Position numbers and translations under genes: made by a program. A stretch of DNA of 64,000 nucleotides from Veillonella criceti (GTDB taxonomy: Bacteria > Bacillota > Negativicutes > Veillonellales > Veillonellaceae), in NCBI RefSeq assembly GCF_900460315.1, contig NZ_UHIO01000001.1:1641501-1705500 (forward strand), in the 5' to 3' direction. This document shows positions 1-64,000 of the stretch, piece by piece; the stretch's first letter is position 1, and each line of letters begins with the position of its first letter. Below the pieces are notes generated by a model. The model was not told where the DNA came from. It was given only the letters and a program-made list of their open reading frames with translations, and ran no database searches.

Positions 1-2
1 TT

Positions 3-566
3 TCAGGGATTGCCATTACTTGTGAACGAATGCTCTTAGGGTTTCATGATGACATTGAGGCAGCCATGATTCTACCCAGTGGATTAGGGCTGCGTACGAG
101 TTTAGCGTCTAGTCCATTAATCACCAAAGCCAAAGTGCGTAAAGAAGGATTTAATGAACCAACCGATACGGTTGTGTGGTCTACCTTGTTAGATAATGAT
201 ATAGATACATATACAGCTTTATTATGGAATATTTTTCCGTTTCATCCGCATGAAGCAGGTAATCTACTATCTAATAGGACACCAACAGACGCCGAATTAG
301 CCGTGGGTGGCACGTTTGCTAAGGAATTATTAGTACTAAATAATTTAGCGTTGCATGGGGATGAAGCATTAGCACAGGCGTTAATGCAAGAAGCATCAGG
401 TGAAATGCCTAATGCTAGTGTTTTCGCGGTAGGCCGTAAGTCCTATGGGGTGCTAGAGACACAACATATTTTTTCGTATCCGTTGCGTCATCCTGCTAAT
501 GGTGGTGCTCAACAATATCGCGATCAGTTTGCTGAGATTTATTCGTTTTTACCAAATCGTAAATAA
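3..566 (+). CDS. Uracil-DNA glycosylase-like protein (5' truncated by window)
   Basis: The reading frame is open from the window edge, so the true start lies upstream; the first in-window ATG (30) is unlikely to be the start because the preceding codons (SGIAITCER) fit the family. The stretch LLWNIFPFHPHEAGN followed by LLSNRTPT, and the C-terminal HPANGG, are typical of the uracil-DNA glycosylase-like superfamily, whose members excise uracil or similar damaged bases from DNA. About 188 residues are visible. The N-terminal catalytic part is outside the window, so activity cannot be judged. It ends in a clear terminator and appears to be the last gene of its unit. Confidence 0.7.
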   Translation, partial: SGIAITCERMLLGFHDDIEAAMILPSGLGLRTSLASSPLITKAKVRKEGFNEPTDTVVWSTLLDNDIDTYTALLWNIFPFHPHEAGNLLSNRTPTDAELAVGGTFAKELLVLNNLALHGDEALAQALMQEASGEMPNASVFAVGRKSYGVLETQHIFSYPLRHPANGGAQQYRDQFAEIYSFLPNRK

Positions 567-579
567 TAAAACAAGATAA

Positions 580-610
580 GAACCTCCAAGCTTTGCTTGG
601 GGGTTCTTTA
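580..610 (+). terminator. Intrinsic terminator after the glycosylase-like gene
   Basis: GAACCTCCAAGC (580-591) pairs with GCTTGGGGGTTC (595-606) around a short TTT loop and is followed by a T-rich stretch. It starts 13 bases after the stop codon. Confidence 0.85.
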
Positions 611-1043
611 AGTTTTTTGGTAAATATGATATACTAGATTTAAGATATTCGTTCGGCTTTGGGCAATGATTTCATAGCTATGTTTATATAGAAGCTTGTG
701 AAGCGCTATATACTTAGCCTTATAAGTGAAAGGCCCTTTAACTTTACAAGTAGCAACATGCATAGGGAGAGGTGTATCTAGCTATCGACCGTCCTTTTAT
801 TTGTGATGCATGGATAGGCTCATATATTGACAAGTTAATAATGAACGAGTTCCCTTGGTTGCATTACTGGGATAAGACAGAATGAGGACTGGCTTGGCAG
901 TAATAGCTTTTATAAGGGAATTTTGTTTATATGCTGACAATACATTGATAAGTCGTTATGGGTAGCGCTAGGCGCTCGCGATTTATGTAGGTACATATAG
1001 GTGAATCATATGTTAAGTAAGATTTAGGAGGAGTATTGGACTC
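611..1043 (+). other. Long gene-free stretch before RNase J, possible structured RNA or leader
   Basis: No convincing ORF is present. A -10-like TATACT lies at 630-635. A nested stem can be drawn between 845 and 924: GAGTTCCCTT pairs with AAGGGAATTT, and inside it ATTACTG (863-869) pairs with CAGTAAT (898-904). The two sides below this stem (about 820-845 and 925-950) are largely unpaired, giving a rod with a big internal bubble. That layout resembles 6S RNA, but I see no decisive primary-sequence signature. It could equally be an rnj 5' leader. RNase P, tmRNA and SRP RNA signatures were looked for and not found. Confidence 0.35.
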
Positions 1044-3176
1044 ATGTTGAAAGAATTATTTAATAAAGTAACAGGGCAAAGTAATGAACAAGTTGCTAAT
1101 GCGCCTAAGAATACAGCTACGACAGTAGCTACAATGGATACAAATGCTGTAGTTGAGGATGCAATGAAGGAAGGAAGTCCACGTCGTAATACCCGTCGTA
1201 CGACTAATCGTAATGAAACAGGTCGCAATGAAGCAACTCGTGGAGAAACGAAGCGCACAACACCACGTCGTACAACTAATGCAGCCGGTGAAGGGACTAA
1301 GACGGGCACCTCTCGTCGTAGAACAACCAATGTAGCCGCTACGAATGAAGGGGCTGCCAAACCACAACGTACGACCAACCGTAATAGCAACAATGGTAAA
1401 AATAACAATCGTTTTAACTCACGAAATGGCAATGAAGGCACTAAAAATACGCGCTATACGAACACGGCTAATAGTAGTAGTGAAGCGGTTAAAGCCAATG
1501 CTCGTCATACGGCCAATAAAAAAGATAAGCTCATGATTATTCCTTTGGGCGGTCTTGGTGAAATTGGTAAAAATATGACGGTGTTCCAATATGGCGATGA
1601 TATTATCGTATTGGATGCGGGGCTTGCTTTTCCAGAAAATGATATGCCAGGGGTAGATATTGTAATTCCTGACATGAGCTATTTAATTGAAAATAAGGAT
1701 AAAGTACGGGCGGTTGTTATTACCCATGGCCACGAAGACCATATTGGTTCTTTAGCGTACTTATTAAAAGAAATTAATGTGCCTGTATATGCCACTAATT
1801 TAGTATGTGGTTTAATTGAAGGTAAATTAAAAGAAAATAAAGTGGGTGGCGTGAAACTTAATGTGGTTAAAGCGGGTGATGAAATTCGCATTGGCACCTT
1901 TAAGGTAGGCTTTATCCAAACTAACCATTCTATTCCTGATGCTTGTGCAGTGTATTTTGAAACACCAGTGGGGATCGTTGTGCATACTGGTGACTTTAAG
2001 GTGGATCAAACTCCAGTAGATGGCAAATTGATGGATGTTCATAAATTTGCAGAACTTGGTAATAAAGGTGTATTAGCACTTATGTCTGACTCTACCAATG
2101 TTGAAAAACCAGGCTTTACCCCATCTGAAAGTACCGTAGGGCCAGCTTTGTTACGGGCTGTAGGGGAAGCTAGAGGTCGTGTTGTCTTGGCTACGTTTGC
2201 ATCTAATGTATCTCGTTTACAACAGGCTGTAGATGCCGCCGTTGCCTTTAAACGTAAAGTTATCGTTCTTGGTCGCAGTATGGTCAACGTTTCAGAAATT
2301 GCACAAGAGCGAGGCTATTTAAATGTACCAGAAGGTACGATGATTGACGTAGATGAAATGAATCGTTATCGTGATGATGAAATTATGATTTTAACGACGG
2401 GGAGTCAGGGGGAACCTATGGCCGGCTTATCCCGCATGGCTACGAATAATCATCGCACAATTGAAATTACGCCTAATGATACAATTATTATTTCCGCTAC
2501 GCCAATTCCAGGCAATGAAGCGGCGGTAGGTCGTACAATTGATAACTTATTACGCTTAGGGGCTGATGTTATCTATGGTCGTGACCGTGGCATTCATGTA
2601 TCAGGTCATGGTAGTCAAGAAGACTTGAAGACGATGCTTAACTTAGTCCGTCCTAAATTCTTTATTCCTGTGCATGGTGAATACCGTATGCTCAAGAAAC
2701 ATGGTGAATTAGCGGTATCCATGGGGATTGTGAAACCAAATCATGTATTGGTTGGCGATAATGGTCAAATCTTTGAATTTACAAGTCGTACAGCTCGTAA
2801 AGGCGGCCATGTGACGGCTGGTAAAGTCTTTGTAGATGGACTTGGTGTTGGTGACGTTGGTAATATTGTAATTCGCGATCGTCAGCAATTAGCTCAAGAA
2901 GGTATGGTCATTGTAGTTATGGCTATGGATCGGGCTAGCGGTCAAATTGTGGCTGGTCCAGACATTGTATCTCGTGGTTTTGTGTATGTTCGTGATGCAG
3001 AAGATCTTATGAATGAAGCACAAAAACGAATTGAGCAGGTTATTGAGAAATGTGAAGCCAGTCAGATGAAAGATTGGGCTACGATTAAATCACAAGTACG
3101 TGATACGCTTGGTAAATTCTTGTATGAAAAGACGCGTCGTCGTCCAATGATTTTGCCAATTATTCAGGACGTGTAA
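1044..3176 (+). CDS. rnj: Ribonuclease J with long basic N-terminal extension
   Basis: RNase J is a zinc-dependent metallo-beta-lactamase/beta-CASP nuclease with endonuclease and 5'-to-3' exonuclease activity, central to mRNA decay and rRNA maturation in Firmicutes. The catalytic HGHEDH motif sits near residue 228, and the beta-CASP and C-terminal domains follow; the conserved core begins near residue 160 (MIIPLGGLGEIGKN). At 710 residues it is about 150 longer than the usual ~555, all of it an N-terminal region rich in Arg, Asn and Thr with recurrent RRTTN-type blocks and almost no hydrophobic residues. The start is supported by AGGAGG at 1027-1032. The gene stands alone between a long leader and a promoter/terminator overlap. 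Confidence 0.95.
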   Translation: MLKELFNKVTGQSNEQVANAPKNTATTVATMDTNAVVEDAMKEGSPRRNTRRTTNRNETGRNEATRGETKRTTPRRTTNAAGEGTKTGTSRRRTTNVAATNEGAAKPQRTTNRNSNNGKNNNRFNSRNGNEGTKNTRYTNTANSSSEAVKANARHTANKKDKLMIIPLGGLGEIGKNMTVFQYGDDIIVLDAGLAFPENDMPGVDIVIPDMSYLIENKDKVRAVVITHGHEDHIGSLAYLLKEINVPVYATNLVCGLIEGKLKENKVGGVKLNVVKAGDEIRIGTFKVGFIQTNHSIPDACAVYFETPVGIVVHTGDFKVDQTPVDGKLMDVHKFAELGNKGVLALMSDSTNVEKPGFTPSESTVGPALLRAVGEARGRVVLATFASNVSRLQQAVDAAVAFKRKVIVLGRSMVNVSEIAQERGYLNVPEGTMIDVDEMNRYRDDEIMILTTGSQGEPMAGLSRMATNNHRTIEITPNDTIIISATPIPGNEAAVGRTIDNLLRLGADVIYGRDRGIHVSGHGSQEDLKTMLNLVRPKFFIPVHGEYRMLKKHGELAVSMGIVKPNHVLVGDNGQIFEFTSRTARKGGHVTAGKVFVDGLGVGDVGNIVIRDRQQLAQEGMVIVVMAMDRASGQIVAGPDIVSRGFVYVRDAEDLMNEAQKRIEQVIEKCEASQMKDWATIKSQVRDTLGKFLYEKTRRRPMILPIIQDV

Positions 3177-3281
3177 TTAAATAGAGACTTCTGATAGCTC
3201 TTTTGGCTAGTATTTATGGGCAGGATTGCGTAATTGCTACCGCCTATTTAGTGGTTAATGATATTCAAAAGTAATACAAAA

Positions 3282-3323
3282 TGATATAATAGTCGTGTGG
3301 CTTCGGCCATGCGACTATTTTTT
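3282..3323 (+). promoter_or_regulatory. Extended -10 promoter overlapping a UUCG-loop terminator
   Basis: TGATATAAT (3282-3290, extended -10) runs into a strong hairpin, ATAGTCG...CGACTAT with a TTCG tetraloop (3289-3317), followed by seven T residues. The hairpin terminates rnj transcripts. A transcript begun at the embedded -10 would start inside the 5' arm and escape termination, feeding the DUF2232-gdpP operon. Confidence 0.65.
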
Positions 3324-3339
3324 TAGGAGTTAATTACAT

Positions 3340-4299
3340 ATGAAATATTCAGAGACGCGGGCCGTTGTAGAAACAGGATTTTTAACGGCTCTCATTATGG
3401 TATTTACGTTTATTGGTTTAACTGTGCCAGCTATGGGCGTATTTGCGTCTATCTTAATGCCCGCTGTTTTGGTTGTATTAGGGGCAAGGCATGGTATAAA
3501 ATGGAGTATTTTGGCAACGATTACATCAGGTGTAGTTATGAGTATTGTCATCACTCCGTTAATGGCTTTTATGCAAGTCCTTACCTCTGGCGTGCCGGGG
3601 ATTGTATTAGCTTATGGTTATGAACGTCGTTGGCCAACGGCTCGTTTACTAACTTTACCGGCGCTTACTATGATGGTTATGATTGCTGTCCAATTAGGGA
3701 TTGGGCAATATATCATGCAGGTTGACTTAGTGCAAACTTGGCAACAATTTCAGCAGGAAACTTTAGTCAATATGGAAGAAGCTTATCGTGCGCAAGGGCT
3801 ATTGGATGATCAGATTAAATCTATGGTAGATAGCATGGCGACTCTATTTAAGCAGATGGCCTATGTTGCGATTGCCGCTCTTTTTATGTCATCCGTGATT
3901 ATTAGTTATGCTATTTGTAAAGTAGCCAATGTTATAGTCCGTCGTACGGGCGGTCAAGGAGTTACCTTGCCGACTATGGACCAATGGCGTGTGCCACAGT
4001 GGGCTGTATATATCTTTGCTTTAGGTATTTTATTAACCTATTGGGGTGACCAGTATCAGTCTGAAGTTATTAATGTTATTGCCTATAACTTATATGCTTT
4101 AGGCTCGTATATGTTAGTTTTGCAGGGCCTTGGCTGTATGTGGTCTATTTTTAAAAGCTATGGTTTATCAGCTGGGTTTCGTTTAGTTCTAATATTTTTA
4201 ACCTTATTAATGAATTTTGCCACTCTTTGGATTGGCATGTTAGATTTAATTTTTAACCTTCGTCGACGGTTATCTAAACGGTCAGACGACGAAGAATAA
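3340..4299 (+). CDS. DUF2232 (YybS-like) integral membrane protein
   Basis: A 319-residue polytopic membrane protein with roughly seven hydrophobic segments (for example residues 13-60, 66-100, 170-190 and 225-250) and a basic, then acidic C-terminal tail (RRRLSKRSDDEE). Length, hydrophobicity and position immediately upstream of gdpP, rplI and dnaB match the YybS/DUF2232 family of Firmicutes. Its biochemical role is not established; some members are thought to resemble small-molecule carriers. The AGGAG ribosome binding site lies at 3324-3328. Nineteen bases separate it from gdpP, so the two are almost certainly co-transcribed. Confidence 0.85.
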   Translation: MKYSETRAVVETGFLTALIMVFTFIGLTVPAMGVFASILMPAVLVVLGARHGIKWSILATITSGVVMSIVITPLMAFMQVLTSGVPGIVLAYGYERRWPTARLLTLPALTMMVMIAVQLGIGQYIMQVDLVQTWQQFQQETLVNMEEAYRAQGLLDDQIKSMVDSMATLFKQMAYVAIAALFMSSVIISYAICKVANVIVRRTGGQGVTLPTMDQWRVPQWAVYIFALGILLTYWGDQYQSEVINVIAYNLYALGSYMLVLQGLGCMWSIFKSYGLSAGFRLVLIFLTLLMNFATLWIGMLDLIFNLRRRLSKRSDDEE

Positions 4300-4318
4300 A
4301 GGGATAGGGAGCGAGATT

Positions 4319-6334
4319 ATGAAAGGGAATCAGGGCTTTTTAGGGGCCTTTGAAAAGACCGCCATTGTCGTTATCATTGTACTGTTGTTGGTCATTGCGT
4401 GGTTGAACTGGCAATTAGCACTGTTTGGTCTGCTGTTTGTACTCGTAGCTTATTTATATAGTAGTCGAGCCATTCAAAAACAACGTCGCCAACTTTATGA
4501 ACAATTTGATACGATTGCTAAAGGGATTACACAGGCATCTAATTTTGCCTTACAAAACTTACCAACCGCTATGGTTATTATTGACAGTAAAGCACGTGTT
4601 TGTTGGTGCAATAGTGTATTTCGTGATTGGATGCCACAAGATCCAGATAAAACGCAACGATTGAATGGGTTTATTCCTAGTTTGCGTTTAGATAAAATCT
4701 GGGGGAAGTCTGGTTATTTCAATGAAAAAATTGAAAATAAATATTATCGTGTCATTTACAAATTTATTGAAGGGGCCGAACGAAAAGAGCCCGATGCTAG
4801 CGAAGTGGAGTCCTATATGGCGTTTTACTTTGATGATGTAACGGAATCAGAGCAATTACGTCATGAAGCGGAAGCTATGGCACCGGCCTTTGGTTTTCTT
4901 ATGATGGATAATATTGAAGATGTAACTAAAGGGTTAAGTGATGTGGAATACACAAACTTATGGGCGGAGATTAACAATGCCATCGTGGAAGAAATTGACC
5001 GTTATGATGGTTTTGTTCGTAACTATGCAGAAGATTCTTACATTTTCTGTATTTCTAAAAAAGCCTTAATGGATATGATTCAGCAGAACTTCCCATTGTT
5101 AGCTCGGGTCCATAATATTCCTACAAGCCGCCGCATTCCTGCTACCATTAGTATTGGTATTGCAGCAGGCGAGGAGAATATTAAGGAACAATCTGAACGG
5201 GCTCGTTCTGGTTTGGAACTAGCCTTAGGGCGTGGTGGTGACCAGGCGACAGTATATATTGGTGAAGAACTGAAGTTTTATGGTGGTAAAACTCAGGGGG
5301 CTGAAAAGAATACTCGCGTCCGTGCCCGTGTAGTCGCTCAGGCGATTAAAGAACTTATGGATGATGCAGATAATGTTATTGTCATGGGCCATGAGCGCGA
5401 AGATTATGATAGTATTGGTGGTGCTATCGGGGTGGCCGCCATGGCTCGTGGTGCTGGTAAATCGGTTCACATTGCCGTGAGTGATCAGACGGTGGCAATT
5501 AAAAAATTGTCTGATTTATTTCCGACAGAACCAGGGTTTGAAAGTTTATTAATTACCCCTCAAGCGGCAGAAGATTTTGTTACTGATTCTACCTTGGTAT
5601 TTGTAGTCGATGTGCATCGACCTGATATGGTAGCAGCACCAAAAGCTTTGCAAAAAGCTAAACGGCGGGTTGTTATTGATCATCATCGCCGGGCATCTGA
5701 CTTTATTGAAAAACCATTATTAACGTATTTAGAACCGGCTTCCTCATCAACGAGTGAGTTAGTGACGGAGTTAATTCAATATTTTGTTGATCCTATTTCC
5801 CTAAACGTAGTAGAAGCGAGTGCATTGTATGCAGGGATTGTAGTTGATACAAAGAATTTTGTTGTGCAAACAGGCTCACGTACCTTTGATGCGGCTTCAT
5901 TCTTGCGCCGTTCAGGGGCGGATTTATCCATTGTACGTCATCTTTTCATGGAAAGCTTTGATGGGGTACAATTACGAGCTAAGATGTTGGCTGAAGCTGA
6001 ACGCTTTGATGGACTGGCGATAACGATTTGTCCTGACGGCGTACAAAATGCTTCGATTTTATCAGCACAAACGGCGGATACTTTAATTACTATTGAAGGC
6101 ATTGAAGCTAGTTTTGTACTATATATGATGGCTGATGGTGGCATTGGTGTTAGTGCCCGTTCACAAGGAGCCATTAATGTTCAGCTTATTATGGAGGCCT
6201 TAGGTGGTGGCGGTCATCGTACCGTTGCTGGTGGCCAATTATATGATATGACCATGGAAGAGGCGATTGAAGCTGTTAAGAAAGCAGCGAAAGACCGTGC
6301 TACTACCATGAAGAAGGAGGAAGACTCAGAATGA
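4319..6334 (+). CDS. gdpP: Cyclic di-AMP phosphodiesterase GdpP
   Basis: GdpP hydrolyses the second messenger c-di-AMP to pApA and so controls osmotic and cell-wall homeostasis. Domain order is canonical: two N-terminal membrane helices (residues about 13-50), a PAS-like region (80-165), a degenerate GGDEF domain (180-310), then DHH and DHHA1 catalytic domains. Metal-binding motifs GHEREDYDS (near 357), VVDVHRP and IDHHRR (near 453), and the DHHA1 GGGGHR (near 630) are intact, so it should be active. The stop overlaps the rplI start by four bases (ATGA). Its presence is notable because a BusR-like c-di-AMP effector lies about 25 kb downstream. Confidence 0.95.
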
Positions 6335-6777
6335 AAGTAATTTTGTTAGAAGATGTAAAAAAAGTAGGTAAAAAAGGTGAAATTATTGAAGTGAGTGAAG
6401 GCTATGGTCGTAATGTATTAATTAAAAAAGGCCAAGCATTAGAAGGGACACCGGCTAACTTAAATAATGCAAAACAACAACAGGCATCAGCGGCGCATAA
6501 AAAACAAGTTAATGCGGATGAAGCTAAAATTTTAGCTAGCCAATTAGCTAAAGTAGAAGTGACGATTCCTGTAAAAATGGGCGATGCAGGCCGTGTATTT
6601 GGTTCTGTAACTGGCAAAGATATTGCCGATGCGTTGGCTAAACAATTTGATGTAGCGGTAGATAAAAAGAAAATTGAATTAAAAGAACCATTAAAAACAT
6701 TAGGCGTACATGATGTTTTAATTCGTGTACATCCTGAAATTACTACGACCATTAAAGTTGAATTAGTGGAAGGTTAA
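6331..6777 (+). CDS. rplI: Ribosomal protein L9
   Basis: Large-subunit ribosomal protein of 148 residues, the usual length. The N-terminal RNA-binding signature [20 protein letters not shown], the alanine- and lysine-rich connecting helix and the C-terminal domain with RVFGSVT and LGVHDV are all present. It is translationally coupled to gdpP by a four-base overlap, and dnaB starts two bases after its stop. The order gdpP-rplI-dnaB is conserved in Firmicutes. Confidence 0.97.
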
Positions 6778-6779
6778 TT

Positions 6780-8129
6780 ATGGCAGAACCACGGATTCCT
6801 CCCCATAGTATAGAGGCTGAACGAGCCGTGCTAGGAGCTTTGCTTACGGGAGAGAATGTATATGACTCGATTAGTAGCATTGTTACTCGTAGTGATTTTT
6901 ACCGTGATGCCCATCGGATTATGTATGAAGCCATTGAGAATATTCAACATTCGCATCAACGGCCTGACATGATTCTATTAGTAGAAGAGTTAAATCGTCT
7001 TAATAAGCTTGAAGAAGTAGGTGGCATTAACTATATTACAGATATTACCAATGCCTCGTCGGCTGTTTATAATGTAGAGGAACATGCCCGCATTGTAGCT
7101 GAAAAGTCGCAATTACGTCGTTTAATTGATGCCGGTAATAAAATTGTAGGGGAAAGTTATGCTGCGACGAAGACAGTACCTGAGATTCTTAATGATGCTG
7201 AAGTAGGAATCCTTGGTGTAACCGGACAACTAAAAGCGGAAACATCGTTTGTTAGCTTGGGGAATGTGCTTCCTAATTTTATTACCCGTTTAGGAGAATT
7301 GCAAAATCATGGCGATACCTTAACGGGTCTTTCTACTGGTTTTAAAGATTTAGATGATATGACAAATGGGTTACAACGGTCTGATCTTATTTTGGTAGCA
7401 GCGCGTCCTTCCATGGGTAAGACAGCGTTTACTCTTAATTTAGCCTATAATGTAGCGGTAAAGGGTAAAGGATCGGTGGCATTTTTCTCACTAGAAATGT
7501 CTGCTGAACAGTTGGTAGGGCGTATTTTATCGTCAGCTACAGAAGTGTCATCTTCAAAGTTACGCACGGGGCAGTTACAACCTGCTGACTGGGATAAAGT
7601 AGCCAATCAGATGGATAATTTAATGTCGTCTAAGTTATATATTGATGATACACCTGGCCTTACCGTGCAGATGATGCGCTCTAAACTGCGTCGTTTAAAA
7701 GTAGAAAAAGGGTTGGATTTAATTATTGTCGATTATGTGCAGTTGATGACGGGCCGTAATGGGGGCAATAGTGACAATCGTCAGCAGGAGATTTCAGAGA
7801 TTTCTCGAAATCTTAAATTAATAGCCCGTGAAATGAATGTACCATTGATTGCTTTGTCTCAGTTAAGTCGTGGTGTTGAATCGCGTACTGATAAGCGCCC
7901 TGTATTGAGTGACTTGCGTGAGTCTGGCTCTTTGGAACAGGATGCGGATATTGTTGTCTTTTTGTATCGTGACAAGTATTATAGTAAAGATGATACGCAA
8001 GAAGACATAACGGAAGTTATTATTCGTAAACATCGTAATGGTGCGTTGGGGACGATTAATCTCTTATTCCAAGGCGAGTTAACACGGTTCAGAGATACGA
8101 CTTCACGTACAGAAGAGGATGGCATGTAG
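6780..8129 (+). CDS. dnaB: Replicative DNA helicase DnaB
   Basis: Hexameric 5'-to-3' helicase that unwinds DNA at the replication fork and recruits primase. The N-terminal dimerisation domain (residues 5-105, starting PPHSIEAERAVLGALL), linker and RecA-like motor domain are complete at 449 residues. The Walker A motif RPSMGKTA lies near 209, Walker B IIVDYVQLM near 320, and the DnaB signature LSQLSRGVESR near 360. No intein interrupts it. It is tightly packed behind rplI and followed 12 bases later by the M48 peptidase gene. Confidence 0.97.
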   Translation: MAEPRIPPHSIEAERAVLGALLTGENVYDSISSIVTRSDFYRDAHRIMYEAIENIQHSHQRPDMILLVEELNRLNKLEEVGGINYITDITNASSAVYNVEEHARIVAEKSQLRRLIDAGNKIVGESYAATKTVPEILNDAEVGILGVTGQLKAETSFVSLGNVLPNFITRLGELQNHGDTLTGLSTGFKDLDDMTNGLQRSDLILVAARPSMGKTAFTLNLAYNVAVKGKGSVAFFSLEMSAEQLVGRILSSATEVSSSKLRTGQLQPADWDKVANQMDNLMSSKLYIDDTPGLTVQMMRSKLRRLKVEKGLDLIIVDYVQLMTGRNGGNSDNRQQEISEISRNLKLIAREMNVPLIALSQLSRGVESRTDKRPVLSDLRESGSLEQDADIVVFLYRDKYYSKDDTQEDITEVIIRKHRNGALGTINLLFQGELTRFRDTTSRTEEDGM

Positions 8130-8141
8130 GGAGGTAAAACT

Positions 8142-9251
8142 ATGAAACGTTGGCGTCAAACATTAGGAGCAACTACTTTAGGTGTATTACTAGCTGGGGG
8201 CGTAGGTTTTGCAGGACCTAGCGTGGAAGCGGGGCTGTTCGATGTATTACTAGGCGGTGCTGTAGGCATGGTAGAAGTTAATACAGAAATCTCTAATTTA
8301 GATGATACGGAACAAGGACAGGAATATATGCTTGAACAGCGGATACAACAGGTAGGCTATTATAATAATTATGCGTATCAAGATCGGGCTAAACGGATCT
8401 TTGAAGCACTCACCAGTTCGCCTGATGTAAAACGGACGTATGTAGTTTTTGTCAATCCTCAAACAGACGCCAATGCGAGTATGGGCGTCGGTCGTGTTAT
8501 GACCATTAATAAAGGCCTTATGGATATGTTAGATGATGATGCGTTGGCCTCTGTAGTAGGTCATGAAATCGGTCATGGTGAAAATAAGGATATTGTAAGA
8601 GGTTTGCGTAAAAGTGTTGCTTTGCAAACAGCCGTAGGAGCGGCTACGAACAATGCAGGTGGTCTTAGTGTATTATTAGGTAATGCAGCCGGCAATTATT
8701 TAAATGAACAAGTATTTAGCGTAGGCCAAGAAAAGAATGCGGATGAATGGGGCTTTAAGTTATTGGCGGATAGTCATTTTAATGTAGGGGCAGCGGCTGT
8801 ATCAATGGCGGTAATACGTGATAAATATGGCGAGTTATATACAGATGGCTTAGGTCAGATTATTAATCCTAATAACCATCCTAAAATGAGCCAGCGTATT
8901 TTAGATCATTTAAAACGACTACATACTTTTTCTAATAAACATGTAGAGGTTAAAGACGATGTAGTGTATGTAAATAATCAGGCTGTATATACTGGCGAAG
9001 CGGCTGGTAATTATACAGGGGCTATGCGTGCGTATTTGGTAGCTGGCAAATTGGCCCGTTACTATCATGATAATCAAGTGGGTGAACCCGTCGTGCAGGG
9101 AAATCAAGTTTGGATGAATGGGGCCTCTTTGGTTACTTTGAGTTCAGCAGATAAAGCGAATACGATGCGTGATACCTTATCAAAAGCAATGGCGCTTAAA
9201 AATAGTAAATCAGACACATCTGATAAAGCAGATAAGAATAAAAAGAAATAG
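8142..9251 (+). CDS. Secreted M48-family zinc metallopeptidase
   Basis: The protein has a Sec signal peptide (basic MKRWRQ, hydrophobic core, likely cleavage after SVEA near residue 30) and the zinc-binding motif HEIGH near residue 143, with the third ligand Glu in EKNADEWG downstream. This places it in the Ste24/HtpX/BepA-like M48 family, probably acting in the periplasm or at the inner face of the outer membrane. The C-terminal third is not a recognisable domain and ends in a Lys/Asp/Ser-rich tail. A quality-control role by analogy with BepA or LoiP is inference. It is the last gene of the gdpP-dnaB unit, closed by a terminator. Confidence 0.85.
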   Translation: MKRWRQTLGATTLGVLLAGGVGFAGPSVEAGLFDVLLGGAVGMVEVNTEISNLDDTEQGQEYMLEQRIQQVGYYNNYAYQDRAKRIFEALTSSPDVKRTYVVFVNPQTDANASMGVGRVMTINKGLMDMLDDDALASVVGHEIGHGENKDIVRGLRKSVALQTAVGAATNNAGGLSVLLGNAAGNYLNEQVFSVGQEKNADEWGFKLLADSHFNVGAAAVSMAVIRDKYGELYTDGLGQIINPNNHPKMSQRILDHLKRLHTFSNKHVEVKDDVVYVNNQAVYTGEAAGNYTGAMRAYLVAGKLARYYHDNQVGEPVVQGNQVWMNGASLVTLSSADKANTMRDTLSKAMALKNSKSDTSDKADKNKKK

Positions 9252-9264
9252 ATAATAGGTCAAA

Positions 9265-9306
9265 ACACTCTTGTTGATTTTGTAGAAATTAGCAAGAGTG
9301 TTTTTT
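9265..9306 (+). terminator. Intrinsic terminator after the M48 peptidase gene
   Basis: ACACTCTTG (9265-9273) pairs perfectly with CAAGAGTGT (9293-9301) and is followed by a run of T. Confidence 0.9.
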
Positions 9307-9576
9307 GGTAATAGGCGTATATTTTTTCTAAATTTACATATATTATACAAAAAAATATATGTCTTTTTGAGGTAATCAAGTAAAAATTGACATAATTTTT
9401 TAAAAATTGAATGGCAACTATTAGTAAAATGCATTCATGGAAAAAACAAGTGATAACTAGTGGTTATGGCCTCTCATACCGTCAATTATTCGTCAAAAAT
9501 GGCTTGACTATGCAGATTTAGTAATGGTTTTTGGACGTTTTTCGGGCTTTGGAGTATTTAACATTCAAAGACCCTG

Positions 9577-9585
9577 TGCTATAAT
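9577..9585 (+). promoter_or_regulatory. Extended -10 promoter for the Ldh2-family gene
   Basis: TGCTATAAT is a perfect extended -10 box about 125 bases before the start codon, giving a roughly 115-base leader. The rest of the gene-free stretch 9307-9709 is AT-rich, and I see no ORF or strong hairpin in it. Confidence 0.6.
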
Positions 9586-9709
9586 GAACTTGTCTTCAAA
9601 AGGAAATAAGCGATTTGAGAAGGGGACCAAAAAACGTCAGTAATTAGGATTAGGAATTTCTTGAAGAGCTTGTTCCAGGTATATGTTTTCGGAAAAGAGG
9701 ATTAGACAA

Positions 9710-10840
9710 ATGGGAAACGTAGTAAAATTTAAGTATGAACAACTTGACCAACTTTGCGTAGATGCTTTCGTAAAATTTGGTTTCTCTGAAAAAGATGCTA
9801 AGATTATTCGTGACGTATTATTGATGTCTGATATGTATGGTATCCAGAGTCATGGTATGCAACGTCTTGTTCGTTACCACAAAGGTATCGAAAAAGGAAC
9901 TATCAAAGTTGATGCACAACCAGAAGTTGTTTTCGAAACTCCAGTATCTGCAGTAATCGATGGTCATGATGGCATGGGCCAATTGAATGGTCATTATGCA
10001 ATGGAATTGGCTATTAAAAAAGCTAAAGAATCTGGTGTAGGTATCGTTTCTGTACGTAACTCCAACCATTATGGTATTGCTGGTTACTACGCTAACATGG
10101 CTGTAGAAGAAGGCTTAATTGGTTTCTCCTGCACAAACTCTGAAGCTATCATGGTTCCTACATATGCTCGTAAAGCAATGTTGGGTTCTAACCCTCAAGC
10201 TTGGGCAGCACCTGCTGAACCTTACAATTTCTTCTTCGATGCTTCTACTACCGTAGTAACTCGTGGTAAATTAGAAATGTACAACAAATTAGGTAAACAA
10301 TTACCTGATGGTTGGGCTTTGAATAAAGATGGTAACCCATCCACTGATGCAGCTGATGTATTGAAAAATATCTCTGCTCACGTAGGTGGTGGCATTATGC
10401 CACTTGGTGGTAACACTGAACAATTAGGTTCCCACAAAGGGTATGGTAATGGTATGGTTGTAGAATTATTCGCAGCTATCCTTTCCATGGGTGGTACTTC
10501 TAACCACTGCATGAAAGATGGTAAATCCAACATTTGCCACGGTTTCATGGCTATTAACCCAGCATTCTTCGGTGATGCTGATGCTATCAAAAAACATTTC
10601 TCCACTTTCTTAACTGAACTTCGTGAAGCTCCTAAAGCTGAAGGCGAACCTCGTATTTACACTCATGGTGAAAAAGAAGTGGAAGCAGTAAAAGACCGCG
10701 AAGAAAATGGCATCCCTGTAATTGATAAAACAATGACAGAAGTTTATGAACTTTGCGAATACTTAGGTCTTGATTTCTCCAAATACTTTGGTGATTACAA
10801 ACCACCAGTAGCTGGCGATATGTTCACTGGTAACTATTAA
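9710..10840 (+). CDS. Ldh2-family malate/L-lactate dehydrogenase
   Basis: NAD(P)-dependent 2-hydroxyacid dehydrogenase of the Ldh2/MDH2 type, unrelated to classical LDH. Features are the N-terminal helical domain (residues 7-60), NSNHYGIAGYYA (a family-conserved stretch near 120), NPQAWAAP near 163, and the C-terminal HKGYGNGMVVEL segment. The start is set at 9710, where AAGAGGA lies 8 bases upstream; an in-frame ATG at 9683 has no binding site and would add nine unconserved residues. Codon use (GCT, GAA, CCA, TCC) is more biased than in neighbouring genes, suggesting high expression. In a lactate-fermenting organism a malate/lactate role is natural, but the exact substrate cannot be read from the sequence. 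Confidence 0.85.
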   Translation: MGNVVKFKYEQLDQLCVDAFVKFGFSEKDAKIIRDVLLMSDMYGIQSHGMQRLVRYHKGIEKGTIKVDAQPEVVFETPVSAVIDGHDGMGQLNGHYAMELAIKKAKESGVGIVSVRNSNHYGIAGYYANMAVEEGLIGFSCTNSEAIMVPTYARKAMLGSNPQAWAAPAEPYNFFFDASTTVVTRGKLEMYNKLGKQLPDGWALNKDGNPSTDAADVLKNISAHVGGGIMPLGGNTEQLGSHKGYGNGMVVELFAAILSMGGTSNHCMKDGKSNICHGFMAINPAFFGDADAIKKHFSTFLTELREAPKAEGEPRIYTHGEKEVEAVKDREENGIPVIDKTMTEVYELCEYLGLDFSKYFGDYKPPVAGDMFTGNY

Positions 10841-10941
10841 TACTAGTACATTTAACAAATAATGCACCTAGCACATATGTCGCAATGTTTATGTTGCGCA
10901 GTTTAATAGGAATGGCATAGCCTGTTAAGCAGAATGAACAG

Positions 10942-10973
10942 CAGCCCACGCTCAGTAGAGTGTGGGCTGTTTT
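10942..10973 (+). terminator. Intrinsic terminator after the Ldh2-family gene
   Basis: CAGCCCACGCTC (10942-10953) pairs with GAGTGTGGGCTG (10958-10969) around an AGTA loop, with TTTT following. Confidence 0.9.
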
Positions 10974-11079
10974 GTATATTCTTAAAATAAGTCCTCAACA
11001 GGAATCTAGCAACATGATACAATAAAAAAGATATAGTAGCTATTTTAAGTGTTAACTATTTAAAGGTCCTGATTAAATA

Positions 11080-11085
11080 TATAAT
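11080..11085 (+). promoter_or_regulatory. -10 box for the molybdopterin oxidoreductase gene
   Basis: TATAAT 32 bases before the start codon; no convincing -35 is visible. The ribosome binding site AAAGGAG is at 11102-11108. Confidence 0.45.
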
Positions 11086-11116
11086 AGCAAAAAGTTGAGA
11101 TAAAGGAGTCAATAGT

Positions 11117-13129
11117 ATGACAAGACGAGAGATTAATGCAGTATGCCCTTACGATTGCCCCGATGCTTGTGGGCTCGTCGTAACCACTGAAGATGGGAAA
11201 GTAACTAAGGTTGTGGGGAACCCTAAGCATGCATTTACAAGAGGTATGCTTTGCCCTAAAATGGCTCATTATGAAGAAACCGTCCATTCGCCTGAGCGGT
11301 TAACGACACCGCTAAAACGGGTGGGGCCTAAAGGGTCTGGTGAGTTTACACCAATTAGTTGGGACGAAGCAGTGGCTACCATTGCTGAACGCTTTAAAGC
11401 TAGTATTGAAGAATATGGTGGTCAAAGTATTATGCCTTACTCTTATGCAGGGACTATGGGGCTTATTCAGAAAGCAGCGGGGTTTCCATTGTTTGCTCGT
11501 TTAGGCGCGGTGCGACATAATCGTGGCATTTGTTCCCCAGCTAAAACGTATGGTTGGCAGATGATTATGGGCAATACGTTTGGTACGCGGCCACAAGAAT
11601 TGAGCCATAGCGATTGTGTTATTTTATGGAGCTTAAATGCGTTGGCCACTGATATCCATATTATGCATGATGTAAAGGCAGCTAAAGCTCGAGGGGCTAA
11701 GGTCTGGGTTATTGATATTTATAGTTCGATTACTTGTGATCAAGCGGATGAAGTGATTCTTACAAAACCAGGTACTGATGGTGCCTTAGCTTTAGGAATT
11801 TTATATATTTTAGAGCGAGATCATTTAGTTAATCGTGATTTTATTGCTAATCATGTAATTGGTTACGATAAATTAGTAGGGGAAGTTTTACCTGATTTTA
11901 CACCTGAGCATGTAGCGGCGATTACAGGCGTGCCAGTGGCACAACTGGAAGCATTAGCTAACGCTTATGGCACAGCCAAAGCACCGTTTATTCGCTTGGG
12001 TAGTGGTTTATCGCGCTATGGTAATGGGGGAATGACGGTACGAACTATTGCTTGTTTGCCAGCCGTGGTAGGTGCTTATGAACATCTTGGTGGTGGCATG
12101 TTGAGTGATGCTAAAGGAAGTTATTATATTAATGATCGTCTCATGTCTTGGGATGTTCATGCTGGTAAAGTGGTGCCTACGGTGCCTATGGTAAAATTAG
12201 GTGACATTTTAAATCAAACAGAAAGTCCGATTCGTTGCCTTTACATTTACTCTTCGAATCCAGCTATAACAGCACCTGATCAAAACCAAGTGCGACGAGG
12301 GTTACTACGTGACGATTTATTTACAGTCGTGCATGAACGCTTTTTAACGGATACGGCTAATTATGCAGATATTGTGTTGCCAGCGACGTCTTCGGTAGAA
12401 GCCGATGATATTTATAATTCATATGGTCATTATACGAGCGCTATTGGGTATAAAGCGATTGAACCTATTGGTGAAAGTAAGTCTAATTGGGATACCATTT
12501 GTTTGATTGCTAAAGCGATGGGGATTACTGATCCCTTCTTTGATAAAACGGCTTTAGACTTAATTCATGATATTTTGGCAGCCGCTACTCATGTGAGTGA
12601 GGCGGATAAGGCCAAGTTACTATCTGGCGAACCTGTTGAAATGCCTGTTCCTGAGGATTATAAGCTCCGCTTTAAAACTAAGTCGGGCAAAATTGAAATG
12701 TATAATCCGCAAGAAACCCCTGCATTGCCTACGTATATGGCGCCGCATAATGCGACGATTGCCAAAGGGGCCTTTCATCTGATTAATGCACCAGATATTC
12801 GAATTTTAGACTCTTCGTTCTGTGAACGCGTGTTTGATCAACAAAAACCCCTTATGAGTGCTTGGTTACATCCTGAAGATGGTAAGGCATTAGGTCTTGT
12901 AGAAGGGGAACGGATTGAATTATACAATGAACAAGGAACTTTACAGTTGCCTGTGTTCTTTGATGAAAGAGTGCGTCCTAAGACGGTCGTTTCCTATGGA
13001 GTATGGTGGCAACGATATTCTTCGGATGAAACACATGGAATCAATGCCTTAACCTCATCAAGGCTGACTGATTTTGCCGAAGGTAGTACTTTTTATGATG
13101 TAAAAGTAGATATTCGAAGTGTATCTTGA
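11117..13129 (+). CDS. Molybdopterin-dependent oxidoreductase (DMSO reductase family)
   Basis: A 670-residue single-subunit member of the Mo/W-bisMGD family. The N-terminus carries a [4Fe-4S] motif, CPYDCPDACGL with the fourth Cys in RGMLCPK near residue 43. The cofactor-binding domains follow and the C-terminal molydopterin-binding domain spans roughly 555-665. The region that normally holds the metal ligand reads RGICSPAKTYGW (near 137), as in the YyaE-like clade, so the ligand is not obvious. There is no Tat signal, pointing to a cytoplasmic enzyme, and no electron-transfer subunit is encoded nearby. Substrate unknown; formate, sulfoxide or N-oxide chemistry is possible. Confidence 0.85.
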   Translation: MTRREINAVCPYDCPDACGLVVTTEDGKVTKVVGNPKHAFTRGMLCPKMAHYEETVHSPERLTTPLKRVGPKGSGEFTPISWDEAVATIAERFKASIEEYGGQSIMPYSYAGTMGLIQKAAGFPLFARLGAVRHNRGICSPAKTYGWQMIMGNTFGTRPQELSHSDCVILWSLNALATDIHIMHDVKAAKARGAKVWVIDIYSSITCDQADEVILTKPGTDGALALGILYILERDHLVNRDFIANHVIGYDKLVGEVLPDFTPEHVAAITGVPVAQLEALANAYGTAKAPFIRLGSGLSRYGNGGMTVRTIACLPAVVGAYEHLGGGMLSDAKGSYYINDRLMSWDVHAGKVVPTVPMVKLGDILNQTESPIRCLYIYSSNPAITAPDQNQVRRGLLRDDLFTVVHERFLTDTANYADIVLPATSSVEADDIYNSYGHYTSAIGYKAIEPIGESKSNWDTICLIAKAMGITDPFFDKTALDLIHDILAAATHVSEADKAKLLSGEPVEMPVPEDYKLRFKTKSGKIEMYNPQETPALPTYMAPHNATIAKGAFHLINAPDIRILDSSFCERVFDQQKPLMSAWLHPEDGKALGLVEGERIELYNEQGTLQLPVFFDERVRPKTVVSYGVWWQRYSSDETHGINALTSSRLTDFAEGSTFYDVKVDIRSVS

Positions 13130-13219
13130 AATTTAATGTATAATTAATAAAAAATTTTGATGATTTATGGTTTCTTTTATCAATTCTTGTATACGTTGTA
13201 AAAGGCTGTAAAAGTAGTG

Positions 13220-13259
13220 AAAATACGCATTCTACATGGTTAGTGTGATGCGTATTTTT
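13220..13259 (+). terminator. Intrinsic terminator after the molybdopterin oxidoreductase gene
   Basis: AAAATACGCAT (13220-13230) pairs with ATGCGTATTTT (13248-13258), with further T residues. Confidence 0.8.
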
Positions 13260-13333
13260 ATAGAGTTTTCTAATTAGGGTAACAAGTATGCGAAAATGTA
13301 ATAAATAAAATTGAAGAATATTTCAAAATACAT

Positions 13334-13362
13334 TTGTCCAATTCTTAAAAACGTTGTATAAT
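13334..13362 (+). promoter_or_regulatory. SigA-type promoter for brnQ
   Basis: TTGTCC (13334-13339), 17-base spacer and TATAAT (13357-13362), 39 bases before the start codon. Confidence 0.65.
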
Positions 13363-13401
13363 CATAGGCAAACCTTAATTTAATGAGAGAGGATGGGGAT
13401 T

Positions 13402-14769
13402 ATGAATACGGAAAATGTTAAATTAAGCAATCGAGCCTACATAGCTATTGGCTTGATGTTGTTTGCTCTATTCTTTGGAGCTGGTAATCTAATTTTCCCT
13501 GCGTCCTTAGGACAACAAGCGGGTGAAAATATTTGGTGGGCTGTTTTAGGCTTCATCGTCACAGGGGTAGGTTTGCCATTGCTTGGTGTTATGGCTATGG
13601 GCTACTCTGGATCGAAGGACGTACAGGCATTAGCAAGTCGAGTACATCCTGTGTATGGTTTTATTTATACGGTATTATTATATTTGACAATTGGACCAGC
13701 GTTCGCTATTCCGCGTACAGGTACAGTATCCTATGAAATTGCAGTAAAACCATTTTTAGGTAGTGGCGCTACTGATATGTCACAGACGATTTTTTTAATG
13801 GTGTTCTTCTTACTTACTCTTTGGTTGTCAATTAATCCGGCTAAATTAGTCGATCGTATTGGTAAAGTCTTAACGCCATTGTTGTTACTTAGTATTTGTG
13901 CATTGATTATTAAATCATTGGTAACGCCAATGGGGTCTTATCAAGCTCCAACGGATGCGTATGCTACTTCGGGGATTGCTGTTGTACAAGGTATTTTAGA
14001 TGGCTATAATACGATGGATGCGTTAGCTTCTTTAGTATTTGCTATTCTTGTTATTGATTTTGTTAAATTATCTGGGGCACAAACGAAAGAGGAAGTTACT
14101 TCAGCTACGTTTAAGGCTGGTTTAATTGCGGTAGCTTGGCTTGGTTTTGTATATATTTTTGTGGCTAATATCGGTGCGACCAGTGTAAGTCAACTAGGGA
14201 TTTTAGATACAGGAGCGCCTGTTTTAGCAGAAAGTGCTAAGTTATTATTTGGTAGTATTGGTGCCCTTATCTTGGCGGTTATTGTATTGTTAGCGTGTTT
14301 AACAACTAGTATCGGTCTTGTTACTTCCTGTTCAAAATACTTCTATCGTGTATTCCCAGGGATTAATTACAAATTATATGCTGTTATTTTCTCAGTTGTA
14401 TCTTTCTTTATTGGGATGTATGGTTTGAAAACTATTATTTCAGCCGCTATCCCTGTGTTAATGTTCTTATATCCATTGACAATTGCTATTATTGCCTTAG
14501 CATTTTTGAATAATACATTCCAAGGTCGTCAGTGTGTCTACGTTTGGACTATTGGTTTAACTTTGATTAGTGCATTTGTAAGTGGTTGTGAAACGGCTGA
14601 AGTTAATCTTGGTGCCTTTGGTCAATGGTTTGCTACTTATGTACCATTCCATGATGTTGGCATGGGTTGGGTAACATTTACGGTAGCTGGTTTAATTATT
14701 GGTTTCATTCATAAAACGCTTGTGTCTAAACCACAAGTCCATGGTGAAGAAGAAAAATCAGTGGCATAA
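13402..14769 (+). CDS. brnQ: Branched-chain amino acid:cation symporter BrnQ
   Basis: LIVCS-family transporter importing leucine, isoleucine and valine with Na+ or H+. Twelve hydrophobic segments are evident, and the signature LFFGAGNLIFPASLG near residue 22 is characteristic. I place the start at 13402 (MNTENVKLSN); the upstream in-frame ATG at 13393 overlaps the ribosome binding region. The length of 455 residues is normal. It has its own promoter and terminator. Its location 3.2 kb upstream of the ilv operon, with the operon's regulatory leader in between, suggests both uptake and synthesis of branched-chain amino acids are handled in this region. Confidence 0.93.
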   Translation: MNTENVKLSNRAYIAIGLMLFALFFGAGNLIFPASLGQQAGENIWWAVLGFIVTGVGLPLLGVMAMGYSGSKDVQALASRVHPVYGFIYTVLLYLTIGPAFAIPRTGTVSYEIAVKPFLGSGATDMSQTIFLMVFFLLTLWLSINPAKLVDRIGKVLTPLLLLSICALIIKSLVTPMGSYQAPTDAYATSGIAVVQGILDGYNTMDALASLVFAILVIDFVKLSGAQTKEEVTSATFKAGLIAVAWLGFVYIFVANIGATSVSQLGILDTGAPVLAESAKLLFGSIGALILAVIVLLACLTTSIGLVTSCSKYFYRVFPGINYKLYAVIFSVVSFFIGMYGLKTIISAAIPVLMFLYPLTIAIIALAFLNNTFQGRQCVYVWTIGLTLISAFVSGCETAEVNLGAFGQWFATYVPFHDVGMGWVTFTVAGLIIGFIHKTLVSKPQVHGEEEKSVA

Positions 14770-14836
14770 GCAACTGAGAGGCCGTCAATCTGTTAGTTGT
14801 AGTTTGGCTTGAGCCTTAAAATATTGTGAAGTAATG

Positions 14837-14869
14837 AATGAGTAGTTCTCTTGAGAACTACTCATTTTT
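14837..14869 (+). terminator. Intrinsic terminator after brnQ
   Basis: AATGAGTAGTTCTC pairs with GAGAACTACTCATT around a TT loop and is followed by TTT. The stem is nearly perfect on both strands. Confidence 0.9.
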
Positions 14870-14944
14870 ATATGTCGAAAAAAGGAAAGAATAGTGTATA
14901 ATGGATAAGTAAAACAGTAGCTTAAGTAGTATAGGAGGATTTTT

Positions 14945-16351
14945 GTGAGTTGGTTGCGTAGGAAGCCGTTGGCTGATTTAACAGCCGTGGCGGAGGAGAA
15001 AAAATTATCAAAAGCGCTTAGTGCCTTTGATGTGACGTTACTAGGTCTTGGTGTTATTATTGGAACTGGTATTTTTGTTTTAACTGGTATTGGGGCCGCC
15101 AATTATGCAGGGCCTGGTCTCATGTTATCGTTTGTATTAGCTGCTGTCACATGTGCCTTTGTTTGCTTGGCATATAGTGAGCTGGTGGCGATGTTACCTG
15201 TATCAGGCAGTGCGTATACATATACCTATGCATCGTTAGGTGAGTTTTTTGGCTGGTGGGTCGGCTGGGGCCTTGTTCTGGAATATTCCGTTGGAGCTAG
15301 TGCAGTAGCCGGTGGTTGGTCGGCTTATTTAGTGGGGATATTACATGCAGCAGGCATTGATTTACCACATGCTTTAACGGCCGTCCCTCATGATGGTGGT
15401 ATCATTAATTTACCAGCTGTGTTGGTAGTCCTTTTTGCTACGAGTCTGCTTGTATTAGGGATTCGTGAAAGTGCAAAAGTAAATCGTGTATTGGTATTGA
15501 TTAAAGTAGGGACAATTTTTCTATTTTTATTTTTAGCGGCGCCTCATGTTGATCCAGCTAATTGGGATCCATTCTTACCTTATGGGTGGCAAGGGGTGAC
15601 AGCTGGTACAGCCATTCTTTTCTTTGCGTATTTAGGAGTAGACTCCTTAGCTACGGCCGCTGAAGAAACCAAGAATCCTAAGGTGGATATGCCGATAGGG
15701 ATTATTGCGTCCCTTGTGATTTGTACGATTTTATATATTGCCGTAAGTGTTGTTATGACAGGTGTAGTACCTTATCCACAATTAGATACGGCAGCGCCCG
15801 CTTCGTATGTATTAGAGTATGTAGGGATGAGGGCTGGCTCAGCGATTGTAGGAACAGGTGCTCTTTGTGGGCTATCGACAGTATTGTTGGTTATGATTTA
15901 TGCACAGACACGCGCTTTCTATGCTATGAGCCGTGATGGGTTAATCCCTCATAGTTTGTGTCGGATTCATAAAAAATATCGTACGCCACATATTATAACC
16001 ATGATTGTAGGGGTAGTGGTGGCGTTGATTTCAGGATTTACACCTATTCATATAGTCGCTGAAATGTGTTCGGCCGGGACCTTATTCGCTTTTATGTGTT
16101 CGGCTTTAGGCATTATGGTGTTACGCCGTGTATATCCTGATGTGAAACGAGATTTTCGCTGTCCTGCTGTATATGTGGTAGCACCGTTGGCGATTATCTT
16201 TTGTGGTTTTGTATTTTCTCAGTTATCAGCTCATACTATCGAGCTCTTTGTGGGGTGGAGTCTGTTAGGGTTCTTAATTTATATGGGCTACAGCCGTAAA
16301 CATAGTGTGTTAGGGCAAACGAACGTGACTAATGAGAGTGTATCAGAATAG
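14945..16351 (+). CDS. APC-family amino acid permease (YfnA-like)
   Basis: A 468-residue amino acid/polyamine/organocation transporter with about twelve membrane segments. The first helix contains GLGVIIGTGIFVLTG near residue 36, the classic substrate-binding unwound helix of APC permeases, and YSELVAMLPVSGSAYTY near 80 is also diagnostic. It starts with GTG, supported by ATAGGAGGAT eight bases upstream. A -10 box TATAAT lies at 14897-14902. The closest general type is the YfnA/cationic amino acid group; the actual substrate cannot be assigned. It is monocistronic with a terminator just after it. Confidence 0.88.
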   Translation: MSWLRRKPLADLTAVAEEKKLSKALSAFDVTLLGLGVIIGTGIFVLTGIGAANYAGPGLMLSFVLAAVTCAFVCLAYSELVAMLPVSGSAYTYTYASLGEFFGWWVGWGLVLEYSVGASAVAGGWSAYLVGILHAAGIDLPHALTAVPHDGGIINLPAVLVVLFATSLLVLGIRESAKVNRVLVLIKVGTIFLFLFLAAPHVDPANWDPFLPYGWQGVTAGTAILFFAYLGVDSLATAAEETKNPKVDMPIGIIASLVICTILYIAVSVVMTGVVPYPQLDTAAPASYVLEYVGMRAGSAIVGTGALCGLSTVLLVMIYAQTRAFYAMSRDGLIPHSLCRIHKKYRTPHIITMIVGVVVALISGFTPIHIVAEMCSAGTLFAFMCSALGIMVLRRVYPDVKRDFRCPAVYVVAPLAIIFCGFVFSQLSAHTIELFVGWSLLGFLIYMGYSRKHSVLGQTNVTNESVSE

Positions 16352-16402
16352 ATTGGTTGAGGTTAGTTAGCATTAACGGGTTATGTTGAATTAATACTTG
16401 AT

Positions 16403-16441
16403 ATGCACTGCGAGTGAATATATGCTTGCAGTGCATTTTTT
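16403..16441 (+). terminator. Intrinsic terminator after the APC permease
   Basis: ATGCACTGC (from 16403) pairs with GCAGTGCAT (ending about 16436) and is followed by seven T residues. Confidence 0.9.
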
Positions 16442-16492
16442 TATTGTGCAATGAATATGGATATTTGTTTGTAAAATTTGAAAAAAATAAAA

Positions 16493-16531
16493 TTAGTACT
16501 TGCTATTTTAGAAATAGAGTGCTAATATAAT
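16493..16531 (+). promoter_or_regulatory. ilv leader promoter with interrupted palindrome
   Basis: The -10 box TATAAT is at 16526-16531. Directly upstream, TTAGTACTTGCTATTT (16493-16508) is mirrored by AAATAGAGTGCTAA (16512-16525) with only a two-base bulge, so the palindrome covers the -35 position and touches the -10. That placement suits a repressor operator. The outer half-sites resemble HrcA/CIRCE half-sites but are 15 bases apart instead of nine. Confidence 0.55.
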
Positions 16532-16627
16532 GTACATCGATACACACACAGTGGATGCATCGAGAGATTTAATTTGAGTTTACGTGCTACATAGCACATT
16601 TGTATACAGTGGAAAGGAGGACATGTC

Positions 16628-16777
16628 ATGTTAGGTTTTGTGGTAGTCATTATTAGCTTGCTCATTATTATTGACATTATCGTCATTAGCCATGAAAACA
16701 ACTTAACAGACATCGTCTTGAAAGTTTCCACAAATCATGTGCCTGAGCTTACCTCACAGCGAGGTTTTGCAAGCTAA
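16628..16777 (+). CDS. Candidate ilv leader peptide rich in Val/Ile/Leu
   Basis: A 49-codon ORF with a strong AAAGGAGG ribosome binding site (16613-16620). Fifteen of residues 2-20 are branched-chain amino acids, including VVVIISLL and IIIDIIVI, and the rest of the peptide is ordinary and polar. The ORF sits between the promoter at 16526 and a terminator placed just before ilvD, exactly where ribosome-attenuation leader peptides sit in proteobacterial ilv and leu operons. A tiny single-span membrane protein is the alternative, since the same residues would form a helix. The antiterminator complementarity within codons 29-33 favours the leader-peptide reading. Confidence 0.75.
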   Translation: MLGFVVVIISLLIIIDIIVISHENNLTDIVLKVSTNHVPELTSQRGFAS

Positions 16778-16881
16778 TAAGAAATAGCTTAGGCCATGTA
16801 GTACATTTTTATACTTGTGAGAGACAATACGAATAGTTTATGCGGTACTTTTAAGACGATTCTTCGGAATCGTCTTTTTTT
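16694..16881 (+). promoter_or_regulatory. ilv attenuator: protector, antiterminator and terminator elements
   Basis: The terminator is AAGACGATTC (16853-16862), a TTCG loop, GAATCGTCTT (16867-16876), then a T run to 16881. The leader ORF segment 16712-16725 (ATCGTCTTGAAAGT) is complementary over 14 consecutive positions (one G-U) to 16847-16860 (ACTTTTAAGACGAT), which includes the terminator's 5' arm. The two structures are mutually exclusive. A local hairpin (GAAA and ACTT at 16694-16704 with AAGTTTC at 16722-16728) could sequester the antiterminator strand when no ribosome stalls on the Ile/Leu/Val codons. Seen directly: the complementarities. Inferred: the regulatory outcome. Confidence 0.75.
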
Positions 16882-16917
16882 ATTACATCATCTGGTGATG
16901 GCAAAGGAGAGAAGAAC

Positions 16918-18575
16918 ATGCGTAGTGATAATTTTTCGAAAGGCGTAGCGAGAGCGCCTCATCGGTCCTTACTAAAAGCGTTAGGATTTGTGAATGAAGA
17001 GATTGGTAAACCTGTTATTGGCATTGCCAATTCCTTTAATGAAATTATTCCTGGCCATATGCATTTGCGCAATCTGGTACAAGCTGTAAAAGACGGCATT
17101 CGCGAAGCGGGCGGTATTCCTATGGAATTTAATACGATTGGGATTTGTGATGGGACAGCCATGAATCACATAGGCATGAAATACTCCTTAGTAACACGGC
17201 AGATTGTAGCTGATTCAATTGAAGCTACGGCCATGGCAACACCCTTTGATGGGCTCGTATTCATTCCGAATTGTGACAAGATTGTACCTGGTATGTTAAT
17301 GGCCGCAGCTAGACTAAATCTCCCGTCTATCTTCGTTAGTGGTGGGGCGATGTTAGCCGGTACACATAAAGGCAAGCGGGTAGGACTTAGTGATGTTTTT
17401 GAAGCGGTTGGTAAAGTAGAAGCAGGTCTTATGAGTGAAGCGGAATTAGCGGAGCTTGAAGAGACAGCGTGCCCTACTTGTGGATCTTGCTCCGGTATGT
17501 ATACGGCAAACACGATGAACTGTTTAACCGAAGCTTTGGGGATGGCGCTCCCTGGTAATGGAACTATTCCTGCTGTATATTCGGAGCGACTTCGATTAGC
17601 TAAACGGGCAGGGCTTCAAATTATGGACGTGCTTAAAGCTGATTTACGACCTCGTGATATTTTGACTCGTGAAGCCTTTGAAAATGCTGTGGCTGTTGAT
17701 ATGGTGCTCGGTGGCTCATCCAATACAGCGCTCCATTTACCAGCAGTCGCTTATGAAGCAGACGTGCCCCTTACATTGGCTGATTTTGATACGATTGCGC
17801 AGACTACGCCACAGTTAGCAAAATTGTCACCATCAGGTTCTTACTTTATTGAAGATTTATATGCGGCTGGCGGTATTAGTGCCGTGCTCCATCGATTGCA
17901 AGAAGCAAAGAAACTTCATGAAGCGGCTAAGACGGTAGCTTTAGTTACACAAGGTGAACTGGCACAAGTAGCTAAGGTGCTTGATGAAGATGTGATTCAT
18001 CCTTGGCATGAACCAGTATATCCAACAGGGGGGATTGCTGTACTAACTGGTAATTTAGCACCAGATGGTTCTGTGGTTAAAGCAGGGGCTGTAGATTCTG
18101 AAATGCTTGTTCATAGCGGACCGGCGCGTGTCTTTAACAGCGAAGAAGACGCTTGCGCTGCCATTACAGGCAATCAGATTAAGAAAGGGGATGTAGTTGT
18201 AATCCGTTATGCAGGGCCTAAGGGTGGTCCTGGGATGCCAGAGATGTTAACACCTACCTCTACGATTACTGGTATGGGCTTAGGTAAAGAAGTAGCACTT
18301 ATTACTGATGGTCGGTTTTCAGGGGCTACACGTGGAGCTTCGATTGGTCACATTTCACCAGAAGCAGCGGCTGGGGGCCGATTGCACTGGTTGAAGAAGG
18401 TGACATTATCGAAATTGACATTCCAAATCGTAAATTGGCCGTACAGTTAAGTGAAACAGAATTGGCACAGCGTAAAGCTAAATTAGTCCCTCATGATTCG
18501 GGGGCTAAGGGATATTTGAGAAAATATGCGACTCATGTATCCTCCGCAGCGGAAGGCGCTGTTGAGAAATATTAA
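16918..18575 (+). pseudogene. ilvD: Dihydroxy-acid dehydratase IlvD, frameshifted near the 3' end
   Basis: IlvD dehydrates 2,3-dihydroxy acids to the keto acids of valine and isoleucine, using an Fe-S cluster. Cluster and family motifs are intact: NCDKIVPG near residue 120, [18 protein letters not shown] near 185, and [23 protein letters not shown] near 465. After AAAGG the frame breaks: the annotated frame ends at 18450 with an unrelated tail, while the -1 frame continues as [20 protein letters not shown] and ends properly at 18575. Adding one G to the G5 run at 18373-18377 restores a normal 552-residue protein. This is either a genuine mutation or phase-variable tract, or a homopolymer sequencing error; if real, valine and isoleucine synthesis is probably blocked. 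Confidence 0.85.
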
Positions 18576-18750
18576 AGAGGCTTATGAGGCGTGAGAATAG
18601 AGTAGAGAGAACTTAATATAGATTTGAGAGTATAAAAGAAACGTTGAGAGAGCGTTTAATTTAAAACTTGAGAGTGAGAGAATCGAATAGAGAGAACTTG
18701 AGTATAGATAGAACTAAAAGAGATATTAAGAGGAGTAAAGGATTGGTACG
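18576..18750 (+). repeat. Purine-rich ilvD-ilvA spacer with an imperfect direct repeat
   Basis: The strand is dominated by A and G. TAGAGAGAACTTAATATAGAT (18603-18623) recurs at 18689-18709 as TAGAGAGAACTTGAGTATAGAT minus small changes. AAACG...CGTTT forms a weak hairpin near 18639-18658. No ORF or clear promoter is visible. Confidence 0.4.
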
Positions 18751-19971
18751 ATGTTAACACTTTATGATTTTATAGAAGCACGCGAGCGATTAAGTACTGT
18801 GACGGTTAAAACAAAATTGATTCACAGTACTGTATTTTCCGAAGAGTCAGGGAATGATGTATATATTAAACCGGAAAATTTACAGCGTACAGGATCCTTT
18901 AAATTACGGGGCGCTTATAATAAGATTGCCAAATTGACTAAAGAGGAAAAGGCTTGTGGTGTTATTGCTTCTTCAGCAGGCAATCACGCGCAGGGCGTTG
19001 CGTTAGGAGCACAAAAATTAGGCACGAAAGCAGTAATTGTTATGCCTAAGCCAAGTCCGCTTATCAAAGTAGAGGCTACACGGCAGTATGGGGCTGAGGT
19101 AGTATTAGCTGGTGAAGTATATGATGAAGCCTATGCGGAAGCGGTTCGATTACAACAAGAACATGGCTATGTATTTGTTCATCCTTTTAATGATGAAGAT
19201 GTTATTGAAGGTCAAGGAACAATTGCGTTAGAGGTGTTAGAAGAGTTGCCTGATGCCGATATTTTATTAGTGCCGATTGGTGGTGGTGGTTTGGTAGCTG
19301 GGGTAGCGGCCGCTGCTAAATTAAAAAATCCATCCATAAAAATTGTGGGGGTTGAGCCAGAAGGGGCGGCCAGTGCTGTGGCTGCTTTACAGGCCGATGT
19401 ACCGGTCGCTTTAGATAGTGTCAGTACCATCGCTGATGGGGCGGCCGTGAAACAAATCGGTGATGTGACTTTGGGATATATTAAAGAATATGTCGATGAA
19501 ATCGTGACAGTATCTGATTATGAATTAATGGAAGCATTTTTATTACTGGCTGAAAAGCATAAAATTGTTGGTGAAAATGCAGGGCTTTTATCAGTAGCAG
19601 GGCTTAAAAAACTGAAAGAAAAAGGGAAAAAGGTAGTATCTATTTTAAGTGGCGGTAATATTGATGTATTAACAATTGCGTCTATGATTAACAAAGGGCT
19701 TGTACTGCGTGGACGTATTTTCACCTTCTCCGTTAATTTACCGGATAAACCGGGACAATTGGTGGCCGTTTCACAAATTGTAGCGGGACAAAATGCTAAT
19801 GTAATCAAACTAGAACATAATCAATTTAAAAATTTAGATCGCTTCCATGAAGTGGAATTGCAAGTAACAGTGGAAACGAATGGGGAAGACCATATTCAGC
19901 GGATTACGGAAGTGTTTGCAGAGCATGGCTATACTATCCATCGCATTAATACGAGCGAAGTCAATGAGTAG
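18751..19971 (+). CDS. ilvA: Threonine ammonia-lyase with C-terminal ACT domain
   Basis: This PLP enzyme deaminates threonine to 2-oxobutanoate, the first step toward isoleucine. The PLP lysine lies in GSFKLRGAYNK near residue 50, the substrate-contacting SSAGNHAQGVA near 75, and the phosphate-binding loop PIGGGGL near 175. Residues about 325-403 form an ACT-like regulatory domain (FSVNLPDKPGQL), so allosteric control is expected. At 406 residues it belongs to the single-ACT class rather than the ~510-residue E. coli IlvA. Position inside the ilv cluster favours a biosynthetic role over a catabolic one. Confidence 0.93.
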   Translation: MLTLYDFIEARERLSTVTVKTKLIHSTVFSEESGNDVYIKPENLQRTGSFKLRGAYNKIAKLTKEEKACGVIASSAGNHAQGVALGAQKLGTKAVIVMPKPSPLIKVEATRQYGAEVVLAGEVYDEAYAEAVRLQQEHGYVFVHPFNDEDVIEGQGTIALEVLEELPDADILLVPIGGGGLVAGVAAAAKLKNPSIKIVGVEPEGAASAVAALQADVPVALDSVSTIADGAAVKQIGDVTLGYIKEYVDEIVTVSDYELMEAFLLLAEKHKIVGENAGLLSVAGLKKLKEKGKKVVSILSGGNIDVLTIASMINKGLVLRGRIFTFSVNLPDKPGQLVAVSQIVAGQNANVIKLEHNQFKNLDRFHEVELQVTVETNGEDHIQRITEVFAEHGYTIHRINTSEVNE

Positions 19972-20080
19972 AGGGGCGTGATTCGCTGATGTGTGTATTG
20001 GTAAGGAATCTGATGCATATAAATAGTTAGCAGTAATATGATACATTGAGAGTAGGAGAGATGAGAGAGGATGTGAACAC

Positions 20081-21799
20081 ATGAGTAGCGATACCATCAA
20101 TGGGGCACGTATAGTACTGGAAACGCTGCACCGTATAGGAATTAGAGATTTCTTTGGTTATCCTGGTGGCGCCGTTATCCCAATTTATGATGAAATCTAT
20201 AAATATAAGGGGTTAAATCACTATTTTGCGCGTCACGAGCAAGGGGCGGCGCATGAAGCTGATGGGTATGCACGAGCTACTGGTCAGTGCGGTGTTTGTT
20301 TGGCTACCTCAGGGCCAGGCGCTACGAATTTAGTGACTGGTTTAATGACGGCTCATATGGACTCTGTCCCTATATTAGCTATTACGGGACAAGTAGGCCG
20401 GTCTTTATTGGGGAAAGATGCCTTTCAAGAATCAGATATTGTAGGAATAACAATGCCAATTACTAAAAATAATTACTTGGTGAAGTCTATTTATGATTTA
20501 CCGCGTATTTTACGGGAAGCGCATTATATTGCTACGACAGGGCGACCAGGCCCTGTATTAGTGGATATTCCTAAAGATGTACAGTTGGCAAGTATTTCAA
20601 GGGCCGAATTTGAGCGACTTTGTGAAGAGCCTTTTACATTGGAAGGGTATGAGCCAAATTATAAAGGTCATCCATTGCAGATAAAAAAAGCAGTTAAATT
20701 ATTACAAGAAGCTAAGCGGCCTTTAATTATTGCAGGGGCTGGTATTTTAAAAGGACAGGCTTCGGAGGCGTTATATGAATTAGCCACAAAAACACAGATA
20801 CCGGTAACCAATACTTTGCTAGGGCTAGGCTCTTTCCCTGGGGGGCATGAATTATTTCTCGGTATGCTCGGTATGCATGGCACTGCAGCCGCCAATTTTG
20901 CCACTGAGGAAGCGGATGTGGTCTTGGCGGCGGGTATTCGTTTTGATGATCGTATTGCTGGCAATCCAGAGGCTTTTTGCAAGCAGGCTAAGATTATTCA
21001 TATTGATATTGATCCTGCGGAAATTGAAAAAAATCGCAGTGTAGATGTACCGATTGTAGGCGATGTGAAACAAGTGCTACAAGCGATGAATGCAGTGTTA
21101 CCAGAAAGTACGCATGAAGCGTGGTGTAAGCAGACGAAAGCGTGGAAAGAGGCGTATGCGCTTCGATATCGCCAGGTTGCGGCAGACCGATTGGTGCCAC
21201 AAAAAGTATTAGCGACTTTGAATGAATTACTACAAGGTGAAGCCATTATCGTAACGGACGTGGGACAGCATCAAATGTGGGCGGCGCAATATTTTACTTA
21301 TCGAGCCCCGAATAGTATTGTTACTTCTGGCGGTGCGGGCACCATGGGATTTGGCTTACCGGCGGCCATTGGGGCGCAAGTGGGTCAACCGAATAAAAAA
21401 GTAGTGCTCATTGTTGGTGATGGGGGCTTACAAATGACGGCCCATGAATTGATGTTACTTAAACAATATCAGTTGCCTGTGAAAGTAGTATTACTTAATA
21501 ATTCGTATTTAGGTATGGTTCGGCAATGGCAGGAATTGTTTAATGATAAACGATATTCTTTTGTTGATTTGTCGGTTAATCCTGATTTTCAAACATTGGC
21601 GGCGGCTTATGGCGTGCGCAGTGTAAAAATTGAAGGCCAACACGATTTAAAGGCTAAATTAGAAGCTGAATTAGCCTCGGATGAAGGCGTTTTGATTGAA
21701 TGTGTTGTTGAGCGAGAAGAGAATGTATATCCTATGATTCCCGCCGGCATGACCGTGGCGGCGATGCGTGGTGCCAAGGGGGTGGCTGATGATGAGTAA
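20081..21799 (+). CDS. ilvB: Acetolactate synthase, large catalytic subunit
   Basis: ThDP-, Mg- and FAD-dependent enzyme joining two pyruvates, or pyruvate and 2-oxobutanoate, at the common step of valine, leucine and isoleucine synthesis. The catalytic Glu is in HEQGAAHEADGYARATG near residue 50; the ThDP/Mg motif begins GDGGLQMTAHEL near 447 and ends at LLNNSYLGMVRQWQ. Length (572) is normal. The ribosome binding site is GAGAGAGG about 12 bases upstream. Its end overlaps the start of the regulatory-subunit gene, implying translational coupling and stoichiometric assembly. Confidence 0.96.
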   Translation: MSSDTINGARIVLETLHRIGIRDFFGYPGGAVIPIYDEIYKYKGLNHYFARHEQGAAHEADGYARATGQCGVCLATSGPGATNLVTGLMTAHMDSVPILAITGQVGRSLLGKDAFQESDIVGITMPITKNNYLVKSIYDLPRILREAHYIATTGRPGPVLVDIPKDVQLASISRAEFERLCEEPFTLEGYEPNYKGHPLQIKKAVKLLQEAKRPLIIAGAGILKGQASEALYELATKTQIPVTNTLLGLGSFPGGHELFLGMLGMHGTAAANFATEEADVVLAAGIRFDDRIAGNPEAFCKQAKIIHIDIDPAEIEKNRSVDVPIVGDVKQVLQAMNAVLPESTHEAWCKQTKAWKEAYALRYRQVAADRLVPQKVLATLNELLQGEAIIVTDVGQHQMWAAQYFTYRAPNSIVTSGGAGTMGFGLPAAIGAQVGQPNKKVVLIVGDGGLQMTAHELMLLKQYQLPVKVVLLNNSYLGMVRQWQELFNDKRYSFVDLSVNPDFQTLAAAYGVRSVKIEGQHDLKAKLEAELASDEGVLIECVVEREENVYPMIPAGMTVAAMRGAKGVADDE

Positions 21800-22280
21800 T
21801 GAACACCAAATCTTAGTGATTACAAAAAATACCCCAGGCATTGGGGCACGGGTATTAGCTTTATTTAATCGTCGCGGCTATTCAGTGAAAAAAATGACCT
21901 CTGGTGTTACGGTTCAATCAGGATATGCGCGGATGACACTGACGGTGGATGCAGATAGCAATACGTTAGATCAGATTCAAAAACAGATCTATAAAATCAT
22001 CGATGTTGTCAAAGTGAAAGTCTTTCCCAAAATGGATGTGGTACGACGTGAACTGATGCTTATTAAAGTGAAGGCTGATGATCAAACGCGGTCACAAATT
22101 GTACAAATTGCCACGATTTATCGTGGTAATGTACTGGACGTAGCGCCCACATCACTCATTATTGAATTGACTGGCGATGAAGAAAAACTCCGTGGTTTTA
22201 TTGATATTATGAAACCATATGGCGTATTAGAAATGGCTAAAACGGGCGTAACGGCTATGAGCCGTGGCGAACGATTATAA
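21789..22280 (+). CDS. ilvN: Acetolactate synthase, small regulatory subunit
   Basis: Regulatory subunit that binds IlvB and confers valine feedback inhibition through its N-terminal ACT domain (HQILVITKNTPGIGARVLALF). The second domain (residues about 80-160) is the usual C-terminal ACT-like fold of the ~165-residue IlvH/IlvN family. Tandem ATG codons at 21789 and 21792 both fit the AAGGGGG binding site at 21776-21782; the upstream in-frame ATG at 21768 lacks one. The gene overlaps the last codons of ilvB. Confidence 0.94.
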   Translation: MMSNEHQILVITKNTPGIGARVLALFNRRGYSVKKMTSGVTVQSGYARMTLTVDADSNTLDQIQKQIYKIIDVVKVKVFPKMDVVRRELMLIKVKADDQTRSQIVQIATIYRGNVLDVAPTSLIIELTGDEEKLRGFIDIMKPYGVLEMAKTGVTAMSRGERL

Positions 22281-22357
22281 GCATATATTTTATTTGGAGG
22301 TATTCTACAGCGAATGTAGTGTATATACAAAATTCGTTGGGGGTATTGGTTAGCTAG

Positions 22358-23395
<1,038 letters not shown>

Positions 23396-23454
23396 ACAAT
23401 CAATCCTGAAGAGGTTATACGCAATAAAACGAAAATAGAATATCCCCTGTTAAC

Positions 23455-23493
23455 ATGGAACGCAAATGATACATACAATTTGCGTTCCATTTG
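23455..23493 (+). terminator. Terminator closing the ilv operon
   Basis: ATGGAACGCAAAT (23455-23467) pairs perfectly over 13 bp with ATTTGCGTTCCAT (23478-23490), followed by a T-rich stretch. Confidence 0.85.
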
Positions 23494-23648
23494 TGTTTGG
23501 TATAAAGCTAAAATTAAGAGACATAGTAGATAAATATAGATGATAAATAATTAGTCAAGACCTCTTTTAGTAGGCCGTTTTTATGTGTTACAATAAAAAG
23601 CGATGAAAGCTGATTTCGTTCGTAACAACATGATTTGTTGGAGGTTAT

Positions 23649-23891
23649 ATGCAAGAAATAGTGGTTGGTGGCTTATATCGTCACTTTAAAGGGATGTATT
23701 ACTATGTAAAAGACATTGCGGTTCATTCGGAAACAGGAGAACCCTTTGTAGTGTATCAACAATTATATGGTGAACGAAAAACTTATATTCGCCCCCTTGG
23801 TATGTTTGCTAGTCCTGTGGATCATGAGAAATATCCAGAGGTAACGCAAAAGGAACGTTTCAAATTGATGTCGGGGCGTGATAACGGATAG
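23649..23891 (+). CDS. DUF1653 protein
   Basis: An 80-residue protein whose GGLYRHFKGMYYYVKDIAVHSETGEPFVVYQ segment is the DUF1653 core, a small beta-rich domain of unknown function common in bacteria. It has its own putative promoter (TTACAAT near 23587) and a GGAGG binding site at 23640. It ends nine bases before the HAD hydrolase start, so the two are probably co-transcribed. Nothing here indicates its substrate or partner. Confidence 0.85.
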   Translation: MQEIVVGGLYRHFKGMYYYVKDIAVHSETGEPFVVYQQLYGERKTYIRPLGMFASPVDHEKYPEVTQKERFKLMSGRDNG

Positions 23892-23900
23892 GAGGTATGG

Positions 23901-24674
23901 ATGAAAAAGAAATTTTTCTTTTTTGACATTGATAATACGCTAGCAGTTTGGCCAGATGGTATTATTCCAGCGAGTGCGCAAGAAACTTTGGATACGTTGA
24001 AAGCTAATGGTCATCGAGTGGCGTTAGCGACCGGGCGCTTACAAAAAGATGCTAAACGCTTTGCTGATTTAGCCAATGTAACAGATTTTGTAGCGGATGG
24101 TGGCAAGAGCGTAACTATCAATAATGAGATTATATTTATGGAAGGTATGGATCGCGAGGCCTGTGTTCGTTATATAACACATTTAGAAGAACGTGGTTTG
24201 CATTGGGCTGTGACGGATGTGAATGAACTCGTGCGGGTTACGCCGTATGAAACGGTGCTACAATGGCATCCTGATTGGGATGTATTTAAGACCGTGTATG
24301 ATCCAACCTTTGATTATCGACAAGTTGAGCATTTTTATAAGATTTATGCCTTTATGACACCGGAACAAGAAGAACGCAAACAAGTTGTTCATATGACGAC
24401 GGATTTGATTCGCTATGGTGAAAACTGCATTTTGTTTGAACCTATGGTAAAGGCAGAAGGGGTACGTCGTATGATTGCCCATTATGGCATGAAACCAGAA
24501 GATGTTGTTGTCTTTGGTGATGGCTATAATGATTTATCGATGTTCAGTCCGGAGTGGCTTAATATTGCCATGGGCAATGGTCGTGAAGAATTGAAAGCAG
24601 CCGCCGATTATATTACATCTGATTGTAAACGAGATGGGATTTATGAAGCGTGCAAAAATTTTGGCTGGATTTAA
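23901..24674 (+). CDS. Cof-type HAD hydrolase
   Basis: Haloacid dehalogenase-superfamily phosphatase of the Cof/YbiV subgroup (257 residues with a C2 cap). Motif I is FFFDIDNTLA (catalytic Asp near residue 9), motif II ATGR near 49, motif III the Lys near 190, and motif IV GDGYNDLSMF near 204. These enzymes usually dephosphorylate sugar phosphates, nucleotide-derived phosphates or flavin precursors; the substrate cannot be told from sequence. AGGAGG lies directly upstream. Confidence 0.9.
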   Translation: MKKKFFFFDIDNTLAVWPDGIIPASAQETLDTLKANGHRVALATGRLQKDAKRFADLANVTDFVADGGKSVTINNEIIFMEGMDREACVRYITHLEERGLHWAVTDVNELVRVTPYETVLQWHPDWDVFKTVYDPTFDYRQVEHFYKIYAFMTPEQEERKQVVHMTTDLIRYGENCILFEPMVKAEGVRRMIAHYGMKPEDVVVFGDGYNDLSMFSPEWLNIAMGNGREELKAAADYITSDCKRDGIYEACKNFGWI

Positions 24675-24705
24675 GAGAGTCTTACTAGCATAATTTAATA
24701 GTCTA

Positions 24706-24757
24706 TGTTATAATGAAATGTCAAAAGTACCGCTCATATTGTTTGTGAGCGGTTTTT
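24706..24757 (+). promoter_or_regulatory. Extended -10 promoter followed at once by a terminator-like hairpin
   Basis: TGTTATAAT (24706-24714) is a perfect extended -10. Transcription should start near 24721. ACCGCTCA (24729-24736) pairs with TGAGCGGT (24746-24753), followed by five T, so the hairpin would occupy about +9 to +33 of the cyclophilin mRNA while also terminating the HAD transcript. Confidence 0.6.
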
Positions 24758-24775
24758 CATATATAGGAGATACGA

Positions 24776-25444
24776 ATGAAACTAATGAAACGATACGGAA
24801 ATTGGCGACGTTTGTGTACCGCAGGGCTACTGGGGGTAGCGTTATTAGTGACTAGTGCTTGTGGTGCTAGTCAAAGTAGTAGTGCTGATAGTGCGGCTCA
24901 AGGCTCAACTGAGCCTGCAACAACTCAATTACAGGCACCTACGTTGGATGCTACGCCAGTTAAAGATCACTATGCTGTATTTGAAACGTCGGAAGGTACG
25001 TTTAAAGTCCGCCTATATGGCACTAAAACACCAATTACGGTTAAAAACTTTGATTATTTAGTTAACCAAGGCTATTATAAAGATTTAACATTCCATCGCG
25101 TTATTGATGATTTTATGATTCAAGGTGGCGATGATGGTAAAGGTGGCCCGGGCTATACGATTCCTGATGAATTTGTGAATGACTTACATTTTAATAAAAT
25201 GGGATTGTTAGCCATGGCGAATCGTGGCCCTGATACGGGGGGCGCGCAGTTCTTTATTACCTTAGGCCCCACACCGTGGTTAGACAATAAACACACTATT
25301 TTTGGTGTCGTGACCCAAGGTATGGATGTGGTGGCCAAAATTGGTAAAGTAGCAACCGATAAAAAAGATAAACCGATAGAACCCGTTGTGATTAAGTCCA
25401 TTACATTGGAACCGATTACCGATACACAAGGTAGCGCTAAATGA
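24776..25444 (+). CDS. Lipoprotein cyclophilin-type peptidyl-prolyl isomerase
   Basis: Cyclophilins catalyse proline cis-trans isomerisation during protein folding. Residues about 62-215 form the cyclophilin domain: VKNFDYLVNQGYYKDLTFHRVI, IQGGD, LAMANRGPDTGGAQFFIT and LDNKHTIFGVV carry the active-site Arg (FHR), Gln, Phe and His. An N-terminal basic and hydrophobic signal ends in the lipobox TSAC near residue 29, followed by a Ser/Gln/Ala-rich linker. It should be a lipid-anchored periplasmic foldase, useful given the very large exported adhesins encoded here. Eight bases separate it from the next gene. Confidence 0.92.
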   Translation: MKLMKRYGNWRRLCTAGLLGVALLVTSACGASQSSSADSAAQGSTEPATTQLQAPTLDATPVKDHYAVFETSEGTFKVRLYGTKTPITVKNFDYLVNQGYYKDLTFHRVIDDFMIQGGDDGKGGPGYTIPDEFVNDLHFNKMGLLAMANRGPDTGGAQFFITLGPTPWLDNKHTIFGVVTQGMDVVAKIGKVATDKKDKPIEPVVIKSITLEPITDTQGSAK

Positions 25445-25451
25445 GGTACTT

Positions 25452-25805
25452 ATGAGTAAAGAAGGGTTTTACACGTATATGGTTGAGTGTTCAGATGGAT
25501 CGCTGTATACGGGGTGGACTACGGATTTGGTGCAGCGAGTAGCTAAGCATAATGGCCAGTTGCCTGGGGGTGCTAAGTATACAAGGGCTAGGCGCCCTGT
25601 GAAATTAGTATGGTATACGTCGTTTCAGCGAAAACAAGAGGCCCAATCCATGGAATATCAAGTGAAACGGATGCCTAGGGAACAAAAGCGCGCTTTAGTG
25701 GCTGCCTTTGTAAAGGCTCATCCGACGGCTATTGATAATTTGCTGGCGAGTCAAAAGTGCACGTTTCAAGATAGCTCTACGAAGGAAGTAGAGAGGGCTG
25801 ATTAA
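25452..25805 (+). CDS. GIY-YIG nuclease domain protein (UPF0213/YhbQ-like)
   Basis: A 117-residue stand-alone GIY-YIG fold protein. YTYMVEC and SLYTGWT correspond to the two halves of the GIY-YIG motif, and the downstream Arg in LVQRVAKHN, ARRPVKLVWY and the EYQVKRMPREQK helix fit the UPF0213 group. Some relatives cut branched or single-stranded DNA in vitro. The in-cell role is unknown. The tail after residue 95 is poorly conserved and polar. It is probably co-transcribed with the cyclophilin gene. Confidence 0.88.
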   Translation: MSKEGFYTYMVECSDGSLYTGWTTDLVQRVAKHNGQLPGGAKYTRARRPVKLVWYTSFQRKQEAQSMEYQVKRMPREQKRALVAAFVKAHPTAIDNLLASQKCTFQDSSTKEVERAD

Positions 25806-25850
25806 GCGAGTATATCTGTAAATAAATTTCTTAAAATTCCCTGTTTTCTA

Positions 25851-25859
25851 TGGTATAAT
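25851..25859 (+). promoter_or_regulatory. Extended -10 promoter for DUF1934-argS
   Basis: TGGTATAAT lies about 70 bases before the start; the ribosome binding site is GGAAGGAGG at 25911-25919. Confidence 0.6.
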
Positions 25860-25926
25860 GAACTGATGTATAGTTTATAAAAATAAACTATGAAGTGGGA
25901 TATAAAAACGCGGAAGGAGGACTTCG

Positions 25927-26385
25927 ATGAAGCGCGTTTTAGTTGGCGTGAAAAGCACGCAGCGTGATGCTGACGGGAAAGACACGGTCATTGAAATGGT
26001 TTCTCCCGGTGAATATCACGAGAAAAATGATACAAAATATATTATGTATAGTGAAACCGAATTATCTGGTATGGATGGTTCCCATACAACGATTAAATTA
26101 AAACCGCATTCTATTGTATTGATTCGCAATGGTAAGGTTTCTATGCGTCATGAATATGTGCTGGGTGAGACACGACAGACGGTGTATGAAACACCTTTTG
26201 GTGAACTGCATATGGCTTTTAAGACGCATGAATTAGATGCATCGTTACATGATGGTGTCGGTTCGATTCATTTAGGCTATGACATTTCTGTTGGTGGTGA
26301 GTGGCAATATTACAACCAACTTGATATTAACTTACAGGAGGACTTAGAGTATGGAACTAAAGGACAAGCTCAAGCAAGGAATTGA
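25927..26385 (+). CDS. DUF1934 (YwiB-like) protein
   Basis: A 152-residue beta-barrel-type protein of the DUF1934/YwiB family, with the characteristic GEYHEKNDTKYIMYSET near residue 28 and GGEWQYYNQLDINLQ near the C-terminus. Members sit next to argS in many Firmicutes and have a calycin-like fold; no function is established. Here the gene overlaps argS by 35 bases in a different frame, so the argS ribosome binding site (AGGAGGA, 26337-26343) lies inside it and translation may be coupled. Confidence 0.85.
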   Translation: MKRVLVGVKSTQRDADGKDTVIEMVSPGEYHEKNDTKYIMYSETELSGMDGSHTTIKLKPHSIVLIRNGKVSMRHEYVLGETRQTVYETPFGELHMAFKTHELDASLHDGVGSIHLGYDISVGGEWQYYNQLDINLQEDLEYGTKGQAQARN

Positions 26386-28015
26386 GGCTGCATTAGCAAA
26401 AGCGTTGGCTGCGGGCACATTGCCAGAAGGGACATACCCTGAAGTAGTGCTAGAAGTACCACCACAGAAAGAATTTGGTGATTTTTCTACCAATATTGCT
26501 ATGCAATCGGCACGGGTGGCGCGTATGAATCCAGCGGCTATTGCAGATATTATCATTGCTAATATGGATTATGATTGGTTAGATAAAGCGGAAAAAGCAG
26601 GCGCTGGCTTTATTAATTTCTTCTTAAAAAATGATATGGTCTATGACACTTTGAAAAATGTGCTAGAACAAGGTGTTTGCTATGGTACACAACCAATTCG
26701 TCAAGAAGATACTGTCCAAGTAGAATATGTAAGTGCCAATCCAACGGGCCCTCTTCATGTAGGTCATGGTCGTGGGGCTGCGTATGGGAGTGCTCTTGTT
26801 AATTTGTTGCGCGCAGCTGGCTATAATGTAGAAGCTGAATATTATATCAATGATGCAGGTAACCAAATTGACAATTTAGCCAAATCTATCAATGCTCGTT
26901 ATTTAGAATTGTTGGATATGAAGAGCGAATTTCCTGAAAATGGCTATCATGGTCAGGATATTGTAGAAACGGCGCAGAGCATTATTAATTGGCGTGGTGA
27001 TTTCTTTGCCATTTTATCTGATGAAGAACGGTTACCATTCTTTAAAGAATTTGGTTTAACAGAAAAATTAAATGGCTTGCGTGTAAGTCTTCGTAATTTT
27101 AATGTAGAATTTGATCGTTGGTTTAGCGAACGTTCTTTACATAAGAGTGGTGAAGTCAATAAAGCGATTCAGTTCTTAAAAGATACAGGCGATGTGTATG
27201 AAAAAGACGGGGCTTTATGGTTTGCTTCCACTCGATATGGCGATGACAAAGATCGTGTCGTTATTCGTGAAAATGGAGAGCCTACATATTTAGCATCAGA
27301 TATTGCATATCATCGCAATAAATTTGAACGTGGATTCCAGAAGATGATTAACATTTGGGGTGCTGACCATCATGGGTATGTGACTCGTGTAAAAGCGTCT
27401 ATGGAAGCGCTTGGTTATAATCCTAATCGATTAGAAATCCTCTTGCTTCAGATGGTAGCTTTATACCGTGATGGAGAACTTGTTAAAATGTCAAAACGTA
27501 CAGGTCAGTCTGTAACTCTTGATGAATTGATTGAAGAAGTAGGCGTAGATGCAGCTCGTTATTTCTTCCTCATGCGTTCGTTAGATAGTCAGTTAGATTT
27601 TGATATTAATTTAGCGGCCTCTAAGAGCAATGACAATCCAGTGTATTATATTCAATATGCTCATGCGCGTATTCACAGTATTTTTAACCAAGTTAAAGAA
27701 GCAGGGATTAAATATGGTGACTGGGCAGGCGTTAAATTTGATACCTTAACTAGTGAATTAGAGTTAGATATTATTAAAAAATTAGGCGCATATCCAGAAG
27801 AAATTCGCTTGGCTGCCGAACATCGGGCGCCACATCGTATTGCTCGTTACCTTTATGACTTGGCTAGCTTGTTCCATTCGTTCTACAAACAAGGCCGTAT
27901 TATGGGCGTAGATAGTGAATTGCAACAAGCGCGTTTAGGATTAATTACTGGGATTGCCGCTGTATTACGCAATGGTCTTGGAATCTTAGGTATTTCAGCA
28001 CCTGAAAAGATGTAA
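26351..28015 (+). CDS. argS: Arginyl-tRNA synthetase
   Basis: Class Ia synthetase that charges tRNA-Arg. The N-terminal Arg-tRNA domain is at residues 3-85, the HIGH-type motif PTGPLHVGHGRGAA near 130, a KMSKR loop (LVKMSKRTGQSV) near 378, and the DALR anticodon-binding domain at about 435-554. Length (554) is typical. It overlaps the upstream DUF1934 gene and has a perfect AGGAGG. No terminator is evident in the 113 bases before pyrG, so read-through into pyrG is possible. Confidence 0.96.
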   Translation: MELKDKLKQGIEAALAKALAAGTLPEGTYPEVVLEVPPQKEFGDFSTNIAMQSARVARMNPAAIADIIIANMDYDWLDKAEKAGAGFINFFLKNDMVYDTLKNVLEQGVCYGTQPIRQEDTVQVEYVSANPTGPLHVGHGRGAAYGSALVNLLRAAGYNVEAEYYINDAGNQIDNLAKSINARYLELLDMKSEFPENGYHGQDIVETAQSIINWRGDFFAILSDEERLPFFKEFGLTEKLNGLRVSLRNFNVEFDRWFSERSLHKSGEVNKAIQFLKDTGDVYEKDGALWFASTRYGDDKDRVVIRENGEPTYLASDIAYHRNKFERGFQKMINIWGADHHGYVTRVKASMEALGYNPNRLEILLLQMVALYRDGELVKMSKRTGQSVTLDELIEEVGVDAARYFFLMRSLDSQLDFDINLAASKSNDNPVYYIQYAHARIHSIFNQVKEAGIKYGDWAGVKFDTLTSELELDIIKKLGAYPEEIRLAAEHRAPHRIARYLYDLASLFHSFYKQGRIMGVDSELQQARLGLITGIAAVLRNGLGILGISAPEKM

Positions 28016-28074
28016 GCCGTTGGGGCAATGTGTTTTAAAAGCAACGAATCGTTGCATCAATTAGTTTTTAATAA

Positions 28075-29742
<1,668 letters not shown>

Positions 29743-29744
29743 CA

Positions 29745-30386
29745 GTGCGTAAAACGGTACGCACGGCTCGATATCAACAAATTGCTGCTGATGTAGCTGG
29801 TAAAATTGTTTCTGGTGGCTATAAGGAAGGGGAGCGAATTTTTGCTCGCTCTGCCTTATCCGTTCATTATGGCGTATCCCCTGAAACGTCACGACGCGCG
29901 ATTGCATTGCTAGCTGATTTAGGTATTGTAGAAGTGACTAAGGGGAGCGGTTGTACAGTGCTTTCTAAAGAGAAAGCAGAACAATTTCGGATGCAGTTTA
30001 ATGATTTTGATTCGGTTGATTCGTTGCGCCAAGATTTGGCACGGCAAATTGAAGAACAAACAAAATCGATGCAGACCTTAAAGAACACAATCCAGAAATT
30101 AAGTGAATCAGTAGGGCATTACCAGTATAAAAATCCATTGCAACCCATGAAGATGGCGATTACTGAGGCGTGTCATTATATAGGGCAGTCAATAGGCTCC
30201 ATCCAGTTGTGGCAGCATACGGGGGTAACCATTGTAGCAATTGAGTCACAGGATAAAACCATGATTATATCGCCAGGGCCGTATGCAACTTTTACAGCTG
30301 GGGAAGAGATATATTTTATTGGACCTGCTGATAGTTGGCCACGATTGGAACGCTTTTTATATGGTGCTAATGAAACAGACGAGTAG
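29745..30386 (+). CDS. BusR-like GntR regulator with RCK_C domain (c-di-AMP sensor candidate)
   Basis: Three parts are visible: a GntR-type winged helix (residues about 8-75, with SALSVHYGVSPETSRRAI), a heptad-containing helix (95-125), and a C-terminal RCK_C/TrkA_C domain (about 145-205, GVTIVAIESQDKTMIISPGPYATFTAGE). This architecture is that of BusR, which in streptococci and lactococci binds c-di-AMP through RCK_C and represses a betaine transporter. Here an osmolyte-type ABC importer is the next gene downstream on the same strand and its promoter carries a long inverted repeat. The start is GTG two bases after pyrG. Sensing c-di-AMP is inferred from architecture and context. Confidence 0.8.
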   Translation: MRKTVRTARYQQIAADVAGKIVSGGYKEGERIFARSALSVHYGVSPETSRRAIALLADLGIVEVTKGSGCTVLSKEKAEQFRMQFNDFDSVDSLRQDLARQIEEQTKSMQTLKNTIQKLSESVGHYQYKNPLQPMKMAITEACHYIGQSIGSIQLWQHTGVTIVAIESQDKTMIISPGPYATFTAGEEIYFIGPADSWPRLERFLYGANETDE

Positions 30387-30470
30387 TAGGTAACTAGCTT
30401 TATCGTAGGCTATAGTTTTGTTTCACTTATAATTTAATATTTATTTTATACAACATAACGCAAAAGGGCG

Positions 30471-30507
30471 CTCAACACTAGTTGGGTGCCTTTTTTTGTA
30501 TGCTAGT
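30471..30507 (+). terminator. Intrinsic terminator after the BusR-like gene
   Basis: AAAGGGCGCTCAAC pairs, with small mismatches, with GTTGGGTGCCTTT around ACTA and is followed by a run of T. Confidence 0.8.
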
Positions 30508-30576
30508 TTAGCATTTATAAGCGACAATTATGCGATTAGGTAATCTACAATATTCTATATTTATAAAAGTCGATAT

Positions 30577-30619
30577 TTGACCTAAGTAACAACTTGATGA
30601 TATAATTAAGTTGTTACTT
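30577..30619 (+). promoter_or_regulatory. Promoter of the osmolyte transporter with a 12-bp inverted-repeat operator
   Basis: TTGACC (30577-30582), an 18-base spacer and TATAAT (30601-30606, extended by TGA) form a good SigA promoter. AAGTAACAACTT (30584-30595) and its exact reverse complement AAGTTGTTACTT (30608-30619) flank the -10, 12 bases apart. Occupancy would block polymerase. The BusR-like protein is the obvious candidate binder. The ribosome binding site GGGAGG follows at 30622. Confidence 0.8.
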
Positions 30620-30633
30620 TAGGGAGGTATTAC

Positions 30634-31761
30634 ATGATAGAAATAAAAAATGTAAAAAAACGATATGGTAAAAAAGAAGTATTACATGATATTACCTTAT
30701 CCATTCCTGATGGTGAGATTGTTTCACTTATCGGTGGTAGTGGTTGTGGTAAATCAACATTACTTAAAATGATTAATCGCCTAATTCCTATTACAGGTGG
30801 CGATATTTTTGTGAATGGTGAAAACGTTCACGATATAGAACCAGTAGCGTTACGTCGCAAAATTGGTTACGTTATTCAACAGACTGGTTTATTCCCTCAT
30901 ATGACAATTCGTAGAAATTTAGAATTAGTCATGGATCTTCATAAGATGCCACAAGAAGGGCGTACAGAAAAGATTAAGGAAATGATGGATTTAGTTGATT
31001 TATCTCATGATTTGCTTGAGCGGTACCCCGTGGAGTTATCTGGTGGTCAACAGCAGCGTGTAGGCGTGGCTCGGGCCCTTATTGTGGATCCTGATGTTAT
31101 TTTGATGGATGAACCATTCTCGGCGATTGACCCGATTACGCGTGTATCTTTGCAGGATGAATTACGTAGTTTGCAAGAAACGTTAAAGAAAACAATTGTC
31201 TTTGTTACTCATGATATGGATGAGGCTATTAAGATTTCTGACCGCATTTGTTTAATGCGTGAAGGTCACGTGGAACAATACGATACACCGGAACAAATTT
31301 TACGCAACCCCGCTACACCTTATGTAGAAAGTTTTATCGGTAAAAACCGGATTTGGAACTCGCCAGAATTTATTAAAGCAGAAGATATTATGATTGAAGC
31401 AACTAATATTGGCTATCCTAGTGATAGTTTATTGCGTTGTATGAAGAAAATTAAGGATATTCCGCAAGATTTCCTTATTATTGTAGATCGTGGTACTCGT
31501 CGTTTCAGAGGGCTTGTCAATGCCCGCATGATTCGTGAGCAAGATAGTTTGCAAGGGCCAGTAAGTGAAATTATGGCACAGCCGCAAACCGTAGCTCATA
31601 TTGGGGATTCTTTGTTAGACGTAGTAGAGACAATTCAGACCCTACACCGTCCGTATATGCTTGTATTAGACGATTCCGAACGCCTTGCTGGCGTTATTAC
31701 ACAAAGTAGTTTAATTACTACCTTAGGGAGTCAGTATGTCGATGATGCGGAGGTAATATAA
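30634..31761 (+). CDS. Quaternary-amine type ABC importer, ATP-binding subunit with CBS pair
   Basis: Energises uptake of glycine betaine, carnitine, choline or a related compound. The nucleotide-binding domain has Walker A GGSGCGKST near residue 34, signature ELSGGQQQR near 135, Walker B VILMDEPFSAID near 155 and the switch His in FVTHDMDEA. Residues about 255-370 form two CBS domains, the usual ionic-strength or nucleotide sensing module of OpuA/OpuC ATPases. It ends directly before the TTG start of the permease gene. The OpuC/BusA and EgtV (ergothioneine) groups share this layout, so the ligand is not certain. Confidence 0.9.
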   Translation: MIEIKNVKKRYGKKEVLHDITLSIPDGEIVSLIGGSGCGKSTLLKMINRLIPITGGDIFVNGENVHDIEPVALRRKIGYVIQQTGLFPHMTIRRNLELVMDLHKMPQEGRTEKIKEMMDLVDLSHDLLERYPVELSGGQQQRVGVARALIVDPDVILMDEPFSAIDPITRVSLQDELRSLQETLKKTIVFVTHDMDEAIKISDRICLMREGHVEQYDTPEQILRNPATPYVESFIGKNRIWNSPEFIKAEDIMIEATNIGYPSDSLLRCMKKIKDIPQDFLIIVDRGTRRFRGLVNARMIREQDSLQGPVSEIMAQPQTVAHIGDSLLDVVETIQTLHRPYMLVLDDSERLAGVITQSSLITTLGSQYVDDAEVI

Positions 31762-33336
31762 TTGGGTATATTTAGTTATATGTTTGAAAATACAGATCAG
31801 ATTATGCGTCTTTTATTAGAGCATATTCAGTTAACGGCTATTGCCGTAGGTTTAGCGATTATAGTGGGCTTGCCACTAGGCATTTTGATTAGTTATGTGA
31901 AACCCTTAAATAAGCCAATCATGGGGGCCACTAATTTAATTCAAGCTGTACCGAGTATGGCCTTATTGGGTTTCGCCATTCCTCTACTCGGGATTGGTAC
32001 ATTGCCATCGGTTATTGTCGTATTTTTATATTCGTTACTACCGATTGTTAAAAATACCTACATTGGGATTAGCCAGATTTCATCGGGAACGATTGAAGCG
32101 GCCCGTGGTATTGGTTTAACTCGTCAGCAGATTTTATGGAAAGTGCAGTTACCGTTGACATTGCCTATGTTAATGGCCGGGGTACGAATTTCAGCGGTTA
32201 CCGCCGTTGGTCTTATGACAATTGCGGCCTTTATCGGTGCAGGTGGTCTTGGCTTCTTGGTATTTAGTGGTATTAGTTCGGTTAATAATGGCATGATTTT
32301 AGCTGGTGCTATTCCGGCGTGTATCTTGGCCCTTGCGATTGATTGGATATTATCACAAGTAGAGTCCTTAGTAACACCCGTTAGTTTGCAACCTGAGTTG
32401 TTGAAAACACGGGCAACGCTTACAGCTAGACGACGTCGCCAAAAATGGAGCGTGGGCATTGTAGTCGTTCTATTGGCGGTTATGTTTGGTAATAATGTGT
32501 ATAGTAGTTTTGTAAAAGATCCAAATACAATTCGCATTGGTAGTAAGCAATTTACTGAGCAGTTAGTTCTTGGTAATATGTTATCTGAAATGATTGAAAA
32601 AAATACAGATATTAAAGTAGAAAGTCATCTAGGCGCTGGTGGTACACAAGTATTATTTAGTGCCATGGAAAAAGGCGATTTAGATGCGTATATTGACTAT
32701 ACGGGTACAGCGTATGTAGACATTTTGAAACATGAGCCCGTGAGTGATGCTAATCAAGTGTATAACACGACTAAGCAAGAATTAGCAGACAAGTATAACA
32801 TTGCATTATTAGCAGCCGCGCCTTTTAGTAATACGTATACATTAGCAGTAGATCCGAAGATTGCTACAGAGTATAACTTGCACACTATGAGCGAGTTAAG
32901 CCAAGTAGCAAGTTCGTTAAATGCAGGGACTACTCTTGAATTTTTGAATCGTCAAGATGGCTTACTAGGCGTACAGAAAGAGTATGGCTTTACCTTTAAA
33001 GATGCTAAAGGGATTGACGGAGCCACTCGTTATGTTGCGTTAAGCAGTGGTGATGTGCAGGTAGTCGATGCGTTCTCTACGGATGGTTTGTTGAAGAAAT
33101 ATAACTTAACAGTGCTAGAAGACGATAAAGGATTCTTCCCGCCATATTATGGCGTGCCATTGGTTCGTGAAGATACTTTAGAAGCCCATCCTGAGTTACA
33201 AGGTGTTATCGATCGTATGATGGCTACTTTGGATACAGATACAATGCGTGAGTTAAATTATCAAGTAGACGTAGAGCATAAGAGTCCTAAAGAAGTGGCT
33301 CATAACTTCTTAGTGGCGAAAGGCTTAGTAAAATAG
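31762..33336 (+). CDS. Fused ABC permease and substrate-binding protein (OpuC/BusB/EgtU type)
   Basis: One 524-residue chain. Residues about 15-210 are a permease with five or six helices and the ATPase-contact EAARGIGLTRQQILWKVQLP loop. A further helix near 228-247 leads to a periplasmic substrate-binding domain (253-524) starting IRIGSKQFTEQLVLGNML. Fusion of membrane and binding domains is typical of BusB and EgtU. Translation starts at TTG, supported by GGAGGTAAT at 31749. A second CGxxx-type binding domain is absent. Context with the BusR-like regulator favours an osmoprotectant, but ergothioneine uptake cannot be excluded. Confidence 0.88.
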   Translation: MGIFSYMFENTDQIMRLLLEHIQLTAIAVGLAIIVGLPLGILISYVKPLNKPIMGATNLIQAVPSMALLGFAIPLLGIGTLPSVIVVFLYSLLPIVKNTYIGISQISSGTIEAARGIGLTRQQILWKVQLPLTLPMLMAGVRISAVTAVGLMTIAAFIGAGGLGFLVFSGISSVNNGMILAGAIPACILALAIDWILSQVESLVTPVSLQPELLKTRATLTARRRRQKWSVGIVVVLLAVMFGNNVYSSFVKDPNTIRIGSKQFTEQLVLGNMLSEMIEKNTDIKVESHLGAGGTQVLFSAMEKGDLDAYIDYTGTAYVDILKHEPVSDANQVYNTTKQELADKYNIALLAAAPFSNTYTLAVDPKIATEYNLHTMSELSQVASSLNAGTTLEFLNRQDGLLGVQKEYGFTFKDAKGIDGATRYVALSSGDVQVVDAFSTDGLLKKYNLTVLEDDKGFFPPYYGVPLVREDTLEAHPELQGVIDRMMATLDTDTMRELNYQVDVEHKSPKEVAHNFLVAKGLVK

Positions 33337-33425
33337 AATAGTAAATTAATTATTATGAACTTAAGTAACGATTACTAGGGCTCATAGATAATAGAGTGCG
33401 TATTATTGTAATATATAGCACTATA

Positions 33426-33462
33426 AAGGCGGCATGATTGCAAAATTGTGTCGCCTTATTTC
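33426..33462 (+). terminator. Probable terminator after the importer genes
   Basis: AAGGCGGCA and TGTGTCGCCTT form an imperfect stem with an AT-rich loop, followed by ATTT. The T tract is weak. Confidence 0.5.
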
Positions 33463-33493
33463 ATAGATTGCATAAGAGAATTTCGAATTTAGA

Positions 33494-33583
33494 TTGATTT
33501 TTTTCGTTGTGTAGTGTATGATAAATACATAATCGATAGAGATTATTTGTTGTTAATATCTATCAATTAATAATGATTGATAG
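33494..33583 (+). promoter_or_regulatory. ahpC promoter and nearby inverted repeat
   Basis: TTGATT (33494-33499) and TATGAT (33517-33522) are 17 bases apart. Downstream, CTATCAAT (33560-33567) and ATTGATAG (33576-33583) form a perfect 8-bp inverted repeat with an 8-base AT-rich centre, in the leader of ahpC. A PerR- or Fur-like operator is possible but the match to TTATAATNATTATAA is poor. Confidence 0.5.
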
Positions 33584-33622
33584 TTTATCGTCGTATAGTA
33601 GCTAATAAGGAGTGACTCACAC

Positions 33623-34186
33623 ATGGCAATTATTGGTAAAGAACTTCCAGAATTTTCCTTACAGGGTTTTAGAAATCCAGATGTAGTAACCGTAACTAAA
33701 GCAGATGTAGTTGGTAAATGGAGCGTATTCGTATTTTATCCAGCTGACTTTACATTTGTTTGTCCTACAGAACTTGAAGATTTGCAATCTCATTATGCAG
33801 AATTACAGGATATGGGTGTAGAAGTATTCTCCGTATCTGTTGACTCTGAATTCGTACATAAAGCATGGGCTGACGCCTCTCCTAACATTGCTAAAATTCA
33901 GTACACTATGTTAGCAGACCAGAAGCATGAATTAGCTGATTTCTTTGAAACATTCTCTGAGGCTGAAGGGCGTGCATATCGTGGTTCTTTCGTAGTTAAC
34001 CCAGAAGGTAAAGTAGAAACTGCTGAAATTCATAATATGGGCATTGGCCGTTCTGCTGACGAATTGGTTCGTAAAGTACAGGCGGCCCAGTTTGTAGCAA
34101 AACATGGTGATCAAGTTTGTCCAGCAAAATGGAAACCAGGTGCAGATACATTGAAACCAGGTTTGGATTTAGTAGGTAAGCTATAA
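33623..34186 (+). CDS. ahpC: Peroxiredoxin AhpC
   Basis: Typical 2-Cys peroxiredoxin of 187 residues reducing hydrogen peroxide and organic hydroperoxides. The peroxidatic Cys is in DFTFVCPTELEDL near residue 47 and the resolving Cys in GDQVCPAKWKPG near 166. The usual partner AhpF is not encoded next to it; a thioredoxin-reductase-like donor elsewhere is likely. Strongly biased codon use and a solitary transcription unit with its own promoter and strong terminator suggest an abundant protein. Confidence 0.95.
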   Translation: MAIIGKELPEFSLQGFRNPDVVTVTKADVVGKWSVFVFYPADFTFVCPTELEDLQSHYAELQDMGVEVFSVSVDSEFVHKAWADASPNIAKIQYTMLADQKHELADFFETFSEAEGRAYRGSFVVNPEGKVETAEIHNMGIGRSADELVRKVQAAQFVAKHGDQVCPAKWKPGADTLKPGLDLVGKL

Positions 34187-34261
34187 TATAAATAAGTCAT
34201 GAGTGCGTCCCTCCCCCTTTGCACGATTGACTGTCATAGATTAGTTTAATCCCTTTTCCTC

Positions 34262-34304
34262 AAAAACCGGCGGTACGAGAGAGTCTCGACCGCTGGTTTT
34301 TTCT
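34262..34304 (+). terminator. Strong terminator after ahpC
   Basis: AAAAACCGGCGGT, CGAGA, then TCTCG, ACCGCTGGTTTTTT fold into a long near-perfect stem. The rest of the gene-free stretch 34305-34557 is AT-rich, with TATAAT at 34490-34495 as a likely -10 for the ArsR gene. Confidence 0.9.
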
Positions 34305-34557
34305 ATCCTAATAGTAACGATTAGTGAAAAACCAATTAATATAGTATGATATTCAAAATATTGATAATAATGTTCATCATAAGCGAAAAAAGTAGCTTGT
34401 ATAAGTATTTATAAGTTAACATTTTTATTCATGATTATTATCGAAAACTTGGTGGATTGAAATTATTAGATTTATTGGAGAATATAGTATATAATAGATA
34501 GCATAGAATAAAGGTTAAGGAATGAAAGGCTAGGGTTAAGTAAAAGGAGTATTGGGT

Positions 34558-34893
34558 ATGGAAGTATCATACGAGAGATTGGCGAGTATTTTTAAGGCGT
34601 TAAGTGATGAGACTAGATTGCATATAATCGACATGTTGTCATGTAATGAATTATGTGCTTGTGACATTTTAGCAAGTTTTAATCTGTCTCAATCCACGTT
34701 GAGCTATCATATGAAAATTCTCATTGATGCCGGTGTTGTTAATTCACAGCGTAATGGTTTATGGACACGGTATTCAATTAATGAAACCACATTTGATGAG
34801 TTGGTAAAAATTTTGCCTGAATTGTATAAAACTAAAGATGAATGTATTTGTGCTCAGATTAAATACTGTCGCTTAGAAGACAAGCCAGAATAA
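34558..34893 (+). CDS. ArsR-family metal-sensing repressor
   Basis: A small winged-helix repressor (111 residues). The recognition region LSQSTLSYHMKIL is typical, and ELCACDIL near residue 28 is the alpha-3 metalloid-binding CxCD motif of arsenite-type ArsR sensors. Extra cysteines near the C-terminus (ECICAQIKYC) could add ligands. The start is the ATG at 34558 with AAAGGAG eight bases upstream, not the in-frame TTG at 34552. It is followed 11 bases later by dinB; no arsenic efflux gene is adjacent, so the regulated target is unclear. Confidence 0.88.
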   Translation: MEVSYERLASIFKALSDETRLHIIDMLSCNELCACDILASFNLSQSTLSYHMKILIDAGVVNSQRNGLWTRYSINETTFDELVKILPELYKTKDECICAQIKYCRLEDKPE

Positions 34894-34904
34894 TAGGAGT
34901 CATT

Positions 34905-36101
34905 ATGAGACGTTGGATTATGCATGTCGATATGGATGCTTTTTATGCATCGGTGGAACAACGTGATAATCCTGAGTATAGAGGCCGCCCGGTAATCGTT
35001 GGCGGCCTTTCTTCGCGTGGGGTCGTAGCAACCGCTTCCTATGAGGCCCGTAAATTAGGGGTTCACTCTGCCATGAGTATAGTTAAAGCTAAAGAGTTGT
35101 GTCCTGATGGGATTTATCTAAGGCCTCGTTTTGCTGTGTATCATGCAATTTCTGAACAAGTCCATGAAATTATGCACCGTTATACACCTTATATTGAACC
35201 TTTGTCTTTAGATGAGGCCTTTTTAGATGTAACAGGTCTTCATGGCCAATTTACGGGTCCGTATGCGTTAGGTAAAGCGATTAAAGACGATATATGGAAG
35301 GCTACCGGTCTCATAGCTTCGGTAGGGGTGGCACCTAATAAATACTTAGCAAAACTAGCTTCTGATATTAAAAAGCCCAATGGTCTTGTGGTGATACCCT
35401 ATGGGCAGGAAGCTCAGTTTGTAGCACCTTTACCAGTGAAACGACTGTGGGGTGTGGGACGCCATATGGAGAAACGTTTACAGGCTGCTGGCTTTTATAC
35501 AATTGGTCAATTGGCAGCATTACCTCATGAAGGGGCCTTAAAATCGATTGTTGGGAATCAAGCTAAACGCTTATACGATATGGCCCGTGGTATCGATGAA
35601 CGACCGGTTGAATATGAGCGACAAATTCATTCGATTGGTAATGAATTGACTTATGAGCATGATTTGGAGGATTCAGAAGTAATTGACCGTGAATGGTATT
35701 ATTTTGCTCATAAAGTGGCTAAACGGCTACGTCAACATAATTTAAAGGGCAGAACTATTGCTATTAAGGTTCGTTTTAATGATTTTGAAACGATTAGTCG
35801 GCAGAAACGGATTGAGATTGCAACAGATAGTGAAGAAACACTATACCGTGTAGGTATGATGTTGTATAATAAACTCAATATTAATAAACCAATCCGCTTA
35901 TTAGGGCTAACTGTCAGCGATTTTGCTGAAACATGGGGGCAGACATCTCTATTTGAGGAAGAGACGTCTCAGGAAGACCTAGCAAAGGCAGTAGATGGCC
36001 TAGAAGCAAAATTTGGTGAAGGTATTGTTATGAAGGGGGCGCTTTGGGAACGAGCGAACCAGCAAAAGAGAGAGGAAGAGAATCACAATGAAACAATTTA
36101 A
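34905..36101 (+). CDS. dinB: DNA polymerase IV
   Basis: Y-family translesion polymerase of 398 residues. The catalytic metal ligands are in MHVDMDAFYASVEQ near residue 6 and PLSLDEAFLDVTG near 104; the helix-hairpin-helix and little-finger domains follow. The C-terminus includes TSLFEE near residue 348, a plausible beta-clamp binding motif (QTSLFEE). It sits between an ArsR repressor gene and larA, with a 14-base overlap into larA, an unusual grouping. No LexA-type box is evident just upstream because the gene lies within an operon. Confidence 0.95.
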   Translation: MRRWIMHVDMDAFYASVEQRDNPEYRGRPVIVGGLSSRGVVATASYEARKLGVHSAMSIVKAKELCPDGIYLRPRFAVYHAISEQVHEIMHRYTPYIEPLSLDEAFLDVTGLHGQFTGPYALGKAIKDDIWKATGLIASVGVAPNKYLAKLASDIKKPNGLVVIPYGQEAQFVAPLPVKRLWGVGRHMEKRLQAAGFYTIGQLAALPHEGALKSIVGNQAKRLYDMARGIDERPVEYERQIHSIGNELTYEHDLEDSEVIDREWYYFAHKVAKRLRQHNLKGRTIAIKVRFNDFETISRQKRIEIATDSEETLYRVGMMLYNKLNINKPIRLLGLTVSDFAETWGQTSLFEEETSQEDLAKAVDGLEAKFGEGIVMKGALWERANQQKREEENHNETI

Positions 36102-37383
36102 ACTAAAGTATGGTCGTGGCTATGTAGAATTTGATCTACCAACGCAGGAAGTATTGAATGTAGTAGAGGGAGCTGAATATCCGGCGATTGAGGATATGGG
36201 TACGGCACTAGTAGAGTCTTTGAACAATCCTACAGGAACAGCGCCTTTAAATGAAATCGTTCAGCCTAATGAATCTGTATGCATCGTTGTATCGGATATT
36301 ACGCGTGCTTGGATTGGTTATCATACGTTCTTACCAACCTTGTTAAATTACTTAAATGAAGCGGGTGTACCGGATGAAAAAATCTTTTTATTGATTGCTT
36401 ATGGTGCTCATCGTTTACAAACGGAAGCAGAATCGCGTGCTGAGTTTGGTGATGAAGTGGTAGATCGCGTACGTATTGAACATAGTAGTGGCATTAATTC
36501 AGAGAGTAAATTCCGCCACTTAGGTGAAACGACTCATGGCGTGCCGATCGAAGTCAATGAATTGGCACTCGATGCGGATCGTTTGATTTTAACGGGTGGC
36601 ATTGTATATCACTTGATGGCTGGTTTTGGTGGCGGGCGTAAAGCCATTTTACCAGGGATTTCTTCCTATCAAACGATTCAGAAGAATCATTGCTTATGTT
36701 TATTGGATAATGTGGGTGATGGTACAAACCCTGATATTGTGAGTGGTAATATTTCTCATAATATTATGCATGACGATCAAATGGAACATGGCCGTGCCGT
36801 TGAAGCAGATTTCTTAATTAATAGTGTAGCGAATACAGAAGGAAAAGTCGCTAAGTTTGTTTGTGGTCATTGGGAAGATGCTTGGTTAGAAGGTACGAAG
36901 CTAGTTGAAAAAATTTATGGTGTTGAAATCAGTGCTTTAGCTGATTGTGTTATTGCTACGGCTGGAGGTTATCCAAAAGATATTAACTTGTATCAAGGGG
37001 TTAAGACACAGGTTAATGCTGTAGGTGCTTGTAAACCGGGTGGCGTTGTTATTATGCTTATGGAATTAGATGACATTGCTGAACCAGCGGAATTTATTGA
37101 TTGGTTTGAAACACGTGACCTTCGTGAACGTGAAATCAAACTTCGTAATGGTTTTACTGTGCCTGGGTTTATTTCTTTACATTTAGGAGAAGATTTCCAA
37201 AAATATCACCATATTTTAGTAACAAAACCTGAAAATAAACCAACATGTGATCGCGTAGGGATTGATGTAGTCACATCCATTGATGAGGCTCTAACACATG
37301 CGGCTAAGCTTTTAGGCCGTGAAGATTACACTGTTAACATAATGCCGTTAGCAAGTAATACGGTACCTATGTTGAAAAAATAG
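36088..37383 (+). CDS. LarA-family nickel-dependent lactate racemase homologue
   Basis: Members interconvert D- and L-lactate or related hydroxyacids with a nickel-pincer nucleotide cofactor tethered to a lysine. Here AYGAHRLQ (catalytic His near residue 110), VYHLMAGFGGGRKAILPG (His near 174 and the tether Lys near 184) and the C-terminal domain are intact, so it should bind the cofactor. Length (431) is normal. The maturation genes larB, larC and larE are not in the window. The gene overlaps dinB by 14 bases. In a lactate-using organism racemisation of lactate is plausible, but several LarA subfamilies act on other 2-hydroxyacids. Confidence 0.85.
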   Translation: MKQFKLKYGRGYVEFDLPTQEVLNVVEGAEYPAIEDMGTALVESLNNPTGTAPLNEIVQPNESVCIVVSDITRAWIGYHTFLPTLLNYLNEAGVPDEKIFLLIAYGAHRLQTEAESRAEFGDEVVDRVRIEHSSGINSESKFRHLGETTHGVPIEVNELALDADRLILTGGIVYHLMAGFGGGRKAILPGISSYQTIQKNHCLCLLDNVGDGTNPDIVSGNISHNIMHDDQMEHGRAVEADFLINSVANTEGKVAKFVCGHWEDAWLEGTKLVEKIYGVEISALADCVIATAGGYPKDINLYQGVKTQVNAVGACKPGGVVIMLMELDDIAEPAEFIDWFETRDLREREIKLRNGFTVPGFISLHLGEDFQKYHHILVTKPENKPTCDRVGIDVVTSIDEALTHAAKLLGREDYTVNIMPLASNTVPMLKK

Positions 37384-37461
37384 AATTATAAATGGTAGTC
37401 GTTGTAAGCATGAGTAACACGAGGTAGCACGATTTTCTTGTAGAAGATAGGAGCTGGGAAT

Positions 37462-38910
37462 ATGCATAATCGTCATGGCATTATTGGCAAGTCTGTTATT
37501 GATTCGGTTCGTCGTTCATTACAACATAAATATGCAGAGGATCGTCACATTCAGCAGATGATTGAAGAGCTGGATGCAGCTGATGATTTAACATATGAGG
37601 AATTACATATTACAAAGCAAGCCTACGAAGAAGTAAAGTCGCGCTTGTTTTATACAGCCTTATTAGATAGTTTATGGCAGGAAATTGGTGAAACACAAGA
37701 TTTGTTAGCACAACTTCATGTATATGACTCGTTGGAAGAAGAGTTTCAGAGTCAAGGTGAAGAGTTGACGAATGAAGAATTGGCTATTGATCAAGTTGAT
37801 TTGGCAGATGTCGATGTGTCGGAACGTCCTTTAGCGGTACGGCAAACGAGTGCTATTGCGGAACGCCAACGTGGTACTGTAACAGCTAGGCAAGAGGGTG
37901 CTGTAGTGGCCCGCCCTGATGGTGAGGTAGTGAGTCGTACAGAGGGGCCATTGGTTAATGCTGTTGACTCCATAGCCAATGAAACGAAGCCTAACTTAAC
38001 TAATTCTAAGTCGGCTACTTCGGGAGTTACTGCAACAGGACAGACTCGGGATACAGAAGTTCCTTGGGCTCCTTTAACGCAAGGAACTTCTGAAACGAAT
38101 GTTTTGGCCGAAGAAAATTCAGCGGTAGCTATGAATGCGGTGTTGAATACAAAGGCGGCTATTGCCAGTTCAGCAGCTGATTCTGAAACGACTGTGCCAG
38201 CAGCGATTAAAGGAGAAACAGCACTTAAAGGGGAAACTGTACCTAAAGGGGAAGCTCAAGCTGTAGAACGAGAGGATGATAGGGACGCTGATGAATTTCC
38301 AACAGGTGAAATCTTTTTACAAGATATTTTCAATATGTTAAGCAAGGGTCTGACTAAAGGCGATGAAAGTCAACTTACCGTAGAAGATCTTATGCAGCAT
38401 ACCGAATGGAAAGAATTCAAAAAATTAGCAAAACAAGCTAAAAAATCGATTAAAAAAGCACAAAAAACGGCTAAAAAAGAAGCTAAGAAATTAGCAAAAG
38501 AGGCTAAAAAAGAAAGTAAAAAGGCATTAAAAAAGGCAAAACATACTAAGCAGGATGTAGAGTCTTTGAGTGAAGAATGGTATCAAGATTTTGAAACTGC
38601 CAGTGGCACGTTGACGAAAGAAGCGCAACAGAAAAAGGAAAAAATAAAAAACAAAGCTTGTGATAACTTAGACGCGACAAAGGAAAAGGCTGCTGATATA
38701 TTAGCTAAAGCTGATGAAAAAAAGAGTGACGTTGTGGCTAAAGCTAATGAAACTGCCAGTCAAGTTATGGAACAAGCTAAATCAACCGTGCAAACCGTAT
38801 CAGAAAAAGCCAGTGATGTGAAGGATACGATGCAAGATTTGGGCCGTTCAGCAGTGCTTCAAGTATTAGATATTGTAGAGTCAGCGATTCAAAAAAAGCC
38901 AAAAAAGTAG
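37462..38910 (+). CDS. Lys/Ala-rich coiled-coil protein of unknown function (zero-frame product)
   Basis: I do not recognise a family. Residues 1-110 are a charged helical domain. About 115-275 is Thr/Glu/Ala-rich low complexity. Residues 315-370 are an extraordinary run of KK/KA repeats (KEAKKLAKEAKKESKKALKK), followed by LEA- or apolipoprotein-like 11-residue amphipathic helices to the end. The combination suggests nucleic-acid or membrane binding, but this is inference. The zero frame ends at a TAG directly after the second of two A-AAA-AAG heptamers; the -1 frame continues for 59 codons into a Cys-rich tail (separate entry). AGGAG lies upstream at 37450. Confidence 0.65.
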   Translation: MHNRHGIIGKSVIDSVRRSLQHKYAEDRHIQQMIEELDAADDLTYEELHITKQAYEEVKSRLFYTALLDSLWQEIGETQDLLAQLHVYDSLEEEFQSQGEELTNEELAIDQVDLADVDVSERPLAVRQTSAIAERQRGTVTARQEGAVVARPDGEVVSRTEGPLVNAVDSIANETKPNLTNSKSATSGVTATGQTRDTEVPWAPLTQGTSETNVLAEENSAVAMNAVLNTKAAIASSAADSETTVPAAIKGETALKGETVPKGEAQAVEREDDRDADEFPTGEIFLQDIFNMLSKGLTKGDESQLTVEDLMQHTEWKEFKKLAKQAKKSIKKAQKTAKKEAKKLAKEAKKESKKALKKAKHTKQDVESLSEEWYQDFETASGTLTKEAQQKKEKIKNKACDNLDATKEKAADILAKADEKKSDVVAKANETASQVMEQAKSTVQTVSEKASDVKDTMQDLGRSAVLQVLDIVESAIQKKPKK

Positions 38911-39086
38911 CTAACCTTGGTGGATCTAATAAACATCACACTGAATCGACCAAGGGAGATTCTTTAGATGCCCCGTTGACTGATAAAAACGGTCGTTGTC
39001 AGGTGTGCGGTAATCATTGTAGACCTATTAGAAAAAATTGTAAAAAACGGCAACGCGCATTGGAAAAACGGGGATATACAGATTGA
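38892..39086 (+). CDS. Candidate -1 frameshift extension with four-cysteine (zinc ribbon-like) tail
   Basis: Slippery heptamers A-AAA-AAG occur at 38892-38898 and 38901-38907, both in the zero-frame phase that permits -1 slippage, and the second abuts the TAG stop. Seven bases later CCTTGGT (38915-38921) can pair with ACCAAGG (38949-38955). The -1 frame is open from 38907 to a TGA at 39084-39086, adding 59 residues with CQVCGNHC and a later Cys (C-x2-C-x3-C-x6-C) plus basic residues. Slippage would make a 541-residue protein. A simple indel in an A run is the alternative. Confidence 0.65.
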   Translation, partial: KKAKKVANLGGSNKHHTESTKGDSLDAPLTDKNGRCQVCGNHCRPIRKNCKKRQRALEKRGYTD

Positions 39087-39216
39087 AGTGTTATTATTTA
39101 TTGTAATAATATATAAAAATCTAAATTATAGTTGCGAAAAATGCAAATAAAGAATTAAAAAAATATTAATTCAGTTATAAAAATTTTTGAACTTTACAGT
39201 TTTAATAAAATGTTAT

Positions 39217-39310
39217 AACACCTATAGAAAATATAGATAAAACAATGAATTCTTTTGAATTTTAAAGAATTGAAATTATTTATCAATATTTTTCTATAGG
39301 TGTTTTTTAT
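39217..39310 (+). terminator. Long hairpin with T tract downstream of the frameshift gene
   Basis: AACACCTATAGAAAATAT (39217-39234) is mirrored by ATATTTTTCTATAGGTGTT (39286-39304), followed by TTTTTT. The loop contains further self-complementary AATTC/GAATT segments. It ends about 40 bases before the insertion sequence. Confidence 0.7.
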
Positions 39311-39347
39311 TTTGAGAGTTAGAAATGTGTAATTTCGAATAACGAAT

Positions 39348-40754
39348 GGCTCTTTGTCAAATTTTGGGGCGCTAAAGAGATTATGCACTCTTGGAAAGGA
39401 CATGCGACACAGTTGTTGCGTGTCCTTTTTTAGCATTAATGAATAAAATCCGGTTACGAAATCGTTCAAAGTTTTGTAAACCAAACGAACACCGCTTTAG
39501 TACTTTTATTTTGTTGTTACAACCTTCTGTAAAGCCATTGGAATAGGGTAATGTTAAGGCATTAATAATTTCGGTTCTCCAAAATGTAAATGTTTTTAAG
39601 AGTGATTGAAACTCAGGTAATTCAGAAGCCTCAACTAAGGATAGCCATTGATCAATGGCCCATTGAATATTTTCTTTATCTTTGAATTTTAAAACATGAG
39701 AAAAGGATTGTTTTAGTGTATAGGCACGATGTAATCGGGGCGAATAATGAAACATATCCATAAGCTTAGTGAACTCTTTGTCTGTTAATGATTCAAAGCG
39801 TTTAGTTAATACTCGTTTATTGGCTTTAAAGGTACGACTTACATTGCATAATAGATTTTGCTCTACTTTGCGTACCCGTTCTAAGGCAAAGGTAACTAGC
39901 CGTATTAAGTGAAATCTATCAACTACAATTTCAGCTTGAGGGAACCAAGTTTTCATAACCGAACGAAATTGAAGTGACATATCCATTGTGATGTATTTTA
40001 CATTATTTCGTATATATCTAGGGAATTGAGCAAAGTATTTCGCTAGTTCCGTAGTATCTCGTTTAGGCAGAATATCTAGTATTTTATGCGTTTCTGGATC
40101 AGTAAGAATGACTTGGTATTTTTGACCAGCTGCATTGCCTTTGAATTCATCAATAGATAGTACAGGTGGTAGTGTTGAGGGGCGACTATAGTTAATTTCG
40201 TTAAAGACTCTTAGTACTTGGTTTACGCTTACATGGCAATGCTTAGCCACAGCTTTGTAAGATGTTACTTCAGAGAGTTGTTGACATATTACTTCACGAA
40301 GTCTTGGGGTTGTTCTAAGATAGCGAGAAGAAAACTCTGTTTTTTCATTGAAAGTGCGTCCGCACGTGCATATATAACGACGTTGACGATATAAGAGAAG
40401 AATGGTTTTTTCATTGGTTGTAGTATGCTGAATTTTTCGGTTAGTATAGCCTTTTATTCGTGTAGTTTGTGAATGGCAATTAGGGCATCTATGAGGACGT
40501 ACAGGACTTTCTACGTAAAGTAAGTATTCTGAGCTAGTTTCACGCATATTTTTTATATATTCTGCTTTGATTCCGAGTAAATTTCCTATATAATTAAGTG
40601 TAGACATATTGAGTAAACATCCTTTCATAATGGTTTCGTCGCTTTTATTGTAACGGATTTTATTCAATATGTCTTTTTTTATATAAAAAAGTAGGCGCCA
40701 AGAGGACACGCAGTTTGCGTTTCTCTTTAGCGCCCCAAAATAAATTATAGAACC
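39348..40754 (-). mobile_element. Intact ISL3-family insertion sequence (1407 bp)
   Basis: Both ends begin GG-T-TCT and share a perfect 20-bp inner inverted repeat ATTTTGGGGCGCTAAAGAGA (39361-39380, reverse complement at 40722-40741). The outer 13 bases are only partly conserved. A single intact transposase gene fills it. Matching 8-bp flanks indicate a simple, probably recent transposition into the gap between the frameshift gene and the first adhesin. Confidence 0.93.
39381..40607 (-). CDS. ISL3-family transposase
   Basis: DDE transposase of about 408 residues. The N-terminal zinc finger CPNCHSQTTRIKGY and CTCGRTF is followed by a helix-turn-helix and the DDE domain: Asp in LSIDEFKG, Asp in VVDRFHL and Glu in SNGFTEGCNNKIKVLKR. 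I start at ATG 40607 (MSTLNYIGNLLGIK), which fits the family; the frame stays open 34 codons further upstream without a ribosome binding site. The frame is uninterrupted, so the element should be active. Confidence 0.93.
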   Translation of the reverse strand: MSTLNYIGNLLGIKAEYIKNMRETSSEYLLYVESPVRPHRCPNCHSQTTRIKGYTNRKIQHTTTNEKTILLLYRQRRYICTCGRTFNEKTEFSSRYLRTTPRLREVICQQLSEVTSYKAVAKHCHVSVNQVLRVFNEINYSRPSTLPPVLSIDEFKGNAAGQKYQVILTDPETHKILDILPKRDTTELAKYFAQFPRYIRNNVKYITMDMSLQFRSVMKTWFPQAEIVVDRFHLIRLVTFALERVRKVEQNLLCNVSRTFKANKRVLTKRFESLTDKEFTKLMDMFHYSPRLHRAYTLKQSFSHVLKFKDKENIQWAIDQWLSLVEASELPEFQSLLKTFTFWRTEIINALTLPYSNGFTEGCNNKIKVLKRCSFGLQNFERFRNRILFINAKKGHATTVSHVLSKSA

Positions 40755-40762
40755 TAACGAAT

Positions 40763-41059
40763 TGTTAATTATTGATGAAAAAATAACACAAAATTAACAT
40801 TATATTTCAAAAATGATATACGTCGTGATATAGATTCTTGATAATTTATTAAGTATAATAAAATGGATTTTTATTAAAATAAGATGAAAGGAGAAGTTAT
40901 TAAAGTTAATATATATTTATATGGCCTAATAAATTATTAAGTTTATTTTAAGAGTAAAAAATAAATATATATGATGTATTAGGTTATTATATTAGTTATT
41001 TTAAAATCTATGTAAAGGGTAAATGTTGTAGTTGTATAAGTTTTAGTAAGGAGACTGTT
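40763..41059 (+). promoter_or_regulatory. AT-rich leader of the first adhesin gene
   Basis: No ORF is seen. AATATATATTTAT (near 40908-40920) and ATAAATATATAT (40961-40972) form an inverted repeat around a 40-base loop. Several -10-like TATAAT-type hexamers exist and none stands out. AAGGAG at 41048-41053 is the adhesin ribosome binding site. Confidence 0.4.
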
Positions 41060-44059
41060 ATGAAACAAAAGCGGGCGTTAAGTGTGTTAGTATTAGCTGC
41101 TATTTCAGTATCGGCAGGTGTTGTACAAGGGGCTGAAACAGGGGCTAAATTTATAGGAATAGGTCCAACGAATCCAGAAGTGACTACAGGGAGTAATATT
41201 GATGGAAGCGGGGCAACAGGAGCTAATGCGTTGGCCATTGGAGTAGCTGCACAGGCTAAAGCAATTAATGGCACGGCTATTGGAGTAAACGCACAGGCTG
41301 ATACAACGAATGCTACGGCTATTGGTAACGGGGCTAAGGTAAATAATGAGGGAGGCAGTGCTATTGGCGGGATTGCTATTGGTACGAATGCTCACTCTCA
41401 TAATATGAGTAATGGGAATCATGAGAGTATTATTACATTTGGACGTGATAGGACAGCCCTTACTGGTGGGATTGCTATTGGCCAAGATACACATGCGCGG
41501 ATTGGTAATGTAGAGCTAGGCAATCGAGATTATCGTGGCCAGATTGGTGATTTTGATTTTTCAGCAACGGATGGAAAAATTGGTGGTACCGCAATTGCTA
41601 ATAGTGGTAAATTAAAGAATTCTGATGTAACGACTGGTGTAGGCTCTACCACCGTTGGTGACAATTCATTTAATATGGGGAATTTTTCGAGTATTAATGG
41701 TTCTTATAATGTAATATCAAAAGCGTATGATAAACCAACGGCATCTTGGGTAGGAAATCAGCTAACCCGTGGTATGAATGCTCTTCATAATGCAGGGGCC
41801 GCCATTCAAGGCTTTGGGTCTAGTATTAGTGGCTCTTTAAATAGTATTGAAGGCAATGAACCATTAAATGCCAATATATCTTCTTTGCTTGGCGTTGCTA
41901 GTGATCCTGTAAATGGTCTTATGTATTCGGGAACAGCTTCTAATATTGTAGGTACAGCCAACCGCATTAGTAAAAGTAATGGGGCTTTAATTTTTGGCAC
42001 GGGCAACGAAATTACTAATTCGTATATTACACCAAATAGTCCAATTATTATGGACTCTTTGTCTACGAACGTTCCCTTTTTGGGTACGTTATCATTAAAA
42101 CCAACGGTTGCCAGTAATTCAATTAAAGAATTAGCTGACACACTTCGTAAGTATTCACAAGACAATCGGATGGGCTCAGTCGGGATTATGGGTGGTGCTA
42201 ATAAAGCTGATTATGCCTTATTTTCTACTATTTCCGGGGTAGGGAATACATTGACTGGTGCTGGCGCGACTAACAATGTTAATTTAAATTCAGGAAATAC
42301 TAAATTAGCTAATGTTATTGATGGAAATACATTTGCTACTTTTAATGCAATAACTGGTTATGAGAATACGGGTAAAGTTGTCTCTCATAGTTATATTAAT
42401 GGTTCTTACAATAACCTTGAAAATGCAACAGAAAATATTGTTATAGGTAATAACCAAACACTTAAAGGGACAGAAGGCTCAAAAGCTAAGGGGAATATTA
42501 TATTAGGTTTTAGAGATAAGAAAGATGAGACAGCCTTGAAAAATACACTGTTGAATGCAGTGGCTATAGGCAATGATAGTTCTATTGCTGGAGATAATGC
42601 TATTGCCATTGGCTATAAGGCAAGTAGTGGTGTAGAGAATGGGGTAGCTTTAGGTTCACAAGCTGTAGCAGGAACTGGTGCGGGTATATCTGGCTATGAT
42701 CCAGTTAAAAATCAAGCATCTACTGAAACAGATAAAATTTGGAAGTCCACTTTAGGGGCTGTATCTGTAGGGAATGATGCTAATACGCGTCAAATCACTA
42801 ATTTAGCAGCTGGTATGGCTCCAACTGACGCAGTTAATGTGGCCCAATTACAAGCTGTTAGTGGCATGATTGTGAAGCCTACTATTTCTATTCTTAGTAA
42901 AGGTAGAAAAAGTGATACTACCTATGTAGGTGGAAGTGCAGTTGTGACAAATCACGATGTCAATGGGATGATATTTGACTTTGGCGATGGTTTATATGCG
43001 GAAAAGCAGAAAAATACTGATGGCAAAGATGTTATTTTAGTAGGTGTTGATAAAAACGTTATTAAGCCAGGTGTTGATGGAGCTCCTGGCACTCCTGGTA
43101 TTCCAGGCAAAGATGGAACTGTAGTAGAAGTATCAAAAAATGAAGAAACTGGAGAAACTACTATTACCACTAATCCGGATACGGCTGAGAAAAATTCTGT
43201 CGTTGTAAAAGATGGAAAAAATGGAAAAGACGGCATAGATGGCAAAGATGGTGTATTTGACTTCTCCATCATAGCAGATAAAACAGTAACACCAATCACT
43301 GTGGCAAAAGATAGTCCTCTAGTTGAAGTGCATGGGGATAGTAACATTCAGACAATCGCTAATGGTAATACGTTAACCGTTAGTCTTAATAAGGACATAA
43401 CAGTTAATTCAGTGACAACAAAGACAATACAGGCAGAATCTTACAAAGTAGGAGATGCCACGTATATTAATGAACAAGGTCTTAATGCTAATAATAAGGT
43501 AATTAAGAATGTAGCGGCTGGAGAAGATATGACTGATGCGGCGAATGTAGGACAGTTACGTGAATTAAATAATACAGTGAGCCAGTCTATTCACAAACTG
43601 CAAAAAGATAGCAACCGTGCTGATGCGATGGGGGCGGCGTTAGCAGCTCTTAGTCCACTTCAGTATGACCCACTAGAGCCGACACAAATTATGGCAGGTT
43701 ATGGCTATTATGGTGGTGAAAATGCGTTTGCGTTAGGTCTTGCTCATTATAAGCATGAATCCTTGTTATTCCGTGCAGGGGTAGCTATGAATGGTGGCAA
43801 TAGTAAGTTAATGGCTAATGCAGGGGTAACTTGGAAGTTTGGGGATAGCAAAAAGGAACGAGCGCTTGTAGAAGAATATCGCCAAGGCCCAATTTCTTCT
43901 AGTTATGTATTACAAGATAAATTGGCAATCTTAGAAGCTGAAAATATTCAGATAAAAGCAATGCATGAAAAATTAGTAGCTGATTATTCACAATTAGAAA
44001 AAGATAATGCGGAAATGAAAGCTAAAATTGACGTGTTAATGCAACGTATGGGGCTATAA
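41060..44059 (+). CDS. Trimeric autotransporter adhesin with post-anchor coiled coil
   Basis: A 999-residue type Vc surface protein. Order: signal peptide (1-24, cleavage near VQGAE); a YadA-like head made of short repeats of the ANALAIGVAAQA type (30-610); a neck RQITNLAAGMAPTDAVNVAQLQ near 580-600; collagen-like Gly-X-Y blocks (GAPGTPGIPGKDG near 673 and NGKDGIDGKDG near 720); and a second neck before a YadA-like anchor (about 835-932, ending NAGVTWKFG). Unusually, about 65 residues follow the anchor, including a heptad coiled coil (LAILEAENIQIKAMHEKL). It probably mediates adhesion or coaggregation. It is transcribed in tandem with the next adhesin. Confidence 0.9.
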   Translation: MKQKRALSVLVLAAISVSAGVVQGAETGAKFIGIGPTNPEVTTGSNIDGSGATGANALAIGVAAQAKAINGTAIGVNAQADTTNATAIGNGAKVNNEGGSAIGGIAIGTNAHSHNMSNGNHESIITFGRDRTALTGGIAIGQDTHARIGNVELGNRDYRGQIGDFDFSATDGKIGGTAIANSGKLKNSDVTTGVGSTTVGDNSFNMGNFSSINGSYNVISKAYDKPTASWVGNQLTRGMNALHNAGAAIQGFGSSISGSLNSIEGNEPLNANISSLLGVASDPVNGLMYSGTASNIVGTANRISKSNGALIFGTGNEITNSYITPNSPIIMDSLSTNVPFLGTLSLKPTVASNSIKELADTLRKYSQDNRMGSVGIMGGANKADYALFSTISGVGNTLTGAGATNNVNLNSGNTKLANVIDGNTFATFNAITGYENTGKVVSHSYINGSYNNLENATENIVIGNNQTLKGTEGSKAKGNIILGFRDKKDETALKNTLLNAVAIGNDSSIAGDNAIAIGYKASSGVENGVALGSQAVAGTGAGISGYDPVKNQASTETDKIWKSTLGAVSVGNDANTRQITNLAAGMAPTDAVNVAQLQAVSGMIVKPTISILSKGRKSDTTYVGGSAVVTNHDVNGMIFDFGDGLYAEKQKNTDGKDVILVGVDKNVIKPGVDGAPGTPGIPGKDGTVVEVSKNEETGETTITTNPDTAEKNSVVVKDGKNGKDGIDGKDGVFDFSIIADKTVTPITVAKDSPLVEVHGDSNIQTIANGNTLTVSLNKDITVNSVTTKTIQAESYKVGDATYINEQGLNANNKVIKNVAAGEDMTDAANVGQLRELNNTVSQSIHKLQKDSNRADAMGAALAALSPLQYDPLEPTQIMAGYGYYGGENAFALGLAHYKHESLLFRAGVAMNGGNSKLMANAGVTWKFGDSKKERALVEEYRQGPISSSYVLQDKLAILEAENIQIKAMHEKLVADYSQLEKDNAEMKAKIDVLMQRMGL
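43241..43920 (+). repeat. 680-bp segment shared with the next adhesin (copy 1)
   Basis: Nearly identical to 46589-47268; I found only scattered single-base differences at its 5' end (for example GAC/GAT at 43258-43260 and ATCACT/ATAACT). It encodes the stalk end, neck and anchor. Confidence 0.95.
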
Positions 44060-44119
44060 TTGCCAGTGAATTTTAGTAATACTGACATTGGATTTTAATG
44101 CACTAAGAGGAGTTTGTAG

Positions 44120-47100
44120 ATGGGAAAGTTGCAAAAAAAGCAAAATCATTTGAATAAATTAATGGTAGCTAGTTTGGTATGTGGCGTATTTGGCGCATAC
44201 TTTGGCTCTACTGTATGGGGTGCTACTATTACCTATGATGAGACTAAAAAGAATATCATTTTAGGCAATCAAATTTCTGATGCTGGTGGGGAAGGCAATA
44301 CTTCGGTATCTGGAGCATATAATTTTATTCATGGCAATGGCAGAGCTGATAGTAGTAATAATTATGCTGGTCGGATAAGTGGTGATTTCAATACTATAAT
44401 AGGAAGTCAAGTAGGCCGAGATAGAAGTGGGAATTATAATGTGAGTATAGGTGACTATGTGCATGAAGTTGCTAGTGGTGACTATAAATTTGCTATGGGC
44501 TATAAAGCAGGCATGACATCTAAAGGCAATTATAATTTTGCCTTTGGTTCAGAAGCTGGTCACAATGTAAAGGGGAATAATAATATTGCCTTAATGGATG
44601 GTGCTGGTAGTGACCTACAAAGTGTTACAACCGTTGAAAATGGCGTAGAAAAAATTGAAGATAGTAATTATAACTTAGCTATAGGTTATCAAGCGGGCTC
44701 AGATTTAAAGGGCAGTTTTAACTATGCCTTTGGTTCACAAGCTGGTAAGGTAGTGAGGGGCAATGATAACGTAGCCTTTGGTGCGAAGGCAGGTCAAAAT
44801 GTTGTGGGAACAACAAATTATGCTTTTGGCACAAGTGCCGGTCAAAATGTACAAGGTGATGGTAACTATGCTTTAGGTACTAATGCAGGTCAATATATCC
44901 AAAAATTTGTTAAGGCAACCGGTGAACTAGGGCAATCTGTAGGTAACAATAATATAGCTCTAGGAAAATTTTCAGGATCTAATATTGTAGGTAATTTCAA
45001 TGTGGGCATTGGTGAAAACGCAGGACGTTATGTAGGTTATGAAGCTAGCAGTTATGATGTGTCTAATGTAGATAATTTCGGTGAGCCTCAAGTAAATGTG
45101 AAGGGGACTACTCTGGTTGATGGGGCAGAGCATAATATAGCATTAGGTTTTTCCTCAGGGAATTATGTAGCTGGTCAAGATAATTTCTCTGTAGGGGTTG
45201 CTGCTGGCAGTTATATTGAAGGTGACAGTAATGTGGCCTTAGGCAAACACAGTGGTCAATTTGTTACTGGCGGCGAAAATATGACTTTTGGTGCTCGCGC
45301 TGGCGTATTTGTAACGGGTGATGATAATGTAGCCATCGGTGTGGAGTCTGGTCGATATATTCAGGGCGATAAAAATATAAGCATTGGTAGTCGTGCAGGT
45401 ATTAGTGACAATACAAATCATACTGCTTTGGCGAATAAATCTAACACCATATCTATTGGGAATAATTCTAACTCTGAAATTGCAACAGGTATCGCTATAG
45501 GTTCTGAGGCAAAATCTAAAAAAGTGGGTGCTAGTGCTTTGGGTGTAAAAGCTAAGGCTATTGAAGAGAATACATTAGCGCTTGGTGCTGAAGCGGAAGC
45601 AAATGTAGTAAATTCAGTAGCTTTGGGAAGTAAATCTAGTGTAGAGGCTAATAAAAATACTAACACAGCAGGTAATACAGAATATACAACAGCTACCGTA
45701 AATTCGTTAGAATTGACTTTTGCAGGGGGGAAAAGTAATGGCATTATCAGTGTAGGTACTGTGGGTAATGAACGACGTATTCAAAATGTAGCAGCTGGTC
45801 TTGTTTCAGCAACATCAACAGATGCGATTAATGGATCTCAGCTGTATAGCGTAATTAATTCAGTAACAACGCCTACTATATCCTTACGTTCTGCAGGTAT
45901 AAATGTTAATAAGAATATAGCTTCTAGTTATACGGCAGGGACAAACATAGTAACTAGTAAACCCCTTCATGGTATGACTTTTGATTTTGGGGATGGGCTG
46001 TATGCGGAAGAAAAAGAAGGTAGTGATGGTAAGAAAGTTATTTTAGTAGGTGTTGATAAGAGTCTTATCAAACCTGGAGAACCTGGGATTCCAGGTAAAG
46101 ATGGTGTTACCATTAAGAGTATTGAGTCAGATGGCAGCGGCAATACTACAGTAACATTTACTGATGACCAAAGCTTTGTTATTAAAGATGGAGCACCAGG
46201 TAAGAATGGCACAGATGGTAAAACAGGGCCTAAAGGTGATACCGGAGAGAGAGGTCCGCAAGGCCCAGACGGTAAACAAGGGGCTAAAGGTGATACCGGA
46301 GAGAGAGGTCCACAAGGCCCAGAAGGTAAAGATGGCATAGATGGTAAACCGGGTCTTCCAGGTAAAGATGGAACTATAGTGGAAGTATCTAGAAATGAAA
46401 ACACTGGGGAAACTATAATTAAGACTATAGATCCTACTACCAAAAATAGTGAGTCAGTGATTATAAAAGACGGTAAGCAAGGTTTGCAAGGTGAACCAGG
46501 GCCTAAAGGAGATCCTGGAGAGACAGGTCCACAAGGTCCAGAAGGTAAAGATGGCACAGATGGTAAACCAGGTCTTCCAGGCACAGATGGCAAAGATGGT
46601 GTATTTGATTTCTCCATCATAGCAGATAAAACAGTAACACCAATAACTGTGGCAAAAGATAGTCCTCTAGTTGAAGTGCATGGGGATAGTAACATTCAGA
46701 CAATCGCTAATGGTAATACGTTAACCGTTAGTCTTAATAAGGACATAACAGTTAATTCAGTGACAACAAAGACAATACAGGCAGAATCTTACAAAGTAGG
46801 AGATGCCACGTATATTAATGAACAAGGTCTTAATGCTAATAATAAGGTAATTAAGAATGTAGCGGCTGGAGAAGATATGACTGATGCGGCGAATGTAGGA
46901 CAGTTACGTGAATTAAATAATACAGTGAGCCAGTCTATTCACAAACTGCAAAAAGATAGCAACCGTGCTGATGCGATGGGGGCGGCGTTAGCAGCTCTTA
47001 GTCCACTTCAGTATGACCCACTAGAGCCGACACAAATTATGGCAGGTTATGGCTATTATGGTGGTGAAAATGCGTTTGCGTTAGGTCTTGCTCATTATAA

Positions 47101-47386
47101 GCATGAATCCTTGTTATTCCGTGCAGGGGTAGCTATGAATGGTGGCAATAGTAAGTTAATGGCTAATGCAGGGGTAACTTGGAAGTTTGGGGATAGCAAA
47201 AAGGAACGAGCGCTTGTAGAAGAATATCGCCAAGGCCCAATTTCTTCTAGTTATGTATTACAAGATAAGGTCGATTATTTAGAAAATTTAGTAGAAAAAC
47301 AGCAAGAGCAATTGATTTTACAAGAAGAGCGTTTGAAGTTACAGGAAGCGAAGCTAAACGAGTTAATGCAACAATTTGCGAAGTAG
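44120..47386 (+). CDS. Trimeric autotransporter adhesin with collagen-like stalk
   Basis: A 1088-residue paralogue of the upstream adhesin. A long signal peptide (1-35, ending VWGATI) precedes a head of around fifteen repeats resembling NYAFGTSAGQNVQGDGN (residues 60-440). A YadA-type head and neck with NAVAL/AIG motifs (440-600) follows, then a collagen-like Gly-X-Y stalk (about 655-830, with GPKGDTGERGPQGPDGKQG), and the same neck and anchor as the upstream gene. After the anchor comes a different coiled coil (VDYLENLVEKQQEQLILQEE, 1050-1088). No cysteines stand out. AGAGGAG precedes the ATG by eight bases. A terminator follows. Confidence 0.9.
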   Translation: MGKLQKKQNHLNKLMVASLVCGVFGAYFGSTVWGATITYDETKKNIILGNQISDAGGEGNTSVSGAYNFIHGNGRADSSNNYAGRISGDFNTIIGSQVGRDRSGNYNVSIGDYVHEVASGDYKFAMGYKAGMTSKGNYNFAFGSEAGHNVKGNNNIALMDGAGSDLQSVTTVENGVEKIEDSNYNLAIGYQAGSDLKGSFNYAFGSQAGKVVRGNDNVAFGAKAGQNVVGTTNYAFGTSAGQNVQGDGNYALGTNAGQYIQKFVKATGELGQSVGNNNIALGKFSGSNIVGNFNVGIGENAGRYVGYEASSYDVSNVDNFGEPQVNVKGTTLVDGAEHNIALGFSSGNYVAGQDNFSVGVAAGSYIEGDSNVALGKHSGQFVTGGENMTFGARAGVFVTGDDNVAIGVESGRYIQGDKNISIGSRAGISDNTNHTALANKSNTISIGNNSNSEIATGIAIGSEAKSKKVGASALGVKAKAIEENTLALGAEAEANVVNSVALGSKSSVEANKNTNTAGNTEYTTATVNSLELTFAGGKSNGIISVGTVGNERRIQNVAAGLVSATSTDAINGSQLYSVINSVTTPTISLRSAGINVNKNIASSYTAGTNIVTSKPLHGMTFDFGDGLYAEEKEGSDGKKVILVGVDKSLIKPGEPGIPGKDGVTIKSIESDGSGNTTVTFTDDQSFVIKDGAPGKNGTDGKTGPKGDTGERGPQGPDGKQGAKGDTGERGPQGPEGKDGIDGKPGLPGKDGTIVEVSRNENTGETIIKTIDPTTKNSESVIIKDGKQGLQGEPGPKGDPGETGPQGPEGKDGTDGKPGLPGTDGKDGVFDFSIIADKTVTPITVAKDSPLVEVHGDSNIQTIANGNTLTVSLNKDITVNSVTTKTIQAESYKVGDATYINEQGLNANNKVIKNVAAGEDMTDAANVGQLRELNNTVSQSIHKLQKDSNRADAMGAALAALSPLQYDPLEPTQIMAGYGYYGGENAFALGLAHYKHESLLFRAGVAMNGGNSKLMANAGVTWKFGDSKKERALVEEYRQGPISSSYVLQDKVDYLENLVEKQQEQLILQEERLKLQEAKLNELMQQFAK
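46230..46337 (+). repeat. 54-bp tandem repeat in the collagen-like stalk
   Basis: Two copies of a 54-base unit starting CTAAAGGTGATACCGGAGAG (46230 and 46284) differ at two or three positions and encode GERGPQGPxGK. Related, more diverged units follow at about 46500-46580. Confidence 0.8.
46589..47268 (+). repeat. 680-bp segment shared with the previous adhesin (copy 2)
   Basis: Offset by exactly 3348 bases from 43241-43920. The identity stops abruptly after the anchor, where the two coiled-coil tails diverge. Confidence 0.95.
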
Positions 47387-47438
47387 TAACAAAAAATAAT
47401 AACAAAGGGGTTTATATAGGGGAATTAAGATAAAAAAG

Positions 47439-47475
47439 CTCCGACACTTTAAAATTAAGGTGTCGGAGTTTTATA
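47439..47475. terminator. Bidirectional terminator between adhesin and LysR gene
   Basis: AAAGCTCCGACAC and GTGTCGGAGTTTT flank an AT-rich loop. T tracts occur on both strands, serving the adhesin gene (+) and the LysR gene (-). Confidence 0.85.
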
Positions 47476-47484
47476 TATAAATTA

Positions 47485-48426
47485 TTATAGTGAAGTTGTA
47501 TTTGCAAGTTGTGAAATTTCCGTATGTGCTGATGTTTGTTCAATTACATGAGAGCGGAAATAATTCACCCATAAACGAATGGCGGGTACAATCATGGAGC
47601 GTTCATTCCAAATCATACCAAGAACCCAGTTGATGCGTGGCTCAATAGGAATTGATACGAGATGCTTACGATCAAGGCGTTCACAAATTGTTTGTGGTAG
47701 AATGGCCGTACCTAAGCCACTTTTTACAAGTTCTGTAATAAAATCCCAGTTATTACTTTGAGCTACAATTTGAGGCACTACACCGATTTCTTGAAAACGG
47801 CCTAAGATAATATCATACAAAGAAAAGGATGGATGGAAAAAGACCAATGGTTCTTTGCGAATTTCTTGTAAGGTAATGGACTCATAATTAGCAAATGGTG
47901 AGTCAGGTTGCATTACATAATATAATGGTTGATGATTAAAAATATAGGTTTGTGTATCAGGATTCGTAAAATCTGATACGGGCAAGGTAACAAAGCCTAC
48001 TTGAAGCTGTCCATCTTGAACTAATTGAGCAATTTGTGGAGAGCCATGCTCGCTTACTTTAAGCGAAATTTGTGGGTAGGCGGCCATGAAGTCGCGAATA
48101 ATTGGGGATAAGAATGAAGAACCAATCATCGGGGGAATACCGAGGCTTAATTCGCCTGACTCCATATCGTTTGTATGATGCATTTGATGTTCCAGTACTT
48201 CAAATTGACGTACTAAGGCTTCAATCTGTGGAAGCACCGCGCAGGCTTCGTTGGTGAGCTCTATGCGATGGCCACGACGACGGAATAATTGTTTGTTCCA
48301 TTCCCCTTCTAAGAGGCGTACTGCCTTGCTGAGGGAAGGTTGACTGACATGTAAGGTTTGAGCCGCTTTGGTAAAACTTTTTTGACGAGCGACTTCTACA
48401 AAATATTTTAAATGGGTAATATCCAT
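47485..48426 (-). CDS. LysR-family regulator, probably of the lrgAB-like pair
   Basis: A 313-residue LysR-type regulator. The N-terminal winged helix (residues 1-60, ITHLKYFVEVARQKSFTKAAQ and LHVSQPSLSKAV) is standard, followed by a type 2 periplasmic-binding-like effector domain. It is divergent from the LrgA/LrgB genes, 253 bases away, as CidR is from cidABC in staphylococci, where it responds to acetate or pyruvate metabolism. That pairing is the basis for proposing control of the neighbouring holin-like operon. The effector is unknown. Confidence 0.88.
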   Translation of the reverse strand: MDITHLKYFVEVARQKSFTKAAQTLHVSQPSLSKAVRLLEGEWNKQLFRRRGHRIELTNEACAVLPQIEALVRQFEVLEHQMHHTNDMESGELSLGIPPMIGSSFLSPIIRDFMAAYPQISLKVSEHGSPQIAQLVQDGQLQVGFVTLPVSDFTNPDTQTYIFNHQPLYYVMQPDSPFANYESITLQEIRKEPLVFFHPSFSLYDIILGRFQEIGVVPQIVAQSNNWDFITELVKSGLGTAILPQTICERLDRKHLVSIPIEPRINWVLGMIWNERSMIVPAIRLWVNYFRSHVIEQTSAHTEISQLANTTSL

Positions 48427-48679
48427 AATTTCCTCCTGCTATATATTTCTTTATTTATTATAACTAAAAAGAATATTGTCGTATAGGGAAAAAATATTAT
48501 TTTTTTTATAAAAAATGAGATACAATAGGTCATGCCAAAGAGGATATCGAAAAATTCCTATTTGAGTAAACTTTTCGTTTCACATGCATTTGAAGAATGA
48601 ATACTCATAGATAGATTATTCTGTAAAGAGTCAAAAAGTCGATTGGATGATGTGATAGATGTAGGGGAGGCAATGACGA

Positions 48680-49057
48680 ATGAAACGTGTGGCGACTGTA
48701 GTAGGTCAGATTCTATTGCTCGCCTTGATTGGAGTATTAGGCGGGTACATTAAAGAATGGTTTAACTTGCCATTACCAGGTACATTGGTAGGTATGATTT
48801 TATTATTCTTGTTGCTTTGTTCAGGAATTATTAAATTGAACTGGGTAGAACAAGGCGCTGCTGTATTAATTGGTGAACTATTATTGTTCTTTATTCCATC
48901 CGCTATTGGGATTATCCAATACACACAACTTTTTGGAAGTACAGGTGCTATGTTGTTAGGTGTTATCGTAACGAGCATTATTACATTGTTAGTGTCTGTT
49001 ACTGTTATTACCTTAAGTATTATGAAATTACGTAGAAAGGGGTACAGATTATGGTAA
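48680..49057 (+). CDS. LrgA/CidA-family holin-like membrane protein
   Basis: A 125-residue protein with four membrane helices (about 8-28, 32-50, 65-85, 90-112). The segment ILLLALIGVLGGYIKEWFNLPLPGTLVGMILLFLLL is typical of the CidA/LrgA family, small holin-like proteins that modulate murein hydrolase activity or carry pyruvate/acetate. Its stop overlaps the LrgB start by seven bases, indicating coupled translation. A divergently transcribed LysR gene lies upstream. Confidence 0.9.
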   Translation: MKRVATVVGQILLLALIGVLGGYIKEWFNLPLPGTLVGMILLFLLLCSGIIKLNWVEQGAAVLIGELLLFFIPSAIGIIQYTQLFGSTGAMLLGVIVTSIITLLVSVTVITLSIMKLRRKGYRLW

Positions 49058-49770
49058 ACTACACATTGTTTCAGATGATTAGTATTCATATCATCGAATC
49101 CTTAGTAGGTACTGTAGTGCTGTACTTCATTTTTAAAAAATTGTATGAACGTTCAGGGAAGAAGTTATTTCTTACCCCGTTATTGGCTGTTCCAGTAGTG
49201 ATTGGTTTATTCTTAGTGACAATGAATATTCCCTATGATGTATATCAGGAGGGCAGTCAATACATTACAATGATGTTGCAGCCAGCGACGGTAGCCTTTG
49301 CCGTACCTTTATATAAATTCCGTAGTGTTGTAAAAGAATATTTTATCCCTTTACTTGTAGTCATTGGGATGGGCTGTTCGATTGCATTCCTTGGTTCTAT
49401 GGGGTTAGCGGAGTTAATCGGCTTAAGCCCTGAATTAGTTCATAGTGTAGCACCACGATCTGTAACAACACCATTAGCATTAGCTGCATCGGATACGATG
49501 GGTGGGGACCCAACAATTACGGCGATTTTAGTTATTGCTACAGGTTTAATTGGTATGATTATGACAACGATGATGATTAAACGAGCTCATATTCATAACC
49601 GTTTATTAAAAGGCATGTTGTATGGTATATCAGCTCATGGCACGGGGACGGCTAAAGCGTATGAAGATGGGCCTAAAACGGGCGCTATTGCTTCGTTAGC
49701 TATGATTTTCATGGGTATTATGACTACCGTAATTGCACCAATTGTGACGGCTGTATCAGCCGTATTGTAA
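49051..49770 (+). CDS. LrgB/CidB-family membrane protein
   Basis: A 239-residue partner of the preceding LrgA-like protein, with about seven or eight membrane segments. The highly conserved stretch VAPRSVTTPLALAASDTMGG (near 130) and AHGTGTAKAYE near 195 are family hallmarks. LrgAB/CidAB systems influence autolysis and act as carriers for pyruvate-type metabolites in some Firmicutes. Which role applies here is unresolved; the link to organic acids fits an organism living on lactate. Confidence 0.92.
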   Translation: MVNYTLFQMISIHIIESLVGTVVLYFIFKKLYERSGKKLFLTPLLAVPVVIGLFLVTMNIPYDVYQEGSQYITMMLQPATVAFAVPLYKFRSVVKEYFIPLLVVIGMGCSIAFLGSMGLAELIGLSPELVHSVAPRSVTTPLALAASDTMGGDPTITAILVIATGLIGMIMTTMMIKRAHIHNRLLKGMLYGISAHGTGTAKAYEDGPKTGAIASLAMIFMGIMTTVIAPIVTAVSAVL

Positions 49771-50215
49771 GGGATATAATAGATTAAGAGACTCATCTCG
49801 ACTTTAAGTTTACTATGTGATTAGTCAATAGTTAGTCAGTAATTTGGCTAATCACTTATTTGAAAATTCGACGTTAGCTAATTTGCTAATTATATCTATC
49901 CTAAAAGAGGTAGTTCTTTGATTGGCGTAGGCCAGTCAGTTAACTATATACGTATTTACACAAACTTACACAAACTTACTTAAACGGGAACGCCATTGTT
50001 GCTTAGTAGCAGTTAATTTGATTAACTATGACTAGGAAACGATGGCGTTTCTGTTTATTTTACGATATACTAAGTGCAATAATACGCATTATTATAAATT
50101 GGTATGTTGGTTTACTATATAATTACTCAACTGTTTTGCGGTTAAACGTGGTATTAAGAATACGGCATGAATATAAAATAGTTTAGTAAAGTTTATGAAT
50201 TAGGAGTCTATAAAT
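49771..50215 (+). other. Gene-free stretch with two hairpins
   Basis: GTGATTAGTC (49816-49825) can pair with GGCTAATCAC (about 49848). A larger nested structure at about 49988-50052 pairs AACGCCATTGTT with AACGATGGCGTT, and inside it AGTTAAT with ATTAACT, then ends in TTTCTGTTTATTTT; it probably terminates the lrgAB transcript. No ORF is convincing. Confidence 0.5.
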
Positions 50216-51031
50216 ATGGATGGTGCGAATGGTTTAATTTTAGGAATGTCTGTAGGCATGTTGCTACAATTTATTGTACTCGGTATTGGTGTTGGTGCGT
50301 TTGGTACACTCATTGGCGCTGGCGGAGGACTAGTTTTTGTACCTGTTTTTTTGTATACCTTTACAGACTGGTCGCCGGCTATGGTCGTGGGAACTTCGCT
50401 CACTATTGTTATGTTTAATGCTATGTCTGCATCGACAGCGTTTATTAAACAAAAGAAAATCCTCTATAGTGCAGCCCTTTGGTTTACCTTGGCTACGATT
50501 CCGGGCTCGTATTTAGGAGCGGTAGCTTCTGAAAGTTTTGACATTGCTATGTTGAAATTCTGGTTTGGTTTATTTTTATTATGTATGTCTACTTTTATTG
50601 GTTATAAGAATTGGACTAAAGGGCAACGTAAAGAAGAATCGTTACAGCTTCATGAATTAACGTATAGTAAAACAATTGGCTGTTTAATTAGTGTAGTTGT
50701 AGGTTTCATTTCAAGTGTATTTGGTATTGGTGGTGGTCTTATTCATGTGGCTGCTTTAGTATATTTACTAGGGTTTCCAACACATATAGCAACAGCTACG
50801 AGTCAGTTTATTTTATTTTTATCCACTATTAGTGGTGTGGCTACACATTTCTATTTGGGGCATATTCAATGGAATATTGCGATTGCCTGTGGTATTGGAG
50901 CTGTTATAGGGGCTCAATTAGGGGCCGCCATTGCGAAACGATTAAAGGCTACCAGTATATTGATGGTCTTTTCGCTGGGTGTAGGATTATTAGCGCTACA
51001 GTTGATTTGGTCTTCTGGTAAGTTATGGTGA
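50216..51031 (+). CDS. TauE/SafE-family anion exporter
   Basis: A 271-residue membrane protein with eight or nine helices and the two-fold repeat of the TauE/SafE (DUF81) family. GAFGTLIGAGGGLVFVPVFL near residue 27 and SSVFGIGGGLIHVAALVYL near 165 are the paired Gly-rich signatures. Family members move sulfite, sulfoacetate, taurine-derived or other organosulfur anions. The substrate cannot be predicted. It is a single-gene unit ended by a very strong hairpin. Confidence 0.9.
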   Translation: MDGANGLILGMSVGMLLQFIVLGIGVGAFGTLIGAGGGLVFVPVFLYTFTDWSPAMVVGTSLTIVMFNAMSASTAFIKQKKILYSAALWFTLATIPGSYLGAVASESFDIAMLKFWFGLFLLCMSTFIGYKNWTKGQRKEESLQLHELTYSKTIGCLISVVVGFISSVFGIGGGLIHVAALVYLLGFPTHIATATSQFILFLSTISGVATHFYLGHIQWNIAIACGIGAVIGAQLGAAIAKRLKATSILMVFSLGVGLLALQLIWSSGKLW

Positions 51032-51032
51032 T

Positions 51033-51097
51033 AAAAAAGATATCCTCTCGTCAACCGGCGAACTTCGTTCAATGGTTGACGAGAGGATATCTTTTTT
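51033..51097. terminator. Very long perfect terminator hairpin
   Basis: A 24-bp perfect stem (51033-51056 with 51074-51097), beginning AAAAAAGATATCC and ending GGATATCTTTTTT, around a 17-base loop. It works on both strands. Confidence 0.9.
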
Positions 51098-51266
51098 ATT
51101 TGTGAGAAGGAGAAGCAAGAAAACGAAAGAGGTTTTGAGAATATGGTTTCATAAAGTTCATATATTAGCTATTTAAGTGTGCTAGTATAGATAATAGTCA
51201 TATTGCATGAAAAATAGTGTTGTATGTGGTAATATGAGTATATAGGTACTCGGATTGGAGGTTCCC

Positions 51267-51629
51267 ATGAATAGGATATTGTTAAGTGTTATGCTATTAA
51301 CATTGGTTTCGGCAACGGCAGCTGCTGAACTACAAACGGCAGTGATTCGTCATCCAGATGGAAGTGCGACCATTACTCAGTGGGATCCAACTGATGGCTA
51401 TTCGTATTCGGAAGATGTGCCTGCCTCTAAGCCTATTATTATTCCTATGAAAAAGATTATTATGACGCCTGCGGAGGCGAATGAACTACGAGATGCTAGT
51501 GTAAATGAAGCGGTACAAGCTTGGCAGGATAAAAATGTTAGTATTGATACTGAAAAGAAAGAAGAGAATTCTGAGTCATCAAAACAAAAAAATTCAGATG
51601 ATGTGGATGGATTCTTCAGTTGGTTTTAG
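51267..51629 (+). CDS. Small secreted protein of unknown function
   Basis: A 120-residue protein with a clear signal peptide (MNRILLSVMLLTLVSATAAAE, cleavage near residue 20) and no recognised domain. The mature part begins LQTAVIRHPDGSATITQWDP and ends in a Lys/Glu/Ser-rich segment with DGFFSWF. The start is the ATG at 51267 with GGAGG at 51257-51261; the frame extends to a TTG upstream that overlaps this site. It lies next to the CRISPR leader, but nothing in it resembles a Cas protein. Confidence 0.7.
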   Translation: MNRILLSVMLLTLVSATAAAELQTAVIRHPDGSATITQWDPTDGYSYSEDVPASKPIIIPMKKIIMTPAEANELRDASVNEAVQAWQDKNVSIDTEKKEENSESSKQKNSDDVDGFFSWF

Positions 51630-51889
51630 TTATTAGTATTCAGTTTTAAATACTTGTTGTTTTTAGGGTATTTGTAATAATAGTTTTTAATTATTTTATA
51701 TAGTGATTTAGTGCTATTTTGTAATTTATTTGTGCGAATATGTAGCATATTGTGAAACTTAGAACCTTTCGCACTAGAATTTGTTTAAATTAATTTGCTA
51801 GATTTATATATACTAGTAAATTAATTGTCTGAGCTTATGAAAAAGCTCAGTTTGCTGGATATAGTGGATCCTATCTACTATATGTAGCT
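51630..51889 (+). promoter_or_regulatory. CRISPR leader (AT-rich)
   Basis: 260 bases of AT-rich, ORF-free DNA directly upstream of the first repeat. The degenerate repeat is at the other end of the array, which supports this side being the leader, with transcription and acquisition here. CTGAGCTTATGAAAAAGCTCAG (51829-51850, quoted in two halves CTGAGCTT and AAGCTCAG) is a hairpin 40 bases before repeat 1. Confidence 0.65.
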
Positions 51890-54800
51890 GTCGCTCCTCA
51901 TTCGGGGAGCGTGGATTGAAGTACCTATCTTTTCTTGCAATTGTAATCGTTTACAAGTCGCTCCTCATTCGGGGAGCGTGGATTGAAGTTCTTCGGGGTA
52001 TAAACTCAATGCCAAAGTTGCTGTCGCTCCTCATTCGGGGAGCGTGGATTGAAGTATCAATATAATAATAAGATTGGAGCATATTAACTGTCGCTCCTCA
52101 TTCGGGGAGCGTGGATTGAAGTATTATTCCATCCGAGTAGATACGCTAAAATTGGCGTCGCTCCTCATTCGGGGAGCGTGGATTGAAGTATCAATATAAT
52201 AATAAGATTGGAGCATATTAACTGTCGCTCCTCATTCGGGGAGCGTGGATTGAAGTATTTCTTTCGATACTCCACTTTTTGGCATAGTAAGTCGCTCCTC
52301 ATTCGGGGAGCGTGGATTGAAGTAATTATATCCATAGTTTTTCCGTTAAATCTATAGGTCGCTCCTCATTCGGGGAGCGTGGATTGAAGTTTTTCGATAC
52401 AGATACAAATCCATATCTTCTAGGCGTCGCTCCTCATTCGGGGAGCGTGGATTGAAGTAATTACTTCTTTCATTCTTTTTAAATCTACATAAGTCGCTCC
52501 TCATTCGGGGAGCGTGGATTGAAGTTTGATAGTTTGCAATAAATCTTTTACATCTCGGAGTCGCTCCTCATTCGGGGAGCGTGGATTGAAGTTTCTTCCA
52601 TGGTTACATCAACTTCGATGTTATCGGTCGCTCCTCATTCGGGGAGCGTGGATTGAAGTTTTTCAGCCATAAAATTACCTATAAATTATTAAAGTCGCTC
52701 CTCATTCGGGGAGCGTGGATTGAAGTTGCTAATCCACCCCATGACCCACTCGACGCTAAATGTCGCTCCTCATTCGGGGAGCGTGGATTGAAGTTTCTTA
52801 ATGTGCGTGAAATCATATACCATTCCATGTCGCTCCTCATTCGGGGAGCGTGGATTGAAGTCTTTTTAATTTATTAAAAAACTCTACATTCATATGTCGC
52901 TCCTCATTCGGGGAGCGTGGATTGAAGTATTCTATATCACATATGTTCTAGCAAATGAGCCAAGTCGCTCCTCATTCGGGGAGCGTGGATTGAAGTATTT
53001 CTTTCGATACTCCACTTTTTGGCATAGTAGTCGCTCCTCATTCGGGGAGCGTGGATTGAAGTAATTATATCCATAGTTTTTCCGTTAAATCTATAGGTCG
53101 CTCCTCATTCGGGGAGCGTGGATTGAAGTTTTTTCTAAAGTTTGCCCATAGAAAACGCTTACTGGTCGCTCCTCATTCGGGGAGCGTGGATTGAAGTACT
53201 TAAACACTTTAACCAAATCAGCTCTATACTTGTCGCTCCTCATTCGGGGAGCGTGGATTGAAGTATTTTTTTGTACCCCCTGAAAGGACTGATTTTATGT
53301 CGCTCCTCATTCGGGGAGCGTGGATTGAAGTTCCCTCATGACAAAAAAGCACAAAACTCAATAAGGTCGCTCCTCATTCGGGGAGCGTGGATTGAAGTTC
53401 CACGATAATCACTGTCAATAACACCAATACTATGTCGCTCCTCATTCGGGGAGCGTGGATTGAAGTTTTTTGCCCTAAATACACCTTACCCAAAAAGATT
53501 GTCGCTCCTCATTCGGGGAGCGTGGATTGAAGTTTTATCAATTCCGCTTCTTCACGAAGCAAATCAAGTCGCTCCTCATTCGGGGAGCGTGGATTGAAGT
53601 CGTTACAATAGGGGGTAACGCATGGATAAAGTAAGTCGCTCCTCATTCGGGGAGCGTGGATTGAAGTTATTACATCGTCGATGTCAATTTCTGCTTCAAA
53701 AGTCGCTCCTCATTCGGGGAGCGTGGATTGAAGTTGACCTTGCCAGGGGTATTTATTTTTTCGTATATGTCGCTCCTCATTCGGGGAGCGTGGATTGAAG
53801 TTATTTTTGATAGGTGGTGCAAAATGAATACAACGGTCGCTCCTCATTCGGGGAGCGTGGATTGAAGTATTTTCAAAACTTTGAACTATCCAAACATATT
53901 GCCGTCGCTCCTCATTCGGGGAGCGTGGATTGAAGTAAATTACGCTTTTCCTCTTGTTATGTCAACTCAAGTCGCTCCTCATTCGGGGAGCGTGGATTGA
54001 AGTTTTAAACGAACGTTTCAAATATATCTCATCAGTTGTCGCTCCTCATTCGGGGAGCGTGGATTGAAGTTTCCGTTGATGCGGTCAACTGCCGCATCAA
54101 CGTCGTCGCTCCTCATTCGGGGAGCGTGGATTGAAGTATAACATCAATGTTATACAACTCGCGCCCGTCAACGTCGCTCCTCATTCGGGGAGCGTGGATT
54201 GAAGTATTTATGAGTGCAAATACGTATAATTGGTGGATTGTCGCTCCTCATTCGGGGAGCGTGGATTGAAGTTTACGTCACCGGTGTTCATGGGGTAACC
54301 GTGGACGTCGCTCCTCATTCGGGGAGCGTGGATTGAAGTATTTATGAGTGCAAATACGTATAATTGGTGGATTGTCGCTCCTCATTCGGGGAGCGTGGAT
54401 TGAAGTAAAAGTTACTTCACCATCGTTTAAAAATTTTTCAAGTCGCTCCTCATTCGGGGAGCGTGGATTGAAGTTAATAAAGTCTTTCAACAGTTCTTTT
54501 TCTTCTTTGTCGCTCCTCATTCGGGGAGCGTGGATTGAAGTATCACCTCTTGGAGCGCGTCGTCGATGATGCCCTTGTCGCTCCTCATTCGGGGAGCGTG
54601 GATTGAAGTCACCTTGGCTCGTTAAGCGCCTCGCCCTATTGCAGTCGCTCCTCATTCGGGGAGCGTGGATTGAAGTTTGGCTATCTAAAATTGCCTTGCG
54701 ATACACGTCCTGTCGCTCCTCATTCGGGGAGCGTGGATTGAAGTCATAATGGTAATATTTTTACTTGGCCAACGCCAGCGTCGCTCCTCATTCGGGGAGC

Positions 54801-56208
54801 GTGGATTGAAGTATCAAAGATAGTTAATAGCAAACCTTGCTCTGCGAGTCGCTCCTCATTCGGGGAGCGTGGATTGAAGTTTGGCTATCTAAAATTGCCT
54901 TGCGATACACGTCCTGTCGCTCCTCATTCGGGGAGCGTGGATTGAAGTCTGTGCCACCTATCGTAATATAATTTGACATACAGTCGCTCCTCATTCGGGG
55001 AGCGTGGATTGAAGTCACACGCTTAGCACCCGCTTCCATGATTTTACGAGTCGCTCCTCATTCGGGGAGCGTGGATTGAAGTTCCCTCATCACACTCCTC
55101 GTTAAATACCGGCACAGGTCGCTCCTCATTCGGGGAGCGTGGATTGAAGTTGCGCCTTGTACGCCAACAGCGATTTCATAGCTTGTCGCTCCTCATTCGG
55201 GGAGCGTGGATTGAAGTTATAAAATTAAAACCGTCAAAAACGCTTCTAGCATGTCGCTCCTCATTCGGGGAGCGTGGATTGAAGTCTCGAGCGGGTGTGC
55301 AAGGAGAACGGCCTATGCGTGTCGCTCCTCATTCGGGGAGCGTGGATTGAAGTAATTTTATAATTAGAAAAATATTTAAAAACTAAAGTCGCTCCTCATT
55401 CGGGGAGCGTGGATTGAAGTATTGATAATTGCAAATGTATAAAGCTGATGGATTGTCGCTCCTCATTCGGGGAGCGTGGATTGAAGTAATAATGCGCTCG
55501 GGCCTACCAATCAAGCCTGTTTGTCGCTCCTCATTCGGGGAGCGTGGATTGAAGTTTTTATTCCTAATTCTTTTGCCGATTTTGTTCTTGTCGCTCCTCA
55601 TTCGGGGAGCGTGGATTGAAGTAATAATTGAGTTGCTTTTATGTAATTTTTACCTATGTCGCTCCTCATTCGGGGAGCGTGGATTGAAGTTCTCATACAT
55701 TGATATTGTAGAGTTTTCTAAGTTGTCGCTCCTCATTCGGGGAGCGTGGATTGAAGTCAGTAAATCCAGTAATTTGTCGTCTGATAGGGTGCGTCGCTCC
55801 TCATTCGGGGAGCGTGGATTGAAGTTCGTATAAATCAGCTAATAACTCTAATAAAGTAGCGTCGCTCCTCATTCGGGGAGCGTGGATTGAAGTTATTTAA
55901 TTATACCATACAATAAACTTAGACCTAGTCGTTCCTCATTCGGGGAGCGTGGATTGAAGTATGTGCTAAACATTGAGCGTAGCGGGCAGGTTAGGGTCGC
56001 TCCTCATTCGGGGAGCGTGGATTGAAGTTCTCTTTTGACCCTCAATTTTGGGGCAAAAAATAGGTCGCTCCTCATTCGGGGAGCGTGGATTGAAGTCGCG
56101 CTTTGGCGTAATCCCTTGTACGATTATCGCAGTCGCTCCTCATTCGGGGAGCGTGGATTGAAGTCCTGATGTACCAGCGATCATTGGGCTAAAGAAGCAT
56201 CGCTCCTC
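51890..56208 (+). CRISPR. Type I-C-like CRISPR array, 64 full repeats, no adjacent cas genes
   Basis: The 33-base repeat begins GTCGCTCCTC and ends GTGGATTGAAGT, with a CGCTCC/GGAGCG stem, a type I-C pattern. I counted 64 full repeats (first 51890-51922, last 56132-56164). Only the one at 55928 deviates (GTCGT for GTCGC). A degenerate partial repeat (ATCGCTCCTC) sits at 56199-56208. Spacers are 33-36 bases. There are 64 spacers, five of them repeated, so 59 are unique. Conserved repeats imply recent activity, so cas genes probably lie elsewhere on the genome. Confidence 0.98.
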
Positions 56209-56590
56209 TACTTGAAAAGTATATAGTTTTAGCCTTATATTTTTATGATATTTTGAAGGTAAAAGTATTGCCTGTTCTCTATCTTTACTTTTTTATCTTG
56301 GTTTGTTATATTTAAATTACTAGATGGGTGGAGCTGAGTATCCAGTGTTGAACCCCTATCACTAGAGGGCGGACGGCGATACTGCGACAGGCCGCCTCTT
56401 AATTCATTTCTAATACTATACTATTGCTGACGTATATAATTGCGTCAGCTTTTTTGTCGTATAACCCTCTAATCTCAGATTTTGTAATAGCGGTTAATAA
56501 TAAAAATAGCAGAATATAAAATAGTTTCAGGTTATATAAAGAATATTTTCAAGTATATTGTTTATTAGCACAGTCCTTAAATTTTAAGTA
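56209..56590 (+). other. Gene-free region after the CRISPR array, with hairpins
   Basis: AGAGGGCGG (56364-56372) can pair with CCGCCTCT (56392-56399), and AGTG (from 56344) with CACT. A strong terminator follows: GCTGACG (56426-56432) with CGTCAGC (56443-56449) and six T. The segment 56330-56400 is more GC-rich than its surroundings and may be a small RNA ending in that terminator. No ORF is convincing. Confidence 0.45.
56426..56455 (+). terminator. Intrinsic terminator downstream of the CRISPR array
   Basis: GCTGACG and CGTCAGC around a 10-base AT loop, followed by TTTTTT. Confidence 0.85.
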
Positions 56591-56689
56591 TAAAAAGAAA
56601 CCACTGGAAGGACGCAATCTATGAAAAACATGGCACTCTTCATATTAAGGCAGCCAATGTGATTTTCTGTTGTCAGTGGTTTCTTTTTA
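56591..56689. repeat. Inverted repeat with 16-bp perfect arms
   Basis: TAAAAAGAAACCACTG (56591-56606) is the exact reverse complement of CAGTGGTTTCTTTTTA (56674-56689). The 67-base loop holds GGAAGGA then ATG and a 13-codon ORF (MKNMALFILRQPM). It could be a small RNA, a bidirectional terminator or a miniature element remnant. Confidence 0.6.
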
Positions 56690-56770
56690 AGGATACTACA
56701 TATTCCTGTACAGAGTTAATGTTATTGTTATTTTCTGTTACATATCGTTTTCAAGCCATATAAAAATATC

Positions 56771-56868
56771 GGGTTATAGGACAAAATATCCTCAAGCTAT
56801 CAGTTAGAATCAGTTTACCAATCTGATGAGCAAGAGGATATTTTTTGTTTATTTTTGTCCTATAGCCC
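56771..56868. repeat. Imperfect palindrome of about 98 bp
   Basis: ATAGGACAAA and AATATCCTC on the left are mirrored by GAGGATATT (56834-56842) and TTTGTCCTATAGCCC (56854-56868). ATCAG/CTGAT pairs inside. TTTGTCCTATA recurs once more just beyond (near 56875). It lies between convergent units and may terminate the exporter operon (-). Confidence 0.6.
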
Positions 56869-56944
56869 TTATATTTGTCCTATAATTTTTATATTTAAAA
56901 GACTTCTTTTATACACTCTTGCCTTTATAGTTAAATCACTCCTT

Positions 56945-58693
56945 TCACACACTCATGCCTTTAGCGTAGTTTTCGTACAAGGTTGTATAGTAACCACCTT
57001 TGGCAAGGAGTTCTTGATGTGTGCCTTGTTCTACAATTTGACCTTGATTTATAACAAGGAGTAAATCAGCATCACGGATTGTTGAGAGGCGATGAGCGAT
57101 GACAATTCCGGTACGGCCATGCAATAATTGTTGCATGGCTTTTTGTACTTCCACTTCTGTTCGTGTATCTACATTAGCGGTAGCTTCATCGAGAACGAGA
57201 ATTCGTGGATTAGCTAAGAAAGCTCTTGCAATTGTTAATAATTGGCGTTGGCCTTGGGATAAATCGTCAGCCCCATTTTTAAGAATGGTATCATAGCCTT
57301 GTGGTAATGTGCGGATAAAATGATCGGCCATAGCGAGTTTAGCAACGGCGATAATGTCTTCTCGTGTCGCATCTGGTTTACCATAGGCAATATTATCAGC
57401 AATAGTGCCGGTAAAAATCCAAGTATCTTGAAGTACCATGCCTACTAGTTGGTGAAGGGTTTTACGACTAAGGTCACGAATATCAAGACCGTCAATGGTA
57501 ATGGAGCCACTATTGATTTCATAGAAGCGCATGAGTAAATTAACAATGGTTGTTTTTCCAGCGCCTGTAGGGCCTACAATAGCCACTACATGACCGCCAG
57601 GAATTTTGAAATTTACCGCATCCATTAATAGTTTGTCAGGCGTATAGCCGAAACTTACATTGTTAAACTCAATAGTCCCATTATTTTCAAGATACATTGT
57701 GTGTCCCGTATCTTCTTCTGGTGTTTGATCAAGAATTTCGTAAATTCGCCCTAAGGCAGCTTGTGTTTCTTGAAACTTTGTTAATATGTAGGAACTACGG
57801 GAGATAGGATCAGATACTTGCGTTACATAGAGGAAAAAGGCTTGAATATCACCAAGTGAAATTTGACCTCGTAATACTAAAAGCCCGCCTTGGATGGCGA
57901 CTAATACGTAGCCTATTTGATTAATAAAGTTGACCAGAGGCATAATAATTTGCCCCATAAAGCCAGAACGACGTTCGTGGATAAATAAATTGTGATTTAA
58001 CTGATTTAGATTGTTTGAAGTGACAGTTTCTAAGTTAAAGGCTTGTACAATTTGTTTTCCTGAAATAAGCTCTTCAATGCCACTATTTACAGCACCGAGA
58101 GCTTCTTGGTTACGTAAATAGATGGTACGAGCTTTTTTAGAGGTAATGACTAAGCCAATGACACCCAGTATAATGACACCAAGAATGATACTTGCTAATA
58201 AAGGACTAATCCAAAGCATCATAGCAATAGCGCCGATAATGCCGATAAAAGATGAAATAAGGCCAGGAATGCCTTCGCGGAGCGTTTCACTAATAGAATC
58301 TAGGTCGCTTGTAATACGGCTGAGCAAATCACCACGATTATGTGTATTGAAGTACGACATGGGGAGTCGATATAGATACTGACTTACGCGATTACGTAAA
58401 TCTAATACCATATTTTCAGCCACACCAGCAATAATGTATTCACTAATATAGGTAAATATGGCATGACCTGTGTATAGGATAATTAGCATGAGTATCGTAT
58501 CTGTTGTATTATCAATAATGCGTGCAATATCCTGATTATTGCGGAGTCCTTGCACGATAGCATCGACAATTTGGCCCAGTAGGCGAGGGGCCATAATTTC
58601 AAAACAAGCGGCTAGAATAAGAGCAAAGAAAATGCCAACTAACCAGCCCCATTGTGATTTTGATTCATAAAGAAAACGTTTGAATACTTTCAT
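56945..58693 (-). CDS. ABC exporter half-transporter, subunit with consensus Walker B
   Basis: A 582-residue half-transporter: six membrane helices (residues about 15-310) then an ATPase domain. Walker A is GPTGAGKTT, the signature is the non-canonical DDLSQGQRQ, Walker B LVLDEATANVD keeps the catalytic Glu, and the switch His is in IVIAHRLS. The start is the ATG at 58693 with AGGAGG upstream; a longer frame to 58738 overlaps the neighbour without support. Its first codon overlaps the stop of the upstream gene (ATGA). It forms a heterodimer with that gene's product, resembling YheH/YheI or LmrCD drug exporters. Confidence 0.9.
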   Translation of the reverse strand: MKVFKRFLYESKSQWGWLVGIFFALILAACFEIMAPRLLGQIVDAIVQGLRNNQDIARIIDNTTDTILMLIILYTGHAIFTYISEYIIAGVAENMVLDLRNRVSQYLYRLPMSYFNTHNRGDLLSRITSDLDSISETLREGIPGLISSFIGIIGAIAMMLWISPLLASIILGVIILGVIGLVITSKKARTIYLRNQEALGAVNSGIEELISGKQIVQAFNLETVTSNNLNQLNHNLFIHERRSGFMGQIIMPLVNFINQIGYVLVAIQGGLLVLRGQISLGDIQAFFLYVTQVSDPISRSSYILTKFQETQAALGRIYEILDQTPEEDTGHTMYLENNGTIEFNNVSFGYTPDKLLMDAVNFKIPGGHVVAIVGPTGAGKTTIVNLLMRFYEINSGSITIDGLDIRDLSRKTLHQLVGMVLQDTWIFTGTIADNIAYGKPDATREDIIAVAKLAMADHFIRTLPQGYDTILKNGADDLSQGQRQLLTIARAFLANPRILVLDEATANVDTRTEVEVQKAMQQLLHGRTGIVIAHRLSTIRDADLLLVINQGQIVEQGTHQELLAKGGYYTTLYENYAKGMSV

Positions 58694-60462
58694 TGAGACA
58701 CCTCCTGAGAGGCTACAATTTGTTGGTAAATGGAACAATGAGTGCTTAATTCATCATGAGTGCCAAACCCAACAGCTTGTCCTTGATTAATAATAAGGAT
58801 TTTGTCAGCTTTACGTGCAGCGCTTACTTTTTGTTCAATTGAAATGAATGCTCGGTGTGGGGCGTTGGCGATTTCATGAGTAACAGCTTGGCGCACCTGT
58901 TGTTCTGTAATACCATCTAGCGCAGAGAAACTATCGTCAAAAATGAGCAGTTTAGGTTCTCTAATTAATGCTCTTGCCATAGCTAGTCGTTGTCGTTGGC
59001 CACCAGACAGATTAGTACCACCTTGTGATAATTGATGTTGATAGCCATCTTTGAAACGGCTAATAAATTCATGAGCACCGGCTAATTGAGCGGCTTGTTT
59101 CATAGCGTCTAGCGAAGGCGTTGAATCTATGCTAGGCTGAGATGAATAAGAACCTTGTACGCCATAGGCCAAATTCATAGCGATAGATCCGGTAAATAAA
59201 TAGGCTTTTTGGGGAACATAGCCTATTTGAGCACGTACTTGTTCGATAGGTTGTTGAAAAATGGATTGTCCTTGAAACAGAATATCGCCCGATTCAATAG
59301 GATATAAGCCAAGGATGAGTTTGGCAATCGTACTTTTACCAGATCCAATGTCGCCCATAATAGCTAGCGTTTCACCAGCCTGTAAAGTGAAGGAAATATT
59401 GTATAAGGCTGGTTCTTCGGCATTATCGTAACGAAATGTAACATTATGGAATTCTAAGATTGGTGTAGTGGTAGTTGTATGAGGGGACGTGGTTTCGTTT
59501 GCTCCTTTGGTATAGGCTGTAATAGGATGAGTGAATAATTCTTGTACTCGATGGTAACAAATGATGGCTTCAGGCACATCTAATAATACAAAAACGGCCA
59601 TGAGTAGGTTGAGCAGAATGAGCGTAGCATATTCAATGATAGCCATAATGTCACCAATTTGAATGTGTCCTGCGCTGATTTGATAGCCCCCGAGCCAAAG
59701 AATAACAACAGTGCTCATATTAAAAATAATTAGAATACTGGGCAAGCCGATAGCATATGTGCGTGAAAGGCGAGTCGCAGAGCGCGCAATGTGGCTAAAT
59801 GCAGACGTTTCACGGGCTTGTTCGTCGTTACTGCGATTAAAGGCTCGAATGACGGCCATGCCAATCATATGATCGCGGATTAAATCGGTAATATAGTCTA
59901 ATTGTTTCTGTACTGATTGGACAATGGGGAGGGCCTTTTTTTGTAAAATAGCCATAATAGCGACCATGATAATCATGAGCGACAGAATGACGAGCCCCAT
60001 TTCAAAACTTTTGTAAAAGGTTAGGCCAAGACCTACCAGAATCATGAGTGGCATGGGGAGAATCAAATTAATTCCTTCTGAAAGGACGGATTGAATTTTC
60101 TCTACATCGCGGGTAGCGCGCATAAGAAGTGTACCGGTGCCGTATTTTGAAAAGTCAGTGAGCGAGAAGTCTTGCAAGGCTTGCACTAATTGTTGTCGTA
60201 GCTGCAAGCTAACACGAGCTGCAATGTGAGAACTCATGTAGACGGCACTTACGGCTGCTATAACCGTTAATAAGGAGGCACTTAGCATAGCTAGGCTCAG
60301 TGAACTAATCGCATCTAAATCTCCTTGAAGTACCCCTTGGTTGATAATGTCGGCGGTTAAGGTAGGGACTATGAGGGCGCTCACTACATGTATAAGTGAT
60401 AACAGACAGGCTGTAAAAAAAGCCCATTTTACTGGGCTTATATATGTATTAATGAATTTCAT
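58690..60462 (-). CDS. ABC exporter half-transporter, subunit with degenerate catalytic site
   Basis: A 590-residue half-transporter with six helices and an ATPase domain. It has Walker A GDIGSGKST and a canonical LSGGQ, but Walker B reads LLIFDDSFSALD, with Asp in place of the catalytic Glu, and the switch segment FISIEQKVSA lacks the His. Its partner has the reverse pattern (catalytic Glu and His but a non-canonical signature). Together they give one consensus and one degenerate ATP site, as in heterodimeric exporters like TM287/288 and LmrCD. First gene of the two-gene unit; substrate unknown. Confidence 0.9.
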   Translation of the reverse strand: MKFINTYISPVKWAFFTACLLSLIHVVSALIVPTLTADIINQGVLQGDLDAISSLSLAMLSASLLTVIAAVSAVYMSSHIAARVSLQLRQQLVQALQDFSLTDFSKYGTGTLLMRATRDVEKIQSVLSEGINLILPMPLMILVGLGLTFYKSFEMGLVILSLMIIMVAIMAILQKKALPIVQSVQKQLDYITDLIRDHMIGMAVIRAFNRSNDEQARETSAFSHIARSATRLSRTYAIGLPSILIIFNMSTVVILWLGGYQISAGHIQIGDIMAIIEYATLILLNLLMAVFVLLDVPEAIICYHRVQELFTHPITAYTKGANETTSPHTTTTTPILEFHNVTFRYDNAEEPALYNISFTLQAGETLAIMGDIGSGKSTIAKLILGLYPIESGDILFQGQSIFQQPIEQVRAQIGYVPQKAYLFTGSIAMNLAYGVQGSYSSQPSIDSTPSLDAMKQAAQLAGAHEFISRFKDGYQHQLSQGGTNLSGGQRQRLAMARALIREPKLLIFDDSFSALDGITEQQVRQAVTHEIANAPHRAFISIEQKVSAARKADKILIINQGQAVGFGTHDELSTHCSIYQQIVASQEVSQ

Positions 60463-60612
60463 ATGTAAATTGTTCCTTTCCCATGTATTACTATTGGCAT
60501 TATAGCATATAAATAGAAAAGTTTAAATGAATCGATGAATATAATGGCTCCTATGGTTGAGGTTTAGTGATACCTAGTATGAGGCTCTCTGGTGATATCG
60601 AATATAGAGCTC

Positions 60613-61962
60613 TTACTTTTTTACCATATGGACGGTGTAACCATTGGTGTGGATATTGCTATTTGAACTATCTTCATTGTTCAGTTCTGTTAAATAGGAA
60701 TCGGCCGTTACATTCCAAATGGAATTTTTGCTGAGGGTGAGGCTTGCCTTTTTCGCTGTATTATTAGGGTTAATTGCTCCCGTCAATGTAGAACCCTGAT
60801 TTAGCTTAATCGTTACAGAGCTGATACTATCAGCTTTAATATGACCGTTGAGAGTTTGTTTATTAGCTAAAAGTTTAACTTGGCCACCATTTTTTCCATT
60901 GCGTCCCCATTCACTAGCTTTGGCCTCTAAAATAGTGGTGCTATGTGGCGCTTGTAACTCTACTTGTTGGAGCTTAATTTCTCCTTTTGTGTTGGCTACG
61001 GTGAAAAAGGGTGTTCGTCCAGTGTTTCTAAGCTGGCTATTTTGTATGGTGAGCTGTGTTGTGCCCTCATCGGCGGTATTAAGGTCACTAAAGTATAAGG
61101 TGAAACCATCGGTACCTGAGAGATTAGCATTAGTAAGGTGCACATTGGTAGTGCCTTCTAGCTGACCTAGGGCACTGTGACGGGCTTCCCCGGTTACAGT
61201 GATTAATTTCATAGTTCCTGTAGCTGACATAAGAGGGCTATTAAAACCGTCTGTAGTAAGTTGGAGATTGGTGGCGGTTAACTCGCTTTTTGTCTGACTG
61301 CCTATTACTATGGCAGGACTACGGTCGCCTTGAGTACTAATCGCACTTTGTTTTAACGTCGCTTGTGCGCCATAAGTAAGGGAGAGTCCTGGTGAAACGG
61401 CGCCATTTGTTCTTAACGTCACACCATTAGCCTGCACAGCTACACCTTTACCACTACCTACTAACGCAGCGGCACCTCGGCCTTGCGTGCGTATCGTGCT
61501 GTTAGTCAATGTGGCTTTGCTATACGGTGCTACTAGAAGGGCCGCATTTTGACCACGCCAGAGGGCGAGGCCTTCACTATCTGCGTTACCCGTTTTAGAA
61601 AGGTTGGCATTTTTTAATTTAGCATGGCCTGTTTTTTGTACGAGAATGACATTTTCATTATCTTTCGTATTGGTTAGGCTCTTTTTAAAAGTTTTCGTGT
61701 CGTTGACTATTTTAGTTGCTTTAAATTTATAGTTCTTGTCAATTTTTTTGCCTTTTTTAAAATCATCATCGGAATCACTGACGAGGCCTAAGAGCTTGCC
61801 TGCTACTTTAATTGGATTAATCGTAGGCATATCGGGCAAGACCTTGGAGGCTACATAGGCTGTGACTGGATCGGCTGCCTGGGCAGGGGCCGTAGTATAT
61901 ATGGTGAACGTAGTGCCAAGAAGGGCACTCGCTAGAAGACGGGTGAGGGCCTTGTGGTTCAT
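60613..61962 (-). CDS. Secreted beta-helix-like protein (autotransporter passenger without barrel)
   Basis: A 449-residue exported protein: signal peptide with cleavage near APAQAA (residue 29), a short linker, then from about residue 100 repeated short strands separated by polar turns (for example ATLTNSTIRTQGRG and ATLKQSAISTQGDRS) typical of right-handed beta-helices. The tail SLTLSKNSIWNVTADSYLTEL matches the end of pertactin-like passenger domains. No C-terminal beta-barrel is present and the protein ends MVKK, so it cannot self-insert; it may be surface-bound or periplasmic. No family name can be assigned securely. It is read on the minus strand, 150 bases before the ABC genes. Confidence 0.6.
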   Translation of the reverse strand: MNHKALTRLLASALLGTTFTIYTTAPAQAADPVTAYVASKVLPDMPTINPIKVAGKLLGLVSDSDDDFKKGKKIDKNYKFKATKIVNDTKTFKKSLTNTKDNENVILVQKTGHAKLKNANLSKTGNADSEGLALWRGQNAALLVAPYSKATLTNSTIRTQGRGAAALVGSGKGVAVQANGVTLRTNGAVSPGLSLTYGAQATLKQSAISTQGDRSPAIVIGSQTKSELTATNLQLTTDGFNSPLMSATGTMKLITVTGEARHSALGQLEGTTNVHLTNANLSGTDGFTLYFSDLNTADEGTTQLTIQNSQLRNTGRTPFFTVANTKGEIKLQQVELQAPHSTTILEAKASEWGRNGKNGGQVKLLANKQTLNGHIKADSISSVTIKLNQGSTLTGAINPNNTAKKASLTLSKNSIWNVTADSYLTELNNEDSSNSNIHTNGYTVHMVKK

Positions 61963-62321
61963 AAAAACTCCTTTGTAGGTAAAACGAAAATAAAAATTAA
62001 AAAATCTTAGTCAAATTAATTATATCTGTTTACTAACAACTTGAATCTTGAATATATGATTTATGAATCTAAAATTAATGGAGATAGTAAGTTGTAATAC
62101 TTACTATCTTTATTATAACGTAAAAAGCTATCAGAAAAAACGAAGATTAGATGAAGTTAAAAGTTGCTAGTAATCAGGCGACTATTGCTTATTTGTCTTG
62201 CTAGGGGGGACGTTTGTGTTACGATAAAGTTGATTAATGAAACATCAGTGAAGTGTTAGGATTGATGTTTCACTGCTGAGTAGGTTAGTAGAATCAACAT
62301 GTTTTGGAAGGAGCGTTACAT
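61963..62321. promoter_or_regulatory. Divergent intergenic region between beta-helix and third adhesin genes
   Basis: Contains both promoters presumably. TGAAACATCA (62238-62247) and TGATGTTTCA (62263-62272) form a perfect 10-bp inverted repeat, 15 bases apart, about 60 bases before the adhesin start, a candidate operator. TACGAT near 62220 may be its -10. The beta-helix side is AT-rich without clear boxes. Confidence 0.45.
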
Positions 62322-64000
62322 ATGGAATGGAAACACAAACGTCAAAGCAAGATTGTGAAAGCTACATTGGGGGCTGCTGTATTCGGGGTTTTGTTAGGTG
62401 GCTATAGTAGTGTGTGGGCTGCAGATAATATTATAGTAGATGGTACACAAGACGGTAGTAAAAATACCGTGACAGTAGATAAGACCGCTCGTGTTGTAGG
62501 TACAGGAAATACCATAGATGATAAGAGCGAGGAAGTTAAGATTGTTGGGGATAGAAATAAGGTAACGAATAGTGACCGTCAGTTAGTTTTTGGCGATGAT
62601 AATGAGATTATTAATCGTGAAATGGGGATTGTTGATAATTCAGTAAGAACGACTATATCTGATGTGGTGATAGGTAAGGGCAATAAAATAACCGACAATG
62701 AAATATATAGAAAACCTTATAAGGCTGTAACTATTATTGGTAATAATAATGAGTTGAAAAAAGCAGCTAATACAATAGTTATTGGAGATAATCAGACTTT
62801 TGGTACAAGTGCTCCAGATAGTTCTATTATTATTGGTTCATTGACTCCAGAAGATGTGGAAAATGGGGTAATAAATTGGGCTGCTGCCAACATAGCGATC
62901 GGACATGGAGCTTTAAACCGTGCAGAAGAAAGTATTGCTGTGGGGAATAGAGCAAGAACAGGATATTCAAATCAACTTATTATGGGAAATAGTTCATCAT
63001 TTGATGAAAAGACAGGAACGTTTGGTTCTATTTATGGACATATGAATAGGGTTGAAAATTCTGAAAAAATAAATACTTTTACATCAGCTAAAGGGGCCTC
63101 GATACAAGTTACAGGTTCTTACAACGCAGTAAAAGATTCGACAACCTCTTTAGTTTATGGGAGTGGTAATAAAATTACTAATTCACAAGGTTATTCATAT
63201 GAGCTAGTAAATGGGAAATCATTCTTGCCTAATAAGAAAGATGTGGCAGCTAATTTACTCATGTCGTTACAATTATATTCTTCTGATGTTGATGGTGGAA
63301 GACCTGGTTCTATAGAATTTACAAAAGCAGTTGATTTAATGCATGATTTTACACAGAATATGGGTGGAAATATAACTGTGTTCGGGAATGGTAATATCGC
63401 TGATTATACTAATCGTTCTCAAATTTGGGGTAATGGCAACACACTTACAGGGAATACAGATAAATATAGTGTTAATAACACAATAGGTGGGTTTTCAAAT
63501 ATTGGAGAAAGTATTAGTCAGAGTACTATTATAGGGGCAGGTAATATAGTTAAAAATAGTGAAGATAATCTTGTATTAGGGGATTATCATGCAGTAGAAA
63601 ATGGTAAGCATAATATTATTATTGGTTCTAGAAGCTATATAGAAAAAGAAGTAGAAAAAGATTTTGGTGTTCCTGCAAAGGAAGTTGGATTTGATTCTAC
63701 TTATAAAATTACTGAACGTACTGCAGAAAAACCGCATACTGCGAATATCTCCAATGCCGTAATGCTTGGCTACAACACAGATGTTTCACAAAATGGTGGG
63801 GTAGCATTAGGCAGTGACTCTGTAGGTTCTGTAGGTGCAAATAATCAGGGTGGCTATAATGTAGGAAACAATATAAATACATTTAATTTAGGGACAGACA
63901 CTACTTGGAATTCTAATTTAGCAGCTATTTCAGTAGGGGATAGTTCTGATGCATCAAATGTTAAAACACGTCAAATTACTAACCTGGCAGCTGGTAAAAA
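62322..64000 (+). CDS. Third trimeric autotransporter adhesin (3' truncated by window)
   Basis: Open from the ATG at 62322 (GGAAGGAG about eight bases upstream) to the window end; 559 codons seen. A 35-residue signal peptide (MEWKHKRQSKIVKATLGAAV, ending VWAADN) opens it. The body contains repeated IVIGDNQT, NIAIGHGALNRAEESIAVGN and LGYNTDVSQNGGVALGSDS motifs typical of YadA heads. The last visible residues (VKTRQITNLAAGK) are a neck. The N-terminus resembles that of the adhesin at 44120, so it is a paralogue. Stalk and anchor lie beyond the window. Confidence 0.85.
   Translation, partial: MEWKHKRQSKIVKATLGAAVFGVLLGGYSSVWAADNIIVDGTQDGSKNTVTVDKTARVVGTGNTIDDKSEEVKIVGDRNKVTNSDRQLVFGDDNEIINREMGIVDNSVRTTISDVVIGKGNKITDNEIYRKPYKAVTIIGNNNELKKAANTIVIGDNQTFGTSAPDSSIIIGSLTPEDVENGVINWAAANIAIGHGALNRAEESIAVGNRARTGYSNQLIMGNSSSFDEKTGTFGSIYGHMNRVENSEKINTFTSAKGASIQVTGSYNAVKDSTTSLVYGSGNKITNSQGYSYELVNGKSFLPNKKDVAANLLMSLQLYSSDVDGGRPGSIEFTKAVDLMHDFTQNMGGNITVFGNGNIADYTNRSQIWGNGNTLTGNTDKYSVNNTIGGFSNIGESISQSTIIGAGNIVKNSEDNLVLGDYHAVENGKHNIIIGSRSYIEKEVEKDFGVPAKEVGFDSTYKITERTAEKPHTANISNAVMLGYNTDVSQNGGVALGSDSVGSVGANNQGGYNVGNNINTFNLGTDTTWNSNLAAISVGDSSDASNVKTRQITNLAAGK

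Follow-up and report, generated by a model that had tools for sequence, protein, structure and literature searches.

A likely programmed −1 ribosomal frameshift that would add a four-cysteine tail to a lysine-rich protein of the Veillonellaceae

A lysine-rich gene and its slippery end

On the forward strand of the window, by which we mean the whole stretch of 64,000 nucleotides of Veillonella criceti DNA that was analysed, an open reading frame (ORF) at positions 37462–38910 ending in TAG encodes a protein of 482 residues. It comprises an N-terminal helical hairpin, a variable middle, and a lysine-rich C-terminal part, the latter with amphipathic repeats in some species. The hairpin is predicted for residues ~10–99 (helices 10–39 and 45–99; pLDDT 86.5). 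In three relatives (G001, G002, and G006), the frame-0 protein is enlarged by amphipathic repeats of the KAEELKDQA/DKVDELADKA type, the copy number of which differs between species. Neither Pfam nor NCBIfam holds a family that matches the main protein above cut-off, and searches of the PDB by sequence and by fold gave no credible match (best fold E 0.59), the N-terminal domain included. A match to PHROG tape-measure proteins was rejected, as it reflects the coiled, Ala/Lys-rich composition.

The gene is single copy in its own genome (one match), and a profile of the N-terminal domain detected it in 21 of 28 Veillonellaceae genomes and in three of the four genera. Outside this family, no credible relative was found with the same profile in 380 genomes of the class; single matches at E 5e-4 and 1e-3 were taken as chance. 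The gene family, as yet unnamed, appears to be new. Genomic context gives no function, because the neighbours differ between genera: upstream lies a LarA-like gene here vs a methyltransferase-like ORF in Veillonella proper (genus g4 of the searches, an assignment that is inferred). Beyond the tail described below, the reverse strand carries an ISL3-family transposase (Pfam DDE_Tnp_ISL3; 39381–40709), which is a separate element, and a YadA-like trimeric autotransporter adhesin, matched in its head, stalk, and anchor, lies at 41060–44059 of the forward strand.

The 3′ end of the ORF reads CAA AAA AAG CCA AAA AAG TAG and contains two in-phase A_AAA_AAG heptamers 9 nt apart, the first at 38892–38898 and the second at 38901–38907, where it adjoins the TAG stop codon (38908–38910; TAG or TAA among relatives). 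From 38907 onwards, the −1 frame runs without a stop for 59 codons (38907–39083) before a TGA at 39084–39086; the encoded extension contains CQVCGNHCRPIRKNC and combines basic residues with four cysteines spaced C-x2-C-x3-C-x6-C. A slip at either heptamer would yield 541 residues, the two products differing by one junction residue (P or A). After a 7-nt spacer, CCTTGGT (38915–38921) can pair with ACCAAGG (38949–38955) across a 27-nt loop, and this stem-loop likely is the frameshift stimulator in the window. All of these elements had been called in the original prediction, whose description of the site holds: the heptamers are exact at base level, the coordinates of the stem and the 59-codon extension with its cysteine pattern and basic residues were confirmed, and the proposed sizes of 482 and 541 residues match the frame-0 ORF and the computed slip product.

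Across the 41 ORFs of the window with at least 150 residues (16,733 codons), 11 in-phase A_AAA_AAR heptamers occur, and the present gene is the sole ORF that has one at most six codons from the stop together with a −1 tail of at least 33 residues. The background for this frequency is the 64-kb window, not the whole genome; an open −1 run of 59 codons has, taken alone, a probability of ~0.015 from base composition. Another ORF of ~449 codons (about 60616–61962, reverse strand) also carries A_AAA_AAR at most six codons from its stop, with a −1 extension of merely 21 residues. Decisive, within what sequence data can offer, is conservation and not the statistics of the window.

Conservation of both frames and selection on the tail

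The gene-bearing species number 21, and 18 of them share a frame-0 stop, an in-phase A_AAA_AAG or A_AAA_AAA at most five codons away, and a −1 tail of 33–123 residues with four cysteines; in each of these 18 species, an in-phase X_XXY_YYZ heptamer lies inside the overlap of the 0 and −1 frames. Conservation of both frames, the heptamers, and the stem in orthologues had been named beforehand as what would argue for programming. In the window's genus, the whole set is kept in six of seven species: AAA AAG or AAA AAA is directly followed by TAG or TAA, a spacer, the CCTTGGT/CCAAGG stem, and the −1 tail. The second heptamer position is A_AAA_AAR in all six tail-bearing species, while the first heptamer is present in G003 and G005 too. 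The tail was detected by similarity in six of the seven species (E 2e-14 or better) and features the invariant GRCQVC..N.C.P....CKKRQRAL. Veillonella proper keeps the heptamer, the stop, and the four-cysteine −1 tail in 12 of 13 gene-bearing species, with the heptamer 0, 3, or 9 nt ahead of the stop and the cysteines spaced C-x2-C-x2-C-x4-C (e. g., DRGCGKCKRCKGPKCKKYP). The −1 tail of G003 (L033:2405-2773) has ~64 extra residues upstream of the cysteine cluster, including GGFIGELIHGVLAGIF, all in the −1 frame.

The three remaining species differ: in G004 and G042, a cysteine cluster is encoded in frame 0, G008 has no cluster, and the terminal heptamer is absent from all three, a coincidence of missing −1 tail and missing heptamer that was counted in favour of a programmed frameshift. 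The composition of the frame-0 protein is different as well, with 0 or 1 cysteine per 259–642 residues in the frameshift species vs five cysteines in each of the two in-frame species. Two observations had been put forward as potentially refuting, namely a tail in one continuous frame among orthologues and a sequencing error. Neither was judged to be met, as the two species with a frame-0 cluster are without the terminal heptamer and the slippery architecture is present in 18 separate genomes.

Genes this rich in lysine might acquire A-runs by accident, but the counts speak against that here. Within the last six codons of the 21 genes, 22 of 23 Lys-Lys pairs are in-phase A_AAA_AAR, vs just 19 of 329 pairs elsewhere (Fisher p 1e-22). 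This value is overstated because the species are related, and pooled p-values are accordingly not independent; if only six lineages are counted, each at the elsewhere rate of 0.058, our estimate from the same numbers is ~4e-8. As a separate observation, the motif is scarce enough at the non-terminal pairs of the 21 species to look as if avoided.

Codon alignments in the −1 frame gave dN < dS for the tail in nearly all diverged pairs, for example, dN 0.29/dS 1.45 (G000–G005), 0.027/0.24 (G001–G002), and 0.034/0.20 (G009–G020). Third positions of the −1 frame are the most variable, with differences at codon positions 1/2/3 of 229/185/399 in the window's genus and 559/585/1006 in Veillonella proper (overlapping pairs, and hence descriptive). 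A very close pair (G011–G019) with four nonsynonymous and no synonymous tail changes is uninformative. Judged by these alignments, the four-cysteine −1 tail is under purifying selection. This bears directly on the notion of a neutral relic, according to which an old frameshift mutation or a sequencing error interrupted a once-continuous gene and left a non-functional tail. Homopolymer runs are error-prone, and the frame-0 cysteine clusters of G004 and G042 would suit such a history; however, an architecture common to 18 independent genomes is not a sequencing error, dN remains below dS over large divergence, and heptamer, stop, and stem persist. Sequence error or pseudogene was rejected on the first two of these grounds, and the relic is refuted in the main and scarcely credible.

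Two kinds of stimulator and the question of what slips

Known −1 frameshift sites have a structure 5–8 nt downstream and Shine–Dalgarno (SD)-like elements upstream (PMC4066793). In the window's genus, the stem is paired in all six tail-bearing species, with the 7-nt spacer exact. Its changes are two G-U/U-G wobbles (G003 and G005), and a flanking pair shows one two-sided change from G-C to A-U. Over the six species, 95.8% of the stem cells are paired as compared to at most 56% for slid versions, and folding z-scores range from −1.4 to −3.8. As five of the eight stem pairs are invariant, the proof by covariation is modest. No SD-like element was found at any of the six sites of this genus. For Veillonella proper, in turn, no shared downstream stem was found, the hairpins being lineage-specific and mostly weak by z-score; AGGA/GGAG lies upstream in the published distance range at nine of 12 sites, vs a background of 48 of 241 Lys-Lys pairs (20%). 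The other three sites (G013, G019, and G041) are without an SD-like match and have hairpins alone, of uneven strength. It thus seems that the stimulator differs between the two lineages, each kind being of a class that is active in bacteria (PMC4066793). The initial reading as a programmed −1 frameshift is supported by the conservation of both frames, the heptamers, and the stem among orthologues, with the restriction that the stem is conserved in one lineage only.

An A-run is found at every site, up to A9 in G013 and A8 in G006, and the dnaX homologue of the same genome tolerates a run of A10, which may raise the suspicion that RNA polymerase gains or loses As at the run, generating mixed mRNAs of which a part have the tail in frame. 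Such transcriptional slippage usually needs about nine As, although the length varies among organisms (PMC1088944). Most sites have A6–A7 and fall below this ~9-nt criterion, and the run is merely A6 in G000, G003, G005, G011, G017, G019, G040, and G043, the first three of which additionally have a nearby A7. Moreover, such slippage would not account for the heptamer being in phase, for a spacer of fixed length with its stem, or for the SD-like element, and we regard this explanation as improbable. The heptamer, the stop, the −1 coding tail, and the stem are established as conserved at the sequence level; that it is the ribosome and not RNA polymerase that slips is an inference, and the same applies to the efficiency and to the trans-frame product.

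The tail could also be a separate small protein, made by reinitiation or from an internal start codon near the frame-0 stop. An ATG, GTG, or TTG does occur in the tail frame of some species (G011, G017, G019, G022, G041, G005, and G000). In G009, G013, G015, G020, G021, G040, and G043, however, none precedes the first cysteine, so a separate start cannot make the tails of these seven unless it is non-standard. The starts in the remaining species are at no position common across lineages, and the conserved heptamer is not accounted for, which renders this scenario highly improbable. In the absence of expression data, the correct reading is very probably that this gene of the Veillonella group, which is chromosomal and not mobile, undergoes programmed −1 ribosomal frameshifting.

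Known systems, a possible role, and evolution

The mechanism is the classical one of the dnaX/IS type. The E. coli-type dnaX gene likewise is a cellular gene with A_AAA_AAG, an SD-like sequence and a hairpin as stimulators, and two isoforms. There is no sequence kinship, however, and the dnaX slip leads to a shorter product, whereas the slip considered here would lead past the stop and lengthen the product by a new Cys-rich tail. The dnaX homologue in the same genome (L074, G000:C1 about 1459425–1460489) has its A10 run near codon 700 of a 756-aa frame, where a −1 shift would add just 15–16 residues; it may be a slippage site or simply a tolerated run. In IS3/IS1 orfA/orfAB, A_AAA_AAG and a downstream structure similarly fuse an ORF to a −1 ORF, so that the fusion product is the longer one. 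Unlike these, the Veillonella gene is not mobile, and an IS-element frameshift gene was rejected because there is a single match in its own genome and no transposase domain.

The chromosomal genes csoS2 and copA also give two isoforms by −1 slipping, and copA is likewise concerned with metal handling; their slips yield shorter products, though, and the proteins are unrelated (PMC5009743). The GeneTack clusters include predicted longer products over a frame transition at A-rich heptamers (PMC3711429). Veillonella is not named in the main text of that paper, and an overlap is not excluded as its supplementary cluster list was not covered. With csoS2, copA, and many candidate clusters at hand, programmed shifting outside dnaX and mobile elements is less rare than originally assumed (PMC5009743, PMC4066793). 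No literature linking Veillonella with programmed ribosomal frameshifting was found in main texts, the supplementary lists of surveys not being covered. The gene appears to be a new case of a standard programmed −1 frameshift.

Most ribosomes would terminate at TAG or TAA and release the Lys-rich, nearly cysteine-free protein. On some ribosomes, the two Lys-tRNAs would slip one base back on A_AAA_AAG or A_AAA_AAA, aided by the downstream stem in the window's genus or by the upstream AGGA SD-like sequence in most of Veillonella proper, and bypass the stop in the −1 frame to add the basic tail of 33–123 residues with its four cysteines. The tail likely binds a metal such as zinc, which is inferred from its composition without binding data; AlphaFold modelled the tail with low confidence (pLDDT 62.6), and comparison with known zinc-binding families gave only Pfam HMBD at E 0.057 and a PDB match at E 0.56, neither above cut-off. 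The modelled N-terminal helical hairpin suggests oligomerisation, and both isoforms may hence co-assemble through it into mixed assemblies. By inference, the slip would determine the share of tailed subunits and so what proportion of the subunits bind metal in a basic protein that itself binds nucleic acid or a polyanion. That the slip is a regulated switch, responding, for example, to metal or redox state or to the translation speed of Lys codons, and that it sets the Cys4-tailed share in a basic assembly associated with the nucleoid or the envelope, possibly having evolved separately per lineage, is conceivable but rather unlikely.

In a tree of the N-terminal domain, the window's genus, together with G004, G008, and G042, is split from Veillonella proper with 100/100 support. 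Cysteine spacing differs between the two tail types, and so does the kind of stimulator, which makes a separate origin in the two lineages possible. The data leave undecided whether the frameshift arose twice or goes back to a common ancestor, with in-frame or absent clusters taking its place two or three times.

To our knowledge, well-supported programmed −1 frameshifts that lengthen the product of non-mobile bacterial genes are few. The present one would be preserved in two genera that are common commensals of humans and animals. The protein family is unannotated, and gene callers would overlook its conserved cysteine tail because it is out of frame. The 18 sites form a natural series that includes a stem vs an SD-like element, runs from A6 to A9, and stops 0 to 9 nt off, and, together with the species with a frame-0 cluster, may serve as a test bed for the gain and loss of frameshift signals.
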